Under the pieces are notes generated by a model. That model saw only the letters and a program-made list of their open reading frames with translations. It was not told the DNA's origin and ran no database searches. Positions 1 to 64,000 of a DNA stretch of 64,000 bases are shown one piece after another. The DNA comes from Dasania sp. GY-MA-18 (GTDB lineage Bacteria > Pseudomonadota > Gammaproteobacteria > Pseudomonadales > Dasaniaceae), in assembly GCF_024734385.1 (NCBI RefSeq), contig NZ_JANHAP010000013.1, forward strand, positions 1 to 64,000, written 5' to 3'. Each line of letters opens with the position of its first letter. The stretch's first letter is position 1. Made by a program: the position numbers and the translations under genes.

Positions 1-7
1 GCCAGTT

Positions 8-126
8 TGCCTGGCGACCATAGAGACATGGTACCACCTGACCCCATCCCGAACTCAGAAGTGAAACGTGTCATCGCCGATGGTAGTGTGGGGTTTCCCC
101 ATGTGAGAGTAGGTCATCGCCAGGCT
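8..126 (+). rRNA. rrf: 5S ribosomal RNA
   Basis: The sequence follows the gammaproteobacterial 5S pattern almost base for base: the opening TGCCTGGCG pairs with the closing CGCCAGGC, and the internal blocks CCACCTGACCCCAT, CGAACTCAGAAGTGAAAC and GATGGTAGTGTGGGG are all present. Length is about 119 nt, which is normal. It lies at the left edge and should be the last gene of an rRNA operon whose 16S and 23S genes are outside the window. The exact mature ends are inferred from E. coli 5S. Confidence 0.97.
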
Positions 127-137
127 TCAAAATAAAA

Positions 138-170
138 CACCCCAGTAGGTTCGCCTACTGGGGTTTTTTA
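138..170 (+). terminator. Intrinsic terminator of the rRNA operon
   Basis: A perfect 10-bp stem, CCCCAGTAGG against CCTACTGGGG (140-149 and 154-163), with a stable TTCG tetraloop, is followed by a run of six T. It starts 12 bases after the 5S gene and is a classic rho-independent terminator for the operon. Confidence 0.93.
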
Positions 171-722
171 TTTTGGATTGCGAGGAAACACTCCCCCCAG
201 AAGCAAGCCAAAGGCTTGCCATGTGATTGCGCGTCTCGCGCAAGTACCCAAATCACTCCTTGCAGTCGCGGGGCAGGCTCATGCCCGCAGGGCAGTCCGA
301 AGGATGATGCCCAAAACGTTGCACGGGGCAGGCTCTTGCCAGAGGCAATCACAGAGTAGGTCATACCCACAGCACTCGCTACGCTCATGGGGTAGGCTCT
401 CGCCAGGCTTTAATTTAAAGGCCCACAGCACTCGCTACGCTCGCGGGCCGCACTGACACCCCGGTAGGTTCACCTACTGGGGTTTTTTATTTTGGATAGT
501 GATACCTAGTGCCACTACAAAGGCCCATGTGTGCCCAAAACTCATGGGGCAGTCCGAAGGATGATAGCCATAAGCCAGGCTGAACCCACACTTATGCAGG
601 TATGTTACATACTCAAAGAGCCCAACGTACTCGCTGCTAAATCCCCCCCTGCATTGCCCCCTCAATACTTATTACTTTTTATTTTTGTTACTATGCTTAG
701 ATAATTTCCCCAGCTTTAATAA
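171..722. other. Gene-free spacer made of fragments resembling the 5S tail
   Basis: No convincing gene lies here; the open frames are short and have no ribosome-binding sites or recognisable products. The stretch consists of short repeats. AGAGTAGGTCAT of the 5S (106-117) recurs at 353-364, and TCGCCAGGCTT (117-127) recurs at 400-410. GGGCAGTCCGAAGGATGAT occurs at 290-308 and 546-564, and a 21-base block beginning CCCACAGCACTCGC occurs near 367 and 421. A 7-bp hairpin (GCAAGCC/GGCTTGC) sits at 203-219. The likely origin is repeated duplication or conversion between rRNA operon ends. Confidence 0.7.
458..490 (+). repeat. Second copy of the rrn terminator
   Basis: This block repeats the terminator at 138-170, and the match continues beyond the T run (GGGGTTTTTTATTTTGGAT in both). 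One stem base and one loop base differ, so the stem is CCCCGGTAGG against CCTACTGGGG with a TTCA loop, one position now pairing as G-T. No 5S gene precedes it, so it is probably the remnant of a deleted or recombined rRNA operon end. It may still terminate transcription. Confidence 0.75.
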
Positions 723-1640
723 ATGAGAATAATAATGGGTTTGTTTAGTCGTGATAAATTGTTGCTTGTTGTTTGTGTGCTCCTGTCGGCCTGCGCGCCA
801 TCTTCTTTTCAAGCCGAGGATGGCCAACCGCTGGCTGCGCCATTGCCTACAGAGGCTGATTTTTTTAATGATCGTTTAGCTAATGGTGAGGCCGGGCCTA
901 AGATGGTGCGGTTGCCAGCCGCTAGTTATGTGATGGGCTGCCAAGTGGCAGCAGATTGTTATGATGACGACCGGCCTTTGCGTTTGGTGACTATTCCCGA
1001 GGGTGTTGCGCTTATGGTGCACGAGGTGAGTTTTAGTCAATATGATGCCTACGCTAAGGCGGCCAATATAGAGTTGCCCGACGATAGAGGCTGGGGCCGG
1101 GGTGATAGACCGGTCATTAATGTGACTTGGGATGATGCCGTGGCCTATGCTCAGTGGTTGTCACAGCAAACCGGCCAGCACTACCAATTGCCCAGCGAAT
1201 CAGTATGGGAGTATGCCGCTAGAGCTGGCACGACTACGCCCTTTTTCTTTGGTGATGATATTAATCAGCTTTGCTTATATGGCAATGTTGCTGATATAAG
1301 CGAGGCGCGCGATAGAGGTGGCAAGCCCTTAATTACTTGTGATGATGGCGTGGGCCGTCGTACCGCGCCAGTGGCTAGCTATAAGCCCAACCCCTTTGGA
1401 TTGTATGATATGAATGGCAATGTGCGCGAGTGGCTGCAAGATTGCTATCATGATAGTTACCGCAATGCCCCCAGTGATGGCCGTGCGCGTGTGGAAGATT
1501 GCAATACCGAAGAGCAGGTTTTACGTGGCGGCGCTTGGTTTAGCTTCCCCTGGATTACCGCCTCTTCCACTAGACAAAGTGCCGAGCCCTATGCCGCCAG
1601 CTTTTCTATGGGCTTTCGTTTAATGCGTATTGCGAGATAG
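723..1640 (+). CDS. SUMF1/FGE-fold lipoprotein
   Basis: The 305-residue product starts with a signal peptide ending in a lipobox (LLSAC, Cys about 24), so it should be a lipoprotein. The rest is the formylglycine-generating-enzyme (FGE-sulfatase/SUMF1) fold: NVTWDDAVAYAQWL near residue 137, LPSESVWEYAARAG near 159, FGLYDMNGNVREW near 225 and LRGGAW near 267, ending in GFRLMR. In catalytic FGEs, cysteines lie between the GGAW and GFR motifs; here that stretch has none. A structural or binding role is more likely than sulfatase activation. No sulfatase gene is near. No clear Shine-Dalgarno precedes the ATG; an in-frame ATG at 735 is an alternative start. Confidence 0.82.
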   Translation: MRIIMGLFSRDKLLLVVCVLLSACAPSSFQAEDGQPLAAPLPTEADFFNDRLANGEAGPKMVRLPAASYVMGCQVAADCYDDDRPLRLVTIPEGVALMVHEVSFSQYDAYAKAANIELPDDRGWGRGDRPVINVTWDDAVAYAQWLSQQTGQHYQLPSESVWEYAARAGTTTPFFFGDDINQLCLYGNVADISEARDRGGKPLITCDDGVGRRTAPVASYKPNPFGLYDMNGNVREWLQDCYHDSYRNAPSDGRARVEDCNTEEQVLRGGAWFSFPWITASSTRQSAEPYAASFSMGFRLMRIAR

Positions 1641-1725
1641 CCCGTTATTTAAGGTTTTATTTCTAGTACAATGGCGCCAATTCACTTTTTAACCGTTTAG
1701 CTATTTGTGTGATTCCGGAGCATGT

Positions 1726-3270
1726 ATGAGCAAGTCGCCATTAATTATTTTTGATACTACTTTACGCGATGGTGAGCAAAGCCCTGGGGCTTCTATGACC
1801 AAGGATGAAAAGGTTCGTATCGCCAAAATGCTGGAAAAAATGCGGGTTGATGTTATAGAGGCTGGCTTTGCCATTGCCAGCCCCGGTGATTTTGATGCTG
1901 TGCAAGCCGTCGCTAAGGCCGTAAAAGACAGCACTATCTGCAGCCTGGCCAGAGCAAATAGCAAAGATATAGAGCGTGCCGGTGAAGCATTAAAAGCGGC
2001 TAATAGTGCTCGTATACACACTTTTATAGCCACCTCCCCCATACATATGGAATACAAGCTGCGCATGCAGCCTGATGCAGTGGTTGAGCGTGCCGTGCAG
2101 TCGGTGAAGCAGGCCTGCACTTATACTAACGATGTAGAGTTTTCCTGTGAGGATGCCTCGCGCTCAGAGTTCGATTTCTTATGCCGCATCATAGAGCAGG
2201 TCATTGAGGCTGGTGCCACCACTATTAACTTACCTGATACCGTAGGTTACGGTGAACCTGCTCAGTATGGCGAGTTAATTGCCCGCCTGCTCAATACCAT
2301 CCCCAATGCCGATAAAGCCGTTTTTTCTGTGCACTGCCATAACGATTTAGGTTTGGCGGTAGCTAACTCTTTATCTGCGGTAATGCAGGGGGCCAGACAG
2401 GTAGAATGTACTATCAATGGCCTGGGTGAGCGCGCCGGTAATGCAGCCCTAGAAGAGATAGTCATGGCGGTGCGCACCCGTGGCGACATATTCCCAGTAG
2501 AGACACAGATTGATATATCGCAAATTGTGCCTACATCGCGCTTAGTGTCTTCTATTACTGGTTTCCCGGTACAGCCTAATAAGGCCATAGTGGGGGCTAA
2601 CGCCTTTGCCCATGAATCGGGCATACACCAAGACGGCGTATTAAAGCATAGGGAAACCTATGAAATTATGCGTGCCGAAGATGTGGGCTGGAATACCAAT
2701 AAATTAGTGCTGGGCAAACACTCCGGTCGCGCGGCGGTTAAAGCTCGTTTTACCGATTTAGGGGTGAGCTTTGACGATGAAAAAGTTTTCAACCAAGTGT
2801 TTGATCGCTTTAAAGAGCTGGCCGATAAAAAACATGAAATTTTTGATGAAGACTTACAGTCCTTGGTTTCGGATTCTAATAACGAAAACGCTGAAGAAAA
2901 ATACAAGTTGCTTAGCTTAGATGCACGCTCACAAACAGGCCATAAACCCGCAGCAGAGTTGCGTTTATCCATAGCGGGTGCAGAGGTGAGCTGTGCCAGT
3001 GAAGGTGATGGCATAGTCGATGCTACCTTTAAGGCAATAGAGAGCGTGGTCAATAGCGACTCATCGCTACTGCTGTATTCGGTCAATGCAGTCACTCAAG
3101 GTACCGACTCTATTGGCGGTGTCACCGTACGCTTAGAGAAGGCCGGGGTGATTGTAAATGGCCTAGGTACCGATACCGATGTTTTAGTGGCCTCCGTTAA
3201 AGCTTATTTAGATGCGCTGAACTTATTGGATGCGGGGGTATTAAAAGCCCACCCACAAAAAGGCATTTAA
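1726..3270 (+). CDS. leuA: 2-isopropylmalate synthase
   Basis: Condenses acetyl-CoA with 2-oxoisovalerate, the first committed step of leucine synthesis. The 514-residue protein begins with the DRE-TIM metallolyase signature [15 protein letters not shown] (residues 10-24), carries the metal-binding HCHNDLG near 203 and [10 protein letters not shown] further on, and ends with the LeuA allosteric dimer domain (about 390-510) that normally binds leucine. I chose the ATG at 1726 because GGAG lies five bases before it; a TTG at 1705 would add seven unlikely residues. No leader peptide or attenuator is evident. Its TAA overlaps the ATG of the next gene, which suggests translational coupling. Confidence 0.96.
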
Positions 3271-4013
3271 TGAACGAACTACACCGGCAAGCGTATTTGG
3301 ATGCCATGGGCGTAGCTAGCTACTTCCCTAGAGCCGTGCTGCCCGGTGCTTTAGCATCGCCTATTTGCTTATTGCCAGTGGCAGAGCCTGCTACTACCAG
3401 TGTAGAGCCGGCGGCGAATAACGAAAATCAAGCCGCCACAGCTGCAGCCTCGGCAGCTAAAAATGTTATGGCTAGCATGGGGCTGATAGACCCAGCCGCA
3501 GTTAAAAAAGTCACTAAACCACCAGTCGCAACAACAGCAAGCCAAGCCAGCGAGCCTGCGGCCGAGTCGCGGGCGGTGCCGCAGTTTACGTTGGTGGTAG
3601 TTGTTGCCAGCCGCTTTTTATTGATTGCCGAGGCCATTAACGGCCAAAAAGCGCAAGATTATCAGCATATGCTGGCCAATATCTTATTAGCCTTGGGCGA
3701 TACCGCGCCGCCACAATACTTACCTTTTAGCTGGCCTATGATTAACAGTTCGGCCGTTGATCAAAGCGCAGCTGTTGCGCGTTCGGCGCTAAATGCTTTT
3801 TTAAAAGAGCATACGCCCAAGCGCAATGCGATTATTTTTGGCTCCGCTGCGCAGCATCTTAACTTAGCAGATACCCAAGTGGGTGTGCTGCAATCCTTAG
3901 AGCCGCTAGCCTGTAACGGTTTGATTACTGCTTGCGCCGCCAAAGCTTATGCGCAACCGCAACTTAAGCGTGAGCTGTGGCAGCATATAGCACCGCTGCG
4001 TTTAGCTGAATAA
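3270..4013 (+). CDS. DNA polymerase III psi subunit-like protein (HolD-like), enlarged
   Basis: The ends of this 247-residue protein resemble HolD, the clamp-loader subunit that links chi and SSB to the polymerase. The start (RQAYLDAMGVASYFPR) matches the short N-terminal helix motif of HolD. The end (ACAAKAYAQPQLKRELWQHI) matches its final helix, where E. coli has a similar ARAALWQQI segment. The gene lies directly before rimI, as holD does in E. coli. E. coli HolD has only 137 residues; the excess here is an Ala/Pro-rich low-complexity segment, about residues 35-115. The assignment rests on motif resemblance and synteny. The start overlaps the leuA stop as TAATG. Confidence 0.65.
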   Translation: MNELHRQAYLDAMGVASYFPRAVLPGALASPICLLPVAEPATTSVEPAANNENQAATAAASAAKNVMASMGLIDPAAVKKVTKPPVATTASQASEPAAESRAVPQFTLVVVVASRFLLIAEAINGQKAQDYQHMLANILLALGDTAPPQYLPFSWPMINSSAVDQSAAVARSALNAFLKEHTPKRNAIIFGSAAQHLNLADTQVGVLQSLEPLACNGLITACAAKAYAQPQLKRELWQHIAPLRLAE

Positions 4014-4487
4014 ATGAGTACAGCCCCTTTAACGATTAGGCCTATGCAGCTAGCTGATGTAGATGCGGTGGCGGCTTTAAACCTAGCGGCTACGGCTTAT
4101 CCTTGGTCGCCAGGGCAGTTTATCGATAGTTTACAAAGCCACGACTGCCACCTGTTAGTGGCCGGCGAGCAATTGCTAGGCTTTATGGTATTGCAGCATA
4201 GTTGTGGTGAAAGCTGCTTACTTAATATTGCTATACATCCAGATTTTCATCAGCGTGGCTATGCACATTTTTTATTGAGCCAGGGTTTGCAACGTTGTAT
4301 TGGTGCTAACTCCAGCCAGTGTTATTTAGAAGTCCGAGCCTCAAACACAGCGGCTATTGCTTTATATTTTAAAACGGGTTTTGAAGAAGTCGGGCTACGC
4401 AAAAATTATTACCCGGCAGTGCAAGGCCGTGAACATGCAAAAATTATGATTAAGAAACTGCCTGGCAGTGCTGGAGATAAAACATGA
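4014..4487 (+). CDS. rimI: Ribosomal protein S18-alanine N-acetyltransferase
   Basis: A 157-residue GNAT enzyme that acetylates the N-terminal alanine of ribosomal protein S18. The acetyl-CoA-binding motif A is seen as LNIAIHPDFHQRGYAHFLL (about residues 69-87), followed by the RimI-type YLEVRASNTAAIALYFKTGFEEVGLRK block (about 103-129) with its conserved Asn and Tyr. It starts immediately after the holD-like stop codon and ends in an ATGA overlap with the next gene, so the three genes are probably co-transcribed. Confidence 0.93.
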   Translation: MSTAPLTIRPMQLADVDAVAALNLAATAYPWSPGQFIDSLQSHDCHLLVAGEQLLGFMVLQHSCGESCLLNIAIHPDFHQRGYAHFLLSQGLQRCIGANSSQCYLEVRASNTAAIALYFKTGFEEVGLRKNYYPAVQGREHAKIMIKKLPGSAGDKT

Positions 4488-4885
4488 ATGTGGTTGAAAC
4501 GCAGTGGTGGATTATTGATTTACCCCCTGAATGGCAGGCTGAAGAAGACGAAGAAACCATCTTAATTAGCGATGAAGATGGCGTGGGTGAGATTGCAATT
4601 ACCACTTTAGAAAAAAGCGACGGTGCTGTCAGTGATGCTGAACTGCGCGAATTTAGTTTAGAGGTAGAGCAGCAGTTTGGTGGCGGCCAAGCAGTTAGTT
4701 TAGACGAGCTGCAGGGCTATTATTTTTGCTATAGTGACGATGGCGATGCCGTAAGAGACTGGTATTTGCGCTGTGATAATCTGGCCTTATTGATTACCTA
4801 CTCCTGTGCCGAGGACAACGCCGGCATGGATGACGCCGCGGTTAATGAAATATTAAGTACATTATTTATTAAAACGGCGGAGTAA
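4484..4885 (+). CDS. Uncharacterised small acidic protein downstream of rimI
   Basis: A 133-residue protein rich in Asp and Glu (for example AEEDEETILISDEDG near residue 20), with no signal peptide or membrane segment. The pattern of alternating strands followed by helices suggests a small alpha/beta fold, but I recognise no family. The start overlaps the rimI stop (ATGA), so it is translationally coupled to rimI and should be expressed with it. The open frame, start context and amino-acid composition support a real gene; function is unknown. Confidence 0.75.
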   Translation: MNVVETQWWIIDLPPEWQAEEDEETILISDEDGVGEIAITTLEKSDGAVSDAELREFSLEVEQQFGGGQAVSLDELQGYYFCYSDDGDAVRDWYLRCDNLALLITYSCAEDNAGMDDAAVNEILSTLFIKTAE

Positions 4886-4936
4886 ACTTTTGCCTATAAG
4901 CTGGTCGTGGCTAGCGCTGTTAACAACAGAGTTTAG

Positions 4937-6187
4937 CTAGCTCGCTAGCTCAGGTAGTTGCAACTCTTGCCCAAAGGCTTGCTGCTTAATGGCTTGTTGC
5001 CATTCGCTATAAGCTAGCATGGGGTAGGCCATGTCACGAATATAATGCAAAAATTTTAAGGTCTTAAAACTGTCAAACCAGGTAGTTAGTTGTCGTAAGC
5101 GTTGTGTCTGGGTTTTGGCATGGCTATTTGTGTGATGCAGGGCTTTATATAAATCGAAATGTATCAGGGCTGATTCTAGCAGGGCCTTATCGACGCCAGG
5201 CTCGTCAATAGTGTGCAGCGCTGCTTGTAGTGTTGCGCCATTAGCCAGTGCGCTTATGATTGCCAGCATGGCCCGTAAATAATGGAAGATAGCTGGGTCA
5301 TAAAAGGGCATGGCGTCATAGTCGCCGCTGGCTATAATTTGTTGCACGGCGGGGCCGGTGCCAAAGGGTACTCGGTTTGAGGCACGGCTGAGTATGCTGA
5401 TGCTGGTGTCTAAACTTACAATGGCCGCTGTTTTTGCCAATTTGTTGAGTAAATAAAAATCTTCTGCGCCTGCGCGTTTAGGAAAACCTCTGACTTGAGC
5501 GTAGTGCTTATAGTTCACCACCATAATGCTGCCCAAGGTGTGGTAAGCATAAGGCGAGCCCGCCCATGCTAAGCCAGCAACATAATAGGCCAATGACAGT
5601 TCATAGAGTTGGGTGGCAGTGTCTAACGTAGGCTGATTGGCGCCTATATGTTGGTAGCTAAATAACAGGGCGGCATGTTTATTACTATCAAAAGCCTCAG
5701 CGCTAGTAAAATAATCCTGCGGTAAGCGCGCATCGGCGTCGGTATTAAATATCCAAGGCTGTTGTATCTGTTGGCGCTGGATTAACTGGCAGGCTATATC
5801 ATTGGCTATTTTTCTGGCTAAGCCCACCCCTTGTTCGGTGGCAATAGCTGCGCCTGTTACGCAGCGATCCACCAGCAATACACCGCTGTGCTGGGCTAAA
5901 GGGTAATAGCTTAAGGGATGATGGGCGGCTTGCCATAACGGTGTTGATAGGCTGTTGATTAGCGTTTGCGCCCAAAGTTGTTCGTGGTCGCTTACCGGCC
6001 GGTTAAGCACAATAATTAGCAGGGTGCCGGGGTGTAGGCTAGCAAAGTCGCAAAAATAGTCGAAGTTGGCTGGGCTTTCCTTATACATGGGTATAGCCAG
6101 GCATTGCGCAAAGCGGTAGCTAAAGCTTTCTAGCCATTGCGATTCGGGCTCAGCGTAGTGCTGTAGGTATTTCGCAACGGCTGACAT
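4937..6187 (-). CDS. Family 2-like glycosyltransferase
   Basis: A 416-residue protein with GT-A features. An early AIPMYKES segment (near residue 31) is of the kind that opens nucleotide-sugar-binding folds. The DxD metal/nucleotide motif is at D150-A-D152 (FNTDADARLP), and a RGFPKRAGAEDF segment (233-244) corresponds to the GGF...ED acceptor/base motif of GT2 enzymes. The C-terminal part is helical and unassigned. No membrane helix is evident, so it is probably cytoplasmic. Its ATG lies three bases after the miaE stop, so the two are almost certainly one transcript. Substrate and product cannot be told from sequence. Confidence 0.75.
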   Translation of the reverse strand: MSAVAKYLQHYAEPESQWLESFSYRFAQCLAIPMYKESPANFDYFCDFASLHPGTLLIIVLNRPVSDHEQLWAQTLINSLSTPLWQAAHHPLSYYPLAQHSGVLLVDRCVTGAAIATEQGVGLARKIANDIACQLIQRQQIQQPWIFNTDADARLPQDYFTSAEAFDSNKHAALLFSYQHIGANQPTLDTATQLYELSLAYYVAGLAWAGSPYAYHTLGSIMVVNYKHYAQVRGFPKRAGAEDFYLLNKLAKTAAIVSLDTSISILSRASNRVPFGTGPAVQQIIASGDYDAMPFYDPAIFHYLRAMLAIISALANGATLQAALHTIDEPGVDKALLESALIHFDLYKALHHTNSHAKTQTQRLRQLTTWFDSFKTLKFLHYIRDMAYPMLAYSEWQQAIKQQAFGQELQLPELAS

Positions 6188-6190
6188 GGT

Positions 6191-6769
6191 TTAATGCAGC
6201 GCTGCGCGATGGGGTAGGGCTTTGACTATGTCGGCTTCTATGGCAATCAGTTCAGCCAAGCGCTGATCAACTATGGCTTTATCAAAATAAATATAAGCCA
6301 AGTCCACAAACAAACCTTCGTGGCGCTGTTCCGAGCGGCTAATGGCGATATAGAAGTTTTTTAATTTACCTGGCTCTAAGGCCTCGGCAATCAGACCAAA
6401 ACGCTCGGCACCGCGGGCTTCAATAATGGCACCTACTAGCATACGGTCTAAAAAATATTCCTCTTTACCGCGTCTAAAAGCTTTACGAAACTCGTTTACG
6501 TAAGGGTCTTTTTCGTCCTTGTCGGCGTGGCCACCGCGCTCGTGTACCAGTTTGATCACCTCGCGGAAATGGGTCATCTCCTCTATGGCCAGGTCGGCCA
6601 TGGCGTGTACCAGCTCTATGCGGTCGGGGTAATGGGAGAGCATAGACATAGCCATACCCGAGGCCTTTTTCTCAGCAGTGGCGTGATCGAGCAAAAAACG
6701 ATCAAAGTCTGCCAGTACAGCGGCGGTCCACTCGGCGGGGGTTTGATAGGCTAAATTAACTTTACTCAT
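6191..6769 (-). CDS. miaE: tRNA-(2-methylthio-N6-isopentenyladenosine-37) hydroxylase
   Basis: MiaE is a diiron monooxygenase that hydroxylates the isopentenyl group of ms2i6A37 in tRNA. The ferritin-like ligand pattern is clear: EEMTH (63-67), EARGAE (117-122) and EQRHE (147-151), numbered from the Met I prefer. Length, 192 residues, is normal for the Pseudomonas-type enzyme. An upstream in-frame ATG at 6811 would add 14 residues (MAAFAPIAIG...) not typical of the family, and neither start has a good Shine-Dalgarno, so the start is moderately certain. A glycosyltransferase gene follows three bases downstream. Confidence 0.9.
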   Translation of the reverse strand: MSKVNLAYQTPAEWTAAVLADFDRFLLDHATAEKKASGMAMSMLSHYPDRIELVHAMADLAIEEMTHFREVIKLVHERGGHADKDEKDPYVNEFRKAFRRGKEEYFLDRMLVGAIIEARGAERFGLIAEALEPGKLKNFYIAISRSEQRHEGLFVDLAYIYFDKAIVDQRLAELIAIEADIVKALPHRAALH

Positions 6770-6944
6770 AGGGGGGATACTACCAATAGCTATAGGGGCA
6801 AAAGCCGCCATTATAGCAATCTGCTGGCCTAAAGTTTTACTCTTATCACATAAAAACAGGCTGGCTATGTGGAGCTAGCAGTTTATAATACCGCTCATTT
6901 AAACACTGTCTTTAATGACCTGACTCCTAAACCAAGGGCCAATT

Positions 6945-8135
6945 ATGATTATTAAGCCACGCGTACGCGGTTTTTTATGTGTAACTACTCACCCCACAGG
7001 CTGTGCCGCCAATGTTAAGCGCCAAATCGATTACGTAAAGGCCAATGGCAGCATAGAAAACGGCCCTAAAAAGGTCTTAGTGATAGGTTCATCTACCGGT
7101 TACGGCTTGGCCTCACGTATTACCGCAGCCTTTGGCAGCGGCGCGGCGACTCTAGGCTTATTCTTTGAAAAAGAAGGCACCGAGAAAAAGCCCGGCACCG
7201 CCGGTTGGTATAACTCAGCTGGCTTCCATCAGTATGCCGAGGCTGAGGGCCTATATGCTAAAAGCATCAATGGCGACGCCTTTTCTGATGGGATTAAACA
7301 AAAAACCATAGACGTGATTAAAGAGGACTTAGGCCAAGTAGACCTAGTGGTATACAGCCTGGCTTCCCCTGTGCGCAAGCACCCTAAGACTGATGTGCTA
7401 CACAAGTCTACCCTTAAGCCTATAGGCCAAGATGTGGTGCAGACTGGTATAGATACCGATAAAAACGTGTTGAAGCAGTTCAATATAGAAGCTGCTAGCC
7501 AAGAAGAGATAGACAACACTGTTGCCGTTATGGGCGGTGAAGATTGGCAGATGTGGATAGACGCCTTAGATGCGGCTGGTGTGTTGGCCCCGGGCGCCAA
7601 AACCACCGCTTACACTTACTTAGGTGACCAAATCACTCAGGATATCTATTGGAATGGCACCATAGGCGCCGCTAAAAAAGACTTAGATAAAAAAGTACTG
7701 TCCATACGCGAAAAGCTAGCTGCCAGCGGTGGTGACGCCAGAGTATCGGTACTCAAAGCCGTGGTCACCCAGGCCAGCTCGGCTATTCCCGTTATGCCTT
7801 TATACCTGGGCTTGTTGTTTAAAGTCATGAAAGAAGAAGGCACCCACGAAAACTGTATAGAGCAAATCGATTTACTGTTCCGCGAAAGCCTTTATGGCAG
7901 CACGCCTAAGCTGGATGAAGACGGCCGTTTACGTGCAGACTACAAAGAGCTAATGCCACATGTGCAGCGCAAGGTTGAAGACTTGTGGGCGCAAATTAAC
8001 GATGACAACTTATTCGAAATCAGCGATATGCAGGGCTATAAAGATGAGTTCTTAAAGCTGTTTGGTTTTGGTTTTGATGAAATAGATTACGAGGCCGAAG
8101 TAGACCCCGTAGTACCTATAAAAAATCTAGTATAA
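6945..8135 (+). CDS. fabV: Trans-2-enoyl-ACP/CoA reductase FabV (NADH)
   Basis: FabV performs the last reduction of the fatty-acid elongation cycle. The 396-residue protein shows the cofactor motif [11 protein letters not shown] (45-54), the family-specific long Tyr-x8-Lys pair (Y235, K244-K245) and the conserved N-terminal IIKPRVRGF. Length matches the family. FabV enzymes are characteristically insensitive to triclosan, so this gene predicts such tolerance; that is family knowledge, not visible in the sequence. It stands alone between a divergent miaE gene and its own terminator. Confidence 0.96.
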
Positions 8136-8143
8136 GCAATCTC

Positions 8144-8169
8144 AAAAAGGCAGCATACGCTGCCTTTTT
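8144..8169 (+). terminator. Intrinsic terminator of fabV
   Basis: The stem AAAAAGGCAGC against GCTGCCTTTTT with an ATAC loop starts nine bases after the fabV stop. The T run follows on the + strand and the matching A run also makes it usable in reverse. Confidence 0.9.
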
Positions 8170-8192
8170 ATTGTGAAGAGAAACTCGCTACC

Positions 8193-9029
8193 TTGAAGCC
8201 TATTATTGCCGGTGAATGCGTACAGCTGTCTAAGCTAGTGCGGCGGATTACAGCGCCTAACCCCGGCCTGATGACGGGGCCGGGTACCAATAGCTATTTA
8301 ATAGGTACGCAACAGGTTGCCGTTATTGACCCTGGCCCTGCCGAGCCCAGCCATATAGAGGCCATAATAAAAGCCTGCGCTGGCAAGCTGAAATGGATAT
8401 TCGTCACCCACACCCATAAGGATCACTCCCCGGCGGCTCAGCAGTTGGCTCAGCGCACAGGTGCGCAGCTGTTGGGTAATCTATTGCCGCAAGATGATGG
8501 CCATCAAGACCTGAGCTTTAAGCCCGACCATAGCTTGGCTCACAACCAGCTGTTTACTAGCCCGGAGTTTAGCCTAAGGGCCTTGCATACACCGGGACAT
8601 GTAGGCAATCACCTGTGTTTTTTACTAGAACAAGAGGGCATGCTGCTGGCGGGTGACCATATAATGCAGGGCTCTACGGTGGTGATTATCCCACCCTATG
8701 GTGATATGCAGGCCTACCTAGCCTCGCTACAGTTGCTGTTAAACTACCCCATTACTACAATAGCGCCGGCCCATGGCCTGCTTATTGAGCAGCCCATTGC
8801 TGAAATTGAGCGCTTGTTACAACATCGTTTAGCCCGCGAGAGTAAAATTATCCAGGCCTTAAAAACCCTGCAGCCGGCAAGTTTAGAGCAACTAACCGCA
8901 GCGGTTTACAGCGATGTAAATAGTGCACTACATGAGGTAGCCCAATTATCACTGTGGGCGCATTTACTTAAGCTAGAGAAAGAATCGGTGGCATATTGCC
9001 AGCAACAATTATGGCGGCTGGTCGACTAA
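8193..9029 (+). CDS. MBL-fold hydrolase (LACTB2/RNase Z-like glyoxalase II group)
   Basis: A 278-residue metallo-beta-lactamase-fold protein. Zinc ligands are visible as THTHKDH (HxHxDH, about residues 73-79), HTPGHVGNH near 131 and GDH near 154, and a C-terminal helical wing begins after PAHGLL near 191. The N-terminal NPGLMTGPGTNSYLIG is typical of the LACTB2-like subgroup. The TTG at 8193 is the only sensible start before the conserved region; a weak GAAGAG lies upstream. The substrate cannot be inferred; members include ribonucleases and thioester hydrolases. Confidence 0.85.
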   Translation: MKPIIAGECVQLSKLVRRITAPNPGLMTGPGTNSYLIGTQQVAVIDPGPAEPSHIEAIIKACAGKLKWIFVTHTHKDHSPAAQQLAQRTGAQLLGNLLPQDDGHQDLSFKPDHSLAHNQLFTSPEFSLRALHTPGHVGNHLCFLLEQEGMLLAGDHIMQGSTVVIIPPYGDMQAYLASLQLLLNYPITTIAPAHGLLIEQPIAEIERLLQHRLARESKIIQALKTLQPASLEQLTAAVYSDVNSALHEVAQLSLWAHLLKLEKESVAYCQQQLWRLVD

Positions 9030-9057
9030 ATCGTGGGCTAAGCCAACAGCAAGTTAG

Positions 9058-9090
9058 GTACTTAAACCCTGTATTAAACAGGCCAAGTAC
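9058..9090 (+). other. Nested inverted repeat between the MBL gene and the yfaZ-like gene
   Basis: GTACTT/AAGTAC (9058-9063 and 9085-9090) encloses CCTGT/ACAGG (9068-9072 and 9078-9082). No T run follows. It could be a weak hairpin terminator or an operator ahead of the gene at 9120. Confidence 0.35.
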
Positions 9091-9119
9091 TGCTAATTAA
9101 GCACTAAAGGAGATAAACA

Positions 9120-9686
9120 ATGACAATAAAAAACCTGGTAAAAACTATAGCCCTGTGTGGCTTATGCATGAGCTACAGTGCTGTAGCCGACAGCTTTAAT
9201 TTAAGCGTGAGTGATGAAAGTTTTGGTATAGGCGCCAGTTTTGACCCCGTAGGTGAAAATTCATCGGCAGATATTAACTTATTACACGACGACGATTTTG
9301 ACTTGCTGCGTATAGGCTTTTATGTAGATGTATTGCCTCCCGAGAGCGAAGCTAAAACCATACATCAACTAGACTTAAAGCTAGGCCTAAAAGGCGTGGT
9401 CTTAGAAAGTGATTTTGACGATGGCATGGCGCTAGCCGTAGGGGGCTCAGCAGAGTTACCGGTAGCCGATAAAGTTTCAGTTTACGCTGACCTTTACTAT
9501 GCCTCGGGCAAGCTCTCGTTCAATGATTTAGAAAACTACCAAGAGTGGTCGCTAGGGGTTAAGGCCCATGTTATCAAGAACGGAGCTATATCCTTGGGTT
9601 ATGGCTCTATAGAGGTGGATACTGATAGCGTCAACAATGCTGAACTGGAAGATGGCGTAGTATTCAAAATTGCATTTGGGTTCTAA
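9120..9686 (+). CDS. YfaZ-family outer-membrane protein
   Basis: A 188-residue protein with a cleavable signal peptide (about 23 residues, ending SAVA before DSF). Amphipathic beta strands alternate with short turns and the last residue is Phe (KIAFGF), the classical beta-barrel C-terminal signature. The strand pattern (LDLKLGLKGVVL, ADLYYASGKLS, SLGYGSIEVDTDS) resembles the YfaZ family, whose function is unknown. AAAGGAG lies nine bases before the ATG, a strong ribosome-binding site. It appears monocistronic. Confidence 0.75.
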   Translation: MTIKNLVKTIALCGLCMSYSAVADSFNLSVSDESFGIGASFDPVGENSSADINLLHDDDFDLLRIGFYVDVLPPESEAKTIHQLDLKLGLKGVVLESDFDDGMALAVGGSAELPVADKVSVYADLYYASGKLSFNDLENYQEWSLGVKAHVIKNGAISLGYGSIEVDTDSVNNAELEDGVVFKIAFGF

Positions 9687-9752
9687 GTAGATTCTGCTAT
9701 GTTTTTATAAGCGCTCTGCTTGTTAAGGCTATAGCAACCCTATGAGTACATT

Positions 9753-11363
9753 ATGAAAGTAAAGCATTATTGGGCTTCCATACTATTGTTACTGATAGGG
9801 CTGCTAATCACCTATGCCTTGGTTCAATATTCTACAACTCGTGCACTTAATCGTGCCAACCAAACGGTAGCCGTTGATATAGAGCTTTACGGTGGCTACC
9901 TCACTGCCGAGACCCAGCGGGCCTTGACACTGCTAAACACCTTAGAAAGTTTTTTTAGTGTTAGCGAGGTTGACCACCACACCTTTGAGCTAGTGGGGGC
10001 CGATGCGCTGGCTAACTACAAACATCTACAATCGTTATTTTGGGTGCCCAAAGTGGTGGCCAGCGAGCGGGCGCTGTATGAGGGGGTTGCCAAAAAACTA
10101 TACCCCGGCTACGAATTTAAAACGCGCAACGATAAGGGCGTGTTAATCACTGAGCAATTGCGTGATTACTATTACCCCATTTATTACCAGAGTTCGCGCA
10201 ATAATCGTGCGGGGTTGGGTTTAAATTTAGCGGATGGGCTACTGGGTCGTGAGTTGGATAGGATACGCGATCAAGGGCCGGGAACGTTTAGTGTTGATAT
10301 AAAGCCTATTTTTGGCGACCCGCAGTACGATGCTGAAGATGCCAAAAATTATCTCATGGTCATGATGCCGGTATACGCCGGTGCGCCCACGACTGTTAGC
10401 GCCTACCAAGAGGCATTTAGAGGTTTTTTAATTGGTGCTATACGCATAGATTCGCTAATTTTTGATTACTTAAACTATGAGCGCTATCAGCAATTAGAAA
10501 TTACCGTTTCAGATATCACCTCGCCTGAGCGCACCGTTTATATTGCACTAAACGAGCCGGAAAAAGGCAGCCGTTTACTAGAAGAATACGGTGCTCGTAT
10601 AGAAACCGTTATTGCCGGTGGCCGCCGATGGTTAATTGAAGGTGTGCCCACCGCTAAATATTTGGGCTTAGTTGCCACGGGGCAGGGTAAGTATATAGCC
10701 TTCATAGGCATGATGATCACCTTGGCCTTGAGTTTTTATATTTATTTTTTGCGCGCCAGAGCCGAGCATGTAGAGGAAGAAGTTAAGGCCCGCACCCGTG
10801 AACTGAGTTTTGTAAATCGAAAATTAGAACATCTTACCCGCACCGATGCCCTAACGCAGTTAGCGAACAGACGCTACTTTGATGAGTACCTAGAGAAAGA
10901 GTGGTTTAGAGGGCGGCGTGATAAAACCGTGCTGTCGTTAATTATTTGTGATGTCGATTATTTTAAAAAATATAATGATAACTATGGCCATATAGCCGGC
11001 GATAAATGCCTGCAGCAAATCGCCATCGCTTTAAAAGGGGCCTTCTCACGCTCGGTGGATATGGTGGCTCGCTACGGTGGCGAAGAGTTTGCCGTGATAC
11101 TGCCAGGTACGGTGGTGGATGAGGCGGGGGTAATAGCACGGGCAGCAAAAGCTATTGCGGAATTACAAATAGAGCACAGTCAATCCGGCGTTTCTGATTA
11201 TGTCACCATGAGTTTTGGTGCCTGCGTGGTGCGGCCCAGTGATGAAGTCAATGTGGTCGATTTTATTAAGCACGCTGACGAGGCGCTATACCAAGCCAAG
11301 TCTGATGGCCGCAATTGTGGCCGAGTGATTAATTTAAACAGTAGTGATAACGAAACAGTATGA
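9753..11363 (+). CDS. Diguanylate cyclase with periplasmic CHASE domain
   Basis: A 536-residue inner-membrane sensor that should make cyclic di-GMP. A transmembrane helix (about 9-28) is followed by a periplasmic CHASE domain (about 45-280, with a TLLNTLESFFSVSEVDHHTF segment), a second helix (about 310-332), a short coiled linker and a GGDEF domain (about 360-525). The active site is GGEEF, intact, and an RxxD inhibitory I-site (RSVD) lies exactly five residues before it, so product feedback inhibition is expected. The ligand of the CHASE domain is unknown. Its stop overlaps the start of a 39-codon gene. Confidence 0.92.
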   Translation: MKVKHYWASILLLLIGLLITYALVQYSTTRALNRANQTVAVDIELYGGYLTAETQRALTLLNTLESFFSVSEVDHHTFELVGADALANYKHLQSLFWVPKVVASERALYEGVAKKLYPGYEFKTRNDKGVLITEQLRDYYYPIYYQSSRNNRAGLGLNLADGLLGRELDRIRDQGPGTFSVDIKPIFGDPQYDAEDAKNYLMVMMPVYAGAPTTVSAYQEAFRGFLIGAIRIDSLIFDYLNYERYQQLEITVSDITSPERTVYIALNEPEKGSRLLEEYGARIETVIAGGRRWLIEGVPTAKYLGLVATGQGKYIAFIGMMITLALSFYIYFLRARAEHVEEEVKARTRELSFVNRKLEHLTRTDALTQLANRRYFDEYLEKEWFRGRRDKTVLSLIICDVDYFKKYNDNYGHIAGDKCLQQIAIALKGAFSRSVDMVARYGGEEFAVILPGTVVDEAGVIARAAKAIAELQIEHSQSGVSDYVTMSFGACVVRPSDEVNVVDFIKHADEALYQAKSDGRNCGRVINLNSSDNETV

Positions 11364-11479
11364 AAAAATTAGCGCAGATTTTAATTTTAGCCAGCGCCTT
11401 GTTGGCGGGTTTGCAATTGGGCTTGTATTTGACTAAGCCTGATGTTGAGGAAGACCTGGCTATAGATTCAGCGGAATAA
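11360..11479 (+). CDS. 39-residue single-pass membrane peptide coupled to the cyclase
   Basis: A short frame begins in an ATGA overlap with the stop of the CHASE-GGDEF gene and runs 39 codons to TAA at 11477-11479. It reads MKKLAQILILASALLAGLQL, then a short GLYLTK stretch and an acidic tail (DVEEDLAIDSAE). That gives a Lys-rich start, one hydrophobic helix (residues 5-24) and a negatively charged tail, a plausible small inner-membrane protein or lipid-free signal-anchor. The overlap suggests translational coupling and a role with the cyclase, which is inference. No homologue is recognised. Confidence 0.55.
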   Translation: MKKLAQILILASALLAGLQLGLYLTKPDVEEDLAIDSAE

Positions 11480-11514
11480 GATCGTTAAGTTTTTAGTGGT
11501 TATTAAAAAAATAG

Positions 11515-11535
11515 ATGCCGGATCAAGTCCGGCAT
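11515..11535. repeat. Palindromic element between convergent genes
   Basis: A perfect 8-bp stem ATGCCGGA/TCCGGCAT with a TCAAG loop lies between the 39-codon gene and the convergent MBL gene. No T run follows, so it is not a standard terminator. Next to it (about 11544-11573) is the short direct repeat CTAGCGT. It may be a dispersed palindromic repeat; only one copy is in this window. Confidence 0.5.
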
Positions 11536-11559
11536 GACTATCCTTCTAGCGTCTAGCGT

Positions 11560-12471
11560 CTAAAGACTAGCCTCAATAAAGCTAATCCAAGTGGCTTGGT
11601 TAATAAAACCCTTGCCCCAGTCTTGCCATTGTTTGTTTAGTCCCTGCTTTTGCATGGCATCTAGACTCATGCCTTTGGCCTTCATGGCTTTAACTTCGGC
11701 GATGGTGTTGTCTAGCATATTTTTAAATTTTGCTAAGCCCGCTTTGTCGGTGACGGGGCCGTGGCCGGGTATAACGATGGTTTTGTCATTGATGCGCTCA
11801 TGGATTAGGCCAATATTTTTAGCGTAGTTAATGGCGTTGCCGCCGTTGTGTATATCTACAAAAGGAAAGCTGGGGTAAAACATTAAATCGCCCATGTGTA
11901 CCACATTGGCTTTGCTAAAAAATATCACCGTGTCGCCATCGGTGTGGCTGTTGGCAAAATGCTCTAGCTGTAATTCATCACCATTAAAATGTACTCGCAT
12001 GGCTTGCGGGTAGGTCAGGCTGGGCAGTGCGTGTTGGGGGTGGGCGTCGGCTTGGTAGTTAAACAGGGGGATGGCCGATTTTTGCGCCAAGCGTTTGCGT
12101 ACATTGTCATGGGCGATAATAGTGGTGCTTTTGCCCAGGGCATCGTTGGCGCCGGTGTGGTCAAAATGCCAGTGGGTGTTAATAATATATTTAAGGGTTT
12201 TATCGTGCCCCAGCTCGCTAAGCGCAGTTGCTAAGTCGCCTGCTAAATCCGCATAACCATTATCAATAATGAGCAGACCATCGTCGCCTTGGCTTAATAG
12301 AATATTGCCGCCTTTTTTACTGAGCATGGTTAAGCTGTCAGTAATATTTTGCTGCTGGTATTGGCTGTTAGTGCTGTCGTGGTTTTGATGGCTATAGCTC
12401 AGTGAGCTAACAGCCAGGCAGCTTAGGCTTAGGGCGTAGCTGATTAAACGCTTGTTGATGAACGGTTTCAT
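11560..12471 (-). CDS. Secreted MBL-fold hydrolase
   Basis: A 303-residue metallo-beta-lactamase-fold protein with an N-terminal signal peptide (cleavage near residue 28, after SSLSYS), so it should act in the periplasm. Zinc ligands are THWHFDH (HxHxDH, about residues 100-106), a His in NSHTDGD near 175, GDLMF near 195 and PGHGPV near 240. It belongs to the broad periplasmic group that includes subclass B enzymes and QuiP/AHL-lactonase-like proteins, but no residue pattern shown here proves beta-lactamase activity. A methyltransferase gene lies 28 bases upstream on the same strand, possibly co-transcribed. Confidence 0.82.
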   Translation of the reverse strand: MKPFINKRLISYALSLSCLAVSSLSYSHQNHDSTNSQYQQQNITDSLTMLSKKGGNILLSQGDDGLLIIDNGYADLAGDLATALSELGHDKTLKYIINTHWHFDHTGANDALGKSTTIIAHDNVRKRLAQKSAIPLFNYQADAHPQHALPSLTYPQAMRVHFNGDELQLEHFANSHTDGDTVIFFSKANVVHMGDLMFYPSFPFVDIHNGGNAINYAKNIGLIHERINDKTIVIPGHGPVTDKAGLAKFKNMLDNTIAEVKAMKAKGMSLDAMQKQGLNKQWQDWGKGFINQATWISFIEASL

Positions 12472-12499
12472 ATTAATATCCTTATGTTGTGAGTATTTA

Positions 12500-13117
12500 C
12501 TAGGCGTTTTCTATCACCAGAATAGCACCGGTGGTGCGTTTAGGTTCGTCTACCGCATAGGGTAGTAGCTCTGCATAAAACTCTTCCATGCAGGTTTCGG
12601 CTAGCTCAAAAAAGGGCGCTCGCTCAGGGTCGCTGATCAGTACTTTTTTAACGTCCGCATCGCAGGCTTTTTCTACCAGCCCCAATACCTCTTCGGCTAG
12701 CTCATCCCAAAAACAGATGTCGGCACCTATGATGACATCAAAGCAGGCCAAGTCCTCTTCGGTGATTTCATTAAAGTAGCAGCTGTGGGTTTGTATATGT
12801 ACGTCGTTATGTTCAGCATGGCATTGCAAGTAGGGAAATACAGAGGGGTCGGCATCTATAGCGGTAACATTGGCCTTAAAGGTTTTGGCACAAAAAATGC
12901 CGCCCAGGCCCCAGCCACAGCCAATTTCTAACACATTGGCGCCGGCTTCCAAAGGGTTGTTGTTCAGGTAGTCCATAAGCAAGTAGGTTGAGCCCCAAAA
13001 TTTATTGCCGTGTATAGAGGGCTGTTCGTTGCTGTTTTTGAGACGGCGTAAGTCCTTGTGCTGGGCGCTTAAAAAGTTAACGCCATAGTGATTTTTAATA
13101 TGAGTATTACTGGACAT
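12500..13117 (-). CDS. Class I SAM-dependent methyltransferase (METTL-like)
   Basis: A 205-residue Rossmann methyltransferase. Motif I, VLEIGCGWGLGGIF (about residues 63-76), binds SAM; the acidic residue of motif II is in VTAIDADP (about 84-91); and motif IV is FDVIIGADICFWDEL (about 124-138). The pattern with a D-rich motif IV resembles the METTL21/23 protein-lysine methyltransferase group, so a protein substrate is likely but not proven. It is followed on the same strand by the secreted MBL gene. The adjoining 290-base gap upstream shows nothing recognisable. Confidence 0.8.
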   Translation of the reverse strand: MSSNTHIKNHYGVNFLSAQHKDLRRLKNSNEQPSIHGNKFWGSTYLLMDYLNNNPLEAGANVLEIGCGWGLGGIFCAKTFKANVTAIDADPSVFPYLQCHAEHNDVHIQTHSCYFNEITEEDLACFDVIIGADICFWDELAEEVLGLVEKACDADVKKVLISDPERAPFFELAETCMEEFYAELLPYAVDEPKRTTGAILVIENA

Positions 13118-13407
13118 GCTCAGAGTATTACCTGTGTGCTGGTTGTATTGGTGGCCGCTGTTATAAGTCTTGCAAAGGCGAGAGTCGCAATAGGAAATTA
13201 GCTGTAGCCTAAGCTGCGGCGTATTAAGTGTAACGTGATTAAAGCGGCTGTGGCTAAAATTTTATACGGCATTGGCAACTACGCTTTTATTAATGTTATG
13301 GTTTCGTTATAGCGCTAGTCTTGGGGGTTGAAAAGGTCTATCTTTGAAGGCTGGCAAAGCATTATTCCGTATTAACGGCAATATTAACAACAGCGAGTAT
13401 CTTGATT

Positions 13408-14070
13408 ATGGCAACTGTATTAATTACCGGCGCTAACCGAGGCATAGGTTATGCGCTGAGCACTATTTTTCAACAGCGTGGCGATGAGGTGATTGCCGTC
13501 TGCCGCCAGAGTTCAGCCGAGCTAGACGCACTAGGGGTGGAGGTGATTGCAGGTGTTGATGTTGCCGAGGCTGAGTCGGTAGCTGCACTGGCACAAAAAT
13601 TACAAGGTCGTCGCTTGGACTTATTGTTTAACAATGCCGGTATTCTGGTGAGTCAAAGTTTAGATACGCTGTGCTTTGATGATGTGGCGCGTCAATTTGA
13701 GGTCAATGCCATGGGGCCGTTGCGCTTAACCCATGCCGTGCTGGCTAACCTGGGTGAGGGCGCAAAAATTGCCATGGTCACCAGCCGCATGGGGTCTATG
13801 GCGGATAATGGTTCAGGTGGTCAGTACGGCTATCGCATGTCTAAGGCTGCCTTGAATGCAGCCAGCGTGTCTTTGGCGCAGGATTTAAAAAGCCGCGGTA
13901 TAGCGGTGGCGATTTTACATCCCGGCTATGTACAAACGGGCATGGTGGGTTTTGGTGGTGAGGTTACGCCAGAGGCCGCGGCGGAGCGTTTAATTGCCCG
14001 CGTGGACGAGCTAAATCTTGAGAATACCGGTACGTTTTGGCATGCCAACGGTGAAGTTTTACCCTGGTAG
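13408..14070 (+). CDS. Short-chain dehydrogenase/reductase (C-factor-like)
   Basis: A 220-residue classical SDR. The NAD(P)-binding TGANRGIG motif is at residues 7-14, NNAG near 73, the catalytic Ser in VTSRMGS near 124, and Y142-x3-K146 (YRMSK) completes the active site. Overall arrangement resembles the C-factor/SniffeR-like carbonyl reductases. I chose ATG 13408 (MATVLITG) over the upstream in-frame TTG at 13402, which would add only two residues. Substrate unknown. It lies alone, upstream of the thiamine operon but separated from it by the riboswitch region. Confidence 0.88.
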   Translation: MATVLITGANRGIGYALSTIFQQRGDEVIAVCRQSSAELDALGVEVIAGVDVAEAESVAALAQKLQGRRLDLLFNNAGILVSQSLDTLCFDDVARQFEVNAMGPLRLTHAVLANLGEGAKIAMVTSRMGSMADNGSGGQYGYRMSKAALNAASVSLAQDLKSRGIAVAILHPGYVQTGMVGFGGEVTPEAAAERLIARVDELNLENTGTFWHANGEVLPW

Positions 14071-14174
14071 TTGCCGTGCTTGTGGGCAATAAATCATTTG
14101 ATTATTTGTATTGCCTAACTGTACAGGTAGCTATACAGGCATAGCTGCTATAACCATTAAAAATTCCTTTCTGC

Positions 14175-14202
14175 TTGCAATTCGATGTTGTGCTTGTATA
14201 CA
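14175..14202 (+). promoter_or_regulatory. Predicted sigma-70 promoter of the thiamine operon
   Basis: TTGCAA (14175-14180) and TATACA (14197-14202) are separated by 16 bases, a reasonable -35/-10 pair. Transcription would start near 14209, just before the riboswitch P1 stem, which supports the call. Confidence 0.5.
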
Positions 14203-14211
14203 CTGCGGGCA

Positions 14212-14311
14212 AATCTTCTCGGGGTGCTGTGACTTGATACAGGTCATGGCTGAGACCATATTGGAACCCGCTGTACCTGATCAGGTTAGTACCTGCGTAG
14301 GAAAAAAGATT
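14212..14311 (+). promoter_or_regulatory. TPP riboswitch (THI element)
   Basis: The conserved blocks of the thiamine pyrophosphate aptamer are all present in order: CGGGGTGC (14220-14227), GGCTGAGA (about 14248-14255), ACCC, then CCTGATCAGGTTAGTACCTGCGTAGG split across about 14276-14301. P1 is AATCTT/AAGATT (14212-14217 and 14306-14311). TPP binding should shut off the downstream thi genes. Between aptamer and thiC is a short stem ATCGCC/GGCGAT (14323-14328 and 14333-14338) without a T run, so control may be at translation or via Rho rather than by intrinsic termination; that is inference. Confidence 0.95.
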
Positions 14312-14423
14312 GGACTGTGCACATCGCCTTAGGGCGATAGGCAGAGCTTATGCTCATTATTCCACTTTTGCAGCGCCATCTGTTTACCCTGAGTCGTCCA
14401 TTAATCTACACGGCAGCAGGTAA

Positions 14424-16295
<1,872 letters not shown>

Positions 16296-16301
16296 TCAAG
16301 C

Positions 16302-17363
16302 ATGGGCTTAGATATTGCGATAGCCGGTGGCGGTTTGCTGGGTCGCTTAACTGCCTGGCGGCTGTTAAAGGCTGGCCATAAGGTGCGACTCTATGAGGCG
16401 GCCTGCTTCAAACGCTATTGCGGTGCTGCGGCAACTGCCGCCGGTATGGTGTCACCCTTGGCGGAGCTGGTGGATAGCGACAGGGCGATTTACGAGCTGG
16501 GTACGCAGTCCTTAGCACTATGGCCGCAGTGGTTAAGTGAGATGCCGGGCGGTATGCACAGCCTGTTTGTGCAGCGGGGTTCTATGATTGTGGCGCATCC
16601 ACAGGATAGCTCTGAGCTGCAGCAGTTTGCCAGCAAGTTACATTATCATCAGGCCCCTGAGGAAACGTTTGAGTTGCTTGCGCCAGCGCAACTGCAGCAG
16701 TTAGAGCCTGCACTAGAGCGGTTTGCACAGGGCATATTATTGAAACCAGAGGCACACATAAACAACCGCTCGCTACTGCCTTTATTGTTAACAGAGATTC
16801 AGCGGCTGGGGGGCATCTGTGTAGATCAGTGCGCGGTAAGTGCAGTGGGTGAGCAGGGCATGGAGACTGCGCAGGGGCGGATTAGCGCCGACTGGCACAT
16901 CGATTGCCGGGGCCTGGGGGCCAAGCAGGAACTGGCGGGTTTGCGCGGTGTGCGCGGTGAAGTGATGTGGGTAAGCAGCAGTGAAGTCAAGCTAAGCCGG
17001 CCTGTTAGATTATTGCATCCCCGTTATAAATTGTATGTGGTGCCCAAGCCTAATCAGCAGTTTATTGTTGGCGCCACAGAAATAGAATCAGAAGATCTCA
17101 GTGCCATTAGCTTGCAATCCCAGCTGGAACTTAGCAGCGCACTTTATAGTTTGCACCCGGCTTTTGCCGAAGCCAGAGTACTGGGCAGTGATGTTAATCT
17201 GCGCCCAGCCATGATGGATAACCAGCCCTGCTTGCACTGTGCTCAGGGTTATATTCGAGCCAACGGCTTGTACCGGCATGGCTACTTATTAGCGCCCGCT
17301 ATGGTAGAGAGGATTCAGGCCGTGGTAGAGGGGCGCGCTGTAAGCGCCGAGGTTTTTCCATGA
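16302..17363 (+). CDS. thiO: Glycine oxidase
   Basis: A 353-residue flavoenzyme of the DAO family that oxidises glycine to dehydroglycine for assembly of the thiazole ring. The FAD motif IAGGGLLGRLTAWRL is at residues 7-21, an ATAAGMVSPLAE segment follows near 46, and RPAMMDNQPC and GLYRHGYLLAPAM sit near the C-terminus. Using ThiO rather than ThiH implies an oxygen-dependent thiazole route. Its stop overlaps the thiS start (ATGA), so the pair is translationally coupled. Confidence 0.92.
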   Translation: MGLDIAIAGGGLLGRLTAWRLLKAGHKVRLYEAACFKRYCGAAATAAGMVSPLAELVDSDRAIYELGTQSLALWPQWLSEMPGGMHSLFVQRGSMIVAHPQDSSELQQFASKLHYHQAPEETFELLAPAQLQQLEPALERFAQGILLKPEAHINNRSLLPLLLTEIQRLGGICVDQCAVSAVGEQGMETAQGRISADWHIDCRGLGAKQELAGLRGVRGEVMWVSSSEVKLSRPVRLLHPRYKLYVVPKPNQQFIVGATEIESEDLSAISLQSQLELSSALYSLHPAFAEARVLGSDVNLRPAMMDNQPCLHCAQGYIRANGLYRHGYLLAPAMVERIQAVVEGRAVSAEVFP

Positions 17364-17575
17364 TCAGCATTCGTTGCAATGGCGATAATTTTAGCTTGGC
17401 TGGCGAACAATGTTTGCAGGAATTTTTACAGCTGCCATCGGTGCGGGCTTACCAAGGTTCGGGCAGCTTTGCGGTGGCGGTGAATGGCTGCTTTGTTCCC
17501 CGCCAGGATTACCACACGGTTGTGCTACAGCAGGGCGATGAAGTTGATATCGTTTGCCCCATAGCCGGAGGATAA
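17360..17575 (+). CDS. thiS: Sulfur carrier protein ThiS
   Basis: A 71-residue ubiquitin-like protein ending in the required Gly-Gly (CPIAGG). Its C-terminal thiocarboxylate donates sulfur to ThiG. The body shows the usual [10 protein letters not shown] and [10 protein letters not shown] motifs. Its last codons contain the Shine-Dalgarno of thiG. The ThiS-adenylating enzyme ThiF is not in this cluster. Confidence 0.95.
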
Positions 17576-17577
17576 AG

Positions 17578-18384
17578 ATGCCAGAAAACCAAACTGAACC
17601 ATTACGTTTATACGATAAAACTTTTTGCAGTCGTTTTTTGTTAGGCACAGCGCTGTACCCATCGCCACAAATTATGCGCGACAGTATTAGCGCTGCGGGC
17701 TGTGAAATCATCACCCTGTCGTTGCGGCGACAAAACCCCAATGACAATAGCGGTGAAGCGATATGGCAATATATTAAAGCATCAGGCTGCCAGTTGTTGC
17801 CCAATACGGCGGGCTGCCAATCGGCTAAAGAGGCCATTAATCTGGCGGAAATGTCACGCGAGCTGTTTGCCACCGAGTGGATAAAGCTGGAAGTCATCGG
17901 CGACAATTATAATTTACAGCCCGACCCTTACGCTTTGGTTGAAGCCGCTGAGGTGCTAATTAAGCGCGGTTTTAAAGTGCTGCCCTACTGCACGGATGAT
18001 TTAATCGTCTGCCAAAAATTATTGGATGTGGGTTGCGAAGTGCTGATGCCCTGGGGCGCACCTATAGGCACGGGCCAAGGGCTGCTGAATAAATATCAGC
18101 TCAGCACTTTGCGCGAGCGCTTGCCGCATACCCCGCTGATTATTGATGCCGGTATAGGCTCACCTTCACAGGCTGCCGAAGCTATGGAGCTGGGTTTTGA
18201 TGCCGTGTTATTAAACACGGCAGTCGCCAAGGCGCATCAGCCGGTATTAATGGCTCAGGCCTTTGCCAATGCCATTGTCGCCGGCCGGCAGGGGTATCTG
18301 GCCGGGCTGATGCAAAAACGCCAAACCGCCTCTGCCTCTACTCCCACTATAGGCCAGCCATTTTGGCATCAGCCTAATTATTAA
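17578..18384 (+). CDS. thiG: Thiazole synthase
   Basis: ThiG builds the thiazole phosphate carboxylate from DXP, dehydroglycine and ThiS thiocarboxylate. The 268-residue TIM barrel has LPNTAGC (about 71-77), the Schiff-base lysine context KLEVIGD (about 103-109), [11 protein letters not shown] (about 160-170) and [10 protein letters not shown] (about 191-200). I chose ATG 17578, with GGAGG seven bases upstream inside thiS. A TTG at 17554 would add eight residues and lacks this site. It is followed 13 bases later by thiDE. Confidence 0.96.
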
Positions 18385-18397
18385 TGGCTGAAATTTT

Positions 18398-19870
18398 ATG
18401 TCGAAAGTTTTCCGCAGAGTGAGTGTTTGCTGTTTTTCTGCCTCTGATAGCAGTGCTCATGCTGGCATGCAAGCCGACCTACGCACATTAAGCGATCTTG
18501 CTGTGCATGGTTGCAGTGTAGTAACGGCGATCACCGCCCAAAACTCACAGCGCCTGCTACAGTGCAGCGCCAGCGATCAAGCAAGTCTTATTGCGCAATG
18601 GCAAAGTGTGGCCCAAGACTTAAAGCCTGTGGCCTGCAAAGTGGGTTTGCTAGCTAATAGTGATCAAGTAAAAACGCTGGCGACTATTGCCGGGCAATAC
18701 AGCGCGGTGTGGATTGCCGACCCGGTGCTGCAATCATCCACTGGCCATAATTTTCACTCGCCTGACTTTATCGCGGCCTATAAGCAATTACTGCCACAAC
18801 TGGATTTAATCACACCTAATATTCCCGAGGCCGCAGCGCTCACTGGCCAGCCTATCAACAGCGCTGAGGATGTGATCTGCGCGGCTAAACAATTACAGCG
18901 GCAGGGGGTTGGGGCGGTGTTGATTAAAGGTGGCCATGCCATAGGCGGCGGCACGCGCAGCCAGGATTATTTTTACAGCCCGGATAAACAGTTTTGGTTA
19001 AGCAGCCCTAGGCAGGCGGCCGCTAATAATCGCGGCACCGGTTGCGTGATGGCCAGCGCCATCGCCGCCTTTATCAGCCTGGGTAAATCCATGGCCGATG
19101 CGGTGGTGTTGGCCTATGCCTATGTGCAGCAGGGCTTACGTGCTGGCTATGCCGTGGGGCAGGGGGCAGGCCCGGTGTTAAATGGCGGATGGCCTAAGGC
19201 GCTTAGTGATTACCCGGAGGTTAGCGAGCAGGCCGATTATGTCAGCCCCAGTCCTTTTGCCAGCTGTGATACCGATAGCCTAGGTTTGTACCCTGTGATT
19301 GATAGTATTGATTGGTTAAAAAAATTATTAGCCGCAGGGGTGAGTACCATTCAATTGCGGATTAAAAACTTACAGGGTCAGGCGCTTAGTGAAACGCTAA
19401 ACCTAGCTATACAGCTGGGGCGAGAATATAAAGCGCGGCTATTTATTAACGATCACTGGCAACTGGCCCTGCAGCTTAAAGCTTATGGCGTGCATCTGGG
19501 GCAGGAGGATATCGGCAGTGCCGATATTAACGCCTTGCGCGCGGCGGGCATACGCTTGGGGGTGAGTACTCATAGCGAGTATGAGTGGGCGCGGGCGCAT
19601 GCGCTGAGGCCCAGTTATATTGCCTTGGGGGCGGTGTTTGCTACCCAAACCAAGCCGGCGCAGGTGATAGGTTTGGATAACTTGCAGTGCTGGGCGCCTT
19701 TATTGCAACAGCGTTACCCGGTGACTGCTATAGGTGGCATTAACGCCAGTAATATTGCGGCAGTCTTGGCCAGCGGGGTGAGGTCGGTGGCAGTGGTGAC
19801 GGCGATTACTCAAGCTGCCTGCTACCGCCAGGCCACACAGCAGCTATTACAGCAAATGGCGCAGGCTTAA
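18398..19870 (+). CDS. thiDE: Fused HMP(-P) kinase / thiamine-phosphate synthase
   Basis: A 490-residue fusion. The ThiD ribokinase-like part (about 1-265) phosphorylates HMP and HMP-P: note the GMQADL motif near 23, KVGLLAN, WIADPVLQS, LITPNIPEAAALTG, and the anion-hole/base region NNRGTGCVMASAIA. The ThiE part (about 290-488) joins HMP-PP to thiazole phosphate: TIQLRIK, FINDHWQLALQL, GVHLGQED, GVSTHSEYE, YIALGAVF and AIGGI. The ThiD N-terminus reads SASDSSAHAG where most ThiD proteins have a GSDSSGGAG-like loop, so the substrate loop is atypical. It is the last gene of the thiamine operon. Confidence 0.95.
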   Translation: MSKVFRRVSVCCFSASDSSAHAGMQADLRTLSDLAVHGCSVVTAITAQNSQRLLQCSASDQASLIAQWQSVAQDLKPVACKVGLLANSDQVKTLATIAGQYSAVWIADPVLQSSTGHNFHSPDFIAAYKQLLPQLDLITPNIPEAAALTGQPINSAEDVICAAKQLQRQGVGAVLIKGGHAIGGGTRSQDYFYSPDKQFWLSSPRQAAANNRGTGCVMASAIAAFISLGKSMADAVVLAYAYVQQGLRAGYAVGQGAGPVLNGGWPKALSDYPEVSEQADYVSPSPFASCDTDSLGLYPVIDSIDWLKKLLAAGVSTIQLRIKNLQGQALSETLNLAIQLGREYKARLFINDHWQLALQLKAYGVHLGQEDIGSADINALRAAGIRLGVSTHSEYEWARAHALRPSYIALGAVFATQTKPAQVIGLDNLQCWAPLLQQRYPVTAIGGINASNIAAVLASGVRSVAVVTAITQAACYRQATQQLLQQMAQA

Positions 19871-19931
19871 GTCCCTAGCCCGCCAGCCTGTGTTGTTAAA
19901 AGTCTGGCGATAGGATGGCCCCGGCCTGGCT

Positions 19932-20840
19932 TCATCGCGCAGCGTTTGGCGGCGTGCAGAGTTGCTGTAGCTGTGCTACCAGCCATTGCAGGGCTTGGCC
20001 ACGGTTAGCCGTTTTCCAGGCCAAATGCAGGGATGCGCGGGCGGGGGGCTGAGCTAGCGGCAGCTCGATTAGCTTTCCTGCAGCCAATTGCTCAGCCACT
20101 CTAAAGCGCGGGGCCAGCCCCACGCCCAATCCCGCGCAGTGGGCGTTAATCTTTTCGGCCATGCTGGGCACATACAGGTACTGCTTGCGATTGAGTATGC
20201 CGTAGTTAAGGGTGGGGAGGTTGCGGGAGGAATCGCGCACTATCACCGAGCGGTGCTGGTTGAGGCTCTCGGCGCTTAGCGGTTGTGCTGCCTGCGTAAT
20301 AGGGTGCTGGGGGCTGGCAACAAAACACATATCGGCGTCAAACCACTCTAAGCAGCGTATGCCTTGATGCCCCGGTGGCCTATCGACTGCCCCCACGATT
20401 AAATCGACGCGGTTTTCTATTAGCGCCTCCCAAGTGCCACCCAACACTTCTTCGCTTAACTCTATGATGATGTTGTTTTGCAGGGCGTAGAGTTGCTCCA
20501 GCAAGGGGTGCAGCCAGCTGCTGGGTATAACTGTATCGCAGGCTATGCGCAGGCGCGGCTCCCAGCCAGTAGCTACCTGCTGAGTGCTGTGGCTGAGCTG
20601 TTCGGCAGCCAGTAATAACTTGCGGCCCTGCTCAAGTAAGTGCTCACCAGCACTGGTAAGCACCGAGCGCCGGCCCTGTTTTTGAAACAGGGTGACGGCT
20701 AAATCCTGCTCTAGCTTTTGTATGGTATACGACAGCGCCGAGGGCACTTTATTGAGGTGGCTGGCGGCCGCGGCGTAGCTGCCTTTGCGCTGTATGGCGT
20801 CTAAAACCTCTATTGCCTCTAGGCTGATTAGGTTTTTCAT
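19932..20840 (-). CDS. LysR-family regulator divergent from the quinone-defence genes
   Basis: A 302-residue LysR-type regulator. The N-terminal winged helix-turn-helix (about 1-62) includes AIQRKGSYAAAASHLNKVPSA, and a periplasmic-binding-protein-like effector domain follows from about residue 90. It is transcribed away from the DoxX, glutathionyl-hydroquinone reductase and pirin genes across a 120-base gap. That is the usual LysR arrangement, and it resembles the E. coli YhaJ neighbourhood, where a LysR protein controls genes of these same families. Control of the operon is therefore likely, but inferred. Confidence 0.9.
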   Translation of the reverse strand: MKNLISLEAIEVLDAIQRKGSYAAAASHLNKVPSALSYTIQKLEQDLAVTLFQKQGRRSVLTSAGEHLLEQGRKLLLAAEQLSHSTQQVATGWEPRLRIACDTVIPSSWLHPLLEQLYALQNNIIIELSEEVLGGTWEALIENRVDLIVGAVDRPPGHQGIRCLEWFDADMCFVASPQHPITQAAQPLSAESLNQHRSVIVRDSSRNLPTLNYGILNRKQYLYVPSMAEKINAHCAGLGVGLAPRFRVAEQLAAGKLIELPLAQPPARASLHLAWKTANRGQALQWLVAQLQQLCTPPNAAR

Positions 20841-20960
20841 GGTGACCTTTATTATTCAAATAAATTGATAGAATCAGTCAGTTTATATCGCTTTTTTAAT
20901 TTACGGGCAAGAATATACTTACTTCATCACATTAAATTAATTGATTGTTTGGAGTAAGCC

Positions 20961-21404
20961 ATGACAGTTTTAAACGTAAAATCACTACTTAGCAGTGACA
21001 ACAGCTATGCCTCTTTGGCCCTGCGCCTGCCAGCGGGGGTTATTTTTGCCGCCCACGGTGCACAAAAATTATTTGCCTGGTTTGGCGGATATGGTTTGCA
21101 AGGCACCGGCCAGTACATGGCCTCTATAGGCTTAGAGCCGGGTTATTTGATGGCGTTAATGGCCGGCAGTGCGGAGTTTTTTGGCGGCCTAGCCTTAATT
21201 GCAGGCCTGCTGGTTAGGCCTGCGGCGGCGGTATTGGCGGTGACCATGTTAGTGGCTATTTTTCTGGCGCACTGGTCAGCTGGTTTTTTCATCAGCAATG
21301 GTGGCTATGAGTACGCACTGGCATTACTTGGCATGAGCGTGGCGCTGGCGGTACAAGGTGGTGGCCGTTACGCCCTAGATAATGTTTTGGCTAGCAAGCA
21401 GTAA
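20961..21404 (+). CDS. DoxX-family membrane protein (YqjF-like)
   Basis: A 147-residue integral membrane protein with about four hydrophobic helices. The DoxX signature is clear: LALRLPAGVIFAAHGAQKLF (about 16-35), FGGYGLQGTGQYM and LMALMAGSAEFFGGLALIAG. Members act in quinone-linked or thiosulfate redox reactions and electrophile defence. It heads a three-gene set with yqjG and pirin. A TATACT element at 20914-20919 could be its -10 box. Its stop is fused with the strong AAGGAGG site of the next gene. Confidence 0.88.
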   Translation: MTVLNVKSLLSSDNSYASLALRLPAGVIFAAHGAQKLFAWFGGYGLQGTGQYMASIGLEPGYLMALMAGSAEFFGGLALIAGLLVRPAAAVLAVTMLVAIFLAHWSAGFFISNGGYEYALALLGMSVALAVQGGGRYALDNVLASKQ

Positions 21405-21415
21405 GGAGGTGCATG

Positions 21416-22408
21416 ATGGGTTTATTAGTACAAGGCCAATGGCAGGATCAGTGGTATGACACTGAGGTCTCGAAAGGCGAATTTGTGCGCCAAGCTAGCG
21501 CATTTAGAAACTGGATTACCGTTAGCGGTGATGCGGGCCCTACTGGCGAGGGCGGCTTTAAGGCTGAGAAGGGGCGTTACCACCTCTATGTGTCGCTAGC
21601 TTGCCCCTGGGCACATCGCACCTTGATTTTTCGTGTACTCAAGGGGCTAGAGGATTACATAGGCGTAACCGTCGTTGACCCATTAATGGGCGAGCATGGC
21701 TGGGTGTTTCAGCAAGAGGCAGCCGCTGACGAAAATACTTATGGCTATCAGTATCTACACCAGCTTTATAGCCGGGTAGACCCTGCAATTACTAGCCGTG
21801 TTACCGTGCCGTTGTTGTGGGATAAACAACAGCAAACCATAGTTAGCAACGAGTCGTCTGAGATTATTCGTATGTTTAACAGTGCCTTTAATCACCTAAC
21901 CGGCAATACCGTGGATTACTACCCAGAGGCGCAGCGGGCCGAGATAGATGCTTGGAATGACGCTATCTACCCCGCAGTTAATAACGGCGTTTACCGTGCG
22001 GGTTTTGCCACTACGCAACAGGCTTATGAGCAAGCCTATACCCAGCTGTTTGCCATGTTAGACAAGCTAGAGCAGCACTTAGCTACGCACCGCTACCTGG
22101 TTGGCGCGGTGATAAGCGAAGCCGACTGGCGTATATTTACCACCTTGGTGCGTTTTGATGCAGTGTACTTTGGCCACTTTAAAACCAACCAGCAGCGTAT
22201 AGCCGATTACCCCAACCTATCGGCTTATGTGCGCGATTTATACCAGCAGCCCGGGGTGGCGGCCACGGTGGATATGCAGCATATCAAGCAGCACTATTAT
22301 CGTAGCCACGGCACCATTAACCCCACCGGCATAGTGCCCTTAGGGCAAGAGCATGACTTTATGCAGCCCCACGATAGAGCTTTATTGAGTAAGAGATCGA
22401 GTGAGTAA
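21416..22408 (+). CDS. yqjG: Glutathionyl-hydroquinone reductase
   Basis: An Xi-class glutathione transferase that reduces glutathionylated hydroquinones. The catalytic cysteine is Cys63 in SLACPWAHR, and the family motifs VVDPLMGEHGW, VPLLWDK and NESSEIIRMFN follow. Length (330 residues) is normal. Two in-frame ATGs are adjacent; the second (21416) lies six bases after AAGGAGG, whereas the first (21413) is only three away, so I prefer the second. It sits between DoxX and pirin genes, which supports a quinone-detoxification role. Confidence 0.93.
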   Translation: MGLLVQGQWQDQWYDTEVSKGEFVRQASAFRNWITVSGDAGPTGEGGFKAEKGRYHLYVSLACPWAHRTLIFRVLKGLEDYIGVTVVDPLMGEHGWVFQQEAAADENTYGYQYLHQLYSRVDPAITSRVTVPLLWDKQQQTIVSNESSEIIRMFNSAFNHLTGNTVDYYPEAQRAEIDAWNDAIYPAVNNGVYRAGFATTQQAYEQAYTQLFAMLDKLEQHLATHRYLVGAVISEADWRIFTTLVRFDAVYFGHFKTNQQRIADYPNLSAYVRDLYQQPGVAATVDMQHIKQHYYRSHGTINPTGIVPLGQEHDFMQPHDRALLSKRSSE

Positions 22409-22458
22409 TCGAGTTAGTGAGTTGCAGGCCTTAAGTGCCTGCAAGAGGAGTGTTAAAC

Positions 22459-23331
22459 ATGAAATTACGTAAACTTAATCGCATAGTGCATGCGCAGGCT
22501 TCATCCGACGGTGCCGGCGTTAAAATACAGCGCCTAGCTGGGCGCGATTTAAATACCGCCCTAGATCCATTTTTAATGGTGGATGAAATACGCTCGGAAG
22601 AGGGGGCCGATTACATAGGCGGCTTCCCCTCGCATCCGCACCGGGGTTTTGAAACCATTACCTATATGAAGCAGGGGCGCATGCGCCACAAAGATCACAT
22701 GGGTAACGAGGGCGTGTTAGCGCCCGGCGATGTGCAGTGGATGACGGCTGCGCGCGGGGTCATACACTCCGAAATGCCCGAGCAAAGCGAGGGCTTGCTG
22801 CACGGCTTTCAGCTGTGGCTAAACCTGCCCGCCGCCGAAAAAATGCTGCCTGCCGCTTATAGCGATTATCGCCATGCGCAATTGCCTGTGGTTGAGTTGG
22901 GAGATGGTAGCTGGCTTAAAGTCATAGCGGGTACTTACACACCTCTGGCTGAGAGCAGCCAAAAAGCTAAAGCGGTGGCCAGCCCTATCCCCCAGGGGAC
23001 TACCGAGGCGCTGTATTGGGACCTGCAATTAGCCCCCGGCGCTTCCTGGCAGGCGGCTATACCCGCAACGCATAATCTGGCGGTCTATGTGTATCAAGGC
23101 AGCAGTACTGAGGCCCAAGGCATGTCGCTCACAGCCAGGCAGCTGGGCTTATATGGTGAGGGTGAAGGCCTGAACTTACAGGCGGGCAGCGAAGGCCTTA
23201 ATGCCCTGGTAATTGCCGGCAAGCCTTTAAAAGAGCCCATCGCCCAGTACGGCCCCTTTGTGATGAATAGCAGCGCAGAGATAGAGCAGGCGATAGCGGA
23301 TTATCAGGCGGGGCGCTTGGTTGCAGGTTAA
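22459..23331 (+). CDS. Pirin-family protein
   Basis: A 290-residue bicupin. The N-terminal cupin carries metal ligands in PHRGFETITYM (about residues 57-67), HKDHMGNEG (about 73-81) and GVIHSEMP (about 101-108). Bacterial pirins can show quercetin 2,3-dioxygenase activity and are stress induced. The ATG at 22459 has GAGGAG nine bases upstream; an in-frame upstream start at 22435 lies before this site and is less likely. It ends the DoxX-YqjG-pirin operon. Confidence 0.92.
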   Translation: MKLRKLNRIVHAQASSDGAGVKIQRLAGRDLNTALDPFLMVDEIRSEEGADYIGGFPSHPHRGFETITYMKQGRMRHKDHMGNEGVLAPGDVQWMTAARGVIHSEMPEQSEGLLHGFQLWLNLPAAEKMLPAAYSDYRHAQLPVVELGDGSWLKVIAGTYTPLAESSQKAKAVASPIPQGTTEALYWDLQLAPGASWQAAIPATHNLAVYVYQGSSTEAQGMSLTARQLGLYGEGEGLNLQAGSEGLNALVIAGKPLKEPIAQYGPFVMNSSAEIEQAIADYQAGRLVAG

Positions 23332-23418
23332 GTATTGCAAAGAGATGGATAAGTAAGTACTTGCAAATCCTAATGTATTTGTTTTTATTGGGTTGTGTCG
23401 CTACTTCCTGCCCAATGA

Positions 23419-24300
23419 TTACTCTTGCCAATCGGCAAAATGTTGTAGCAAGTAATCTATGGCTAAGCGTGCCCGCATGGGCAAGAATCGTCGGTTTTGG
23501 TACACAATCCAACTACTTGCGCCTTTGCTCCAAAAAGGCTCTAGCACAGGCTTTAGCTTGCCTAACTCTATAGGTCTTATAAAACTACTCTTTGGCATAT
23601 AGGCAATGCCTAAGCCTTGCTCGCAGGCTTGCACTACAGTGTGGGCATTGTTGCTGCGCCAGCGGCCACTGACTTTTATACTGTCGGTGATGCCGCCTTG
23701 CTCAAAGAGCCAGTGCTCATTATTTGAGATGATGCAGCTATGTTTATGTAAATGGCTGGGTTGTGTGGGAGTACCATGTGCCTGCAAATAGCTTGGGCTG
23801 GCAGCAGCCATCATCGGCCGGTCAACGAGCTTTCGGGCTACCAGCCCTGAGTCTGCCAGTTTTCCATAGCGAACAGCGAAGTCTATGCCGTCTTCAACAA
23901 AGTTAACAATACGACTATTAAAATCCATATCTATATTTAGCCCCGGGTGTTGTTGGGCAAAAGTCATTAATGCGGGGGCAACAAATTGCTCTACAAAGGT
24001 GCCCGCGCCACTTACGCGTAAGGTGCCGTTAAGGTAAAACTGCTGTTGGTTTACCTGCTCGTTGGCTTGTTGCAGGCCCACTACCAAATCTTTGCATTGC
24101 TGATAGTAGGCAGCACCAGTGGAGGTGAGGCTGACTAGGCGTGTGGTTCTTGCAAATAAAGCGCTGCCTAAGCGTTGCTCTAGCCTTGCCACCTGTCGGC
24201 TTACGTGGCTGGTGCTGCAGCCTAGTTGTTTAGCTGCAGCAGAAAAACCTTGGCTTTCAGCCACGGCTACAAACTCGATAATACCCTCAAAGCTATTCAT
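23419..24300 (-). CDS. LysR-family regulator divergent from a DJ-1/PfpI gene
   Basis: A 293-residue LysR-type regulator of the CrgA-like subgroup: N-terminal helix-turn-helix with SQGFSAAAKQLGCSTSHVSR (about 17-36) and RTTRLVSLT near 53, then an effector-binding domain from about 90. ATG 24300 is preceded by AAGGTGG, so I prefer it to an in-frame start 27 bases further up. It faces the DJ-1-like gene over a 120-base gap containing two inverted repeats. The inferred target is that gene and itself. Confidence 0.9.
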   Translation of the reverse strand: MNSFEGIIEFVAVAESQGFSAAAKQLGCSTSHVSRQVARLEQRLGSALFARTTRLVSLTSTGAAYYQQCKDLVVGLQQANEQVNQQQFYLNGTLRVSGAGTFVEQFVAPALMTFAQQHPGLNIDMDFNSRIVNFVEDGIDFAVRYGKLADSGLVARKLVDRPMMAAASPSYLQAHGTPTQPSHLHKHSCIISNNEHWLFEQGGITDSIKVSGRWRSNNAHTVVQACEQGLGIAYMPKSSFIRPIELGKLKPVLEPFWSKGASSWIVYQNRRFLPMRARLAIDYLLQHFADWQE

Positions 24301-24420
24301 GGCCACCTTATTGTTGCTATATAACAATGATCATTTGCTAATCTCTCATATTATCAAGCATCAGGTAAGCAATTAAACTCATTAGCTATCAGATAGCCTA
24401 ATGATTAAGAGGACGTGAAT
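24301..24420. promoter_or_regulatory. Divergent regulatory region between LysR and DJ-1-like genes
   Basis: This gap contains TTGTTGCTATATAACAA (24311-24327, a 5-bp inverted repeat) and ATTAGCTATCAGATAGCCTAAT (about 24381-24402, an imperfect 10-bp palindrome). Either could be the LysR operator, the second being suitably placed upstream of the DJ-1-like gene. AAGAGGA at 24406-24412 serves as its ribosome-binding site. Confidence 0.4.
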
Positions 24421-25095
24421 ATGAAAAAGGTACTTATCCCCCTGAGCAACCATGCCACCTTGGGCGCTACCAATGAAGCCAACGGTACGTATGCGCCAGA
24501 GTTGACTCATGCCCTAGCTGCGTTTTTAGCACAGAGTGTTGATTATGATTTGGCCTCTATTAAAGGCGGTAGGGCACCAATATATGGAACTGACATTGAG
24601 GATGACGAGGTAAACAGCCGAATACTGGCCGATGATGACTTTCAAAGCCGCATTAATAACACGATTCCCGTCTCACAAATAAACATAGCTGACTACGATG
24701 CAGTTTTTTACCCCGGTGGTTTTGGTTTGTTGTCTGACTTATCCACTAATGAGGACTTTGCCAGTTTAGCTGCAGAGCACTACCAAGCAGGCGGCATTGT
24801 TGCGGCTGTGTGCCACGGCCCTGCAGGCTTGCTGCCTATTACATTAAGTAACGGTGAAAAATTATTGGCTAATAAATCAGTAACCGGTTTTACCCGCGAA
24901 GAGGAAATAGATTACGGTACTATTGAAAAAATTCCCTTTCTCTTAGAGGAGTCACTGACCCGTAATGCCGCTAGATATAATAAGGTGCAGCCTTGGCAGG
25001 AGTTTGTTATAGAGGATGATCGCGTTATTACAGGCCAAAACCCGGCGAGTGCCCATGCTGTTGCTTTGGCGATTTTGAAGCACTTTGCTGGATAA
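24421..25095 (+). CDS. DJ-1/PfpI-family protein (Hsp31-like)
   Basis: A 224-residue class I glutamine-amidotransferase-fold protein. The nucleophile elbow is AAVCHGPAG with Cys131 and His132, and the acidic partner of the catalytic site lies in the ALAAFLAQ/PELTH region near residue 28. The arrangement matches the Hsp31/YDR533C-type subgroup that includes glutathione-independent glyoxalases (methylglyoxal to lactate) and holding chaperones. ATG 24421 is used; a GTG two codons earlier is possible. A divergent LysR gene probably controls it. Confidence 0.87.
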   Translation: MKKVLIPLSNHATLGATNEANGTYAPELTHALAAFLAQSVDYDLASIKGGRAPIYGTDIEDDEVNSRILADDDFQSRINNTIPVSQINIADYDAVFYPGGFGLLSDLSTNEDFASLAAEHYQAGGIVAAVCHGPAGLLPITLSNGEKLLANKSVTGFTREEEIDYGTIEKIPFLLEESLTRNAARYNKVQPWQEFVIEDDRVITGQNPASAHAVALAILKHFAG

Positions 25096-25192
25096 TTATA
25101 GGCTTACTGATAAGCATCAAGGCGGTTAATTTTTACTGTCTGCTACGGGTTTATTAGAGTTGGCCGGCGTATAGCCGGCTTTGTTAGGCTAG

Positions 25193-25813
25193 CTATAGCT
25201 GCGCAAATGTATAATATTCACCAAGGCCACTGAGTATATTAGTGGTGGCGACAGAGGAAAGAATTAAGCCCATCACTCGGCTAATAACGCTGGCGCCACT
25301 GCTACCTATGTGTTTATTAATAAAGCCGGCAAGCAGCATTAAAATATAGGTTAAGACTAAAACGCCTAGTATCACCAAGCTGGTTTGCACCTGTTCCCAT
25401 AGTGTAAAAACGGAGTTTTTGGTGAGCAGCACTGCGGCAAGCATGGCACCGGGGCTGGCGATAGAGGGCACCGCTAGGGGAAAGATGGCGGTTTCTTTGT
25501 GGGATTTATCCAGCAGCCTTATCTCCTCTTCGGGCTTGCTATCGCCAAATATCATATTTAAAGCAAATAAAAATAAAACAATACCGCCCGAAATTTGAAA
25601 GGCGGGCAGTGGTATGGATAAAGCATTGAGCACAATCTCGCCAGCAACCACAAAAAACAACAACACACAGGCTGATACGGCAGTGGCGAGTAAGGCTATG
25701 CGCCTTTTGGTTTTATTGTCATATTGATCGGTTACCGCAATAAAAACTGGGATTGTTCCTATAGGGTCTATAACGGCAAAAAATGTAATAAAAACGGCAA
25801 TAAAATCTATCAT
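25193..25813 (-). CDS. MarC-family inner-membrane protein
   Basis: A 206-residue protein with six hydrophobic segments. The family signature VIDPIGTIPVFIAVT is at residues 15-29, and PLAVPSIASPGAML near 112 is the matching motif of the second half, as in the MarC/UPF0056 family. The role is unknown, although the family was once linked to multiple antibiotic resistance. No partner genes are on the same strand next to it. Confidence 0.92.
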   Translation of the reverse strand: MIDFIAVFITFFAVIDPIGTIPVFIAVTDQYDNKTKRRIALLATAVSACVLLFFVVAGEIVLNALSIPLPAFQISGGIVLFLFALNMIFGDSKPEEEIRLLDKSHKETAIFPLAVPSIASPGAMLAAVLLTKNSVFTLWEQVQTSLVILGVLVLTYILMLLAGFINKHIGSSGASVISRVMGLILSSVATTNILSGLGEYYTFAQL

Positions 25814-26201
25814 TGTTGAAAAACGGGCCTCGTTGAAACGTAGGGAGGGGGAGTAATTAACTCACGGTATGTTATGGCGAATCATACAGCATCAGCCGCT
25901 GGCTTGCCGGCCTATAAAATGGAAGCTGCTCTTAAGTGCAGGCGTTTTGCCCACCAATACCCGTTAGCAGCTAGCCGTTGCGGGCTGGGTTTGGTGGCGA
26001 TGGCAAATAGCCTTAGCAAGGCAAGTTAACACTGACGGAATACTTTACATTTGCCACCTGACAACACTGGTTTAAGTGACGCTTTTTAATTTTTTTCCCT
26101 TTAAAATCAATTGCCTATATAGGTGGGCCCTATTTTTGCCTGGCTAAGCCGCAAACACTAACAACACTTTAGTAGCGCTTGGCTGCTATACGGAGGAAAT
26201 A
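25814..26201. other. 388-base intergenic region upstream of the PEP-CTERM gene
   Basis: No gene is supported here. An imperfect inverted repeat CCACCAA/TTGGTGG (25951-25957 and 25991-25997) encloses a GC-rich centre. The 100 bases before the gene are AT-rich, with GGAGG just before the start codon. I did not find a convincing sigma-54 -24/-12 pair. Confidence 0.5.
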
Positions 26202-26822
26202 ATGTCGGTTTTACGTAGTTTTTTGGCAGTTGCCCTACTTGCGAGCACATCGCTGTTATCACATGCCAGCTTGATTAATGGCAGTTTTGAAAGCGGTTTA
26301 ACGGGTTGGACTGTTTCCAAATCTGGCAGCTTTGGCTCTGGTACTAGCCCAGCAAATGTAACGGACGGAACAACATCGGCGCGCATGTGGTCGTATACCT
26401 CTTGTGCGACTTCAGGCTGCGGCGCTTTCTCTTATACTGCCGGCAATTATATTGGCCTGGCACAAACATTTGATATGAGCGGCATTAACGACATTTACTT
26501 TGATGCATACCTTGGCGGTGCCCCTAATCCTGGCACCAGCTATCAATCCTTTATGACTGCGGCAGCATATATAGGCGCCACCCAAGTTTGGAACTCGCAA
26601 GCCATAGGCCAATATCTAGATATTAATATTGATGTATCTGCACTGGTAGGCTTACAAACATTAGAGTTCCGCATTGAAGCCATAGGCAATGGTGTGGATG
26701 CAAAATCTGATCATTTATATATAGACAATGTACGCGCGCCTAGCGCGGTACCAGAGCCTGCTACTTTAGGCTTGTTTGGCTTGGGCTTAGCGGCATTAGG
26801 TTTTGCTCGCCGCAAAGCGTAA
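26202..26822 (+). CDS. PEP-CTERM sorting-signal protein
   Basis: A 206-residue exported protein. The signal peptide (about 23 residues) ends in SHA before SLINGSFE. The middle has the pattern NGSFESGLTGWT with Asp-containing strands and DHLYIDNVR, like carbohydrate-binding-type beta-sandwich PEP-CTERM proteins. The C-terminus is the full tripartite signal: VPEPAT, a hydrophobic stretch (LGLFGLGLAALGF) and ARRK. It should be processed by an exosortase (EpsH-type) and sent to the cell surface or exopolysaccharide; no exosortase gene is in the window. GGAGG lies six bases before the ATG. Confidence 0.92.
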   Translation: MSVLRSFLAVALLASTSLLSHASLINGSFESGLTGWTVSKSGSFGSGTSPANVTDGTTSARMWSYTSCATSGCGAFSYTAGNYIGLAQTFDMSGINDIYFDAYLGGAPNPGTSYQSFMTAAAYIGATQVWNSQAIGQYLDINIDVSALVGLQTLEFRIEAIGNGVDAKSDHLYIDNVRAPSAVPEPATLGLFGLGLAALGFARRKA

Positions 26823-26842
26823 TCTGGTGATTGTTTTTTATT

Positions 26843-26866
26843 AAGGGCTGATGATCAGCCCTTTTT
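26843..26866 (+). terminator. Intrinsic terminator of the PEP-CTERM gene
   Basis: GGGCTGA/TCAGCCC (26845-26851 and 26855-26861) with a TGA loop, extended by AA/TT, is followed by five T. It lies about 20 bases after the stop codon. Confidence 0.88.
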
Positions 26867-26944
26867 GCTTTTTGGGTTTTGTTAAAGCTGCTGGGGTTGG
26901 GGTGGGGGTTGATAAAAGGAAGGCCAGAGCCCTGGCTCATTTTG

Positions 26945-27670
26945 TTACTTACCGTAGAAATTTATTTCATTGCCCCATGGCTCTTCGTGAATGACAGTAA
27001 CCCCTGTATGCATACCTATTACAAAGGTTTTACCTATTTTGACCATGCTGCGAGGTGAAAAACCATTCCAAGGAGCGTTATGAACAATGATTTTTATTGA
27101 GAAAGCGCCATTCCAATACTCCAGTGAAACTAGTCCATCGTATGTAAGAATATAAATACGATTTTCATCAGAAATAACATAATTTGGAGCGGCTGGTAAT
27201 AGTGTAATCAGTTTTAATTCAGGGTTCGTTTCTAAGTTGATCAGTTCATGTACTGCTCCACCGTTGGAGCCCAAGTGTGCTTGCCCAGTAATCACATAGA
27301 TAGAGTCGTTAAATCTGTGAATGTTTGTAATATTATCTTTAAGTAATACTTTGGGCTCATTGCTGGGGGGATACAATGTTAATTCACCTCCCCATTCGCC
27401 CTTGTCCGTACCAATTAACCTATACCCATTAATGGAAGTCTCTCGACTGTTCATATCGCTAGCTTCAGAAAGAGCCAGGGGGGATATACTAAGCTGGTTG
27501 CTTTCCAGTGTAACCTTGTATGACTTTAATTTTATTTTATTCGAGGTGATTCCCCCAGTTGGAGGTTCTTGCTTAGTTAATCCAGCCCGTTTAATGCTTT
27601 CAACAATTTCATTTGCGGAAACCCAATAAGAAAAAAACGAAAATAATGTAAACACCACAATTCTATTCAT
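26945..27670 (-). CDS. Secreted orphan protein, AT-rich
   Basis: A 241-residue protein with a signal peptide (MNRIVVFTLFSFFSYWVSA, cleavage after residue 19). Short repeated strands such as NGYRLIGTDKGEWGGELTLY, DSIYVITGQ and NRIYILTYDGLVSLEYW suggest a small beta-propeller-like fold, but I recognise no family. The gene is visibly richer in A and T than its neighbours and stands alone between a PEP-CTERM gene and an HDOD gene, signs compatible with recent acquisition. Function unknown. Confidence 0.7.
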   Translation of the reverse strand: MNRIVVFTLFSFFSYWVSANEIVESIKRAGLTKQEPPTGGITSNKIKLKSYKVTLESNQLSISPLALSEASDMNSRETSINGYRLIGTDKGEWGGELTLYPPSNEPKVLLKDNITNIHRFNDSIYVITGQAHLGSNGGAVHELINLETNPELKLITLLPAAPNYVISDENRIYILTYDGLVSLEYWNGAFSIKIIVHNAPWNGFSPRSMVKIGKTFVIGMHTGVTVIHEEPWGNEINFYGK

Positions 27671-27834
27671 GAGCTATGTGTGCCTAACCTTTATGGCTTC
27701 AAAGGATCAATGTCGTTGAAATTGAGACGGCCCTTTGTTGGACTAAGTTAATAAAAGCAGTGCTAGATTATTTTACAAGGCCCAAGCAAAAATGCTGGCC
27801 GCTTTAATGTCTTAAAATTACTAGCAGGACACGA

Positions 27835-28869
27835 CTATCCCGTCACCTGCTGATCTATAGAATCCAACTGCTTAAACAAATTCTTAGGCAAGGCCATTTC
27901 CGTTAAGGCTTTTTGCGAGGCGCGCTCTAATATTTCTCTGTCTTCTTCGGGGGCTTCTTTTAAGGTGAAGTACATTTCACAAGCCAGGTTAGCTTGAAAT
28001 AGTAAATGGGCGTAGGCGCCCACTTTATCGCCGGGGCTGATATCTTGTTGTTGCTGCAGGGCCGAGCAGATCTCTTCGGGTAGTTCCCAGTCTTGGGCTA
28101 TGGTGTAGCTCAGTGCCGGTGACAGGGTTTCCATTAGTGGGGCGAAGGTGGCGTAGCTGGGCAGTACTTTGTCCATTTGGTGGCTGTTGATTTTAAATTG
28201 GGTGCATAGCTCGCTAAACAGGGTGATTTTGCCCATGTCGTGTACTAATCCCAATAGGTAGGCTTTATAGGGTTCCAAGCCGCGCTGGCGGGCGATAATT
28301 TCACAAGCTACCGCGCAGGAGAGTGAGTGCTGCCACAGTTTGTGGCCAAAGTTGGTGAAGTAGGGTGACTTGCGCTCTATCACCGGTTGCATGACCGCTG
28401 CCGACAGTACCGTGCGCAGGCCGTCTATGCCCAGTTTTACTACTGCTATGTCTATGCTGGTAATGCGTTTAACCACGGGGTTAAAGTAAACGCTGTTGGC
28501 CAGCTTTAACACCGCGGCGGTCATGGCTGGGTCTTTGTTAATAATATTAACGTAGTCTTTTGACGAGGAGTTTTTGTTGCGCAGGCTCTGTAATAACCTG
28601 GGTATTACCGAAGGCAGTCTAGGCACGGCCTTAAGGCGTTTGGCCTGCTGGCTCATGTCCTGGGTGACTACATCCAGTATCAATTTTTGCGGTACGCTAA
28701 GGCTGTCTACCTGCTCGGCCTTGCCAAACAGGCTGCGATAAAAACTGGCGGAAATAGAGGCCATACTAAAATTAGAGGGCTCAGCAACTTCTATGGTGTC
28801 GTTGCCGGCAGGGAGGGCAACGGGGCTGCTGTTAAAGGCTGCTTTCAGACGTGACAGTAAACCGGCCAT
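27835..28869 (-). CDS. HDOD-domain protein
   Basis: A 344-residue cytoplasmic protein with an HDOD domain (about 80-290): PRLPSVIPRLLQSL, INKDPAMTAAVLKLANSVYFNP, SIDIAVVKLGIDGLRTVL and the HD-like LLGLVHDMGKITL (about 206-218). HDOD proteins are non-enzymatic relatives of HD-GYP proteins and usually act in c-di-GMP or two-component signalling. The N-terminal 70 residues and the helical C-terminus are unassigned. It sits alone in its orientation and its partner is unknown. Confidence 0.88.
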   Translation of the reverse strand: MAGLLSRLKAAFNSSPVALPAGNDTIEVAEPSNFSMASISASFYRSLFGKAEQVDSLSVPQKLILDVVTQDMSQQAKRLKAVPRLPSVIPRLLQSLRNKNSSSKDYVNIINKDPAMTAAVLKLANSVYFNPVVKRITSIDIAVVKLGIDGLRTVLSAAVMQPVIERKSPYFTNFGHKLWQHSLSCAVACEIIARQRGLEPYKAYLLGLVHDMGKITLFSELCTQFKINSHQMDKVLPSYATFAPLMETLSPALSYTIAQDWELPEEICSALQQQQDISPGDKVGAYAHLLFQANLACEMYFTLKEAPEEDREILERASQKALTEMALPKNLFKQLDSIDQQVTG

Positions 28870-29031
28870 AAGTTATGCAATATTCCAGTCAAAAAATAAG
28901 GTGGGGCAAGTATAGCGTGATTTAAGCAAAAGGCGTTTTACTTTTTGGGGATTTTGCTTAACTATGGCCGTTATTGCAGTAGCAAGTGCTATGCTAACAA
29001 TTATATTTTAAGCGTCTTTTGGAGGCAGCCA

Positions 29032-29295
29032 GTGGCAAAGAAGCAGTTAAAAGAATACATAGAGCAACTCAATAGCTACATCAACGATAAAGACCTCAGC
29101 GAGCAAGAACAAGATGCCCTAGAGGGCCTAATTGACAATATAGAAATACGCCTGGATGAGCTAGAGGGGGAGGAGCACAGCGATACTTTATCCGAGCAAG
29201 TGGATGAGCTGGCCACCGCCTTTGAGGCTGAGCACCCGGTTTTAACCGGTGTATTAAAAGATATTATGGTGAAGCTGAGCAGCATGGGTGTGTAG
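29032..29295 (+). CDS. DUF4404-type small acidic protein
   Basis: An 87-residue, highly acidic helical protein: KKQLKEYIEQL, then LSEQEQDALEGLIDNIEIRLDELE and HPVLTGVLKDIMVKLSSMGV. The pattern matches the DUF4404 family, short proteins of unknown function found in many gammaproteobacteria. I use the GTG at 29032 because GGAGG lies six bases before it; the longer upstream frame would add 29 residues of unlikely sequence containing the promoter region. The GNAT gene follows 25 bases later. Confidence 0.78.
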   Translation: MAKKQLKEYIEQLNSYINDKDLSEQEQDALEGLIDNIEIRLDELEGEEHSDTLSEQVDELATAFEAEHPVLTGVLKDIMVKLSSMGV

Positions 29296-29319
29296 GGTAA
29301 GTCGCAGGGAGCTAGTAAG

Positions 29320-29778
29320 GTGAAAATTCAGTTGGCGCGCATAGATCAAAGTGATTTGGTGGCGCAAGGTGTTTACGATTTATTATCGGAGTTATTCCCC
29401 GCCGAGGCAGCTAACTATCCTTTAGCTAAACTGCAAAAGGCGGCATTTCAAGGCTTGCGCCCCGATGGTGGGCTGTGGTCGTTGCTGGCTTTTAATGAGC
29501 AAGAGCAAATGGTGGGCATGCTTAACCTCAGCCGTTGCGTGGCCATTTATGCTGGCGGTGAGTTTGGCGAAATAACGGAAATGTATGTGCGGCCCGATTA
29601 CCGTTCGCAAAAAATCGGCGAGCAATTAATAGCTAGAGCAAAACGCTTTGCCCAAGAAAAGGCCTGGCCAGTACTGGAGGTAGGGGCACCCGATGTGCCG
29701 CGCTGCCAGCGCACGGTAGATTTTTATCAAGCAAATGGCTTTGCTATGGTGGGGCCGCGCTTGGAACTTAGCCTGTAA
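29320..29778 (+). CDS. GNAT-family N-acetyltransferase
   Basis: A 152-residue GNAT fold. The acetyl-CoA-binding strand-loop-helix is EITEMYVRPDYRSQKIGEQLIARAKRFA (about 86-113, with the QKIGEQL turn standing for the usual Q/RxxGxG/A), and the last part VEVGAPDVPRCQRTVDFYQANGF holds the conserved Tyr. GTG is the start, with CAGGGAG upstream. The acceptor is unknown. The last 11 bases overlap the 3' end of a convergent membrane-protein gene. Confidence 0.85.
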   Translation: MKIQLARIDQSDLVAQGVYDLLSELFPAEAANYPLAKLQKAAFQGLRPDGGLWSLLAFNEQEQMVGMLNLSRCVAIYAGGEFGEITEMYVRPDYRSQKIGEQLIARAKRFAQEKAWPVLEVGAPDVPRCQRTVDFYQANGFAMVGPRLELSL

Positions 29779-30109
29779 TGCCGCTGCTTGCGGCATAATA
29801 AATAATGGGCAAAAACCCTAGCGCGATTAGCAGTATAAATACCAGCAAAGAAAACTCCCCGCGTACCTCACCACTAAAAAATGTTAAGCGCTTTTTACCT
29901 AGTGTGGGCTGATATAAAGCCTGCCACCACAGCACGCCTATATGCACTATGGCAATTAATATGGCCAGCGCAAAGGCAGTGGCCGTAAGCCTAAGCATGG
30001 GGTATTGCGGTATATGGGTAAAGGTAACAATCTCACCTACGCCAACTAGCGCGCAAACGCTAAGCACATAGTTGCGGGTTTGGCTGACCATTTCTAAGCG
30101 GGTTTTCAT
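29768..30109 (-). CDS. Uncharacterised three-helix membrane protein
   Basis: A 113-residue protein with three predicted transmembrane helices (about 15-33, 41-62 and 88-107) and a charged loop (LGKKRLTFFSGEVRGEF). No family is recognised. It lies 20 bases downstream of the branched-chain dehydrogenase E2 gene on the same strand and may be its transcriptional passenger. Its 3' end overlaps the convergent GNAT gene by 11 bases. Confidence 0.65.
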   Translation of the reverse strand: MKTRLEMVSQTRNYVLSVCALVGVGEIVTFTHIPQYPMLRLTATAFALAILIAIVHIGVLWWQALYQPTLGKKRLTFFSGEVRGEFSLLVFILLIALGFLPIIYYAASSGITG

Positions 30110-30128
30110 TTTATTGTTATTTTTTTAT

Positions 30129-31412
30129 TTAGGGGTTAATTAACATTTCGGGTTGTTCTAATAATTTTTTGATAGCCTGCACTAAGCTCGCGCCGTCATA
30201 ACCGTCCACTATTCTATGATCAAATGAGGCCGATAGATTCATTATAGACCGTATCGCTATGGCTTCGTCTACCACCACGGGGCGGCGTTGAATTTTATTA
30301 ATTGCAATAATGCAGGTTTCCGGTGCATTGATAATAGGAGTGGCGGCTATGCCCCCCAATTTCCCCAGGCTGCTAAGGGTAATGGTAGAGCCACTTAACT
30401 GCGAAGGTTTGATCTGGTGATTTCTGGCGGCATCGGCAAGTTGCTCTATACGGGCAGCGCACTCCCACATATCTAAACTTTGGCAGTCTTCTATTACGGG
30501 CACCATCAAGCCTTGGTCGGTCATGGTTGCTATGCCCATATGCACGGCTTGATACTCAGTTACTTCGTTGCTGTCGTTATTAAAATGGGCGTTGCAATGG
30601 GGGAATTGCGGCAGGCTTTTTAGCAGCGCCTGAATAATAAAAGGCAGCAAGGTGAGTTTGCTTTTGTGATGGCTATGCTGTTGGTTGAGTTGCTGGCGCA
30701 GTTGCTCTAACTGGCTGACGTCTACCTCTTCTACATAGCTGTAGTGGGGGATTTGCTGCGCCGCCTGCTGTAGTTTTTTGGCAATAATGCGGCGGGTGCC
30801 GGTCAGCGGGTAGCTTTTTTTGGGGGTGTTTGGTAACGCGTTACTCGCCGTTGTTTTGGTGCTGGCGGCAGTGGCGCTATTGGCTTTGGGTTCATGAATA
30901 AGGCGATCCAAGTCGCTGTGATTAATACGCCCCTTGGGGCCGCTGCCGCTAATGCTGTGCAAGTCTATATTATGTTGCCGCGCTCTTAAGCGCACCGAGG
31001 GGGAGGTTAATATAGCGCTGTCGTTTTGCTGGCTTGCGCTGCTCTCTGTAGTGGCGCTAGGGCTGACAGCTTGCTTATCGGCGGCGGCTGGCTGTGGTGT
31101 AGCAGCGGCTTGCGGTTTAGCGCTTGCTGCTGGCGTATCGGCTGTACTGGTGGCTGTGGCGCTGGCAGTGCCTTGGGTATCAAACAGCACTAACTCGCTG
31201 CCCACTGCTAATACTTCACCGGCCTGGCAGCCTAGTTTGACTACGGTGCCGCTAATGGGCGAGGTGGCTTCTATTACCGCTTTGTCGGTTTGCACATCGG
31301 CGATGTGTTGATCTTGGCTAACTTCATCGCCCACGGCGATATGCCAGGCCACAATTTCAGACTCCACTATGCCTTCGCCTAAGTCGGGCAGTTTGAAACT
31401 AAAGGTACTCAT
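30129..31412 (-). CDS. bkdB: Branched-chain 2-oxoacid dehydrogenase E2 (dihydrolipoyl transacylase)
   Basis: The core of the branched-chain 2-oxoacid dehydrogenase complex: transfers the acyl group to CoA. Domains in order: lipoyl (about 1-78, lipoyl-lysine K44 in QTDKAVIEA), an Ala/Thr/Pro-rich linker, a peripheral-subunit-binding domain (about 133-170, SPSVRLRARQHNIDLHSI), and the catalytic acyltransferase domain (about 195-425) with the active-site HRIVDG (H about 399). I chose ATG 31412, preceded by GAGG; the frame opens one codon earlier only at a TTG. Adjacent E1 genes make branched-chain rather than pyruvate specificity likely. Confidence 0.93.
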   Translation of the reverse strand: MSTFSFKLPDLGEGIVESEIVAWHIAVGDEVSQDQHIADVQTDKAVIEATSPISGTVVKLGCQAGEVLAVGSELVLFDTQGTASATATSTADTPAASAKPQAAATPQPAAADKQAVSPSATTESSASQQNDSAILTSPSVRLRARQHNIDLHSISGSGPKGRINHSDLDRLIHEPKANSATAASTKTTASNALPNTPKKSYPLTGTRRIIAKKLQQAAQQIPHYSYVEEVDVSQLEQLRQQLNQQHSHHKSKLTLLPFIIQALLKSLPQFPHCNAHFNNDSNEVTEYQAVHMGIATMTDQGLMVPVIEDCQSLDMWECAARIEQLADAARNHQIKPSQLSGSTITLSSLGKLGGIAATPIINAPETCIIAINKIQRRPVVVDEAIAIRSIMNLSASFDHRIVDGYDGASLVQAIKKLLEQPEMLINP

Positions 31413-31437
31413 CAACTAGCCTCCTCAATGCCGATGA

Positions 31438-32454
31438 TTAGCGATTCTCTAGGGTGCGTTGCAGGGCTTCGATAATGCGCTCTTGGCTGGGGAAATACTC
31501 CCACTCAAAGGCGTGGGGGTAGGGGGTGTCCCAGCCGGTCACGCGCTCTATGGGGGCCAGCAAATGCCAAAAGCATTCCTCTTGCACCTCGGCCACCAGC
31601 TCGGCGCCGTAGCCGCCGGTGCGGGTGGCCTCGTGTATCACCACGCAGCGGCCGGTTTTTTTTACCGAGTTGGCAATGGTGTTTAAGTCCAGTGGTACCA
31701 GGCTGCGCAGGTCTATGAGCTCGGCGTCTATGCCGCTTTGTTTAATGGCCGCGGCGGCCACATGTACCATGGTGCCGTAGGCCAGCACGGTCACGTCGTT
31801 GCCTGCTTGGCTGATGGTGGCCTGGCCTATGGGGATGCTGTAATGCTCCTCGGGTACTTCGCCCAAGGGGTGGTTGGCCCAGCTCACCGAAGGCTTGTTG
31901 TGGTCGCCATCAAAGGGGCCGTTGTAAATGCGTTTGGGTTCAAAAAATAATACCGGGTCGTCATCTTCTATGGCGCTAATCAGCAGGCCCTTGGCATCGT
32001 AGGGGTTGGAGGGCATGACGGTTTTTAAGCCGCAGACATGGGTGAATATACCCTCGGGGCTTTGCGAGTGGGTTTGGCCGCCGCGTATGCCGCCGCCGCA
32101 GGGGGTGCGTATGGTGACCGGTGCCCAAAACTCGCCGCCGCTGCGGTGGCGCAGCCGAGCCAGCTCGCTGACGATTTGGTCGAAGGCGGGGTAAATGTAA
32201 TCGGCAAACTGTATCTCTACCACGGGGCGCAGGCCGTTAACCCCCATGCCTATGGCGGTGGCGATAATGCCGCCTTCGGCTATGGGCATATCCAGCGAGC
32301 GGTGGGGGCCGTGTTTTTGGTACAGCCCCTCGGTGCAGCGAAACACGCCGCCAAAAAAGCCCACGTCTTCGCCCATAACCAGTACGCAGGGGTCTTGCGA
32401 CATTTTGATATCCAGGGCCGAGTTAATGGCCTGCACCATATTCATTTTACTCAT
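31438..32454 (-). CDS. bkdA2: Branched-chain 2-oxoacid dehydrogenase E1 beta
   Basis: The beta subunit of the thiamine-diphosphate-dependent decarboxylase E1. Seen motifs include MGEDVGFFGGVFRCTEGL, PIAEGGIIATAIGMGVNGL, EIQFADYIYPAFDQIV, RTPCGGGIRGG, HSQSPEG (the TPP-proximal histidine region) and VIHEATRTGGYG. Start ATG 32454 (MSKMNMV) overlaps the last codons of the E1 alpha gene by eight bases, a typical coupled arrangement; the frame is open upstream to 32520 but that part overlaps E1 alpha and is not homologous. 338 residues. Confidence 0.94.
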   Translation of the reverse strand: MSKMNMVQAINSALDIKMSQDPCVLVMGEDVGFFGGVFRCTEGLYQKHGPHRSLDMPIAEGGIIATAIGMGVNGLRPVVEIQFADYIYPAFDQIVSELARLRHRSGGEFWAPVTIRTPCGGGIRGGQTHSQSPEGIFTHVCGLKTVMPSNPYDAKGLLISAIEDDDPVLFFEPKRIYNGPFDGDHNKPSVSWANHPLGEVPEEHYSIPIGQATISQAGNDVTVLAYGTMVHVAAAAIKQSGIDAELIDLRSLVPLDLNTIANSVKKTGRCVVIHEATRTGGYGAELVAEVQEECFWHLLAPIERVTGWDTPYPHAFEWEYFPSQERIIEALQRTLENR

Positions 32455-33685
32455 GGCCGTGTTCCATTTTTTGACGTTGTATTTGCAGGTGTTGGGGTAA
32501 CTCTTTAAAAACATCATCAAACATAGAGCTCAGCGGCCAGTGTGGGCCTTCCTCCAGCGAGCCGTAGGATAGTGCCTCTTGCCAGTCGGCGGTCACGCTC
32601 TCTTTTAGTTCTTGTTGCAGTGCTAGGTGCTGCTCTTCGCTCCACTCCCCTAGGCTGATTAGATGATTTTTAAGGCGGGTAATGGGGTCGCCCAAGGGCC
32701 ATAGCTCGGCCTCTTTGGGGGAGCGATAGGCATCGGGGTTATCGCTGGTGGAGTGGCTGGCTACGCGGTAAGTAAACAGCTCTATAAAGGTGGGGCCGCC
32801 GCCATTGCGGGCTCGTTGGGCAGCCCATTGGGTCACGGCGTACACCGCTAAAAAATCGTTGCCGTCTACTCTGATGCCGGGTATGTGAAAACCCAGGCTG
32901 CGGGCGGCAAAGGTGGTGCCTGCCGAGGCGAAGGATTGCGGGGTGGAGATGGCCCACTGGTTGTTGACTACATTTAAAATCACCGGCGCTTGGTAGGTGG
33001 AGCTAAATTGCAGGGCGTGGTACACATCGGCTTCGGCGGTGCTGCCATCCCCCACCCAGGCGGCGGCGATGTGGTCTTCACCTTTGTAAGCCGAAGCCAT
33101 AGCCCAGCCCACAGCTTGGCAGTATTGGGTGGCGAGGTTGCCAGAGACAGTAAAAAAACCGCCTTCTTTCCAGCTGTATAGCACCGGTAGTTGTCTACCT
33201 TTTAGGTTATCGCGGGAGTTGGAGAGACACTGGCACATCATGTCTACCACCGGGTAGCCGCGGGCAAATAGCAGGCCTTGTTGTCGGTACGTGGGGAAGC
33301 ACATGTCTTGTTGATCTAAAGCCATGGCCTGCGCCACGGCCACGGCTTCTTCGCCGGTGCATTTTAAGTAAAAACATAATTTGCCCTGGCGTTGCATGGC
33401 GAACATGCGATCGTCAAAGGCGCGCACATGCATCATTTTTTTTAAGCCAAAACGCAATTTATCAGCGCTGAGCTGGGGGTGCCACTCACCCTTAGCTTTG
33501 TGGTCGTCGTCCAGCACCCGTACTAAACCATAAGCCATGTGACGTATGGCGTTGGGGTCTATCAGCGGCTCGGGTTTGCTGGAGGATTCAGGGCTGGGTA
33601 TATCGAGATAGGAAAAGTCGGGCTCTTCATCGGGCCGGAAAGGGGCTTTGGGTATATGCAAGCGACTGGTGAACTCTTGGGCCAT
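32447..33685 (-). CDS. bkdA1: Branched-chain 2-oxoacid dehydrogenase E1 alpha
   Basis: The alpha subunit of the E1 decarboxylase (412 residues), which binds thiamine diphosphate and magnesium through GDGSTAEADVYHALQFS ... VVNNQWAIS, the GDG(x)nNN motif (about 214-252). The sequence FYLKCTGEEAVAVAQAM and the phosphorylatable-serine loop region (YRVASHSTSDNP) resemble the Pseudomonas BkdA1 type. It is the first gene of the bkdA1-bkdA2-bkdB operon. A 169-base gap separates it from the divergent macrodomain gene; no Bkd regulator such as BkdR lies next to it. No dihydrolipoamide dehydrogenase (E3) gene follows. Confidence 0.94.
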   Translation of the reverse strand: MAQEFTSRLHIPKAPFRPDEEPDFSYLDIPSPESSSKPEPLIDPNAIRHMAYGLVRVLDDDHKAKGEWHPQLSADKLRFGLKKMMHVRAFDDRMFAMQRQGKLCFYLKCTGEEAVAVAQAMALDQQDMCFPTYRQQGLLFARGYPVVDMMCQCLSNSRDNLKGRQLPVLYSWKEGGFFTVSGNLATQYCQAVGWAMASAYKGEDHIAAAWVGDGSTAEADVYHALQFSSTYQAPVILNVVNNQWAISTPQSFASAGTTFAARSLGFHIPGIRVDGNDFLAVYAVTQWAAQRARNGGGPTFIELFTYRVASHSTSDNPDAYRSPKEAELWPLGDPITRLKNHLISLGEWSEEQHLALQQELKESVTADWQEALSYGSLEEGPHWPLSSMFDDVFKELPQHLQIQRQKMEHGHE

Positions 33686-33854
33686 GGCAACCTCGCAATA
33701 TCAGCTAACCTTTTTACTATAGCTCATGGCGCGCGGCTTACCGCTAAATTATTAAATGCAGCAGCCAAGTTTTAAATAGCTTATTAGACGGGTTTATAGG
33801 CTAAGCTACAGCTTGAAAGCAATAACTAAACTTACCTGGTTGTGGAGCAAGGCT

Positions 33855-34370
33855 ATGGCCAATATAGTGATACAGCTAGGTGATATTACCGAGCTGCCGG
33901 TAGATGCCATAGTCAATGCTGCTAATAACAGCTTGCTGGGTGGCGGCGGCGTTGATGGTGCTATACACAGGGCGGCGGGTCCGGGCTTGCTGGCAGAGTG
34001 CCAGGGCTTAGGTGGTTGTGAAACCGGCGCTGCCAAGCTTAGCCAGGCTTATGATTTGCCGTGCCGTTATGTAATACATACGGTGGGGCCGGTGTGGCAC
34101 GGCGGTGAGAAGAATGAGGCGGCGTTATTGCGCAGCTGTTATCAGCACAGCTTGGCGCTGGCGGATGAGCTGGGCTTGGCCAGCATTGCATTTCCCGCGA
34201 TTAGTTGTGGCGTTTATGGTTATCCACATACGCTGGCCTGCACTGAGGCTGTCACTGCCTTAAAGGCGTATTTCGCTAATAATAATTCTAGCCTGCAAGA
34301 GGTCTATTTAGTGGTCATGGACCCTAATTTGGCGGACTTGTACCAGCAGTTGCTGCGAGAGAGTGTGTAG
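33855..34370 (+). CDS. Macrodomain ADP-ribosyl hydrolase (YmdB-like)
   Basis: A 171-residue macrodomain that should hydrolyse O-acetyl-ADP-ribose or ADP-ribosyl-protein links. Ligand-binding motifs are clear: [34 protein letters not shown] broken over residues 9-42, with the GGGVDGAIH loop, and YVIHTVGP near 75 and [12 protein letters not shown] near 114. I chose ATG 33855 because GAGCAAGG lies upstream; a TTG at 33813 is unlikely. Divergent from the Bkd operon. Confidence 0.93.
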
Positions 34371-34506
34371 GGCTTTAATAAAATGTTTCTTAGCCAAGAA
34401 TTTATCTTCTAAAATCAATACAATAGGCTACCTTTAAAAGACTATTGCGCTAATTTAACTGGCGCTTAAATAACTAATAACAATGAGACATCAGAGATAA
34501 ACGCCA

Positions 34507-36777
34507 ATGGAGCTATTGAATAACTGTCGTGAGTACGCCCACGGCTACTACAGTAATTTACTGGTAGCAGCCGAAAAAAAGTTGATCGATAGTTTGTTTG
34601 AGCACTCTGATGCCGCCAAGAGTAATGACGAACAGCGTTTCTATTACGAAGCCATGCAACTTTGCCGTAAAAACTCCGGCAGTATGCACGATGCCTTTAA
34701 TCAACAGCTCAATGATTGCTATCAACGCTTTAGCAATGGCGTAGTGGCTTCACAAACCCCGAAAGAGGCAGTGGATGAGCTGTCGCTGGTTAACACCCAA
34801 AAGCTGGAAGATGACCTAGCGATCTCGGTGATTGTTTCTAAATCGAATAGCCGCTATTCCGAGCCGTTATGGAAGCTAAATAAACGCCTGTCGGTATTGC
34901 GCAGTGGCACTCCGGTTTACGATGAGGACAACCCCTTTGCCCCGTCCATGGTGGGTGAGGCCTTGCAGGCCGCGGTCAATGCCCTAGGTTTAGAGAGTAA
35001 GGCTCGGCTGCTGGTTTATAAGCAATTGGGCAAATTATTTATTATTGGGTTTGAAAAGCCACTAAAGCAATTAAACGAGCAGCTATCAGCCAAGGGTATT
35101 TTGCCCAATCTTAAATTTTTGGCGCAGCAACAGGCTGATGGCGGCATGCCCAGCCCGCCAGTGTTGGCCGAGCCCGATCACGCCCATGAAAGCCCCGCCA
35201 GCATAGAAAATCAGCGCAAAATGTTTGAGGCCATACAGGCTATACAAGCCCAGCTGGGGCCGCGCACGCATACCGCTGGCGGTGTTAGCTTAGGGGGTAT
35301 AGCTACCGATGGTGATGGTAGCGCGGCGGCCTTTGGGCAAATGGATTACGCCTTAGCGCTAAGTGCTGTGCAGCAATCAAAAGAAGTTTTACAGGCGGTG
35401 ACGCAAAACCGCCCCATGCCTGCTGAGCAGGTAGAGAAAAAAGTTGTAGAGCAGTTATTAAAACAAGGTGATGAAAAATCACGCCATAAAATGACGGGCG
35501 CCGATGCCAATACGGTTGATTTAGTGGGGATGATTTTTCGCTATATTCTGGATGATGAAAACCTCAGCGATGCGGTTAAGTCATTGCTTAGCCATTTGCA
35601 TACCCCTTATCTTAAATTGGCGTTAATGGATAAAACCTTTATCGATAACTATGAGCACAGCGCCCGTATATTAATCAATAGCCTGGCTGATGTGGGTGGG
35701 CGTTGGGTAAAAGACGAGGACGATAAAACGGTACTGCCTAAAATACGCCTAGTAGTAGAGACCATATTAAAAGGCTTTGTTGATGACTACAGTATTTTTG
35801 ATCGCCTGTTAGAAGATTTTCAGCGTTTTAGGGAAAACCTAGAAAAACGCTCAAAAATGGTAGAAAAGCGCAACACCGAATCACAGCTGGGCATGGAGCG
35901 TTTGGAGTTGTCGCGCCATCGCGCCGAAGAAGAAGTGTTAGTGCGTTTTGAAAGTGGCGAGATAGATCAGCAAGCCGCCGCTATTTTACAAAAGCCTTGG
36001 ACTGACTTTTTAGCGTTTAACTTATTGCGCCACGGTGACGAGGGTAGTACTTGGCAATCGGCACTAAAAGTTGTTGATGCTGTGGTGTGGAGCATACAGA
36101 AAAAGCAAGCAGTCGATAACAAAGAAGATTTTCATCGCCGCCAGCATGAGTTTGAGGCCTCTATTAAAGAGGGCTTGCTGGCCATGGGTTATGACCCTGA
36201 AGCCTCTAAAGGCCTATTGCTGAGCTTACATGAGGCGCAAGAGCTGGCTTACCATCAATTGGTGTTAGACGGCAGCGCGGCTAAGGCCGAGCCGCAAAAA
36301 ACTAATGCGGCTAGCGAAGTAAGTGCGCCAAAAGCTGAGCCTGTGCCGGAAAGTGAAACTCAAAAATCCACTGAGCAGGAGCCGCCGCAAACAGCCATAC
36401 AGCGCCAACAAGCCAAAATGGCCCTTAAGGCCAAGTTGGCACCCGTAGCGGCGCGGGAAAAAGAGGCGCTGTCTGAAACCGAGCAGCAGCAGTTAGATGC
36501 CCTAAAAGATATTGCCTTTGGTACTTGGTTTGATTTTGTTCGTGAAGATGGCGGCCGCGATAGAATGAAGCTGGCCTGGTATAGCCGAGTCACCTCAAAT
36601 TATATGTTTGTTAATAATGCCGGGGTTAAGCAGGCGGTGATGACGTGTGTGGAGCTGGCCAAAGGCATGCAGGCGGGTACTATAGAGTTGGTGGTGTTGG
36701 AAAAGCGCAGTTTTATGGAGCGCGCCATAGGTGCTGTGTTTAATAAGTTAAAATCAAAGGCTCAGGTGACGGCTTAG
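34507..36777 (+). CDS. DUF1631-family protein
   Basis: A 756-residue cytoplasmic protein. The first 640 residues are mostly helical with long charged helices, and the pattern (AHGYYSNLLVAAEKKLIDSLF near the start, AVKSLLSHLHTPYLKLALMDKTF in the middle, LEDFQRFRENLEKRSKMVEKRN) matches DUF1631, often found in gammaproteobacteria. A low-complexity Ala/Pro/Glu linker (about 590-640) leads to a C-terminal beta-rich domain (about 660-755, FGTWFDFV and MKLAWYSRVTSNYMFVNNAG) that looks PilZ-like. The PilZ resemblance is inference. Monocistronic. Confidence 0.82.
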   Translation: MELLNNCREYAHGYYSNLLVAAEKKLIDSLFEHSDAAKSNDEQRFYYEAMQLCRKNSGSMHDAFNQQLNDCYQRFSNGVVASQTPKEAVDELSLVNTQKLEDDLAISVIVSKSNSRYSEPLWKLNKRLSVLRSGTPVYDEDNPFAPSMVGEALQAAVNALGLESKARLLVYKQLGKLFIIGFEKPLKQLNEQLSAKGILPNLKFLAQQQADGGMPSPPVLAEPDHAHESPASIENQRKMFEAIQAIQAQLGPRTHTAGGVSLGGIATDGDGSAAAFGQMDYALALSAVQQSKEVLQAVTQNRPMPAEQVEKKVVEQLLKQGDEKSRHKMTGADANTVDLVGMIFRYILDDENLSDAVKSLLSHLHTPYLKLALMDKTFIDNYEHSARILINSLADVGGRWVKDEDDKTVLPKIRLVVETILKGFVDDYSIFDRLLEDFQRFRENLEKRSKMVEKRNTESQLGMERLELSRHRAEEEVLVRFESGEIDQQAAAILQKPWTDFLAFNLLRHGDEGSTWQSALKVVDAVVWSIQKKQAVDNKEDFHRRQHEFEASIKEGLLAMGYDPEASKGLLLSLHEAQELAYHQLVLDGSAAKAEPQKTNAASEVSAPKAEPVPESETQKSTEQEPPQTAIQRQQAKMALKAKLAPVAAREKEALSETEQQQLDALKDIAFGTWFDFVREDGGRDRMKLAWYSRVTSNYMFVNNAGVKQAVMTCVELAKGMQAGTIELVVLEKRSFMERAIGAVFNKLKSKAQVTA

Positions 36778-36800
36778 GCAGTGCATGCTGAGTGTATAAA

Positions 36801-36848
36801 ACGCCACTCTTATTGATAAGCGGTTATTGATAAGCGTGGCGTTTTTTA
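36801..36848 (+). terminator. Terminator between DUF1631 and DUF3806 genes
   Basis: ACGCCAC/GTGGCGT (36801-36807 and 36836-36842) forms the stem and six T follow. The loop holds a short direct repeat TTATTGATAAG. It can serve the + strand gene and, through the T tract on the opposite strand, possibly the convergent one. Confidence 0.8.
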
Positions 36849-36857
36849 TTTTTGGCG

Positions 36858-37361
36858 TTAGGGCACAATAATCTGTTTTTTGATGGCGGTAACACTGGCG
36901 AGTGCTTTTTGGTAAATCTCTTCTATGTTGACCTCGGCACCGACTTCATAGCGCCGAGAAATCATGGTTATGGGAAATACCACATCGGGCTTGCCCGGCA
37001 CCGCTAAGGCGCGGCTGCGGCCATAGCGATCAATATAAATAGTCCAGCTCAGGCCTTCCTGTTCTTTGAGTATATTGCCCAAAACCACGCCCATGGCCTG
37101 TAAGATTGCGACTTGATCAGATTTGACGATTTTATCGTCTAACAGGCGCTGCATTAGGGCAAAATCATTGTCTTTTTTGCCGTTTAATTGGCGGCCAAAA
37201 TGTATCCTGGTGAGCTCGTCTATACGGTCGCGCTGGGCGGCCATAAAGGTTTGATCATTGACGGTAAGTGGCTCTTTGCGCCACTGCTGGGCCGAGCTGT
37301 TAAGGCTGAAACACAGGCCTAGGACCAAACAAAACAAAGTTAAGTAGTGATGTTTGTACAT
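36858..37361 (-). CDS. DUF3806-type periplasmic protein
   Basis: A 167-residue protein with a signal peptide (about 24 residues, ending NSSA before QQW). The later part fits DUF3806: LGNILKEQEGLSWTIYIDRYGRSRAL, then DVVFPITMISRRYEVGAEVNIEEIYQ. Function of this family is unknown. It sits between a convergent DUF1631 gene and a divergent dapA. Confidence 0.78.
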   Translation of the reverse strand: MYKHHYLTLFCLVLGLCFSLNSSAQQWRKEPLTVNDQTFMAAQRDRIDELTRIHFGRQLNGKKDNDFALMQRLLDDKIVKSDQVAILQAMGVVLGNILKEQEGLSWTIYIDRYGRSRALAVPGKPDVVFPITMISRRYEVGAEVNIEEIYQKALASVTAIKKQIIVP

Positions 37362-37569
37362 GGGATGCTCTCCTTTGTTAGGTTAGTTGGGCTTTGCTTG
37401 TGCTAGTTTAATCAAAAAAGCTACACTAGCGAGCTTTAATTGCCAGATATTGCGCTAATTTACCGCTTCTAGCTTGAGCTTGCTCTAGCCTGTCAGTACC
37501 ATAGCCCCTTATTTTATTTTGGCGTTTTGCAAACGGGTAATACGCCGGTACGACCTTCCGGAGAGATGT

Positions 37570-38445
37570 ATGATAGCGGGCAGTCTTGTTGCTCTAGTAA
37601 CCCCCTTTACCCCTAGCGGCGACGTTGATTGGGCGGCTCTAACAGATTTGCTAGACATGCATTTAGAGAAGGGCACGCACGGCATAGTAGCCGTAGGCAC
37701 CACCGGCGAATCCGCCACCCTAGATGTGCAAGAGCACTGCAAAGTGATACGCCATACTGTAGAGCATATTAATGGCCGTATCCCTGTTATTGCCGGTACC
37801 GGCGCCAATAGCACCCGCGAGGCCATAGAACTCACCGAATCTGCCAAGTCAGCCAAGGCCGACGCCTGCTTATTAGTGACCCCTTATTACAACAAGCCCA
37901 CCCAAGAGGGCATGTACCAGCACTTTAAAGCAGTGGCGGAGGCGGTAGCCATCCCCCAGATTTTATACAACGTGCCAGGCCGCACGGCCTGCGACATGCT
38001 TAACGACACGGTGCTGCGCCTGGCAGGTATTAGCAATATTATTGGCATTAAAGATGCCACCGGCGATGTGGCCCGCGGCATTGAACTTATTCAACGCTGT
38101 GGCGACCAACTGGCAGTTTATTCGGGTGATGACCCTACAGCCCTAGAGTTGATGCTTAATGGCGGCAAGGGCGATATTTCGGTAACCGCCAATGTGGCAC
38201 CTGCTGAAATGGCGCAAATGTGCGAGGCCGCGCTGAAGGGCGATGCTGAGTTGGCACGCCAAATCAACCAAAAAATTCAGCCCCTGCACGACAAGCTTTT
38301 TGTTGAGGCCAATCCCATACCGGTGAAGTGGGCTTTACATGAAATGGGCTTAATCGGTGAGACCCTGCGCCTACCGTTAACGGTAATGAGCAAAGAATTT
38401 GAGCCTGTGGTGCGCGTGGCCATGCAAGAGTCAGGCATTTTATAA
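37570..38445 (+). CDS. dapA: 4-hydroxy-tetrahydrodipicolinate synthase
   Basis: Condenses pyruvate with aspartate semialdehyde to start lysine and meso-diaminopimelate synthesis. The 291-residue TIM barrel has TTGESATLD (about 44-52), Y133 in LYNVPGRT and the Schiff-base lysine K161 in IGIKDATGD, at the same positions as in E. coli. I chose ATG 37570; a GGAGAG site lies eight bases upstream, and an in-frame extension from 37519 is unlikely. bamC follows 24 bases later, the usual gammaproteobacterial pairing. Confidence 0.97.
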   Translation: MIAGSLVALVTPFTPSGDVDWAALTDLLDMHLEKGTHGIVAVGTTGESATLDVQEHCKVIRHTVEHINGRIPVIAGTGANSTREAIELTESAKSAKADACLLVTPYYNKPTQEGMYQHFKAVAEAVAIPQILYNVPGRTACDMLNDTVLRLAGISNIIGIKDATGDVARGIELIQRCGDQLAVYSGDDPTALELMLNGGKGDISVTANVAPAEMAQMCEAALKGDAELARQINQKIQPLHDKLFVEANPIPVKWALHEMGLIGETLRLPLTVMSKEFEPVVRVAMQESGIL

Positions 38446-38469
38446 GTCCTTAAATACAGGTAATTAACG

Positions 38470-39549
38470 TTGTTAAACCCTAAAAGTATAAAAATATCAG
38501 CACTGCTAACAGTGGTTCTAAGCACTAGTGCCTGTGGTTGGCTTACCGGCGATGACGGCATTTTTCGCGACCGCAGCAACGATTACCGCAAGTCTAAAGA
38601 TTTACCGCCCATGCAGTTGCCAGCGGGCATACGCAGCGACAGCATTGATGACGGCTATATGATCCCGGCCATTTCCGATCGCGCCGAATTGAGCGGCGAG
38701 TTTGTGGTGCCGCGCCCGGATTCCTTAGGTGCCGAAGTGGATAGAGAGGCGGTGCGCATTAACCGCTTAGGTGACGAGCAGTGGATACTGGTTAACGGCT
38801 CGCCCGGCCAAGTGTGGCCCCGCCTGCGCAGCTTTTTTAACCTGGGTGGAGTGGGTTTATTGCGCACCGATGCCGTTAAAGGTGTGCTGGAAACCGCGTG
38901 GATACAGCCGGTTAATGCTGAGCTACCTAAAGAGCGCTACCGCTTGCGCATAGAGCAAGGGGTGCAGCGCGGCAGCAGCGAAGTGTATGTGTTGCATATG
39001 GATATAGCTGCCGGCCCGCAGTGGCCCAGCCAATCAACTAGCTTTGAGCGCGAGACCGCTTTAGTGACGCAGCTGGCACAATTTTTAGCTGACTCCGCGA
39101 TAGAAGGTTCGGTATCTATGCTGGCTGAACAGGCCTTGGATTCTTCCGGCCGGGTTAGCATAGAGCAACAGCATGGCAGCGAGCCTTATATATTATTGCG
39201 CCTGCCTTTTTACCGCGCTTGGGCCTCTTTAGGCTTAGCCATAGAGAAAGCCGGCTTTAAGCAATCGGATTTGGATATAGGCGAAAAAGTTTACTATGTG
39301 CGCTATATACCCAACAAAGCCGACGATGAAGATGAAGACGAAGATGGCGGCTGGTTTTCGGGTTGGTTCTCTGGCTGGTTTAGCGATGATGACAGCGCCG
39401 CTAAAAAGCTGGGTGTGCTATACCATATTCGGGTGAAAGATCGCGATGAACAAGCGGTAGAAGTACGCATAGAGCAGCCCAACGGTCAGCCTTTTGCCGA
39501 AGGCGAAGCCAATAAATTATTAAAACTGATTAAGCGGCAGCTGAGTTAG
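38470..39549 (+). CDS. bamC: Outer-membrane assembly lipoprotein BamC
   Basis: A 359-residue lipoprotein with lipobox LSTSAC (Cys about 22), then the conserved unstructured segment DYRKSKDLPPMQLP that docks to BamD, and two helix-grip domains (about 90-195 and 215-355). A very unusual acidic insert, rich in Asp/Glu and carrying three tandem GWFS units, lies at about 281-305 inside the second domain. The start is TTG at 38470. Order dapA-bamC-MBL is conserved in related genomes. Confidence 0.9.
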   Translation: MLNPKSIKISALLTVVLSTSACGWLTGDDGIFRDRSNDYRKSKDLPPMQLPAGIRSDSIDDGYMIPAISDRAELSGEFVVPRPDSLGAEVDREAVRINRLGDEQWILVNGSPGQVWPRLRSFFNLGGVGLLRTDAVKGVLETAWIQPVNAELPKERYRLRIEQGVQRGSSEVYVLHMDIAAGPQWPSQSTSFERETALVTQLAQFLADSAIEGSVSMLAEQALDSSGRVSIEQQHGSEPYILLRLPFYRAWASLGLAIEKAGFKQSDLDIGEKVYYVRYIPNKADDEDEDEDGGWFSGWFSGWFSDDDSAAKKLGVLYHIRVKDRDEQAVEVRIEQPNGQPFAEGEANKLLKLIKRQLS

Positions 39550-40313
39550 TGAGCCTGCGCTTTGCCTCTTTAGGTAGTGGCAGCAAAGGCAATGCGACTC
39601 TTATAGAGTCGCAGCAGGGCTTGTTGCTGCTGGATTGCGGCTTTACCATTAAGGAAACCGTTAGGCGTTTGCAGCTGCTGGGTCACCAGCCAGAAAACCT
39701 CACGGCTATTTTGGTCACCCATGAGCACGGCGACCATATTGCCGGCGTAGGTCCCTTGGCGCGCCGTTACAATATTCCTGTTTATATGACGCACGGCACC
39801 GCCCAGCACAAGGGCGTGGCTAAATTACCTAGCCGCCATCTGATTAATACCCACCAAAGTTTTCATATTGCCGATATAGAAGTCACCCCTGTGGTGGTGC
39901 CTCACGATGCCCGCGAGCCCTGTCAGTTTGTGTTTAGGCATAGGCAAAAAACGCTGGGGGTGCTTACCGACCTGGGCAGCATTACCCCCTTTATTGTGCA
40001 GCAGTATCAACAGTGCGATAGTTTAATGTTGGAGTGCAATCACGACAGCCGCATGCTGGCCATGGGGCCTTATCCGCCTTCGCTAAAAACCCGGGTAGGT
40101 GGCCAGTGGGGACATTTAAATAATATACAGGCGGCTAATTTGCTGCGCGAGATAGAGACTGACCCACTGCAGCATCTGGTGATCTCCCATATCAGCGAGC
40201 AAAATAATACTGAAATGTTAGCCCGCAATGCCATTGTGGAAGTCTATGGCGACGACCAGCCTTTGTTGCTGGCTAAGCAAGATCAGGGCTTTGACTGGCT
40301 GGCTATTGATTAG
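39549..40313 (+). CDS. MBL-fold hydrolase (YycJ/WalJ-like)
   Basis: A 254-residue metallo-beta-lactamase-fold protein. Zinc ligands lie in THEHGDH (HxHxDH, about 57-63), PHDAREP near 115 and LVISHISEQNN near 210; ECNHD near 159 is typical of the YycJ subgroup of putative exonucleases. GTG is the start and overlaps the bamC stop (GTGA), which implies coupling to bamC. In many gammaproteobacteria the next gene is purC; here it is a convergent acyltransferase. Confidence 0.9.
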   Translation: MSLRFASLGSGSKGNATLIESQQGLLLLDCGFTIKETVRRLQLLGHQPENLTAILVTHEHGDHIAGVGPLARRYNIPVYMTHGTAQHKGVAKLPSRHLINTHQSFHIADIEVTPVVVPHDAREPCQFVFRHRQKTLGVLTDLGSITPFIVQQYQQCDSLMLECNHDSRMLAMGPYPPSLKTRVGGQWGHLNNIQAANLLREIETDPLQHLVISHISEQNNTEMLARNAIVEVYGDDQPLLLAKQDQGFDWLAID

Positions 40314-40326
40314 CTCGCTTGAGTTG

Positions 40327-41241
40327 CTAAGGCTGATTTTGCTCAGGCAGGTACTGATGTTTGGGAAAATCCTCGGCAAAAATATCACTACTATCACCAC
40401 TGGGGCTACGGCGCCATTTGCGATTACTCCATAGCCAGGTTTCGGGCTGGGCAGTAATGGCGCGCTGCATGGCGGCAATATAATTATCTAATACTTGATA
40501 GCTGTTTTTGGCATAGGGCGGCTGAGCAATAATCTCAAAAGTCACCTTATAATAGCCCCGCTTGACTCTGTGTACGGCAAAATACACCACTGGATTTTGA
40601 GTTAACTCAGCAATTTTTTGGCTGCCTAAATAAAAGGGCGCAGGGCGGTTAAAAAACATCTGCCAATATTTTTTGTCTTTTCTTATAGGGGCTTGATCCG
40701 CCGTCATAGTAATCAGGTGAAACTCTTTGCGCTTGCGCAAGATGTGTTTCATAGCTTTACTTGAGGGGATTAATTGCGTGCCTAGCTTGGAGCGGTTGGC
40801 TAAAAAAATGGCATCAAAAAAGTCATCGTGTAAGGGCTTGTAGATGGCGTCCACCGGGGCCTTAAGTTTATAGGGCAGCAGCTGCACCAGCCATTCCCAA
40901 CCGCCCTGATGTATAGACAGCAGCTGTAAAGACTGTTTGTTATCTAAATAGGGTTGGATGAGTTCTAGGTTGGTAAACTCAAAGCGCGAGGCCAACTCCT
41001 CGGCGCTGATGTTTTGGGAGGCGATAGCCTCCATAAAGTTATCGCAAATAAAACGGTAGTAATCTTTTTCTATGCGGATAATCTCGGCCAGGCTTTTGTC
41101 GGGAAAAGCCTGGCTAAGATTGCTGCGTACGATGTCGCGGCGGTAGCGTACCAGATAGTAAGCTAGCCAATATAAACCGTTAGAAAGTTTGTATAGTGAG
41201 GCCAAAGGCAATTTGGCTAACAGGGCGATGAGTAATTTCAT
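40327..41241 (-). CDS. LpxL/HtrB-type lipid A acyltransferase
   Basis: A 304-residue inner-membrane acyltransferase. An N-terminal membrane segment (LLIALLAKLPLASLYKL) is followed by the Hx4(D/E) catalytic motif in SIHQGGWEW (about 109-117), a basic catalytic patch near KHILRKRKEFHLI and the substrate pocket motif MTADQAPIR. It should add a secondary acyl chain to lipid A. Which chain or position cannot be told. A second chain-specific paralogue elsewhere is possible. Confidence 0.9.
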   Translation of the reverse strand: MKLLIALLAKLPLASLYKLSNGLYWLAYYLVRYRRDIVRSNLSQAFPDKSLAEIIRIEKDYYRFICDNFMEAIASQNISAEELASRFEFTNLELIQPYLDNKQSLQLLSIHQGGWEWLVQLLPYKLKAPVDAIYKPLHDDFFDAIFLANRSKLGTQLIPSSKAMKHILRKRKEFHLITMTADQAPIRKDKKYWQMFFNRPAPFYLGSQKIAELTQNPVVYFAVHRVKRGYYKVTFEIIAQPPYAKNSYQVLDNYIAAMQRAITAQPETWLWSNRKWRRSPSGDSSDIFAEDFPKHQYLPEQNQP

Positions 41242-41391
41242 TAATACATAATGGGCAATAATTTGCGCTCTATTGTAATGATTATGGGGCTTGCAGCACA
41301 GCCTTAATTAGGCCTTAATAAGCACTATTGCTCATATTAGCTATTATGCTACTACTAATAACAAAGAAGAAAGTTAAGCAAAAGGTGAATA

Positions 41392-41661
41392 ATGGACGAG
41401 CAGCGCAAATATGTACGGGCTGAATGCTCGGCTCTGGTAGAGCTGAGCCACCCCAGTTTTGGCCACTGCGAACTTAAGGCCAGGGATTTATCGGATGGTG
41501 GTATGTTTGTAATACTGGGGGCCAATACTGCGCCGCCAGTAGGCACGGTACTAAATGTAAAGATTAAGCGCTATACCGGCGTCATCAATGATCAACCCAT
41601 TCCTATGGAGGTGGTGCATCATAATGGCGGTGGTATGGGCTTAATGTTTGTGAATTTATAA
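41392..41661 (+). CDS. PilZ-domain protein
   Basis: An 89-residue stand-alone PilZ domain. The c-di-GMP-binding features are present: QRKYVR (residues 4-9, with Arg5 and Arg9) and DLSDGGM (28-34, standing for the usual DxSxxG), then a short VGTVLNVKI strand. It is most likely a c-di-GMP effector. It is followed 60 bases later by the cyclase-like gene. Confidence 0.88.
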   Translation: MDEQRKYVRAECSALVELSHPSFGHCELKARDLSDGGMFVILGANTAPPVGTVLNVKIKRYTGVINDQPIPMEVVHHNGGGMGLMFVNL

Positions 41662-41721
41662 AGCAGTAGCTTGGTCGGTTGTTACGCCGTGCTAAAACCA
41701 TCAATAACGACATAAGAGTTT

Positions 41722-43029
41722 ATGGTAGACGAAAATTCCAATCCGCTAGGTTTAGATGCCAGCATAGCGGCTGAAATAGGCAAGGTGCAGCAGCTAAACT
41801 TGCAGCTTTTGGCGCAGCAGTTTAATGAGCTATGGGGCCATGGCCGCAATATTATCTTATGTTGGTGTGCGGTGGAGGCTGGCATAGAGGTTTTGGTAGT
41901 ACCTCATTATTTTTTAAGTGATTTTACCGAAAGCCTGAATGATTGTTCGCCGGTAGATAGATTAGATGCTCTTAATGGCCGCTTTATACGCCAGTTAATT
42001 TCCGGCGGCCGGCAGCTAAGTGTAGAAGATTTACACGGCACCGCTAAACGTTTTGACTTAGAAATACAAACCTTAGAATTACCGGTACCGGTGACAAAAA
42101 AGCTGGCCGTGTGCAAAGCCATTGATCAGCTGGTACAGCGCTATAGCCTCAATTATGTTAAAAACCGTGGTGTGCTGTTATTTGATATTTGTGATTTTTC
42201 TCGGGCTACTTCCTTTGAGCAAATCAGCCAGCTCAGCAGCCTGTCCTATTCTTTAAACTCGGCGAGAGTAAAGCTGCTTAGCACGGGGGTGGAGGTAAAC
42301 TTTTCCCGCACCACAACGGGTGACGGTTATTATATTTGGAACCAGGATACCAAACCTCAGGGCAATGCCGATCTATTTTATTTTATGTTGCTAGTGCTGG
42401 CCGATAACGCCTTAGCGCGCCGTAAAATGCAGCAAAAAAATAAAGGCCGCAGGGTCAACGCCAACAATGTGCCGTTGCTGCGCACGGGCTTTCACATAGG
42501 CAGCCACTATGAGTTCTACCAAACCGAATCGGGTAACGGGGCGGTGGATAGTTTTATTGTTGGCGATGTCACTATAGAGCTGGCCCGTATGTTAGAGCTG
42601 GCTCAGCCCGGGCAAATTTTTATAGGTGATATAGATACCTGGTTGCCCACCTCCAGGAGCGAGGGCGCCTACTTGGTTACCGTCGATAGCCAAAACTTTG
42701 TGGATCGCGTCAGTCGCCGCACCAGCCCCTTAAACGGCTTGGAGCTTTCCGGTGAAAAAATCAGTGATATACACTGTTACTTAACCGGTGAAACTGGCGC
42801 CAGTGCCGGCCGCAGCGTACGCCGTTTTAAGGTCACCGATAAGCATGGTTACAGCCGCAACGTCTATAATTTACGCATTAATATTCGAACCTGTGACGGG
42901 CGTCCACTCCTACTAGGCCTGTCAGATAGTAATCTACCCAAACGCCAATACGATGGAGTAACCGCTATCGCCGATAGTGAACGCGTATTAAAGCGGTTAT
43001 CGCCCAGCATAGCGGTGGCCGACGACTAA
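41722..43029 (+). CDS. Divergent class III nucleotidyl cyclase homologue
   Basis: A 435-residue cytoplasmic protein. Residues about 148-330 follow the class III adenylate/guanylate cyclase pattern: GVLLFDICDFS (first metal Asp, D155), TTGDGYYIW (second metal Asp, D201, 46 residues later as in active cyclases), FHIGSHYEF, and FIVGDVTIELARMLELAQPGQIFIGD (about 279-304). The conserved transition-state Asn four residues before Arg289 appears replaced by Ile, so activity may be altered or absent. About 130 residues on each side are unassigned. No membrane segment is evident. An HD phosphodiesterase-like gene begins 22 bases downstream. Confidence 0.72.
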   Translation: MVDENSNPLGLDASIAAEIGKVQQLNLQLLAQQFNELWGHGRNIILCWCAVEAGIEVLVVPHYFLSDFTESLNDCSPVDRLDALNGRFIRQLISGGRQLSVEDLHGTAKRFDLEIQTLELPVPVTKKLAVCKAIDQLVQRYSLNYVKNRGVLLFDICDFSRATSFEQISQLSSLSYSLNSARVKLLSTGVEVNFSRTTTGDGYYIWNQDTKPQGNADLFYFMLLVLADNALARRKMQQKNKGRRVNANNVPLLRTGFHIGSHYEFYQTESGNGAVDSFIVGDVTIELARMLELAQPGQIFIGDIDTWLPTSRSEGAYLVTVDSQNFVDRVSRRTSPLNGLELSGEKISDIHCYLTGETGASAGRSVRRFKVTDKHGYSRNVYNLRINIRTCDGRPLLLGLSDSNLPKRQYDGVTAIADSERVLKRLSPSIAVADD

Positions 43030-43051
43030 ATATGGAAAAGCCGGGGGGAAG

Positions 43052-43984
43052 ATGGCAGGCTGCGCTCAACAAGTCACTATGGATGTGACCGGAACCGTAA
43101 ATGTCAGCGATGCACAGGCTGTGTGCAATGCTGTGATGGGGATTTTGACGGTCCGTTATCCCGGTTATGACTTCACTATTATTAGCACTCTCTATAAAGA
43201 CTTTGCCGCGCTGTATAGCGGTAATTACCCCGGCTACATAGCCTGCGAGACCCCCTATCACGATGTGCAGCATGTGCTAGATGTAAGCCTGGCTATGGCG
43301 CGCTTATTGGATGGCTACGATAAAAGCCACAGCTCTGAGCAACAGTTAGGCCCCGAGTTGGCGGTGCTGGGTATGGCCGTGGCGCTGTTTCACGACTCGG
43401 GCTATATACGCAGCAGCGATGATAAAACCACTAGTCACGGGGCCGAGTACACCAAAACCCATGTAAGCCGCAGCGCTGCCTTTATGGCCCATTATTTTCC
43501 TCTAGTGGCTATGGCGCAGTGGGTGAAGATTGCCGAAAAGCTGGTGCACTTTACCGGTTACGAGTTACCGCCCGAGTCCATCACTTTGGCCAACCCCAAG
43601 CATCGAGTACTGGGGGCGATGATAGGCACTGCCGATGTGGTGGCACAAATGGCAGATGCGGCTTACCTCAATAAATGCCGTGACCGTTTGTACCCAGAAT
43701 TTGAGCTAGGGGGCATGTTAAAACAGCGCATGGCCGATGGCAGCGAGCAAGTCATATACAGCTCGGCAGAAGATTTATTGGCCAAGACCCCAGGCTTTAT
43801 TAAAACCACAATTACTGAGCGTTTAGACGGCCACTTTCAGGGTTTATACCGCTACGTGGAGGCGCACTTTGGCGGTACTAATAAATATATGGAAGCTTTA
43901 GAAAATAACTGTAAACATTTAGAATCGCTGCTGGCAAAAAACGACCCCGAATTACTTAAGCAAACCCTACATCGTCCCGAGTAA
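43052..43984 (+). CDS. HD-domain phosphodiesterase-like protein
   Basis: A 310-residue protein with the metal-ligand pattern of class I (mammalian-type) cyclic-nucleotide phosphodiesterases: YHDVQHVLDV (H70, H74; compare the eukaryotic YHNxxHAxDV), LGMAVALFHDSGY (H114-D115), and a later IGTADVVAQM (D195). The strong site GGGGGGAAG precedes the ATG. It lies 22 bases after the cyclase-like gene, which suggests a paired synthesis-and-degradation function. Metal-dependent hydrolase activity is a good guess, the substrate an inference. rsmJ follows five bases after its stop and may share the transcript. Confidence 0.75.
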   Translation: MAGCAQQVTMDVTGTVNVSDAQAVCNAVMGILTVRYPGYDFTIISTLYKDFAALYSGNYPGYIACETPYHDVQHVLDVSLAMARLLDGYDKSHSSEQQLGPELAVLGMAVALFHDSGYIRSSDDKTTSHGAEYTKTHVSRSAAFMAHYFPLVAMAQWVKIAEKLVHFTGYELPPESITLANPKHRVLGAMIGTADVVAQMADAAYLNKCRDRLYPEFELGGMLKQRMADGSEQVIYSSAEDLLAKTPGFIKTTITERLDGHFQGLYRYVEAHFGGTNKYMEALENNCKHLESLLAKNDPELLKQTLHRPE

Positions 43985-43989
43985 ACCCT

Positions 43990-44775
43990 ATGCCCTGTTC
44001 CAAGCTTGTTGTGCTGCTGGATGATCATCACCAGCCGCAACTGCATACGCTGGCCCAACAATTACAGTTGCCCTTATTAAATGCCGATGACTTAGCCTGC
44101 AGCCAGGCTGAATATGGTTTAGGTTTTTTTCAGCAGGCGCTAGGGGTAAAAGAGTTAGCCAGCAAAGCTGGGCCAGTATGCGTCGACTTTGTGACTGGCA
44201 CTGCCGCGCATCGGCGCAATATGGGTGGCGGCGAGCTTATTGTGAAAGCCATGGGAGGCAGTAAACAGCAGCGACCCAGTGTGTTAGATGTAACGGCGGG
44301 CTTAGGCCGCGATAGCTTTGTGTTGGCTAGCTGGGGTTTTAGCGTGCAAATGTTAGAGCGCTCCCCGGTAGTGGCTAGTTTATTAGCCGATGGCCTGCTG
44401 CGAGCCAGCCAGTGCGAAGATAGAGAGGTGCAGGAAATCGCTAGCCGCATGCGGCTATGGCAGGGCGAGGCACAGGAATACTTGGCGCAAATTGGCGATA
44501 GCATCGCCCCCGATATAATCTACCTAGACCCTATGTTCCCGCCCTCTAAAAAATCTGCGCTGGTTAAAAAAGATATGCGCGCATTTCACGCCATAGTTGG
44601 CAAAGAGCAAGATGCCAGTGAGCTATTAGCCGCCGCGAGAGCCAAGGCTAGGCATAGGGTAGTGGTGAAACGGCCAAAAAAATCTGCTTTTTTGGCGGAG
44701 CAAAAGCCCAGCTTCAGTTTGGCCGGTAAAGCGGTAAGATTTGATGTTTACAGCCTGCGGGCCTTTGCCAAATAA
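43990..44775 (+). CDS. rsmJ: 16S rRNA m2G1516 methyltransferase
   Basis: A 261-residue SAM-dependent enzyme that methylates G1516 of 16S rRNA. Motif I is VLDVTAGLGRDSFVLA (about 97-112), motif IV is the RsmJ-specific YLDPMFPPSKKSAL (about 177-190), and RHRVVVKRPKKSAFL follows. The early GLGFFQ ... VDFVTGTAAHRR block is a family hallmark. It follows the phosphodiesterase-like gene closely, so part of its transcription may come from the PilZ-cyclase side. Confidence 0.94.
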   Translation: MPCSKLVVLLDDHHQPQLHTLAQQLQLPLLNADDLACSQAEYGLGFFQQALGVKELASKAGPVCVDFVTGTAAHRRNMGGGELIVKAMGGSKQQRPSVLDVTAGLGRDSFVLASWGFSVQMLERSPVVASLLADGLLRASQCEDREVQEIASRMRLWQGEAQEYLAQIGDSIAPDIIYLDPMFPPSKKSALVKKDMRAFHAIVGKEQDASELLAAARAKARHRVVVKRPKKSAFLAEQKPSFSLAGKAVRFDVYSLRAFAK

Positions 44776-44801
44776 GCACAGTGGCAAAGTCATCAGGCAT
44801 A

Positions 44802-44829
44802 AAAAAGCCCGCTAGCAGCGGGCTTTTTT
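44802..44829. terminator. Bidirectional terminator between rsmJ and the algP-like gene
   Basis: AAAAAGCCCGCT/AGCGGGCTTTTT with an AGC loop has an A run on the left and a T run on the right, so it can end both the + strand rsmJ transcript and the convergent algP-like transcript. Confidence 0.92.
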
Positions 44830-44844
44830 ATTAGCGCGGGCTAA

Positions 44845-45609
44845 TTAAGCTTTTTTGGCTTTCTTAGCAGCTGGCTTTTTAGCGGCTTTTTTAGCAGCAG
44901 GCTTCTTGGCAGCTTTAGGGGCTGCTTTTTTAGCGGCAGGCTTTTTGGCAGCTTTTTTGGCTTTCGCTTTTTCTTTAGCAGCGGCTTTTTTGGCAGCAGC
45001 TTTAGCTTTAGCGGCCGCTTTTTTGGCCTTTTCTTTCTCTTTGGCGGCAGCTTTCTTAGCAGCGGCTTTGGCTTTAGCAGCTTTAGCTTTAGCAGCTAGC
45101 TTAGCTTTGGCAGCAGCTTTTTTAGCTCTTTCTTTTTCTTTGGCAGCGGCTTTTTTAGCAGCTATTTTAGCTTTGGCAGCAGCTTTCTTGGCTTTAGCAG
45201 CTTCCTTCTTAGCAAGCGCTTTTTTAGCAGCAGCTTCAGTTTTGGCTTCAGCAGCAGCAGCTTTCAGGGCCGCTTTGGCAGCAGCAACTTCAGCTTTAAG
45301 GGCGCTGGCAGTGTCTTTAGCCGCTTTTTCAGCAGCTTTAGCTTTGGCCGCAGCAGCTTTAGCCTTGGCAACGGCAGCTTTAGTAGCAGCAGTTTTTTTG
45401 GCTTTGGCTTTAGCTTGAGCAGCAGCTAATTTTTTAGCAGCAGCAGCACTGGCTGTTTTGGCTTTAGCAGCGTCTTTAGCAGCTTTAGTTGCCGCTTTTT
45501 CAGCATTAGCAGCTTGAGCAGTGCGGGCTTTCTCTAGCTTAGCTTTTAACTGAGCGATTTCTTTTTCTATTTCAACAACAGGGTTTGCAGCTTTTTTTGC
45601 AGCGGCCAT
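44845..45609 (-). CDS. AlgP-like histone-H1-like protein
   Basis: A 254-residue protein composed almost wholly of Ala and Lys. The N-terminal 35 residues (VEIEKEIAQLKAKLEKARTAQ) can form a coiled coil; the middle consists of degenerate AKAKAAAKKAAAKE units; and the C-terminus carries four KPAAKKA repeats like eukaryotic H1 and Pseudomonas AlgP. It should bind DNA nonspecifically and may affect chromosome structure or expression; the alginate role of AlgP is not transferable. DNA repetitiveness makes this locus prone to length change. Confidence 0.88.
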   Translation of the reverse strand: MAAAKKAANPVVEIEKEIAQLKAKLEKARTAQAANAEKAATKAAKDAAKAKTASAAAAKKLAAAQAKAKAKKTAATKAAVAKAKAAAAKAKAAEKAAKDTASALKAEVAAAKAALKAAAAEAKTEAAAKKALAKKEAAKAKKAAAKAKIAAKKAAAKEKERAKKAAAKAKLAAKAKAAKAKAAAKKAAAKEKEKAKKAAAKAKAAAKKAAAKEKAKAKKAAKKPAAKKAAPKAAKKPAAKKAAKKPAAKKAKKA

Positions 45610-45908
45610 AGTTTTGTCCTTACGTTCATTAAAAAATTAATTATAAAGGTTCAAAAGGTTTGTTTAAAAAACCAGCGAATTATACGCGGCTTTTTGCGTG
45701 AGGAAAGTGAAAATAGAAAATAAGTGGTGGAAATTAAACAAATAGGCATTATTTTTTTGATCTTTTGTAAAATAAATCGGCATTTATCCCCTTGCGATGC
45801 TTTTTGCTGAGAAATGTTACCTCAACCTTGCGGGCTGGGGTGTTTGTGGCCCATACTTTTTTACCGCACTAAGCCATAGTGTTTTGAACTAAAAAAAGAG
45901 TGGAAGAT
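45610..45908. other. 299-base region between the algP-like and DUF1244 genes
   Basis: This divergent gap is AT-rich around 45700-45780 and should hold the promoters of both flanking genes. No repeat, RNA gene or clear binding site stands out. Confidence 0.4.
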
Positions 45909-46202
45909 ATGGAAAAGAAGACCCAAACAGAAATAGAGGCGGCGGTTTTTCGTCGCTTATTGGCCCATTTTGACAGCCGTAAAGATGTACAAAATATCGA
46001 TTTAATGAATTTGGCGGGCTTTTGCCGTAATTGCTTGTCGAAGTGGTATGTGGCCGAGGCGGACGAGCGCCAACAAGCAATAAACTACGAGCAGGCGCGG
46101 GAGATTGTTTACGGCATGCCCTATGACGAGTGGAAAGAGAAATATCAATTAGAGTCCACCCCAGAGCAATTGGCTGCGTTTAATGCCAATAAGAAAAAAT
46201 AA
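45909..46202 (+). CDS. DUF1244-family protein
   Basis: A 97-residue protein. The family core is unmistakable: VFRRLLAHFDSRKDVQNIDLMNLAGFCRNCLSKWY broken over about residues 13-47, then YGMPYDEWKEKYQ. The GFCRNC cysteines could bind a metal. The function is unknown. I chose the ATG at 45909, with GGAAG three bases upstream; a GTG three codons earlier is the alternative. Confidence 0.88.
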   Translation: MEKKTQTEIEAAVFRRLLAHFDSRKDVQNIDLMNLAGFCRNCLSKWYVAEADERQQAINYEQAREIVYGMPYDEWKEKYQLESTPEQLAAFNANKKK

Positions 46203-46232
46203 CCGGGTTTAACTCATGTTGGCCAGCCCGTT

Positions 46233-46637
46233 TTATAACAGGCTGCCATGTGGCAAAAAGCGGTTATTACTATTGGCTTTAATCCATAGGCTTAGCTCTT
46301 TATTAATGCCTGTGCCTCGTTGTTTTAAGATCTTTCCTAGGGCTATAACTGGCGATTGATCGCCGGCATCCCAGCCGGGCAGTTGCTCGGCTTTGGTAAA
46401 AAACTTCATTAAAGCGATTATTTCAGCATCACTCAGCTCTTGTACATGGGGCTGCCAGAATGCCAGGTTTTGACGCATTAGCAGTGCATAGTCGGCCTGT
46501 TCCTGCGCTGATAGTTGTTGGCTTAAATCATCCAGCTGCTGTTGCTCAGTTAGGGCGATAAAACTCTGTAATAGTTGCTCGCTCATGGTTATGGATTGTG
46601 ATGCTGCTGGGTCTGCTGACCAGGTGCCTATACTCAT
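46233..46637 (-). CDS. Uncharacterised helical protein divergent from dinB
   Basis: A 134-residue cytoplasmic protein that looks all-helical (LLQSFIALTEQQQLDDLSQQL, then ELSDAEIIALMKFFTKAEQL and VIALGKILKQRGTGINKELSLWIKAN). I recognise no family. The start is uncertain: an internal ATG at 46586 would give 117 residues, and neither has a good ribosome-binding site. Its promoter region is shared with SOS-controlled dinB, so it might be affected by LexA. Confidence 0.65.
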   Translation of the reverse strand: MSIGTWSADPAASQSITMSEQLLQSFIALTEQQQLDDLSQQLSAQEQADYALLMRQNLAFWQPHVQELSDAEIIALMKFFTKAEQLPGWDAGDQSPVIALGKILKQRGTGINKELSLWIKANSNNRFLPHGSLL

Positions 46638-46724
46638 ACTGCGTGCCTAAGGTAAATTGCTTTCTTTTATTATAGTGCGGTTGTGGGCAAATTATACGGC
46701 TTTGTTTTTTATTTGGGCGGTGTA

Positions 46725-46744
46725 TACTGTTTTTACATACAGTT
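46725..46744 (+). promoter_or_regulatory. LexA box upstream of dinB
   Basis: TACTGTTTTTACATACAGTT is a near-perfect match to the enterobacterial/pseudomonad SOS box (CTGT-N8-ACAG with flanking TA and T). It ends 13 bases before the dinB start and lies in the gap shared with the divergent gene, so SOS induction of dinB is strongly predicted. Confidence 0.92.
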
Positions 46745-46757
46745 AATTGCTTTTAAA

Positions 46758-47867
46758 ATGTTAAATTCTGCTACCGAAACGTCGTTGCGAAAAATTATTC
46801 ACTGCGATTGTGATTGTTTTTTTGCCGCTATAGAAATGCGCGATGACCCTTTGTTGCGGGGCCGGCCTATGGCTGTGGGTGGTAGTAGCGATAAGCGCGG
46901 GGTGATTTCTACCTGTAATTACGAAGCCAGGGCTTATGGTGTGCACTCAGCCATGGCTACTGCCCATGCCAAAAAATTGTGCCCAGATTTACTGGTAGTG
47001 CCTCATAATATGGCCAAATACCGGCTGGCTGCTCAGCAGATACGTGATATTTTTTATGACTATACCGATGCGGTGGAGCCGGTCTCTTTAGATGAGGCTT
47101 ACTTGGATGTGAGTGCCAGCAGCGCCTGCCAAGGCAGTGCAACGTTAATCGCTAAAGAGATTATGGCCAGGGTACATGCCGAGGTGGGTATTACACTTTC
47201 GGCGGGAGTTGCGGGTAATAAATTCTTGGCAAAAATTGGCAGTGATTGGAATAAACCCAATGGCCTATGTGTGATCTTACCGCAGCAAGTTGCCGATTTT
47301 GTGGTGGAGTTACCGGTGGCCAAAATCAACGGCGTGGGCAAGGTGACTGCTGAAAAATTGCAGCGCTTAGGAGTGCAGCGCTGTGGTGATTTACAAGCTT
47401 ATACGGTGTTTGAATTGGTGGAGTTATTTGGCGCTTTTGGCCAGCGTTTGTATAAATTATGCCGCGGCGAGGATGATAGGCCGGTCAAGGTCAGCCGTCA
47501 GCGCAAATCCTTGAGTGTAGAGCACACCTACCCAGAAGATAAAGACAGCTTGTCGCAATGCTTGCAGCAATTACCGGCCTTGTTTGCCCAGCTTAATCAG
47601 CGTTTGGAGGGTTTAGAGGGCAGTTATCTGGTGACTAAGCAGTTTGTAAAATTTAAATTTTCTGACTTTCAAACCACCACCGTAGAGTGCGTGGTGGCAG
47701 GCAGTATTAGGCTGTCCGTTTACCATGATTTATTTCAGCAAGCCTTTGAGCGAGGGGCTGGGCTGGGGGTGAGGTTGTTGGGCTTGGGGGTACGCTTTCA
47801 AGTTAGCCACGACAGCTACGGTGAGCAACTGCCATTGTTTCCCTATGACTTAACCTTGCATGGCTAG
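46758..47867 (+). CDS. dinB: DNA polymerase IV
   Basis: The Y-family translesion polymerase. The 369-residue protein has IIHCDCDCFFAAIE (first catalytic Asp, about 12-25), YRLAAQQ, SLDEAYLDVS (catalytic Asp-Glu, about 112-121), and a helix-hairpin-helix KINGVGKVTAEKLQRLG. I chose ATG 46758; the open frame continues upstream to 46683 but runs across the LexA box and is not conserved. No Shine-Dalgarno is visible before the ATG. The LexA box predicts SOS control. Length is near the 351 residues of E. coli. Confidence 0.95.
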   Translation: MLNSATETSLRKIIHCDCDCFFAAIEMRDDPLLRGRPMAVGGSSDKRGVISTCNYEARAYGVHSAMATAHAKKLCPDLLVVPHNMAKYRLAAQQIRDIFYDYTDAVEPVSLDEAYLDVSASSACQGSATLIAKEIMARVHAEVGITLSAGVAGNKFLAKIGSDWNKPNGLCVILPQQVADFVVELPVAKINGVGKVTAEKLQRLGVQRCGDLQAYTVFELVELFGAFGQRLYKLCRGEDDRPVKVSRQRKSLSVEHTYPEDKDSLSQCLQQLPALFAQLNQRLEGLEGSYLVTKQFVKFKFSDFQTTTVECVVAGSIRLSVYHDLFQQAFERGAGLGVRLLGLGVRFQVSHDSYGEQLPLFPYDLTLHG

Positions 47868-48002
47868 GCTTTTGCTCACCACTAAACTGATAGCTGTTGC
47901 GGGCCTTATTTCGCTATATTTGGCCTTGGCCGGCTGACATGGGTTACACTCACTAGTAATAATCAATGAATGGCAACGATGCGTCACTGTTGAGGGTTTT
48001 TT

Positions 48003-48575
48003 GTGAATAAATTAATAGGTTTAAGCTTATTGGCTGCTGTGTTGTGCCTAGCTGGCTGCGCCAACACGCAAATTGATGCGGGCGATACTGGTCGTTTTAA
48101 TAGTAAACAATACCGTGACTATAGTTGGGCAACGGCCACTATGACACATAAGCAGGGGCGCTCAGAGCGGCTGGTGATATTGGATCATGCACTACGCGAT
48201 GCGGTTAATACCCAGCTAAAGGCCAAAGGTTATCGGTTGGTGGAGCCTGCTGAGGCGCAATTTGTGGTGGATTATCGCTATACCCGCATGGTCAGCGTCG
48301 ATCAAGGTGACCCTATGGCCACGCCTAAGGCATTGGAAGGTGCCTGGGATGCCGGGGCAACTATGGGTGACCCCGGCCTACAGCTAGGCTTTGTGCCTGA
48401 GAAAATTAGCGAGTTATTTTTGCGCTTTTCGGTGCGTGATAAGTTTAGTAAAAAAGAATTATGGAGCGGCACAGCGTCAAGAATTATGGATCAATCCTCT
48501 AAGAGTAAGACGCAGATTAATGCCATAGCCGAGAGAGTGGTGAAAAAACTTTTTGCTCAATTTGCTAAGCGCTAA
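48003..48575 (+). CDS. DUF4136-family lipoprotein
   Basis: A 190-residue lipoprotein: signal peptide with lipobox CLAGC (Cys about 19), then FNSKQYRDYSWA, LDHALRDAVNTQLKAKGYRLVE and AQFVVDYRYT, the DUF4136 pattern, and ELWSGTASRIMDQS near the end. Function unknown; likely at the outer membrane. GTG is the start. Its own terminator follows. Confidence 0.85.
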   Translation: MNKLIGLSLLAAVLCLAGCANTQIDAGDTGRFNSKQYRDYSWATATMTHKQGRSERLVILDHALRDAVNTQLKAKGYRLVEPAEAQFVVDYRYTRMVSVDQGDPMATPKALEGAWDAGATMGDPGLQLGFVPEKISELFLRFSVRDKFSKKELWSGTASRIMDQSSKSKTQINAIAERVVKKLFAQFAKR

Positions 48576-48623
48576 GCCTTGCACATTAAGACTGTATAGA
48601 TAGCGTAACCATAGATTTAAATT

Positions 48624-48652
48624 AACGGCGTAGCTTACACTACGCCGTTTTG
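48624..48652 (+). terminator. Terminator between the DUF4136 gene and the mutarotase gene
   Basis: AACGGCGTAG/CTACGCCGTT (48624-48633 and 48640-48649) with a CTTACA loop is followed by TTT. It ends the lipoprotein gene and lies just before the stop codon of the convergent gene, so it may serve both. Confidence 0.82.
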
Positions 48653-49624
48653 CTATGTGGCAGAGAGTGGCTGGGGCTTAATAGCCAGCTGTAATTGGCG
48701 GCTTTGCCGAGGGGCTAGCGTGACTATATCTTCACCCACATTGGCGGTTTCTATGCATAGCATCTGTTGGTAATCATCGTCGGCAAAATTGTTTAAGTGC
48801 TGGGCCTTATTGCGCCAAGGGTTCCACACCACCGTGCTGTGGCTGCCGCTGCTATGGATAAGGGTTTGTTGCTGCTGCTCTTTGTCTATAAGGCGTATGG
48901 TGGGCAGCTCTTTTTGTTGCAGCCTGGAGTGTTGATAAATACGATCCGTCTCGCTGCTGATACTGAGCAAGCCCTGCTGAGTTTTGACTTGCTCATTGTC
49001 TAGCTTATCAATATAGCGCTGCTCTTCTAAGCCGCTAACCTGGCAGCGACTAATATCCCCCACGGCATAATAACTGTGCAGAGCACTGCTATAGCTAAAG
49101 GGCTTGCTGCCGGTATTGGTAACGACTAGGTTTAGTTCTAGCTGTTCGCCTACAGTGATGGTCAATTCTAGGCGGCTGGCGTAGGGCCACAGCGCTTGTT
49201 GCTCAGCCGCCAGCTCGTAACTGAGCTTTAATTGTGTTTGGCTACTGCTAACGGGGGTGATGCTGTCTAGCTGCCATAAATTATTACGGGCAAAGCCATG
49301 GGCGGGGGGCTGGGCTGCAGCATCAAACTGCGCGGTAATAGCTTTGGGGTTTTGCGCCAGCTGACCAAACCAGGGCCAGCTGATGGGTATGCCGCCTCGC
49401 AAGGGCTGGCCCTGCTGGTAGCGATTGCTGCTACTTAGCCATAGGGTTTTACTATGGCCATGGGCTTGGTACTCGGCAACTTGCCCACCCTGTAAAAATA
49501 TTAGCGCTTTGGCGGCGCTGTTATTAACGGCAACGGCAATTAATTCCTTGTGTAACTCTATGTGTATGCCTTCTATATGGCCAAATTCACTATAGAGGTG
49601 TTGTAGCTGCTGAGCGAGGTTCAT
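48653..49624 (-). CDS. D-hexose-6-phosphate mutarotase (YeaD-like)
   Basis: A 323-residue aldose-1-epimerase-fold protein that interconverts alpha- and beta-hexose 6-phosphates. Visible motifs are GGQVAEYQ (about 47-54), QPLRGGIPISWPWFG (about 73-87), PAHGFARN with the catalytic His (about 107-114) and LHSYYAVGD with a substrate-binding His (about 182-190). It is the YeaD type rather than GalM. It stands alone, divergent from rapA. Confidence 0.9.
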   Translation of the reverse strand: MNLAQQLQHLYSEFGHIEGIHIELHKELIAVAVNNSAAKALIFLQGGQVAEYQAHGHSKTLWLSSSNRYQQGQPLRGGIPISWPWFGQLAQNPKAITAQFDAAAQPPAHGFARNNLWQLDSITPVSSSQTQLKLSYELAAEQQALWPYASRLELTITVGEQLELNLVVTNTGSKPFSYSSALHSYYAVGDISRCQVSGLEEQRYIDKLDNEQVKTQQGLLSISSETDRIYQHSRLQQKELPTIRLIDKEQQQQTLIHSSGSHSTVVWNPWRNKAQHLNNFADDDYQQMLCIETANVGEDIVTLAPRQSRQLQLAIKPQPLSAT

Positions 49625-49793
49625 AGCGCTGGTGCTGTCCTTTGACTATTGCAATAGCTGCTAAGCTTAATCGCTATGGCTGAGCTAGGCCAGAGCAGAA
49701 CGCGCTAAGCTAGGCCTTTTACTGCTAAGAACTTGCAAATAGTCGCTAAGGCCTTATCATCCGCGGCCTTTATAGAACAAATAGGAAGCATAC

Positions 49794-52658
49794 GTGAGCG
49801 AAATGTTGTTTGTACCTGGCCAGCGATGGGTAAGTAATACCGAGTCAGAGTTAGGCCTGGGTATAGTAGTTGAAGTCATGAACCGACGTGTCGACATCAG
49901 TTTCCCGGCCTCTGGCGAGCGGCGCACCTATGCGGTAGATAATGCGCCCCTAAACCGTGTGCGCTACGAAGTTGGCCAGCAAGTGAGCACGGCTGATGAG
50001 CAAAGCTTTACCGTTAGCGAGGTCATAGAAGAACGCCACTGCTTGTTTTATAGAGGCCTTAACGAGCAGGGCGAAACCCTAACGGTGCCCGAGTTAGAGC
50101 TCAATAGTTTTGTACAATTTAGCAAGCCGCAAGATCGCCTCTTTGCTGGCCAAATTGATAAAAACCGCGCTTTTCAATTGCGCTGTGAAACCCTAGAGCA
50201 TATACGCCACCAACAGCTCTCAGCGGTGCGTGGTTTGCTGGGGGCCAGAGTGCAACTATTACCCCACCAGCTGTATATAGCCAGTGAAACGGCTAATCGC
50301 TTTGCTCCCCGTGTGTTGTTAGCTGATGAAGTGGGTTTGGGTAAAACCATAGAGGCCGGCCTGGTAATACATCACCAGCTAATGACCGGCCGCGCCAGCC
50401 GCGTGCTAATAGTAGTGCCCGATAGTTTAGTGCATCAGTGGCTGGTAGAAATGCTGCGCCGCTTTAATTTATATTTTAGTATTTTTGATGCCCAGCGCTG
50501 TCAGGCCCTTACCGAGTCCGGTGCCGATAACCCCTTTGAAGAGGCGCAGTTAGTGCTGTGCAGCCTGTCCACTTTTACCGAACATCAAGACTTACATCAG
50601 CAGGCCGTGGCCGCACGCTGGGATTTAATGGTAGTGGATGAAGCTCACCACCTAGCCTGGAGCCCCGAACAGGTCAGCCCTGCCTACCAATGTGTAGAGG
50701 CCTTGGCGCAAACCGCACAGGGTTTATTGCTGCTAACTGCTACCCCAGAGCAATTAGGCATAGAGAGCCATTTTTCACGCCTGCGTTTATTAGATCCTGA
50801 CCGTTATTACGATGTAGAAAAATTTATCGCCGAAGAGCAAAACTACCAGCCGGTTAATGAACTGGTGCAAAAGCTAATGGCCGACAGTGTTGCCGAACAT
50901 ATTGCCGCGCCAGCATTTATTAGCCAGTTAACCCAATACCTGGGCGACTCTGCAGTAGCGCATTTACAGCAGGAGCTGCAGGGTGCAGAGCCACAGCAGG
51001 CGATTAATCACGCGATAGAATTATTATTAGATCAACACGGTACCGGCCGCGTTTTATTTCGCAACACGCGTTCCTCGGTAGCGGGTTTCCCCGACCGGCA
51101 TTTGCATACACACCCCTTAACGGCTCCCAGTGAGTACACCGCCCAGTTAGCACAGGCAGAACTAAGCGACAGCCTGCGGCCGGAAACCTTACTGGGTGAT
51201 GAGCAGTGGCTAACTATTGATCCGCGCGTGCAATGGTTGAGTGGATGGCTGCGAGAGCGGCGCAGTCATAAAGTATTAGTGATCTGCGCGCGGGCCGAAA
51301 CCGCCTTAGATTTAGAGCTGCACCTACGCTTGAAAGAGGGCGTGCAGTCGGCGGTATTTCACGAGGGCTTAAGCTTGGTAGCTCGCGATAGGGCGGCAGC
51401 TTATTTTTCTGATGATGAGGATGGCGCTCAGGTATTAATTTGTTCTGAGATAGGTAGTGAAGGTAGAAACTTCCAGTTTGCCCATCACCTGGTGTTGTTT
51501 GATTTGCCGTTAAACCCCGACTTATTAGAGCAGCGCATAGGCCGCCTAGATAGGATAGGCCAGCGCCACGATGTGCAAATTCACTGCCCCTATTATCAGG
51601 GCAGTGCGCAAGAAACCTTATTGCGTTGGTACCACGAGGGCTTAAATGCTTTCGAAAAAACCTGCCCGGCGGGCAATAATATTTACCAACAGGTTGAGGC
51701 CGAGTTATTGGCTTGTTTACGGGGTGAGGCGACTGATCAGCAGCTAGCGCAATTACTCAGCCATACCCAGCAGATTAGCGAGCAAACTCTGGCCGCGCTG
51801 CAGCAGGGCCGCGATCGCCTAGTGGAGTTAAACTCTTTTAATGAGGCTAAGGCCGAGCGTGTAGTAGCAGCCTTTATTGCCGAAGAGCGTCGCCATGAGC
51901 TGGCTAAATATATGGAGCAGGTGTTTGATTTATTTGGTGTAGACCAAGAGGAACACTCGGCGCTAAGCACCGTGATACATCCCGGTGATCATATGTTGTG
52001 CCACAACTTCCCCGGCTTGCCGGAAGATGGTATGACCGCCACCTATCAGCGCGAATTGGCGCTGTCGCGTGAAGACATACAGTTTTTAACCTGGGAGCAC
52101 CCCATGGTCACCGGTGCCATGGATATGATCTTGGGAGGCGAGCTGGGCAATACCGCGCTAGCCACTATTAAATTGCCGCCTATTAAACCCGGCACTTTAA
52201 TGTTGGAAGCGGTGTTTACCGTTCAGTGTACTGCGCCACCCCAATTACAATTGCACCGCTATTTGCCGCTTACCACTATACGTATAGTGGTGGATGCGAA
52301 TAATAATGACCTCAGTAATATTTTAAGTGCACAGCGCCTGGCAAAATTAGTGGCCAAAGTTCCTAAGCGAGTGGGTCAGGACTTGGTGCGTCAAACGCGC
52401 AAAGATATTTTGGCACTTATCGAACAGGCCGAAACTCTAGCGACTGCGCAGCAGCAGGATATCGTGGCCAGCGCCCAGCAAAATATGTTGCAGCAGCAAA
52501 CTGAAGAAACTGAGCGACTTAAAGCTCTGGCCCAGCGCAACCCCAATATACGGCAAGAAGAAATTGATTTTCAGCTACAGGCCACGGATATGCTATCTGC
52601 AGCCTTGCAACAAGCTAGAATTAAATTGGAGGCCGTACGATTGCTGGTGGCGGTATAA
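49794..52658 (+). CDS. rapA: RNA polymerase-associated helicase RapA
   Basis: A SWI2/SNF2 ATPase of 954 residues that recycles RNA polymerase. Two N-terminal Tudor-like domains (about 1-105) precede the ATPase: Walker A DEVGLGKTIEAGL (about 177-189), DEAH box VVDEAHHLAW (about 279-288), LLLTATPEQ, then the helicase lobe with ICSEIGSEGRNFQFA and QRIGRLDRIGQ (arginine-finger motif VI, about 583-593). The C-terminal half binds the polymerase. GTG start with AGGAAG upstream. Length is normal. Confidence 0.96.
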   Translation: MSEMLFVPGQRWVSNTESELGLGIVVEVMNRRVDISFPASGERRTYAVDNAPLNRVRYEVGQQVSTADEQSFTVSEVIEERHCLFYRGLNEQGETLTVPELELNSFVQFSKPQDRLFAGQIDKNRAFQLRCETLEHIRHQQLSAVRGLLGARVQLLPHQLYIASETANRFAPRVLLADEVGLGKTIEAGLVIHHQLMTGRASRVLIVVPDSLVHQWLVEMLRRFNLYFSIFDAQRCQALTESGADNPFEEAQLVLCSLSTFTEHQDLHQQAVAARWDLMVVDEAHHLAWSPEQVSPAYQCVEALAQTAQGLLLLTATPEQLGIESHFSRLRLLDPDRYYDVEKFIAEEQNYQPVNELVQKLMADSVAEHIAAPAFISQLTQYLGDSAVAHLQQELQGAEPQQAINHAIELLLDQHGTGRVLFRNTRSSVAGFPDRHLHTHPLTAPSEYTAQLAQAELSDSLRPETLLGDEQWLTIDPRVQWLSGWLRERRSHKVLVICARAETALDLELHLRLKEGVQSAVFHEGLSLVARDRAAAYFSDDEDGAQVLICSEIGSEGRNFQFAHHLVLFDLPLNPDLLEQRIGRLDRIGQRHDVQIHCPYYQGSAQETLLRWYHEGLNAFEKTCPAGNNIYQQVEAELLACLRGEATDQQLAQLLSHTQQISEQTLAALQQGRDRLVELNSFNEAKAERVVAAFIAEERRHELAKYMEQVFDLFGVDQEEHSALSTVIHPGDHMLCHNFPGLPEDGMTATYQRELALSREDIQFLTWEHPMVTGAMDMILGGELGNTALATIKLPPIKPGTLMLEAVFTVQCTAPPQLQLHRYLPLTTIRIVVDANNNDLSNILSAQRLAKLVAKVPKRVGQDLVRQTRKDILALIEQAETLATAQQQDIVASAQQNMLQQQTEETERLKALAQRNPNIRQEEIDFQLQATDMLSAALQQARIKLEAVRLLVAV

Positions 52659-52742
52659 ACAGACTTAGTCGTTTGATTTATGGCCGCTTAGCGGCATGCG
52701 CGATACAATGGCGGCTATATAACATTATAACGAGTGTGAATT

Positions 52743-55031
52743 TTGAGCAAAACGGTAGTCGACAATAAGGCAGCAAACACGGTGGCAGCCGCCACCATCG
52801 CAAGCAAAATAGTGCCGTGGAAAATCTGGGCCAGAGCGGGCTTAGATGTACTAAGCTGTCTAGCCGAAATCCCCTCTTGGTTGCGTTTGTCTCACGAAAT
52901 TCACCATCGCAACCGCATAGGCAGTGACTTTGTGGGGGTTAATATCGCCACCTCTAGTGATCCCGCCTGTGATGATAAAGTACTGGATTATTTACAAGAT
53001 TTATCCATACGCCAAGTGCGTATGGACTACAGCTACTGCTCGCAGCAGGGTGATGCTCAGCGTTTATTAAACCGCGTCTTGGCTGAAGGCTTGGAGGTGA
53101 TGCTGGATTTATTTCCGCCCAAAGAAGAGGCCGCAGCCCTGCGCGATGATGAGCAGGCACAGCAGCGCTGGCGCGAATTTTTACAGCAGGTGTTTACTGA
53201 CTACGCCGGGCAGGTCAGTATTTTTGAAATAGGCAGCACACCTAACCGCGGCAAGTGGTCGGGCTTTGACGGCATTAGTTATTTACACGCTTGGCAAATT
53301 GCCACCGAGGTGGCGCAGGGCTTTAACCTTACTTTGGCAGGCCCCAATATTTCAGATTTTGAGCCGCTGTATAACTTCGCCTATTTAAAAGCCATGAAGC
53401 GGGTAGACTCAGTGCCCGTGATACACAGCGATAACTTATTTGTTGAACGGGTAGTACAGCCCGAGGCTTACGACCACCGCGTGGCGGGCAATTGGGCCAC
53501 CCGTAAGCTCAACCTTAATCTGATTAAAAAAGCGCGTATTATCGCCGAGATAGGCCACCAAGAAGGTTGTGAGAAAACTTATTGCACCTATAAGTGCTGG
53601 ACCAGAAAACGCCTTAGCCGTTGGACCCTAGACCCCGAACAAAAAAATGCCGATTACTTAGTGCGCTATTTGATTATTGCTGCCGCCAGTGGCGCTTTGG
53701 ATAGGGTGTATTGGGGGCCATTAATTTGCAATCGCGATGGCTTAGTTGACTGTGGCGATAGCAGCTATCCCTATGTAGACAATGTTAGTTTTTATAAAGA
53801 GGTACGCGGGCAAGTCGCAGACTTTAAACCCACTAAAGCCTATACCGCCTTTAAGTATGTATCGACTTTATTGCGTCATATTACCTGTGTGCAAGGTGTG
53901 AGCGCCGATAACGGCATTAATCATTTTATTTTTGAAACTGAGCAGGGTGGCGAAGTGCATGCGCTGTGGTGTTTGGATCGTAGTGCCCTAGCGTTGACTG
54001 ATATATACAGCAAAGCCCAGTTACAGAGTGCTAGTTTTAGAACCGTTTACGGAACCGCGCCCGTACAACCGCCGCATATGGCTACAGAGCAGCCGCTACT
54101 AATAGAGTGGCCACAACAGCAAAGCCTGCGACCCAGCACCGACGATATACGTACTTTAGATGACACCCTAAGTAGCACGGTGGTCTATCATGCCCACCCC
54201 GGTTTACAGTCGGTGTCGGTGAATACGCCGCAGTGGCTGGGGGTGGTAGCGGTAGCTGATGGCCAAGACGCTGAGGCTACGGTGGAGGCTTATATGCCTG
54301 CGTCAATGTTAGCAAAACCGGAAATTTCAGTATTGCGCGACACCCGCAATCGCCTGTGGAATATACAGCTAGATGAGCAGGCTGAAGAAATACAAACGGT
54401 TAAATTAAATCGCGCTAAAGGTATTAAAAAATTCACCTACCGCTTTATGCCCAGTAAGGGGAAAAGGCATTGGAATAATGCTACCGAAATGCTGCGCAGA
54501 GGTATTAATACGCCGCAGCCTCTGGCTTTTTTTGAGCGTCATAGTAACGCGGGCATAGAAGATAACTACTATGTGTGCCGTTTTGTCCCTAATGCTTTTT
54601 CAGCGCGCGATGTGTTTCATGCCTTTAATAGCGGTGAACAAAGTTATAAGGGCTTGGATAAAGAGGCTTTTTATACTGAGATAGCGGGCTTTGTGGCTAA
54701 AATGCATAGCTGCAATATTATTCATAGAGATTTATCATCGGGTAATTTGATGATGACTAAAGATGAGCAGGGCTTAATATTTTACGCGATAGATATAGGC
54801 AGGGCAGTCATAGATAAAAGCAAAGTGATAACTAATATGCAGCGTGGGATAGATTTAAAGCGCATTTGCTATAAATTAAACTGGGTCGATCGCGAGTTTT
54901 TTATAACGGCTTATCAGCGCCACGCCGGTAAAGAAATAAAATATTGGAAGTCTATGCTGTGGTCTTATGATGCTAAGCAAGGCTTTAAGAAAACACTTAA
55001 AGCGAAATTAAAACGCAAAAAACGAGTTTAA
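52743..55031 (+). CDS. Glycosidase-like barrel fused to a WaaP/Kdo-kinase-like domain
   Basis: A 762-residue two-domain protein. Residues about 65-480 look like a TIM-barrel glycoside hydrolase: SDFVGVNIATS, IRQVRMDYSY, then FEIGSTPNRGKWSG (E162-R169...) and ARIIAEIGHQEG (E269), LAGPNISDF, and a jelly-roll-like end. Residues about 575-750 are a lipopolysaccharide-kinase fold: NATEMLRRGINTPQPLAF, catalytic IIHRDLSSGNLMM (H661-R662-D663, N near 668) and metal-binding AIDIGR (D684). At the position of the acid/base NEP motif the barrel has STP (165-167), so the hydrolase part may be inactive or different. The start is TTG. A very basic tail (KAKLKRKKRV) ends the protein. It stands 84 bases after rapA. 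Confidence 0.7.
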   Translation: MSKTVVDNKAANTVAAATIASKIVPWKIWARAGLDVLSCLAEIPSWLRLSHEIHHRNRIGSDFVGVNIATSSDPACDDKVLDYLQDLSIRQVRMDYSYCSQQGDAQRLLNRVLAEGLEVMLDLFPPKEEAAALRDDEQAQQRWREFLQQVFTDYAGQVSIFEIGSTPNRGKWSGFDGISYLHAWQIATEVAQGFNLTLAGPNISDFEPLYNFAYLKAMKRVDSVPVIHSDNLFVERVVQPEAYDHRVAGNWATRKLNLNLIKKARIIAEIGHQEGCEKTYCTYKCWTRKRLSRWTLDPEQKNADYLVRYLIIAAASGALDRVYWGPLICNRDGLVDCGDSSYPYVDNVSFYKEVRGQVADFKPTKAYTAFKYVSTLLRHITCVQGVSADNGINHFIFETEQGGEVHALWCLDRSALALTDIYSKAQLQSASFRTVYGTAPVQPPHMATEQPLLIEWPQQQSLRPSTDDIRTLDDTLSSTVVYHAHPGLQSVSVNTPQWLGVVAVADGQDAEATVEAYMPASMLAKPEISVLRDTRNRLWNIQLDEQAEEIQTVKLNRAKGIKKFTYRFMPSKGKRHWNNATEMLRRGINTPQPLAFFERHSNAGIEDNYYVCRFVPNAFSARDVFHAFNSGEQSYKGLDKEAFYTEIAGFVAKMHSCNIIHRDLSSGNLMMTKDEQGLIFYAIDIGRAVIDKSKVITNMQRGIDLKRICYKLNWVDREFFITAYQRHAGKEIKYWKSMLWSYDAKQGFKKTLKAKLKRKKRV

Positions 55032-55038
55032 GGCTTAG

Positions 55039-55452
55039 TTAAAGCTCAACCTTACCCCTAAGCACCTTCTTTTTGCCATGTTTGTTTTTACTATCCATGC
55101 GCTTACTTTGCGAACTTTTGCTGGGCTTAGTGGCCCGGCGTACTTTTTGCCTTACCCCTGCTTGTTGAATTAAGGCTTGCAGGCGGTTGAGGGCATCCTC
55201 ACGGTTTTTTTCCTGGCTGCGAAAACGCTGGGCTTTGATAATAATCACGCCATCTTTGCTAATACGTTTATCATTTAGCGCCAGCAATTGCTCTACATAA
55301 TAGGCGGGCAGGCAGCCGCAGTGTATGTTAAAGCGCAAGTGTATAGCGGTAGAGACTTTATTAACATTTTGGCCGCCCGCGCCTTGGGCGCGTATGGCAC
55401 TTAGCTCTATAAACTCTAAGGGTATGGTTACAGCGTTGGATATGGTCAGCAT
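55039..55452 (-). CDS. arfB: Ribosome-rescue peptidyl-tRNA hydrolase ArfB
   Basis: A 137-residue class I release-factor-like protein that frees stalled ribosomes. The catalytic GGQ is G26-G27-Q28 in RAQGAGGQNVNKVSTAIHLRF, and the basic C-terminal tail (SKRMDSKNKHGKKKVLRGK) enters the empty mRNA channel. Length is like E. coli YaeJ. Convergent with the kinase-fusion gene, eight bases apart. Confidence 0.94.
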   Translation of the reverse strand: MLTISNAVTIPLEFIELSAIRAQGAGGQNVNKVSTAIHLRFNIHCGCLPAYYVEQLLALNDKRISKDGVIIIKAQRFRSQEKNREDALNRLQALIQQAGVRQKVRRATKPSKSSQSKRMDSKNKHGKKKVLRGKVEL

Positions 55453-55481
55453 GGCTTTACTTGTGCTCAGCCTGTTGCGGA

Positions 55482-55664
55482 TTAAGCGTTGCTGTGCAGT
55501 TTGATGTAAGTTTTTAATTGTTCAGCAACGGCGGGTTGTTGGCTATCTATAGCCAGTTGTACATGTTCCCAACCTATGGGGGCGTTGTTACCTTCCACCA
55601 GCCATTCAACGTCGTCTATTAAACCTGCCTCTATAGAGGTCTTTAATTGTTCTGCGCGTGTCAT
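55482..55664 (-). CDS. Small uncharacterised protein upstream of arfB
   Basis: A 60-residue reading frame giving a balanced soluble protein (EQLKTSIEAGLIDDVEWLVEG, then HVQLAIDSQQPAVAEQLKTYIKLH) that looks helical. It ends 29 bases before arfB in the same orientation, so the two may be co-transcribed. No ribosome-binding site is clear and no family is recognised, so the call is tentative. The 220 bases upstream hold no other gene. Confidence 0.5.
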   Translation of the reverse strand: MTRAEQLKTSIEAGLIDDVEWLVEGNNAPIGWEHVQLAIDSQQPAVAEQLKTYIKLHSNA

Positions 55665-55887
55665 CGTGATTACGTCGTTTCTTGTAGGAGCTAAGCATGC
55701 TGTTAGTGGCAGCTTAGAGCTGCTTAGTCAGGCTTAGTTCAGTTGTTATTGTTATTGATTATGGTCTTGCGTTGTTACGTCTTGATGACGCTAGTGCCTC
55801 TACGGGCGGCAAGGGGGGCGATTGTACGCACTTTGCTTTAAATTGAAACGGTAATATTCACAATATGAAAAATAATTCTAATAGCGC

Positions 55888-56208
55888 TTATTCCCATTCC
55901 CAGCGCAAAGGTTCGCCAAAATCGTCATAAATCATTTTTTTGCGGGGGCGGCGGTTGGTTTTGGGTTTGGCGCTGCTGCTTTTGGCTTTTTTGCGCTCTT
56001 CCAGGGCTGCCACCACTTCCGGCACATAGGTGCGTTCGGCTTTAGGTTCTTGGAAGGGGGCGTTGTCAGGTTTAAGAGGGCCATAGCTGGAAGGGCGGCC
56101 ACTGATGCCAGAGGCTATCTCAGCCACTTCTCCGCCTTCGCGTAAAAAGTTACTGATCTGCTTTTCCATTTCACTGCGTATATGGGCTTTGCTAACGGGC
56201 TTTTTCAC
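55888..56208 (-). CDS. Uncharacterised basic protein downstream of the ABC exporter
   Basis: A protein of about 106 residues starting at GTG 56208: KKPVSKAHIRSEMEKQISNF, then LREGGEVAEIASGISGRP, EPKAERTYVPEVVAALEERKKA, a basic linker with NRRPRKK, and a conserved-looking acidic/aromatic end (IYDDFGEPLRWEWE). The open frame continues upstream over the end of the ABC-transporter gene but that part has the composition of a shadow frame, so I set the start at the GTG just before the basic segment. The function is not recognised. Confidence 0.6.
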   Translation of the reverse strand: MKKPVSKAHIRSEMEKQISNFLREGGEVAEIASGISGRPSSYGPLKPDNAPFQEPKAERTYVPEVVAALEERKKAKSSSAKPKTNRRPRKKMIYDDFGEPLRWEWE

Positions 56209-56326
56209 TACGGTTGCCAGAGTTGTTTGCGGGCCAGCCACACAGTGTAATAGCTGGCTGAGGCAAGGTACAGTGCTATCAGCGCAGAAACCAGCCAAGC
56301 TGGGCTGGAATATTGTTGGCAGTGGC

Positions 56327-58135
56327 TTATAGGCTGGGCTCTGGGCTGTTTTCACGTTGCTGCACAGCCCACAGGGCGGCGTAGTGGCCCTGCAGCTTAA
56401 GCAATTGCTGATGCTGGCCCTGCTCGACAATTTTGCCCTGTTCTAACACGATAATGCGGTCAGCATCGACAATAGTGGAAAGCCTATGGGCTATCACCAA
56501 ACTGCTGTGGCCTTGGGCGGCGGCCTGCAAGGCTTTTAATATGGCCTGTTCGGAGTGGCTGTCCAGTGACGAGGTGGCCTCGTCAAAGGCCATAATAGGC
56601 GGGTTTTTTAACAGGGTGCGAGCTATGGCCACGCGCTGTTTTTCGCCGCCGGAGAGCTTGAGGCCGCGCTCGCCCACCTGTGTGTCGTAGCCCTGCGGTA
56701 GGCTGGCGATAAAGGGAGCGAGGTGGGCCAATTGGCAGGCCTGCTCAATTTGCTCATGGCTGGCTCTGGGTAGGCCATAGCGTATGTTTTCATAGAGGCT
56801 ATCGTTAAATAACACGGTGTCCTGCGGCACTATGCCTATGGCTTGGCGCAGGGATTGCTGGCTGACCTGGCTGATATCCTGCCCATCTATGCTTATGCTG
56901 CCACTGGTGAGGTCGTAAAAGCGAAACAGCAGCTTCACCAACGTGGACTTACCGGCACCGCTGGCGCCCACTACCGCCACCTTCTCGCCGGGTTGTATTT
57001 CAAAGCTTATGCCCTGCAATATGGGGCGGTCGGGGTTATAGCTAAAATACACGTCTTGGAAGCGTATATGGCCTTGGCTGACCACCAGCTCAGTAGCCTG
57101 CTCGGCGTCTTGTACCTGTGCTTGCTGGCCTAAGAGGGCGAACATTTGCTCTATGTTGGTCATAGAGCTTTTGATCTCTCTGTAAACAAAACCCAGGAAG
57201 TTAAGCGGTAAAAACAGCTGCATCATAAAGGCATTAACTAGGGTGAAATCCCCCAGGCTCATTTTGCCCTCAGTCACCTGTTGGGCTGCCAGCCCTATCA
57301 TCAGGGTTTGCGCCACCGCTATGATTAGGGCCTGGCCACCATTGAGGGTAAATAGTGATAGCCGATTTTTGCGCCTAGCCGACTCCCACTCGGCCAGCGC
57401 GTTGTCATAGCGCTGGGCCTCGTAGTCTTCATTATTAAAGTATTTAACCGTTTCATAGTTGAGTAGGCTGTCCACTGCCCGGGTAGTGCTGGCGGAATCG
57501 GCCTGATTGGCCTCGCGCACAAACTGGGTGCGCCATTCGGTGGCGACTATGGTGTAAACAATATACAGGCTGACGGCGGCGATAATAATCAGCGAAAAGC
57601 CTATGCCGTAATTGACCAGCAGCAGGCCGGCTATCATTAAAATCTCTACCAGAGTGGGGAAGATATTAAATACAAAAAAGCGCATTAAAAAGCTAATGCC
57701 GGTGGTGCCGCGCTCTATATCCCGTGATAGGCCGCCGGTGCGGCGGTTGAGGTGAAAATCTAAATCCAATTGGTGTAGATGCTGAAAAACTCGCAAGCCT
57801 ATGCGGCGCATAGCGCGCTCGGTAACGCGGCCAAAAATCGTATCGCGCAGCTCGCTAAACAGCACATTGGAGAATTTGGCGAGACCAAAGGCCAGTACCA
57901 AGGCCAAGGGCAGGGCGATGAGCTGGGCATCGCTGCCGCGTTGCACATCTAAAGTGTCTACCAAATCTTTGAGTATAAAGGGGCCGTAAACATTAGCGCC
58001 CTTGGCCGCCAGCAGGCAGCCTATGGCCAGTGCAATACGGCCCTTATAAGCAGCCAAATAGGGCCAGATAGTCAGTAATATCTGCCAGTTAAAACCTTTG
58101 AATTCTGCCTGTGGGCTAGTTTCTAAATGTCGCAT
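56327..58135 (-). CDS. ABCB/Atm1-type ABC exporter
   Basis: A 602-residue half-transporter with six membrane helices (about 35-325) and a C-terminal ATPase: Walker A VVGASGAGKSTL (about 389-400), Q-loop IGIVPQD, signature KLSGGEKQRVAIARTLL (about 494-510), Walker B PIMAFDEATSSLD and the H-loop VIAHRLSTI. The sequence is of the HMT1/Atm1 type, exporters of glutathione-linked metal or Fe-S-related compounds; the same subfamily includes heavy-metal tolerance proteins. It should act as a homodimer in the inner membrane. The substrate is inferred. Confidence 0.9.
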   Translation of the reverse strand: MRHLETSPQAEFKGFNWQILLTIWPYLAAYKGRIALAIGCLLAAKGANVYGPFILKDLVDTLDVQRGSDAQLIALPLALVLAFGLAKFSNVLFSELRDTIFGRVTERAMRRIGLRVFQHLHQLDLDFHLNRRTGGLSRDIERGTTGISFLMRFFVFNIFPTLVEILMIAGLLLVNYGIGFSLIIIAAVSLYIVYTIVATEWRTQFVREANQADSASTTRAVDSLLNYETVKYFNNEDYEAQRYDNALAEWESARRKNRLSLFTLNGGQALIIAVAQTLMIGLAAQQVTEGKMSLGDFTLVNAFMMQLFLPLNFLGFVYREIKSSMTNIEQMFALLGQQAQVQDAEQATELVVSQGHIRFQDVYFSYNPDRPILQGISFEIQPGEKVAVVGASGAGKSTLVKLLFRFYDLTSGSISIDGQDISQVSQQSLRQAIGIVPQDTVLFNDSLYENIRYGLPRASHEQIEQACQLAHLAPFIASLPQGYDTQVGERGLKLSGGEKQRVAIARTLLKNPPIMAFDEATSSLDSHSEQAILKALQAAAQGHSSLVIAHRLSTIVDADRIIVLEQGKIVEQGQHQQLLKLQGHYAALWAVQQRENSPEPSL

Positions 58136-58308
58136 AGGGGCCTGTTGCTGGTTGGATAGCTGGCTGCTTGGTAGCCAAAACTCGGCTAGTTTAGCGTTAA
58201 ACCGTAGCTTTGTATTGGCACAGCAACAGCCCTGCTATTGCAGGCGGCAGTGGCGCTAAGTTTATGATAAGCTGTGCGGCCTTTTTAATGACAGATTGAG
58301 TAAATTTT

Positions 58309-58929
58309 ATGTCTGATACCTATACCAGCGTTGAACAGCGCGCCAGCTACGGCGTAGGCCGTCAAATGGGCGACCAGCTTGCCTCTAACCCTTTTGATGG
58401 CGTTGATGCCGACGCGGTTGCCGCTGGTCTTATCGATGCTCTAGCTGGCAAGCCTAGCGTTGTTTCGCAAGAAGACTTGAGCGCGGCTTTCCAAGAAATT
58501 ACCCAGCGTATGCAAGCTAAAGAAGCTGAAAAAGCTAAAGAGTTTACCGCTGAAGGCGAAGCCTATTTAGCCGAAAATGCCAAGCGTGATGGCGTAACGG
58601 TGACTGAGTCTGGTTTACAGTATGAAGTATTAGTAGAAGGTACTGGCGACAAGCCTAGCGCCAGTTCTACTGTGCGCACTCACTACCACGGTACTTTAAT
58701 TAACGGTCAGGTGTTTGATAGCTCGGTTGAGCGTGGCGAGCCTGCTGAGTTCCCCGTTAACGGCGTAATTGCTGGCTGGACTGAAGCCCTACAATTAATG
58801 CCTGTGGGTTCTAAGTGGAAGTTATCACTACCTTACAACCTTGCCTACGGCGAGCGTGGTGCCGGTGGCGCGATAGGTCCTTACGCTACCCTAGTTTTTG
58901 AAGTTGAGTTGCTAGATATCGTTGCTTAA
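58309..58929 (+). CDS. fklB: FKBP-type peptidyl-prolyl isomerase (FklB-like)
   Basis: A 206-residue cytoplasmic FKBP22/FklB-type isomerase. The N-terminal helical dimerisation domain (YGVGRQMGDQL near residue 15 to about 95) is followed by the FKBP domain (about 100-205): VRTHYHGTLINGQVFDSSVERGEPAEF broken over about 122-149, then VIAGWTEALQLMPVGSKWKL and GPYATLVFEVELLDI. No signal peptide. A long hairpin terminator follows. Confidence 0.93.
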   Translation: MSDTYTSVEQRASYGVGRQMGDQLASNPFDGVDADAVAAGLIDALAGKPSVVSQEDLSAAFQEITQRMQAKEAEKAKEFTAEGEAYLAENAKRDGVTVTESGLQYEVLVEGTGDKPSASSTVRTHYHGTLINGQVFDSSVERGEPAEFPVNGVIAGWTEALQLMPVGSKWKLSLPYNLAYGERGAGGAIGPYATLVFEVELLDIVA

Positions 58930-58943
58930 TTACGGTAGCTAGT

Positions 58944-59010
58944 AGTAAGTCCCTAGTCTCTAGTTTATAGAGCTAGCGACTAGAGACTTTTGACTACTTA
59001 CTATTTTTTC
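58944..59010 (+). terminator. Long imperfect hairpin terminator after fklB
   Basis: AGTAAGT/ACTTACT (58944-58950 and 58996-59002) encloses GTCTCTAGT/ACTAGAGAC (58956-58964 and 58979-58987), followed by ATTTTTT. It ends one base before the T that precedes the next gene's ATG at 59012, leaving no room for a ribosome-binding site. Confidence 0.75.
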
Positions 59011-59011
59011 T

Positions 59012-59668
59012 ATGCCTGTTTTATATTCCTTTCGTCGTTGCCCCTATGCTATGCGCGCGCGTTTAGCCTTGCTTGCCGCGCAGCAAACGGTAGAGCTGCG
59101 GGAAGTGGTATTGCGGGATAAACCTGCGCAATTGCTAGCCTGCTCCCCCAAAGCCACTGTGCCGGTGTTGCAGTTAGCTGATGGCCAGGTGATAGACGAA
59201 AGCCTGGAGATAATGCTTTGGGCATTAGCGGCCCACGACCCCGCTGGTTTATGGGCGACTAAGCGCAGTGAACAGATCGAATGGATTACTCGCAACGATG
59301 GTTTTTTTAAAGCTGCATTGGACAGGTATAAATACCCTAACCGCTATGCGCAGGATTTCTCCCAACTGAGCTTGTTGCAAATAGAGCAGCAGCACAAACA
59401 ACAGGCGGAAATTTTTATAAATGAGTTAGAGCAGCGCTTGCAGGCCAGCGCTTATTTATTTGGGCCCAGTATTAGCATGGCTGATATAGCGATCCTGCCT
59501 TTTGTGCGGCAATTCGCTTTTGTTGATAAGGCGGGTTTCGATCTAGCGCCTTACAGCAACGTGCAACATTGGTTGCAGCAATTTTTACAATCAGAATTAT
59601 TTGCCGCTGTGATGTTTAAATATCCACAGTGGCAGCCAGGTGATGAGCCAATTATTTTTGCTCCCTAA
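59012..59668 (+). CDS. Glutathione S-transferase family protein
   Basis: A 218-residue GST-fold protein. The thioredoxin-like domain has RRCPYAMRARLAL (Cys10, about 8-20), KATVPVLQ with the cis-Pro, and DESLEIMLW near 63; the C-terminal helical domain contains SMADIAILPFVRQF (N-capping Asp). The CPYA-type motif suggests glutathione-dependent thiol transfer or dehydroascorbate-type activity. The only possible ATG directly follows the T tract of a terminator, and no Shine-Dalgarno precedes it; the next Met lies after the active-site Cys, so the start is not in doubt. Confidence 0.87.
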   Translation: MPVLYSFRRCPYAMRARLALLAAQQTVELREVVLRDKPAQLLACSPKATVPVLQLADGQVIDESLEIMLWALAAHDPAGLWATKRSEQIEWITRNDGFFKAALDRYKYPNRYAQDFSQLSLLQIEQQHKQQAEIFINELEQRLQASAYLFGPSISMADIAILPFVRQFAFVDKAGFDLAPYSNVQHWLQQFLQSELFAAVMFKYPQWQPGDEPIIFAP

Positions 59669-59700
59669 TAACAACACTTTTAGATAAGAAAGAAGTCGCT

Positions 59701-60621
59701 ATGTGGTTTAAAAATTTATTAGTTTACCGTTTTACCAAGCCTTTTACCGAAACAATAGAAAGCTTGGAAGTTGCCTTAGCAGAAAAAGCTTTTAACCCCT
59801 GTGGCAGCCAAGAGCTTAGCAGCTATGGTTGGGCAGCACCTTTAGGCAAGCATGGGGACCTTTTTACCCACACCGCCAATGGTTTTATTATGTTGTGCGC
59901 GCAACGGCAGGATAAGGTTTTGCCCGCAGGCGTTATTAACGAAGCGCTGGCTGAAAAAATAGAGCAAATACAAGCGCGCGACGGCCGCTCGGTGGGGCGC
60001 AAAGAGCGGGTAGATTTAAAAGATGAGGTGATGTTTGAGTTGCTGCCCAAGGCGTTTACCCGCTCATCAAGGCAGTATGCCTATATAGATCCACGCGAAG
60101 GTTTACTCATTATTAATACCGGTGCCGTGAAACGCGCAGAAGAGTTTATGAGTTATTTGCGTGAAACCATAGGCTCTTTACCGGTTATTGCTGCCACCGC
60201 TAAAAACTTACCGCAACATGCCATGACCCAGTGGGTATTAGAAAATACCCCGCCCGCTAAATTTGAGTTGGGTGGTGAGTGCGAGCTGCGTGATAAGGCA
60301 GATGAAAGCAGTGTAATACGTTGTAAAAATCAGGACTTGGGCTCTAAAGAAATTAATAATCATTTGGCTGCTGGCATGTGCGTCAATAAATTAGCCATGA
60401 GCTGGCAGGGCGGCATCGATTTTATCGTCGATGACCAGCTGGCAATTAAGCGCATTAGCTTTGGCGATCTGATTCAAGAGCAGGCTGAAAAGCAGGATGC
60501 CGATGATGCCGCCGCTCAGTTTGATGTGGACTTTAGTATTATGACTTTAGAGTTCGCCAAGTTTATTAAAGATCTCTACGGCGCTTTTGGTGGCGAAGAT
60601 TTATCAGAGCTGGATGATTAG
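59701..60621 (+). CDS. rdgC: Recombination-associated protein RdgC
   Basis: A 306-residue nonspecific DNA-binding protein that forms ring dimers and limits RecA. The family start MWFKNLLVYRFTKPF and the blocks LLPKAFTRSSRQYAYIDP, GLLIINTGAVKRAEEFMSYLRE and LTLEFAKFIKDLYGAFGG-like end (about 282-297) are present. Length is normal (E. coli 303). AGAAAGAAG precedes the ATG. Confidence 0.95.
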   Translation: MWFKNLLVYRFTKPFTETIESLEVALAEKAFNPCGSQELSSYGWAAPLGKHGDLFTHTANGFIMLCAQRQDKVLPAGVINEALAEKIEQIQARDGRSVGRKERVDLKDEVMFELLPKAFTRSSRQYAYIDPREGLLIINTGAVKRAEEFMSYLRETIGSLPVIAATAKNLPQHAMTQWVLENTPPAKFELGGECELRDKADESSVIRCKNQDLGSKEINNHLAAGMCVNKLAMSWQGGIDFIVDDQLAIKRISFGDLIQEQAEKQDADDAAAQFDVDFSIMTLEFAKFIKDLYGAFGGEDLSELDD

Positions 60622-60643
60622 CCGCTAGGCTAAGGCCGTCATA

Positions 60644-61615
60644 CTAAGTGTCGCTTTTGACTTGATTTCTACCCGCCAGCTTTGCTTTATATAGGGCTTT
60701 GTCGGCACGGGCTATCAGTTGGTCGATATTTTGATCGCTGTGGTTGGCCTGTGCTACGCCGCAGCTGGCGGTAATATGGATAGCCTGGTTTTTGACTTCC
60801 ACATCAATTTCGCTAATTTTTTGCAGTAATCGTTGAGCCTGTTGGTTGGCGGCGTTTAATTGGCTGTCGCTAAGGCAAATTAAAAATTCCTCTCCCCCTA
60901 AGCGTCCGACAAAGTCGGTTTGCCTTTGGTTGCTTAGAAGTTGTCTGGCAATTAATTGTAAAACCAAATCGCCTATGCCGTGGCCGTGGTTATCATTCAC
61001 CTGCTTGAAATGGTCTACATCCAAATAAATCAGTGACAGCGGGGCTTGGTAACGCTGGTAGCGATCGAATTCATGTTGCAGGCGCTGTAGCAGACGGCTG
61101 CGGGAATAAACCTGGGTGAGATTGTCGTAATCGGCTAGTACACGTAGCTGCTCCTGCGACGTGACTTGTTTCAGTAAGGCCTCAATAACGGCGGCAAACT
61201 CGTCTATCAGGCTGGTTTGTTGTTGGTTAAATTTTCCGGCAACTGTATTGAGTGCGCAAAAGGTGCCAAAGGGGCTGCCGTCAGGCCAGTTTATGGGTAC
61301 GCCATAATAGGCAATCATGCCCAATTTAAAATCTGGCGTGTCATGCCATTGTGGATCGTCAAAAGCGTTATCTATGTGCAGGGCCTGCTGCTGGCTAATT
61401 ACGGTTTCGCAATAAACCCCAGAGCCTAAAGGCACATTATCGCTGCTGTGAAAGGGGCTGTCTGCCGAGTCTGAGGCAGTGATGACTTCCATGTTGTCGC
61501 TATTTTGCCGCATGATCAGGGTAGAGGGCACTTCACAAACCTTGCCGACCAAGTTGGCTATCGCTTGGCAGGCCTGCATTACGTCGGGATAACTGCGTAT
61601 ATCAGGATTGCTCAT
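60644..61615 (-). CDS. GAF-domain diguanylate cyclase
   Basis: A 323-residue cytoplasmic GAF-GGDEF protein. The GAF domain (about 12-150: VGKVCEVPSTLIMRQ, PLGSGVYCETVISQQ, YYGVPINWPDGSPFGTFCALN) should sense a small ligand. The GGDEF domain (about 160-320) has LTQVYSRSRLLQRL, IYLDVDHFKQVNDNHGHGIGD, an intact GGEEF site and an RxxD I-site (RQTD) five residues before it. It should make c-di-GMP with product inhibition. The last base pairs lie 22 bases from convergent rdgC. Confidence 0.93.
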   Translation of the reverse strand: MSNPDIRSYPDVMQACQAIANLVGKVCEVPSTLIMRQNSDNMEVITASDSADSPFHSSDNVPLGSGVYCETVISQQQALHIDNAFDDPQWHDTPDFKLGMIAYYGVPINWPDGSPFGTFCALNTVAGKFNQQQTSLIDEFAAVIEALLKQVTSQEQLRVLADYDNLTQVYSRSRLLQRLQHEFDRYQRYQAPLSLIYLDVDHFKQVNDNHGHGIGDLVLQLIARQLLSNQRQTDFVGRLGGEEFLICLSDSQLNAANQQAQRLLQKISEIDVEVKNQAIHITASCGVAQANHSDQNIDQLIARADKALYKAKLAGRNQVKSDT

Positions 61616-61714
61616 AATCTTGCTGACTGCTTAAACATGTACTGCTTATTGTTAAGCATAGAGCGAAAATGGCTGTTTTGCTGAAAATAATCATAGCGCC
61701 GAAAGTCCTGGCCC

Positions 61715-61744
61715 AATAAAAAAGGGCCTATATAGAGGCCCTTT
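61715..61744 (-). terminator. Intrinsic terminator of the response-regulator gene
   Basis: On the minus strand AAAGGGCCT/AGGCCCTTT (61744-61736 and 61729-61721) with a six-base loop is followed by a run of T. It lies about 17 bases after the stop codon of the response regulator and separates it from the GAF-GGDEF gene. Confidence 0.88.
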
Positions 61745-61761
61745 AAGACTAGCGGTGGTGC

Positions 61762-62121
61762 TTACAGTAAGGCGGCTATTTCACTGAGCAGCTCTTTATC
61801 TTTAACAGGCTTTACCATATAGCTCTTGGCACCCTGGCGCAGGCCCCACTGGCGATCTGTTTCCTGGTCTTTGCTGGACACTAAAATAATGGGTATATGG
61901 GCTGTGGCGCTGGCCTTGCTGATTTGGCGAGTGGCTTGAAAGCCATTTAAGCCAGGCATGACTACATCCATTAATATTAGGTCGGGCTTTTCGCTGCTGG
62001 CCATCTTTACGCCGCTTTCGCCATTGTTGGCGCTGATTACTGAGTGACCGTTTTTTTCTAATATGCTGGACAGCTCTTTTTGATCTATAGGGGAGTCATC
62101 TACGATTAATATATTTGCCAT
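61762..62121 (-). CDS. Single-domain response regulator (CheY/PilH-like)
   Basis: A 119-residue lone receiver domain. Acidic pocket DD (residues 7-8, in LIVDDSP), phosphorylation site D52 in ILMDVVMPGLNGF, the conserved Ser/Thr in LVSSKD and Lys in YMVKPVKDKEL (K104) are all present. The sequence resembles PilH/PilG-type regulators. It has its own terminator; no histidine kinase is adjacent, so the partner is elsewhere. Confidence 0.93.
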   Translation of the reverse strand: MANILIVDDSPIDQKELSSILEKNGHSVISANNGESGVKMASSEKPDLILMDVVMPGLNGFQATRQISKASATAHIPIILVSSKDQETDRQWGLRQGAKSYMVKPVKDKELLSEIAALL

Positions 62122-62302
62122 ATTGTTACCTTGTACGCCATCTGCCTATACGGCGGCTGGTTTTATTATTATTGCTGTTGGTTGCGGGCTGATTGTCAAC
62201 CTAAGGCTAAGCTGGCTCAGCTCTGGGCGCCAACCTCTGTTAGTATAGACATCTTGCACATTAAGAAAACCCCCTCACTTAGTATATTTAATTGAACCCT
62301 GA

Positions 62303-63643
62303 ATGAAACAAGCTGTATTTACCCAAGGCTCTACCCTTAAACATATACTCATAATGACCGGCGCTAACACCGTGGGCTTGATTACCCTGTTTACTGTGGA
62401 CCTGATTGATATTTATTTTTTAAGCCTGTTAGGGCAAGAGAAAATGGCGGCTGCAGTAGGGTTTGCCAGTGCCTTATTGTTTTTTATGACCTCGCTAAGC
62501 ATAGGCCTACAAATTGCTATGGGGGCTTTGGTGGCTAGGGCCGAGGGCCGCAATGATAGAGCTTTGGCGGGGCGTTACTGCAGCAATGTGATGTTATTTA
62601 GCGCATTGATTGCCGCGGCGCTGTGCTTTCCCGTATGGTTATTTGCCGAGCAGTTATTGCGATTTTTGGGGGCGCAGGGCCATACCCTGGCCTTGGCGCT
62701 GTCCTATTGTAATATTTTGCTGCCAGCCACGCCGCTGTTGGCTGTGGGTATGTGCGCCGCTGCCTCACTGCGGGCGCTAGGTGATGCCCGCAGAGCAATG
62801 TATGCCACCATGGGCGGGGCGCTGATTAATGCGGTGTTAGACCCTATCTTTATTTTTGCCTGTGGCTGGGGCATAGAAGGGGCCGCCATGGCCTCTTTCG
62901 CCGCCCGTATAGGGGTGTTCACCCTGGCGGTGATGGCCATAGTTAAGGTGCATAAATTACCCAGCAAAACCAATAAGGCCTTTTTTAAAGCCGACCTTGC
63001 TGCCATTGGGGCTATTGCCGGCCCCGCAGTATTAACCAATGTCGCCACCCCTATAGGCAGTAGTTATGTGCTAAAAATGATGGCGGAATTTGGCGATAGC
63101 GCGGTGGCAGGCGCCGCGATTATAGGCCGCATTGCCCCGGTAGCCTTTGTGGCTTTGTTTGCCTTGTCGGGCGCCATAGGGCCTATCATAGGGCAAAATG
63201 CCGGGGCTGGGCGTTATGATAGGGTTAGGCAGGTGGTATGGAATGCCATGCTCAGTAACCTGGTGTATGTGCTACTGATTTGGGGACTGTTATTTTTACT
63301 CAGTGATAGTCTGGTAGTATTTTTTAGGGTAGATGGAGACGCCGCCGCCCTAATTGGTTTTTACAATTATTATTTAGCGGGCGGCTTTGTGTTTGGTGGC
63401 ATGCTGTTTATCGCCAATGCCAGTTTTAATAATCTGCACCGAGCCTATTTTGCCACTTTGCTGAATTTTGGCAGAGCCCTATTAGGCACGGTGCCGTTAG
63501 TATATTTATTGTCGCAATGGTTTGGCGCTAAAGGCGTGATCGCGGGTGAAGTGGGCGGCGCCGCGGTATTTGGTGTATTAGGTTTTAGTTTAGTGTTATG
63601 GCACATCAGCCGTTTAGAAAAAGCTGAGCAAGCCTCAATATAA
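62303..63643 (+). CDS. MATE-family efflux transporter
   Basis: A 446-residue integral membrane protein with about 12 hydrophobic helices, in the MATE duplication pattern: first half KHILIMTGANTVGLITLFTV, SIGLQIAMGALVARAEGR, PLLAVGMCAAASLRALGDARRAM; second half GPAVLTNVATPIGSSYVLKMM, FALSGAIGPIIGQNAGAGRYDRV and GGMLFIANASFNNLHRAYFATL. It should export cationic or hydrophobic compounds with Na+ or H+ antiport. The substrate is unknown. The DUF3301 gene follows 26 bases later. Confidence 0.93.
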   Translation: MKQAVFTQGSTLKHILIMTGANTVGLITLFTVDLIDIYFLSLLGQEKMAAAVGFASALLFFMTSLSIGLQIAMGALVARAEGRNDRALAGRYCSNVMLFSALIAAALCFPVWLFAEQLLRFLGAQGHTLALALSYCNILLPATPLLAVGMCAAASLRALGDARRAMYATMGGALINAVLDPIFIFACGWGIEGAAMASFAARIGVFTLAVMAIVKVHKLPSKTNKAFFKADLAAIGAIAGPAVLTNVATPIGSSYVLKMMAEFGDSAVAGAAIIGRIAPVAFVALFALSGAIGPIIGQNAGAGRYDRVRQVVWNAMLSNLVYVLLIWGLLFLLSDSLVVFFRVDGDAAALIGFYNYYLAGGFVFGGMLFIANASFNNLHRAYFATLLNFGRALLGTVPLVYLLSQWFGAKGVIAGEVGGAAVFGVLGFSLVLWHISRLEKAEQASI

Positions 63644-63669
63644 AAACAGGGTATAACAGAGGTGGCAGA

Positions 63670-63990
63670 GTGTATTTTAGTTTAGGTGATTTACTGTTAC
63701 TGGCAGCGTTTATTACTTTGCTGGTGTACTGGTGGCGGGCCCAGGGTGTTAAACAGCAGGCGTTTGCCGCCGTTAAAAAACACTGTAAAGAAATGGATGT
63801 GCAGCTTTTGGATGAAGGCGTGGCCTTGCGCGGTTTTTGGTGCAAGCGCGATGAGCAGGGGCGTTTAAAATTATGGCGCTCTTTTGTGTTTGAATTTAGC
63901 TCTACCGGTAATGAGCGCTATCAGGGCCGAGTCATCATGCTGGGTCAGGAGATAGAAAAAATAGAATTGCAGCCCCACCGTTTAAACTGA
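63670..63990 (+). CDS. DUF3301-family membrane protein
   Basis: A 106-residue protein with an N-terminal membrane helix (LGDLLLLAAFITLLVYWW, about 5-22) and a cytoplasmic part with the DUF3301 pattern: KHCKEMDVQLLDEGVALRGFW and LWRSFVFEFSSTGNERYQGRVIMLG. GTG is the start, with GGTGGCAGAG just before. It is complete: TGA lies at 63988-63990. Its function is unknown; the preceding MATE gene may be co-transcribed with it. Confidence 0.85.
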   Translation: MYFSLGDLLLLAAFITLLVYWWRAQGVKQQAFAAVKKHCKEMDVQLLDEGVALRGFWCKRDEQGRLKLWRSFVFEFSSTGNERYQGRVIMLGQEIEKIELQPHRLN

Positions 63991-64000
63991 AGCGAAGTTG

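Follow-up and report, generated by a model that had tools for sequence, protein, structure and literature searches.

A catalytically depleted glycosidase barrel fused to a Kdo/WaaP-family kinase domain in Dasania, with a candidate role in phosphorylating lipopolysaccharide-core sugars

Phosphates on the core of lipopolysaccharide (LPS) help to hold the outer membrane together, and to our knowledge little is known about how the core kinases choose their acceptor. Among the closest described proteins is WaaP of Pseudomonas, for which published work reports that changes at K51, H161, D163, D188, Y165, H168, and R191 abolished growth (PMC6147952). Another is PslG, which two papers describe as an intracellular protein that is linked to the inner membrane and required for Psl synthesis (PMC9075953, PMC6813494), with E165 and E276 as the catalytic residues needed for hydrolysis (PMC6813494). 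Here we analysed a gene of Dasania sp. GY-MA-18 within a window of 64,000 nucleotides (the whole stretch of DNA under analysis); its product joins a barrel modelled as PslG-like to a kinase domain of the Kdo/WaaP family.

The gene, its barrel fold, and its relatives

The gene lies at 52743–55031 on the + strand, the strand of all its features given below, and forms one intact open reading frame of 762 codons, as a sequence-only reading of this DNA had claimed; it starts with TTG, and its own genome carries one full-length copy. It is flanked by rapA on one side and an RF-1-domain gene on the other. The earlier statement that it follows rapA outside any waa or lps cluster agrees with our count of no LPS-panel gene within 8.5 kb (panel described below). 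In G001, a genome of the same genus, an 85% identical orthologue has the same neighbours; by eye, this order is absent from the other neighbour lists, and rapA and the RF-1-domain gene were rejected as functional partners on that ground. A frameshift or misassembly between two genes, the error that might have produced an apparent fusion, is ruled out by 24 proteins with the same barrel-first order, the window protein among them, each of which is a single open frame (that of G826 reaches the end of its contig within the kinase). A viral origin was also rejected: viral contigs scanned with the barrel profile (one degenerate peptide pattern) yielded 39 pattern matches and no relative. Within residues 1–77, the 18-mer with the highest hydrophobic moment spans residues 26–43, with about 3% of the protein's 18-mers scoring higher, and residues 24–50 (52812–52892) are predicted from this moment to form an amphipathic helix, a possible membrane contact site. 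There is no hydrophobic stretch at the N terminus; the most hydrophobic 19-mer of the protein (mean 0.50) begins at residue 310.

We modelled the window protein together with four homologues (L020–L023) using AlphaFold2 (mean pLDDT 72.5, pTM 0.64). With the full model, Foldseek ranked PslG best (5bx9, E 1.0e-13) and WaaP tenth (6dfl, E 1.3e-7), and VIA matched a GH39 protein (5jvk, Z 27.0) and PslG (5bx9, Z 26.7, rmsd 3.1 over 349 residues, model residues 51–457). On this model, the first half of the protein is a clan-A TIM barrel of the PslG/GH39 type; the structure search that had been proposed as a check on the suggested TIM-barrel glycoside-hydrolase-like domain has therefore borne it out. 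The barrel itself comprises residues 58–380 (52914–53882), and the remainder of the PslG-like region, residues 381–457 (53883–54113), is mostly strands in the model. Pfam detected no glycosidase family in the protein at E up to 1, and over residues 1–560 gave only a chance-level CybS match at 470–491 (E 0.2).

When whole genomes were searched with barrel profiles, matches appeared in 12 of 369 genomes at class level, in 31 of 390 at order level, and in 3 of 398 across the phylum, all three within the same class, with some genomes recurring between searches; four contigs from MAGs were added, with the titles Pseudomonadaceae, Pseudomonadales, Cellvibrionaceae, and Chromatiales. Three ARRANGEMENTS of barrel and kinase occur, namely a barrel-first fusion, a kinase-first fusion, and separate genes. 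By domain order, 24 open reading frames are barrel–kinase, 11 are kinase–barrel, and 12 contain the barrel only, so that the fusion does co-occur in related genomes, which had been suggested as a second check, alongside kinase-first and split forms. Four barrel-only genes lie near a kinase from the same subfamily: those of G850 and G801 overlap it, that of G874 is 22 bases away, and in G974 two genes lie between. Six others (G165, G198, G281, G310, G379, and G405) have no adjoining kinase, and that of G021 is cut by the contig end. The protein of G114 (L046:9278–10912) reads as a barrel preceded by a remnant of a kinase tail, with no kinase core, and is adjoined by two Wzy_C-type genes; either the kinase half has been lost in nature, or the contig end accounts for its absence. 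The stand-alone barrels of L047, L048, L050, and L052 (about 360 aa) adjoin one recurring gene in 4 of 6 genomes, which we take to be TrmB.

Trees of 46 barrels and 40 kinases were built with IQ-TREE (LG+G4, ultrafast bootstrap, midpoint rooting). The G021 fragment, cut at its contig end, was omitted from the 47 barrels found, and the kinase set leaves out four repeated rows of separate kinases, the weak neighbouring kinases of G910 (28.3 bits) and L023 (12.4 bits), and further Kdo-like kinases of the searched genomes, except that of G009, which was included. Both trees give the same groups. The kinase-first major group, which includes the G114 barrel, has a support of 100 in both, and the barrel-first group has a support of 84 in the barrel tree and 97 in the kinase tree; the trees disagree, in part with weak support, on how the groups are joined and on the branching order within the barrel-first group. 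Genus g15 contains both split (G801, G850) and fused (G913, G894) forms, and its fusions nest among split pairs, with G874 joining G894 and G913 at 86 and 98. Because the domain orders are opposite and the groups are the same in both trees, barrel and kinase have fused at least twice, and the g15 pair makes a third event likely; three fusions are therefore probable, unless the genes have also split again.

Catalytic positions of the barrel

As an intact reference, we used the GH39-type protein of L136, which is encoded by a genome from the same class and carries FEIWNEPN and WNTES motifs. It came from a GH39 Pfam search covering 143 genomes of the class, of which 2 matched at E ≤ 0.001 and 1 exceeded the cut-off. 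Alignment of the barrel profile with this protein by hhalign (probability 96.9%, E 1.3e-10) placed T166 (53238–53240) on E214, the acid/base position, and Y283 (53589–53591) on E317, the nucleophile position. All 46 barrels compared have T or A at position 166. Position 283 is Y in 18, S in 3, A in 2, and N in 1 of the 24 barrel-first fusions, and E in each of the 22 other barrels. The profile match to PslG itself was weak (E 0.24); it put a T-E of PslG, with the Glu numbered E276 by offset, on the Y283 column. Neither of its two stretches covers the PslG acid/base Glu, and two further profile searches of the PDB returned no PslG. According to these alignments, all 46 barrels are without the acid/base Glu, and the nucleophile is additionally lost only in the barrel-first branch. 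Since Glu stands at neither position in any of the 24 barrel-first fusions, the usual retaining mechanism is ruled out for the window protein.

The sequence-only reading had noted that residues E162–R169 read EIGSTPNR, which is correct, and had proposed that the acid/base Glu is missing while E162 and E269 remain. The missing acid/base residue stands, with T166 in its place, and all 24 barrel-first fusions retain E162; E269 does not hold up as a surviving catalytic Glu, being E in only 2 of the 24 fusions, with the nucleophile position falling on Y283.

At least 45 of the 46 barrels agree at thirteen positions, including N168, R169, W172, D205, F206, R236, K263, W286, and W324, which argues that a site has been kept in the barrel. 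Between the window gene and its G001 orthologue, pN is 0.051 in the barrel and 0.115 in the kinase and dN/dS is 0.045 vs 0.114, ratios that are rough given the high synonymous differences (0.58–0.68 per site). The barrel is not decaying, and by this comparison it is under stronger purifying selection than the kinase. The kept site could also belong to an enzyme of another kind. Myrosinase uses an activated glycosyl donor and needs no acid catalyst; the kinase-first and stand-alone forms, which all have E at the nucleophile position and never E at the acid/base position, might likewise transfer or cleave such a donor, and the barrel-first forms would later have lost the nucleophile or changed chemistry. 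The shared residues fit this explanation, but the window's own branch has Glu at neither place, and we regard it as improbable.

The kinase domain and its genomic context

The Kdo/WaaP-family kinase domain spans residues 528–762 (54324–55028). Kdo (PF06293) is the single Pfam family above its cut-off in the window protein (residues 563–708, 34 bits vs 21.3), and it is also above the cut-off in the kinase-first protein of G014 (53.5 bits) and in the separate kinases of G850, G801, G874, and G974. Together with the WaaP structure match over the C-terminal third, this upholds the WaaP/Kdo-kinase-like domain of the sequence-only reading, whose intact HRD and DIG were found where it had placed them. 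K554 (54402–54404) is the ATP-binding lysine by position; the catalytic loop H661-R662-D663 (54723–54731) is followed by N668; and D684-I685-G686-R687 (54792–54803) contains the metal-binding Asp and an Arg equivalent to R191 of WaaP. Eight residues, K554, K572, R575, H655, D663, N668, D684, and R687, are invariant in all 40 kinase domains.

One catalytic feature departs from this pattern. In the WaaP profile alignment, E78 of helix C falls on H576, H168 on N668, and R191 on R687, and by the WaaP and PRPK alignments there is no Glu at the helix-C position. This absence, along with a partner domain that is itself a dead enzyme, would suit a pseudokinase through which the fusion regulates glycan synthesis without phosphotransfer. 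However, K554, D663, N668, and D684 are invariant throughout the set, and the WaaP study reports that E78A still supported growth, with EDTA sensitivity moved 128-fold, and that K51A, D163A, and D188N gave no growth (PMC6147952). A pseudokinase is therefore very unlikely in our judgement, and kinase activity despite H576 is probable, albeit not certain, from the residues kept.

Modelled alone, the kinase domain reached pLDDT 75.6 and pTM 0.76. With this model, Foldseek ranked WaaP best (6dfl, E 1.8e-9) and PRPK next (4.6e-9), VIA gave PRPK Z 17.5, Bud32 Z 16.0, and WaaP Z 14.9 (rmsd 5.7, 210 residues), and a profile search listed PRPK (E 2.3e-12) before WaaP (1.3e-11). None of the NCBIfam equivalog cut-offs for KdkA (27.3 of 142 bits), RfaP (21.1 of 170), or Bud32 (24.6 of 125) was reached. 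The VIA and profile rankings speak for a kinase that acts on a protein or a small molecule, as Bud32/PRPK, RIO, and aminoglycoside kinases do, with the barrel only a scaffold, and so does the position of most barrel-first loci outside LPS clusters. We consider this unlikely, given that Kdo is the sole Pfam family past its cut-off, that the Bud32 score is far too low, and that most kinase-first and split relatives stand in an LPS context. A defence-system kinase was rejected, as the PADLOC matches (best 1.2e-6, PD-T4-6) span fewer than 60 residues around the catalytic loop and mean only 'kinase'.

LPS context was scored by phmmer with a panel of LPS proteins, counting matches of 50 bits or more no farther than 8.5 kb away; MsbA was counted only from 300 bits, as weaker matches were taken to be ordinary ABC transporters. 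LPS genes were found at 7 of 11 kinase-first loci (G014, G1018, G1048, G846, G869, G910, and G998) and 3 of 4 split loci (G801, G850, and G974); they encode a Wzy_C ligase, MsbA, LptF/LptG, a lipid A acyltransferase, GT4, GT9, or HldE-like proteins, often with Stealth, YrbL, or phosphatase genes also present. No panel gene lay within 8.5 kb at the other 4 kinase-first loci, at one split locus, or at the six other stand-alone barrels. Barrel-first loci have LPS genes in 3 of 24 cases: in G417 and G058 the gene lies among genes for GT9 heptosyltransferases, Kdo kinases, and what we take to be HldE-like and GmhA-like proteins, and in G008 a GT9 gene is 4.5 kb away. Pfam confirms GT9, SIS, and Kdo in G417 and GT9 in G008. 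At the remaining 21 barrel-first loci, including that of the window, the panel detected no LPS gene within 8.5 kb. The panel was drawn partly from the G014, G417, and G008 loci, which match by construction; when these sources are removed, the counts become 6 of 10 for kinase-first and 1 of 22 for barrel-first. Some context stretches are shorter than 8.5 kb per side (e.g., L110, L021, L046, L123, and L135; 6 kb for L020–L023), so that an absence at these loci gives a lower bound on the LPS genes nearby.

In each of the 15 genomes searched, LptF/LptG have a single location; in 5 of these genomes it is no more than about 8 kb from the barrel (about 7.1 kb in G014, 6.2 in G998, 6.3 in G846, 4.4 in G910, and 1.0 in G869); the distance in G1048 is 36 kb. 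We estimate that chance would bring fewer than 0.1 of the 15 this close in genomes of 2.3–7.2 Mb. Four of the five belong to one family (f6), and they therefore represent two independent lineages, not five.

Several further features of these loci were observed. In f6 (L024, L122, L123, L126, and L127), the kinase-barrel gene recurs with a DSP-type phosphatase, Stealth, a YrbL-like kinase, MsbA, and LptF/LptG in varying combination, and the phosphatases beside the LPS kinases look like matched activities. The G417 heptose locus encodes a 745-residue protein (L042:13851–16085) in which three stretches of a single chain match Kdo kinases, and a similar gene is present in G058. In family f41 (L111, L112, L113, L115, L117, and L121), the barrel-first fusions adjoin a protein of about 1,320 aa, which is DUF1631-GGDEF-EAL by Pfam in L111, the sole one scanned, and at several of these loci nearby genes presumably serve F420 biosynthesis. 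Sulfatase-family proteins by Pfam lie directly upstream of the G757 fusion (L076:7325–9322) and directly downstream of the G1018 fusion (L124:10368–12338), and are perhaps phosphoethanolamine or phosphoglycerol transferases.

In the Dasania genome, three other Kdo-family kinases lie together on contig C15, among genes that we read as an LPS core biosynthesis locus. The window gene lies elsewhere, next to rapA and the RF-1-domain gene, and its own link to LPS would therefore come through its relatives. In one barrel-first relative, G826, a carbamoyltransferase gene (Pfam 217.6 bits) directly precedes the fusion; wapO of the Pseudomonas LPS core cluster is described as a putative carbamoyltransferase (PMC8005017).

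Proposed function and known systems

We propose, with a probability of about one-half, that the protein is a cytoplasmic kinase of an LPS-core or similar glycolipid sugar, whose pseudo-glycosidase module binds an oligosaccharide and positions or gates the phosphorylation. Because the kinase-first and split relatives are mostly in LPS core, O-antigen, or transport loci, LPS core or a like glycolipid is the probable substrate. The kinase would phosphorylate an LPS-core sugar, or one in a similar surface glycolipid, before the acceptor leaves the inner face of the inner membrane, where the N-terminal amphipathic stretch would suit membrane contact. PslG offers a precedent for a glycosidase-type protein with an intracellular role in making polysaccharide (PMC9075953). 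The barrel, unable to cleave glycosidic bonds in the usual way, keeps its fold and several invariant residues, both aromatic and charged; by binding the oligosaccharide, it could let the kinase meet the right acceptor or act only at a given state of the chain. The repeated fusions point to a strong functional link between barrel and kinase before any experiment, and as the pairing was made more than once and in both orders, it is probable that the kinase's glycan substrate is held or checked by the dead barrel. The Pfam Kdo match, the invariant kinase residues, the conservation of the barrel, the three arrangements, and the LPS loci of relatives favour this proposal. Against it count the 21 barrel-first loci without LPS genes, along with 4 kinase-first, 1 split, and 6 other stand-alone loci, the three Kdo kinases already on C15, H576 at the helix-C Glu position, the low KdkA and RfaP scores, and the closer VIA matches to PRPK/Bud32.

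A more specific and distinctly tentative version is a checkpoint on core phosphorylation, built repeatedly as neighbouring genes, kinase–barrel, and barrel–kinase, in which a pseudo-glycosidase reader might recognise or measure the growing core or O-antigen acceptor and license a dedicated sugar kinase. If the dead glycosidase is such a reading module, it would offer a concrete, testable way to match core phosphorylation to glycan structure, and it would add a clear example from bacteria of a glycosidase fold put to use in recognition, one whose living relatives retain the nucleophile.

In open PMC papers we found no description of the combination of barrel and LPS kinase, which agrees with the earlier suggestion of an undescribed system; new here is the occurrence of the same two domains in the opposite order (11 proteins) and as separate genes. 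The window protein resembles WaaP/RfaP, the LPS heptose(I) kinase, in its kinase fold, ATP-binding Lys, catalytic Asp, metal-binding Asp with the following Arg, and Pfam family; it differs in having a 500-residue half with the pseudo-glycosidase before the kinase, whereas WaaP has no such partner domain, and in having Asn668 for WaaP H168 and His576 for the helix-C Glu. It resembles PslG, the GH39 endoglycosidase of Psl exopolysaccharide (5bx9, 9g17), in the barrel and following strands (residues 51–457) and, presumably, in being an intracellular glycosidase-type protein of surface polysaccharide synthesis; it differs in having T166 and Y283 for E165 and E276, and PslG, as far as we know, is without a kinase half. 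The atypical kinases PRPK and Bud32 have the closest kinase fold by VIA Z, yet the NCBIfam Bud32 score is far under its cut-off. Klotho-type pseudo-glycosidases, which were among the fold-search matches, are glycosidase barrels that serve binding rather than cutting; they are animal cell-surface proteins of another GH family, with no kinase in the chain.
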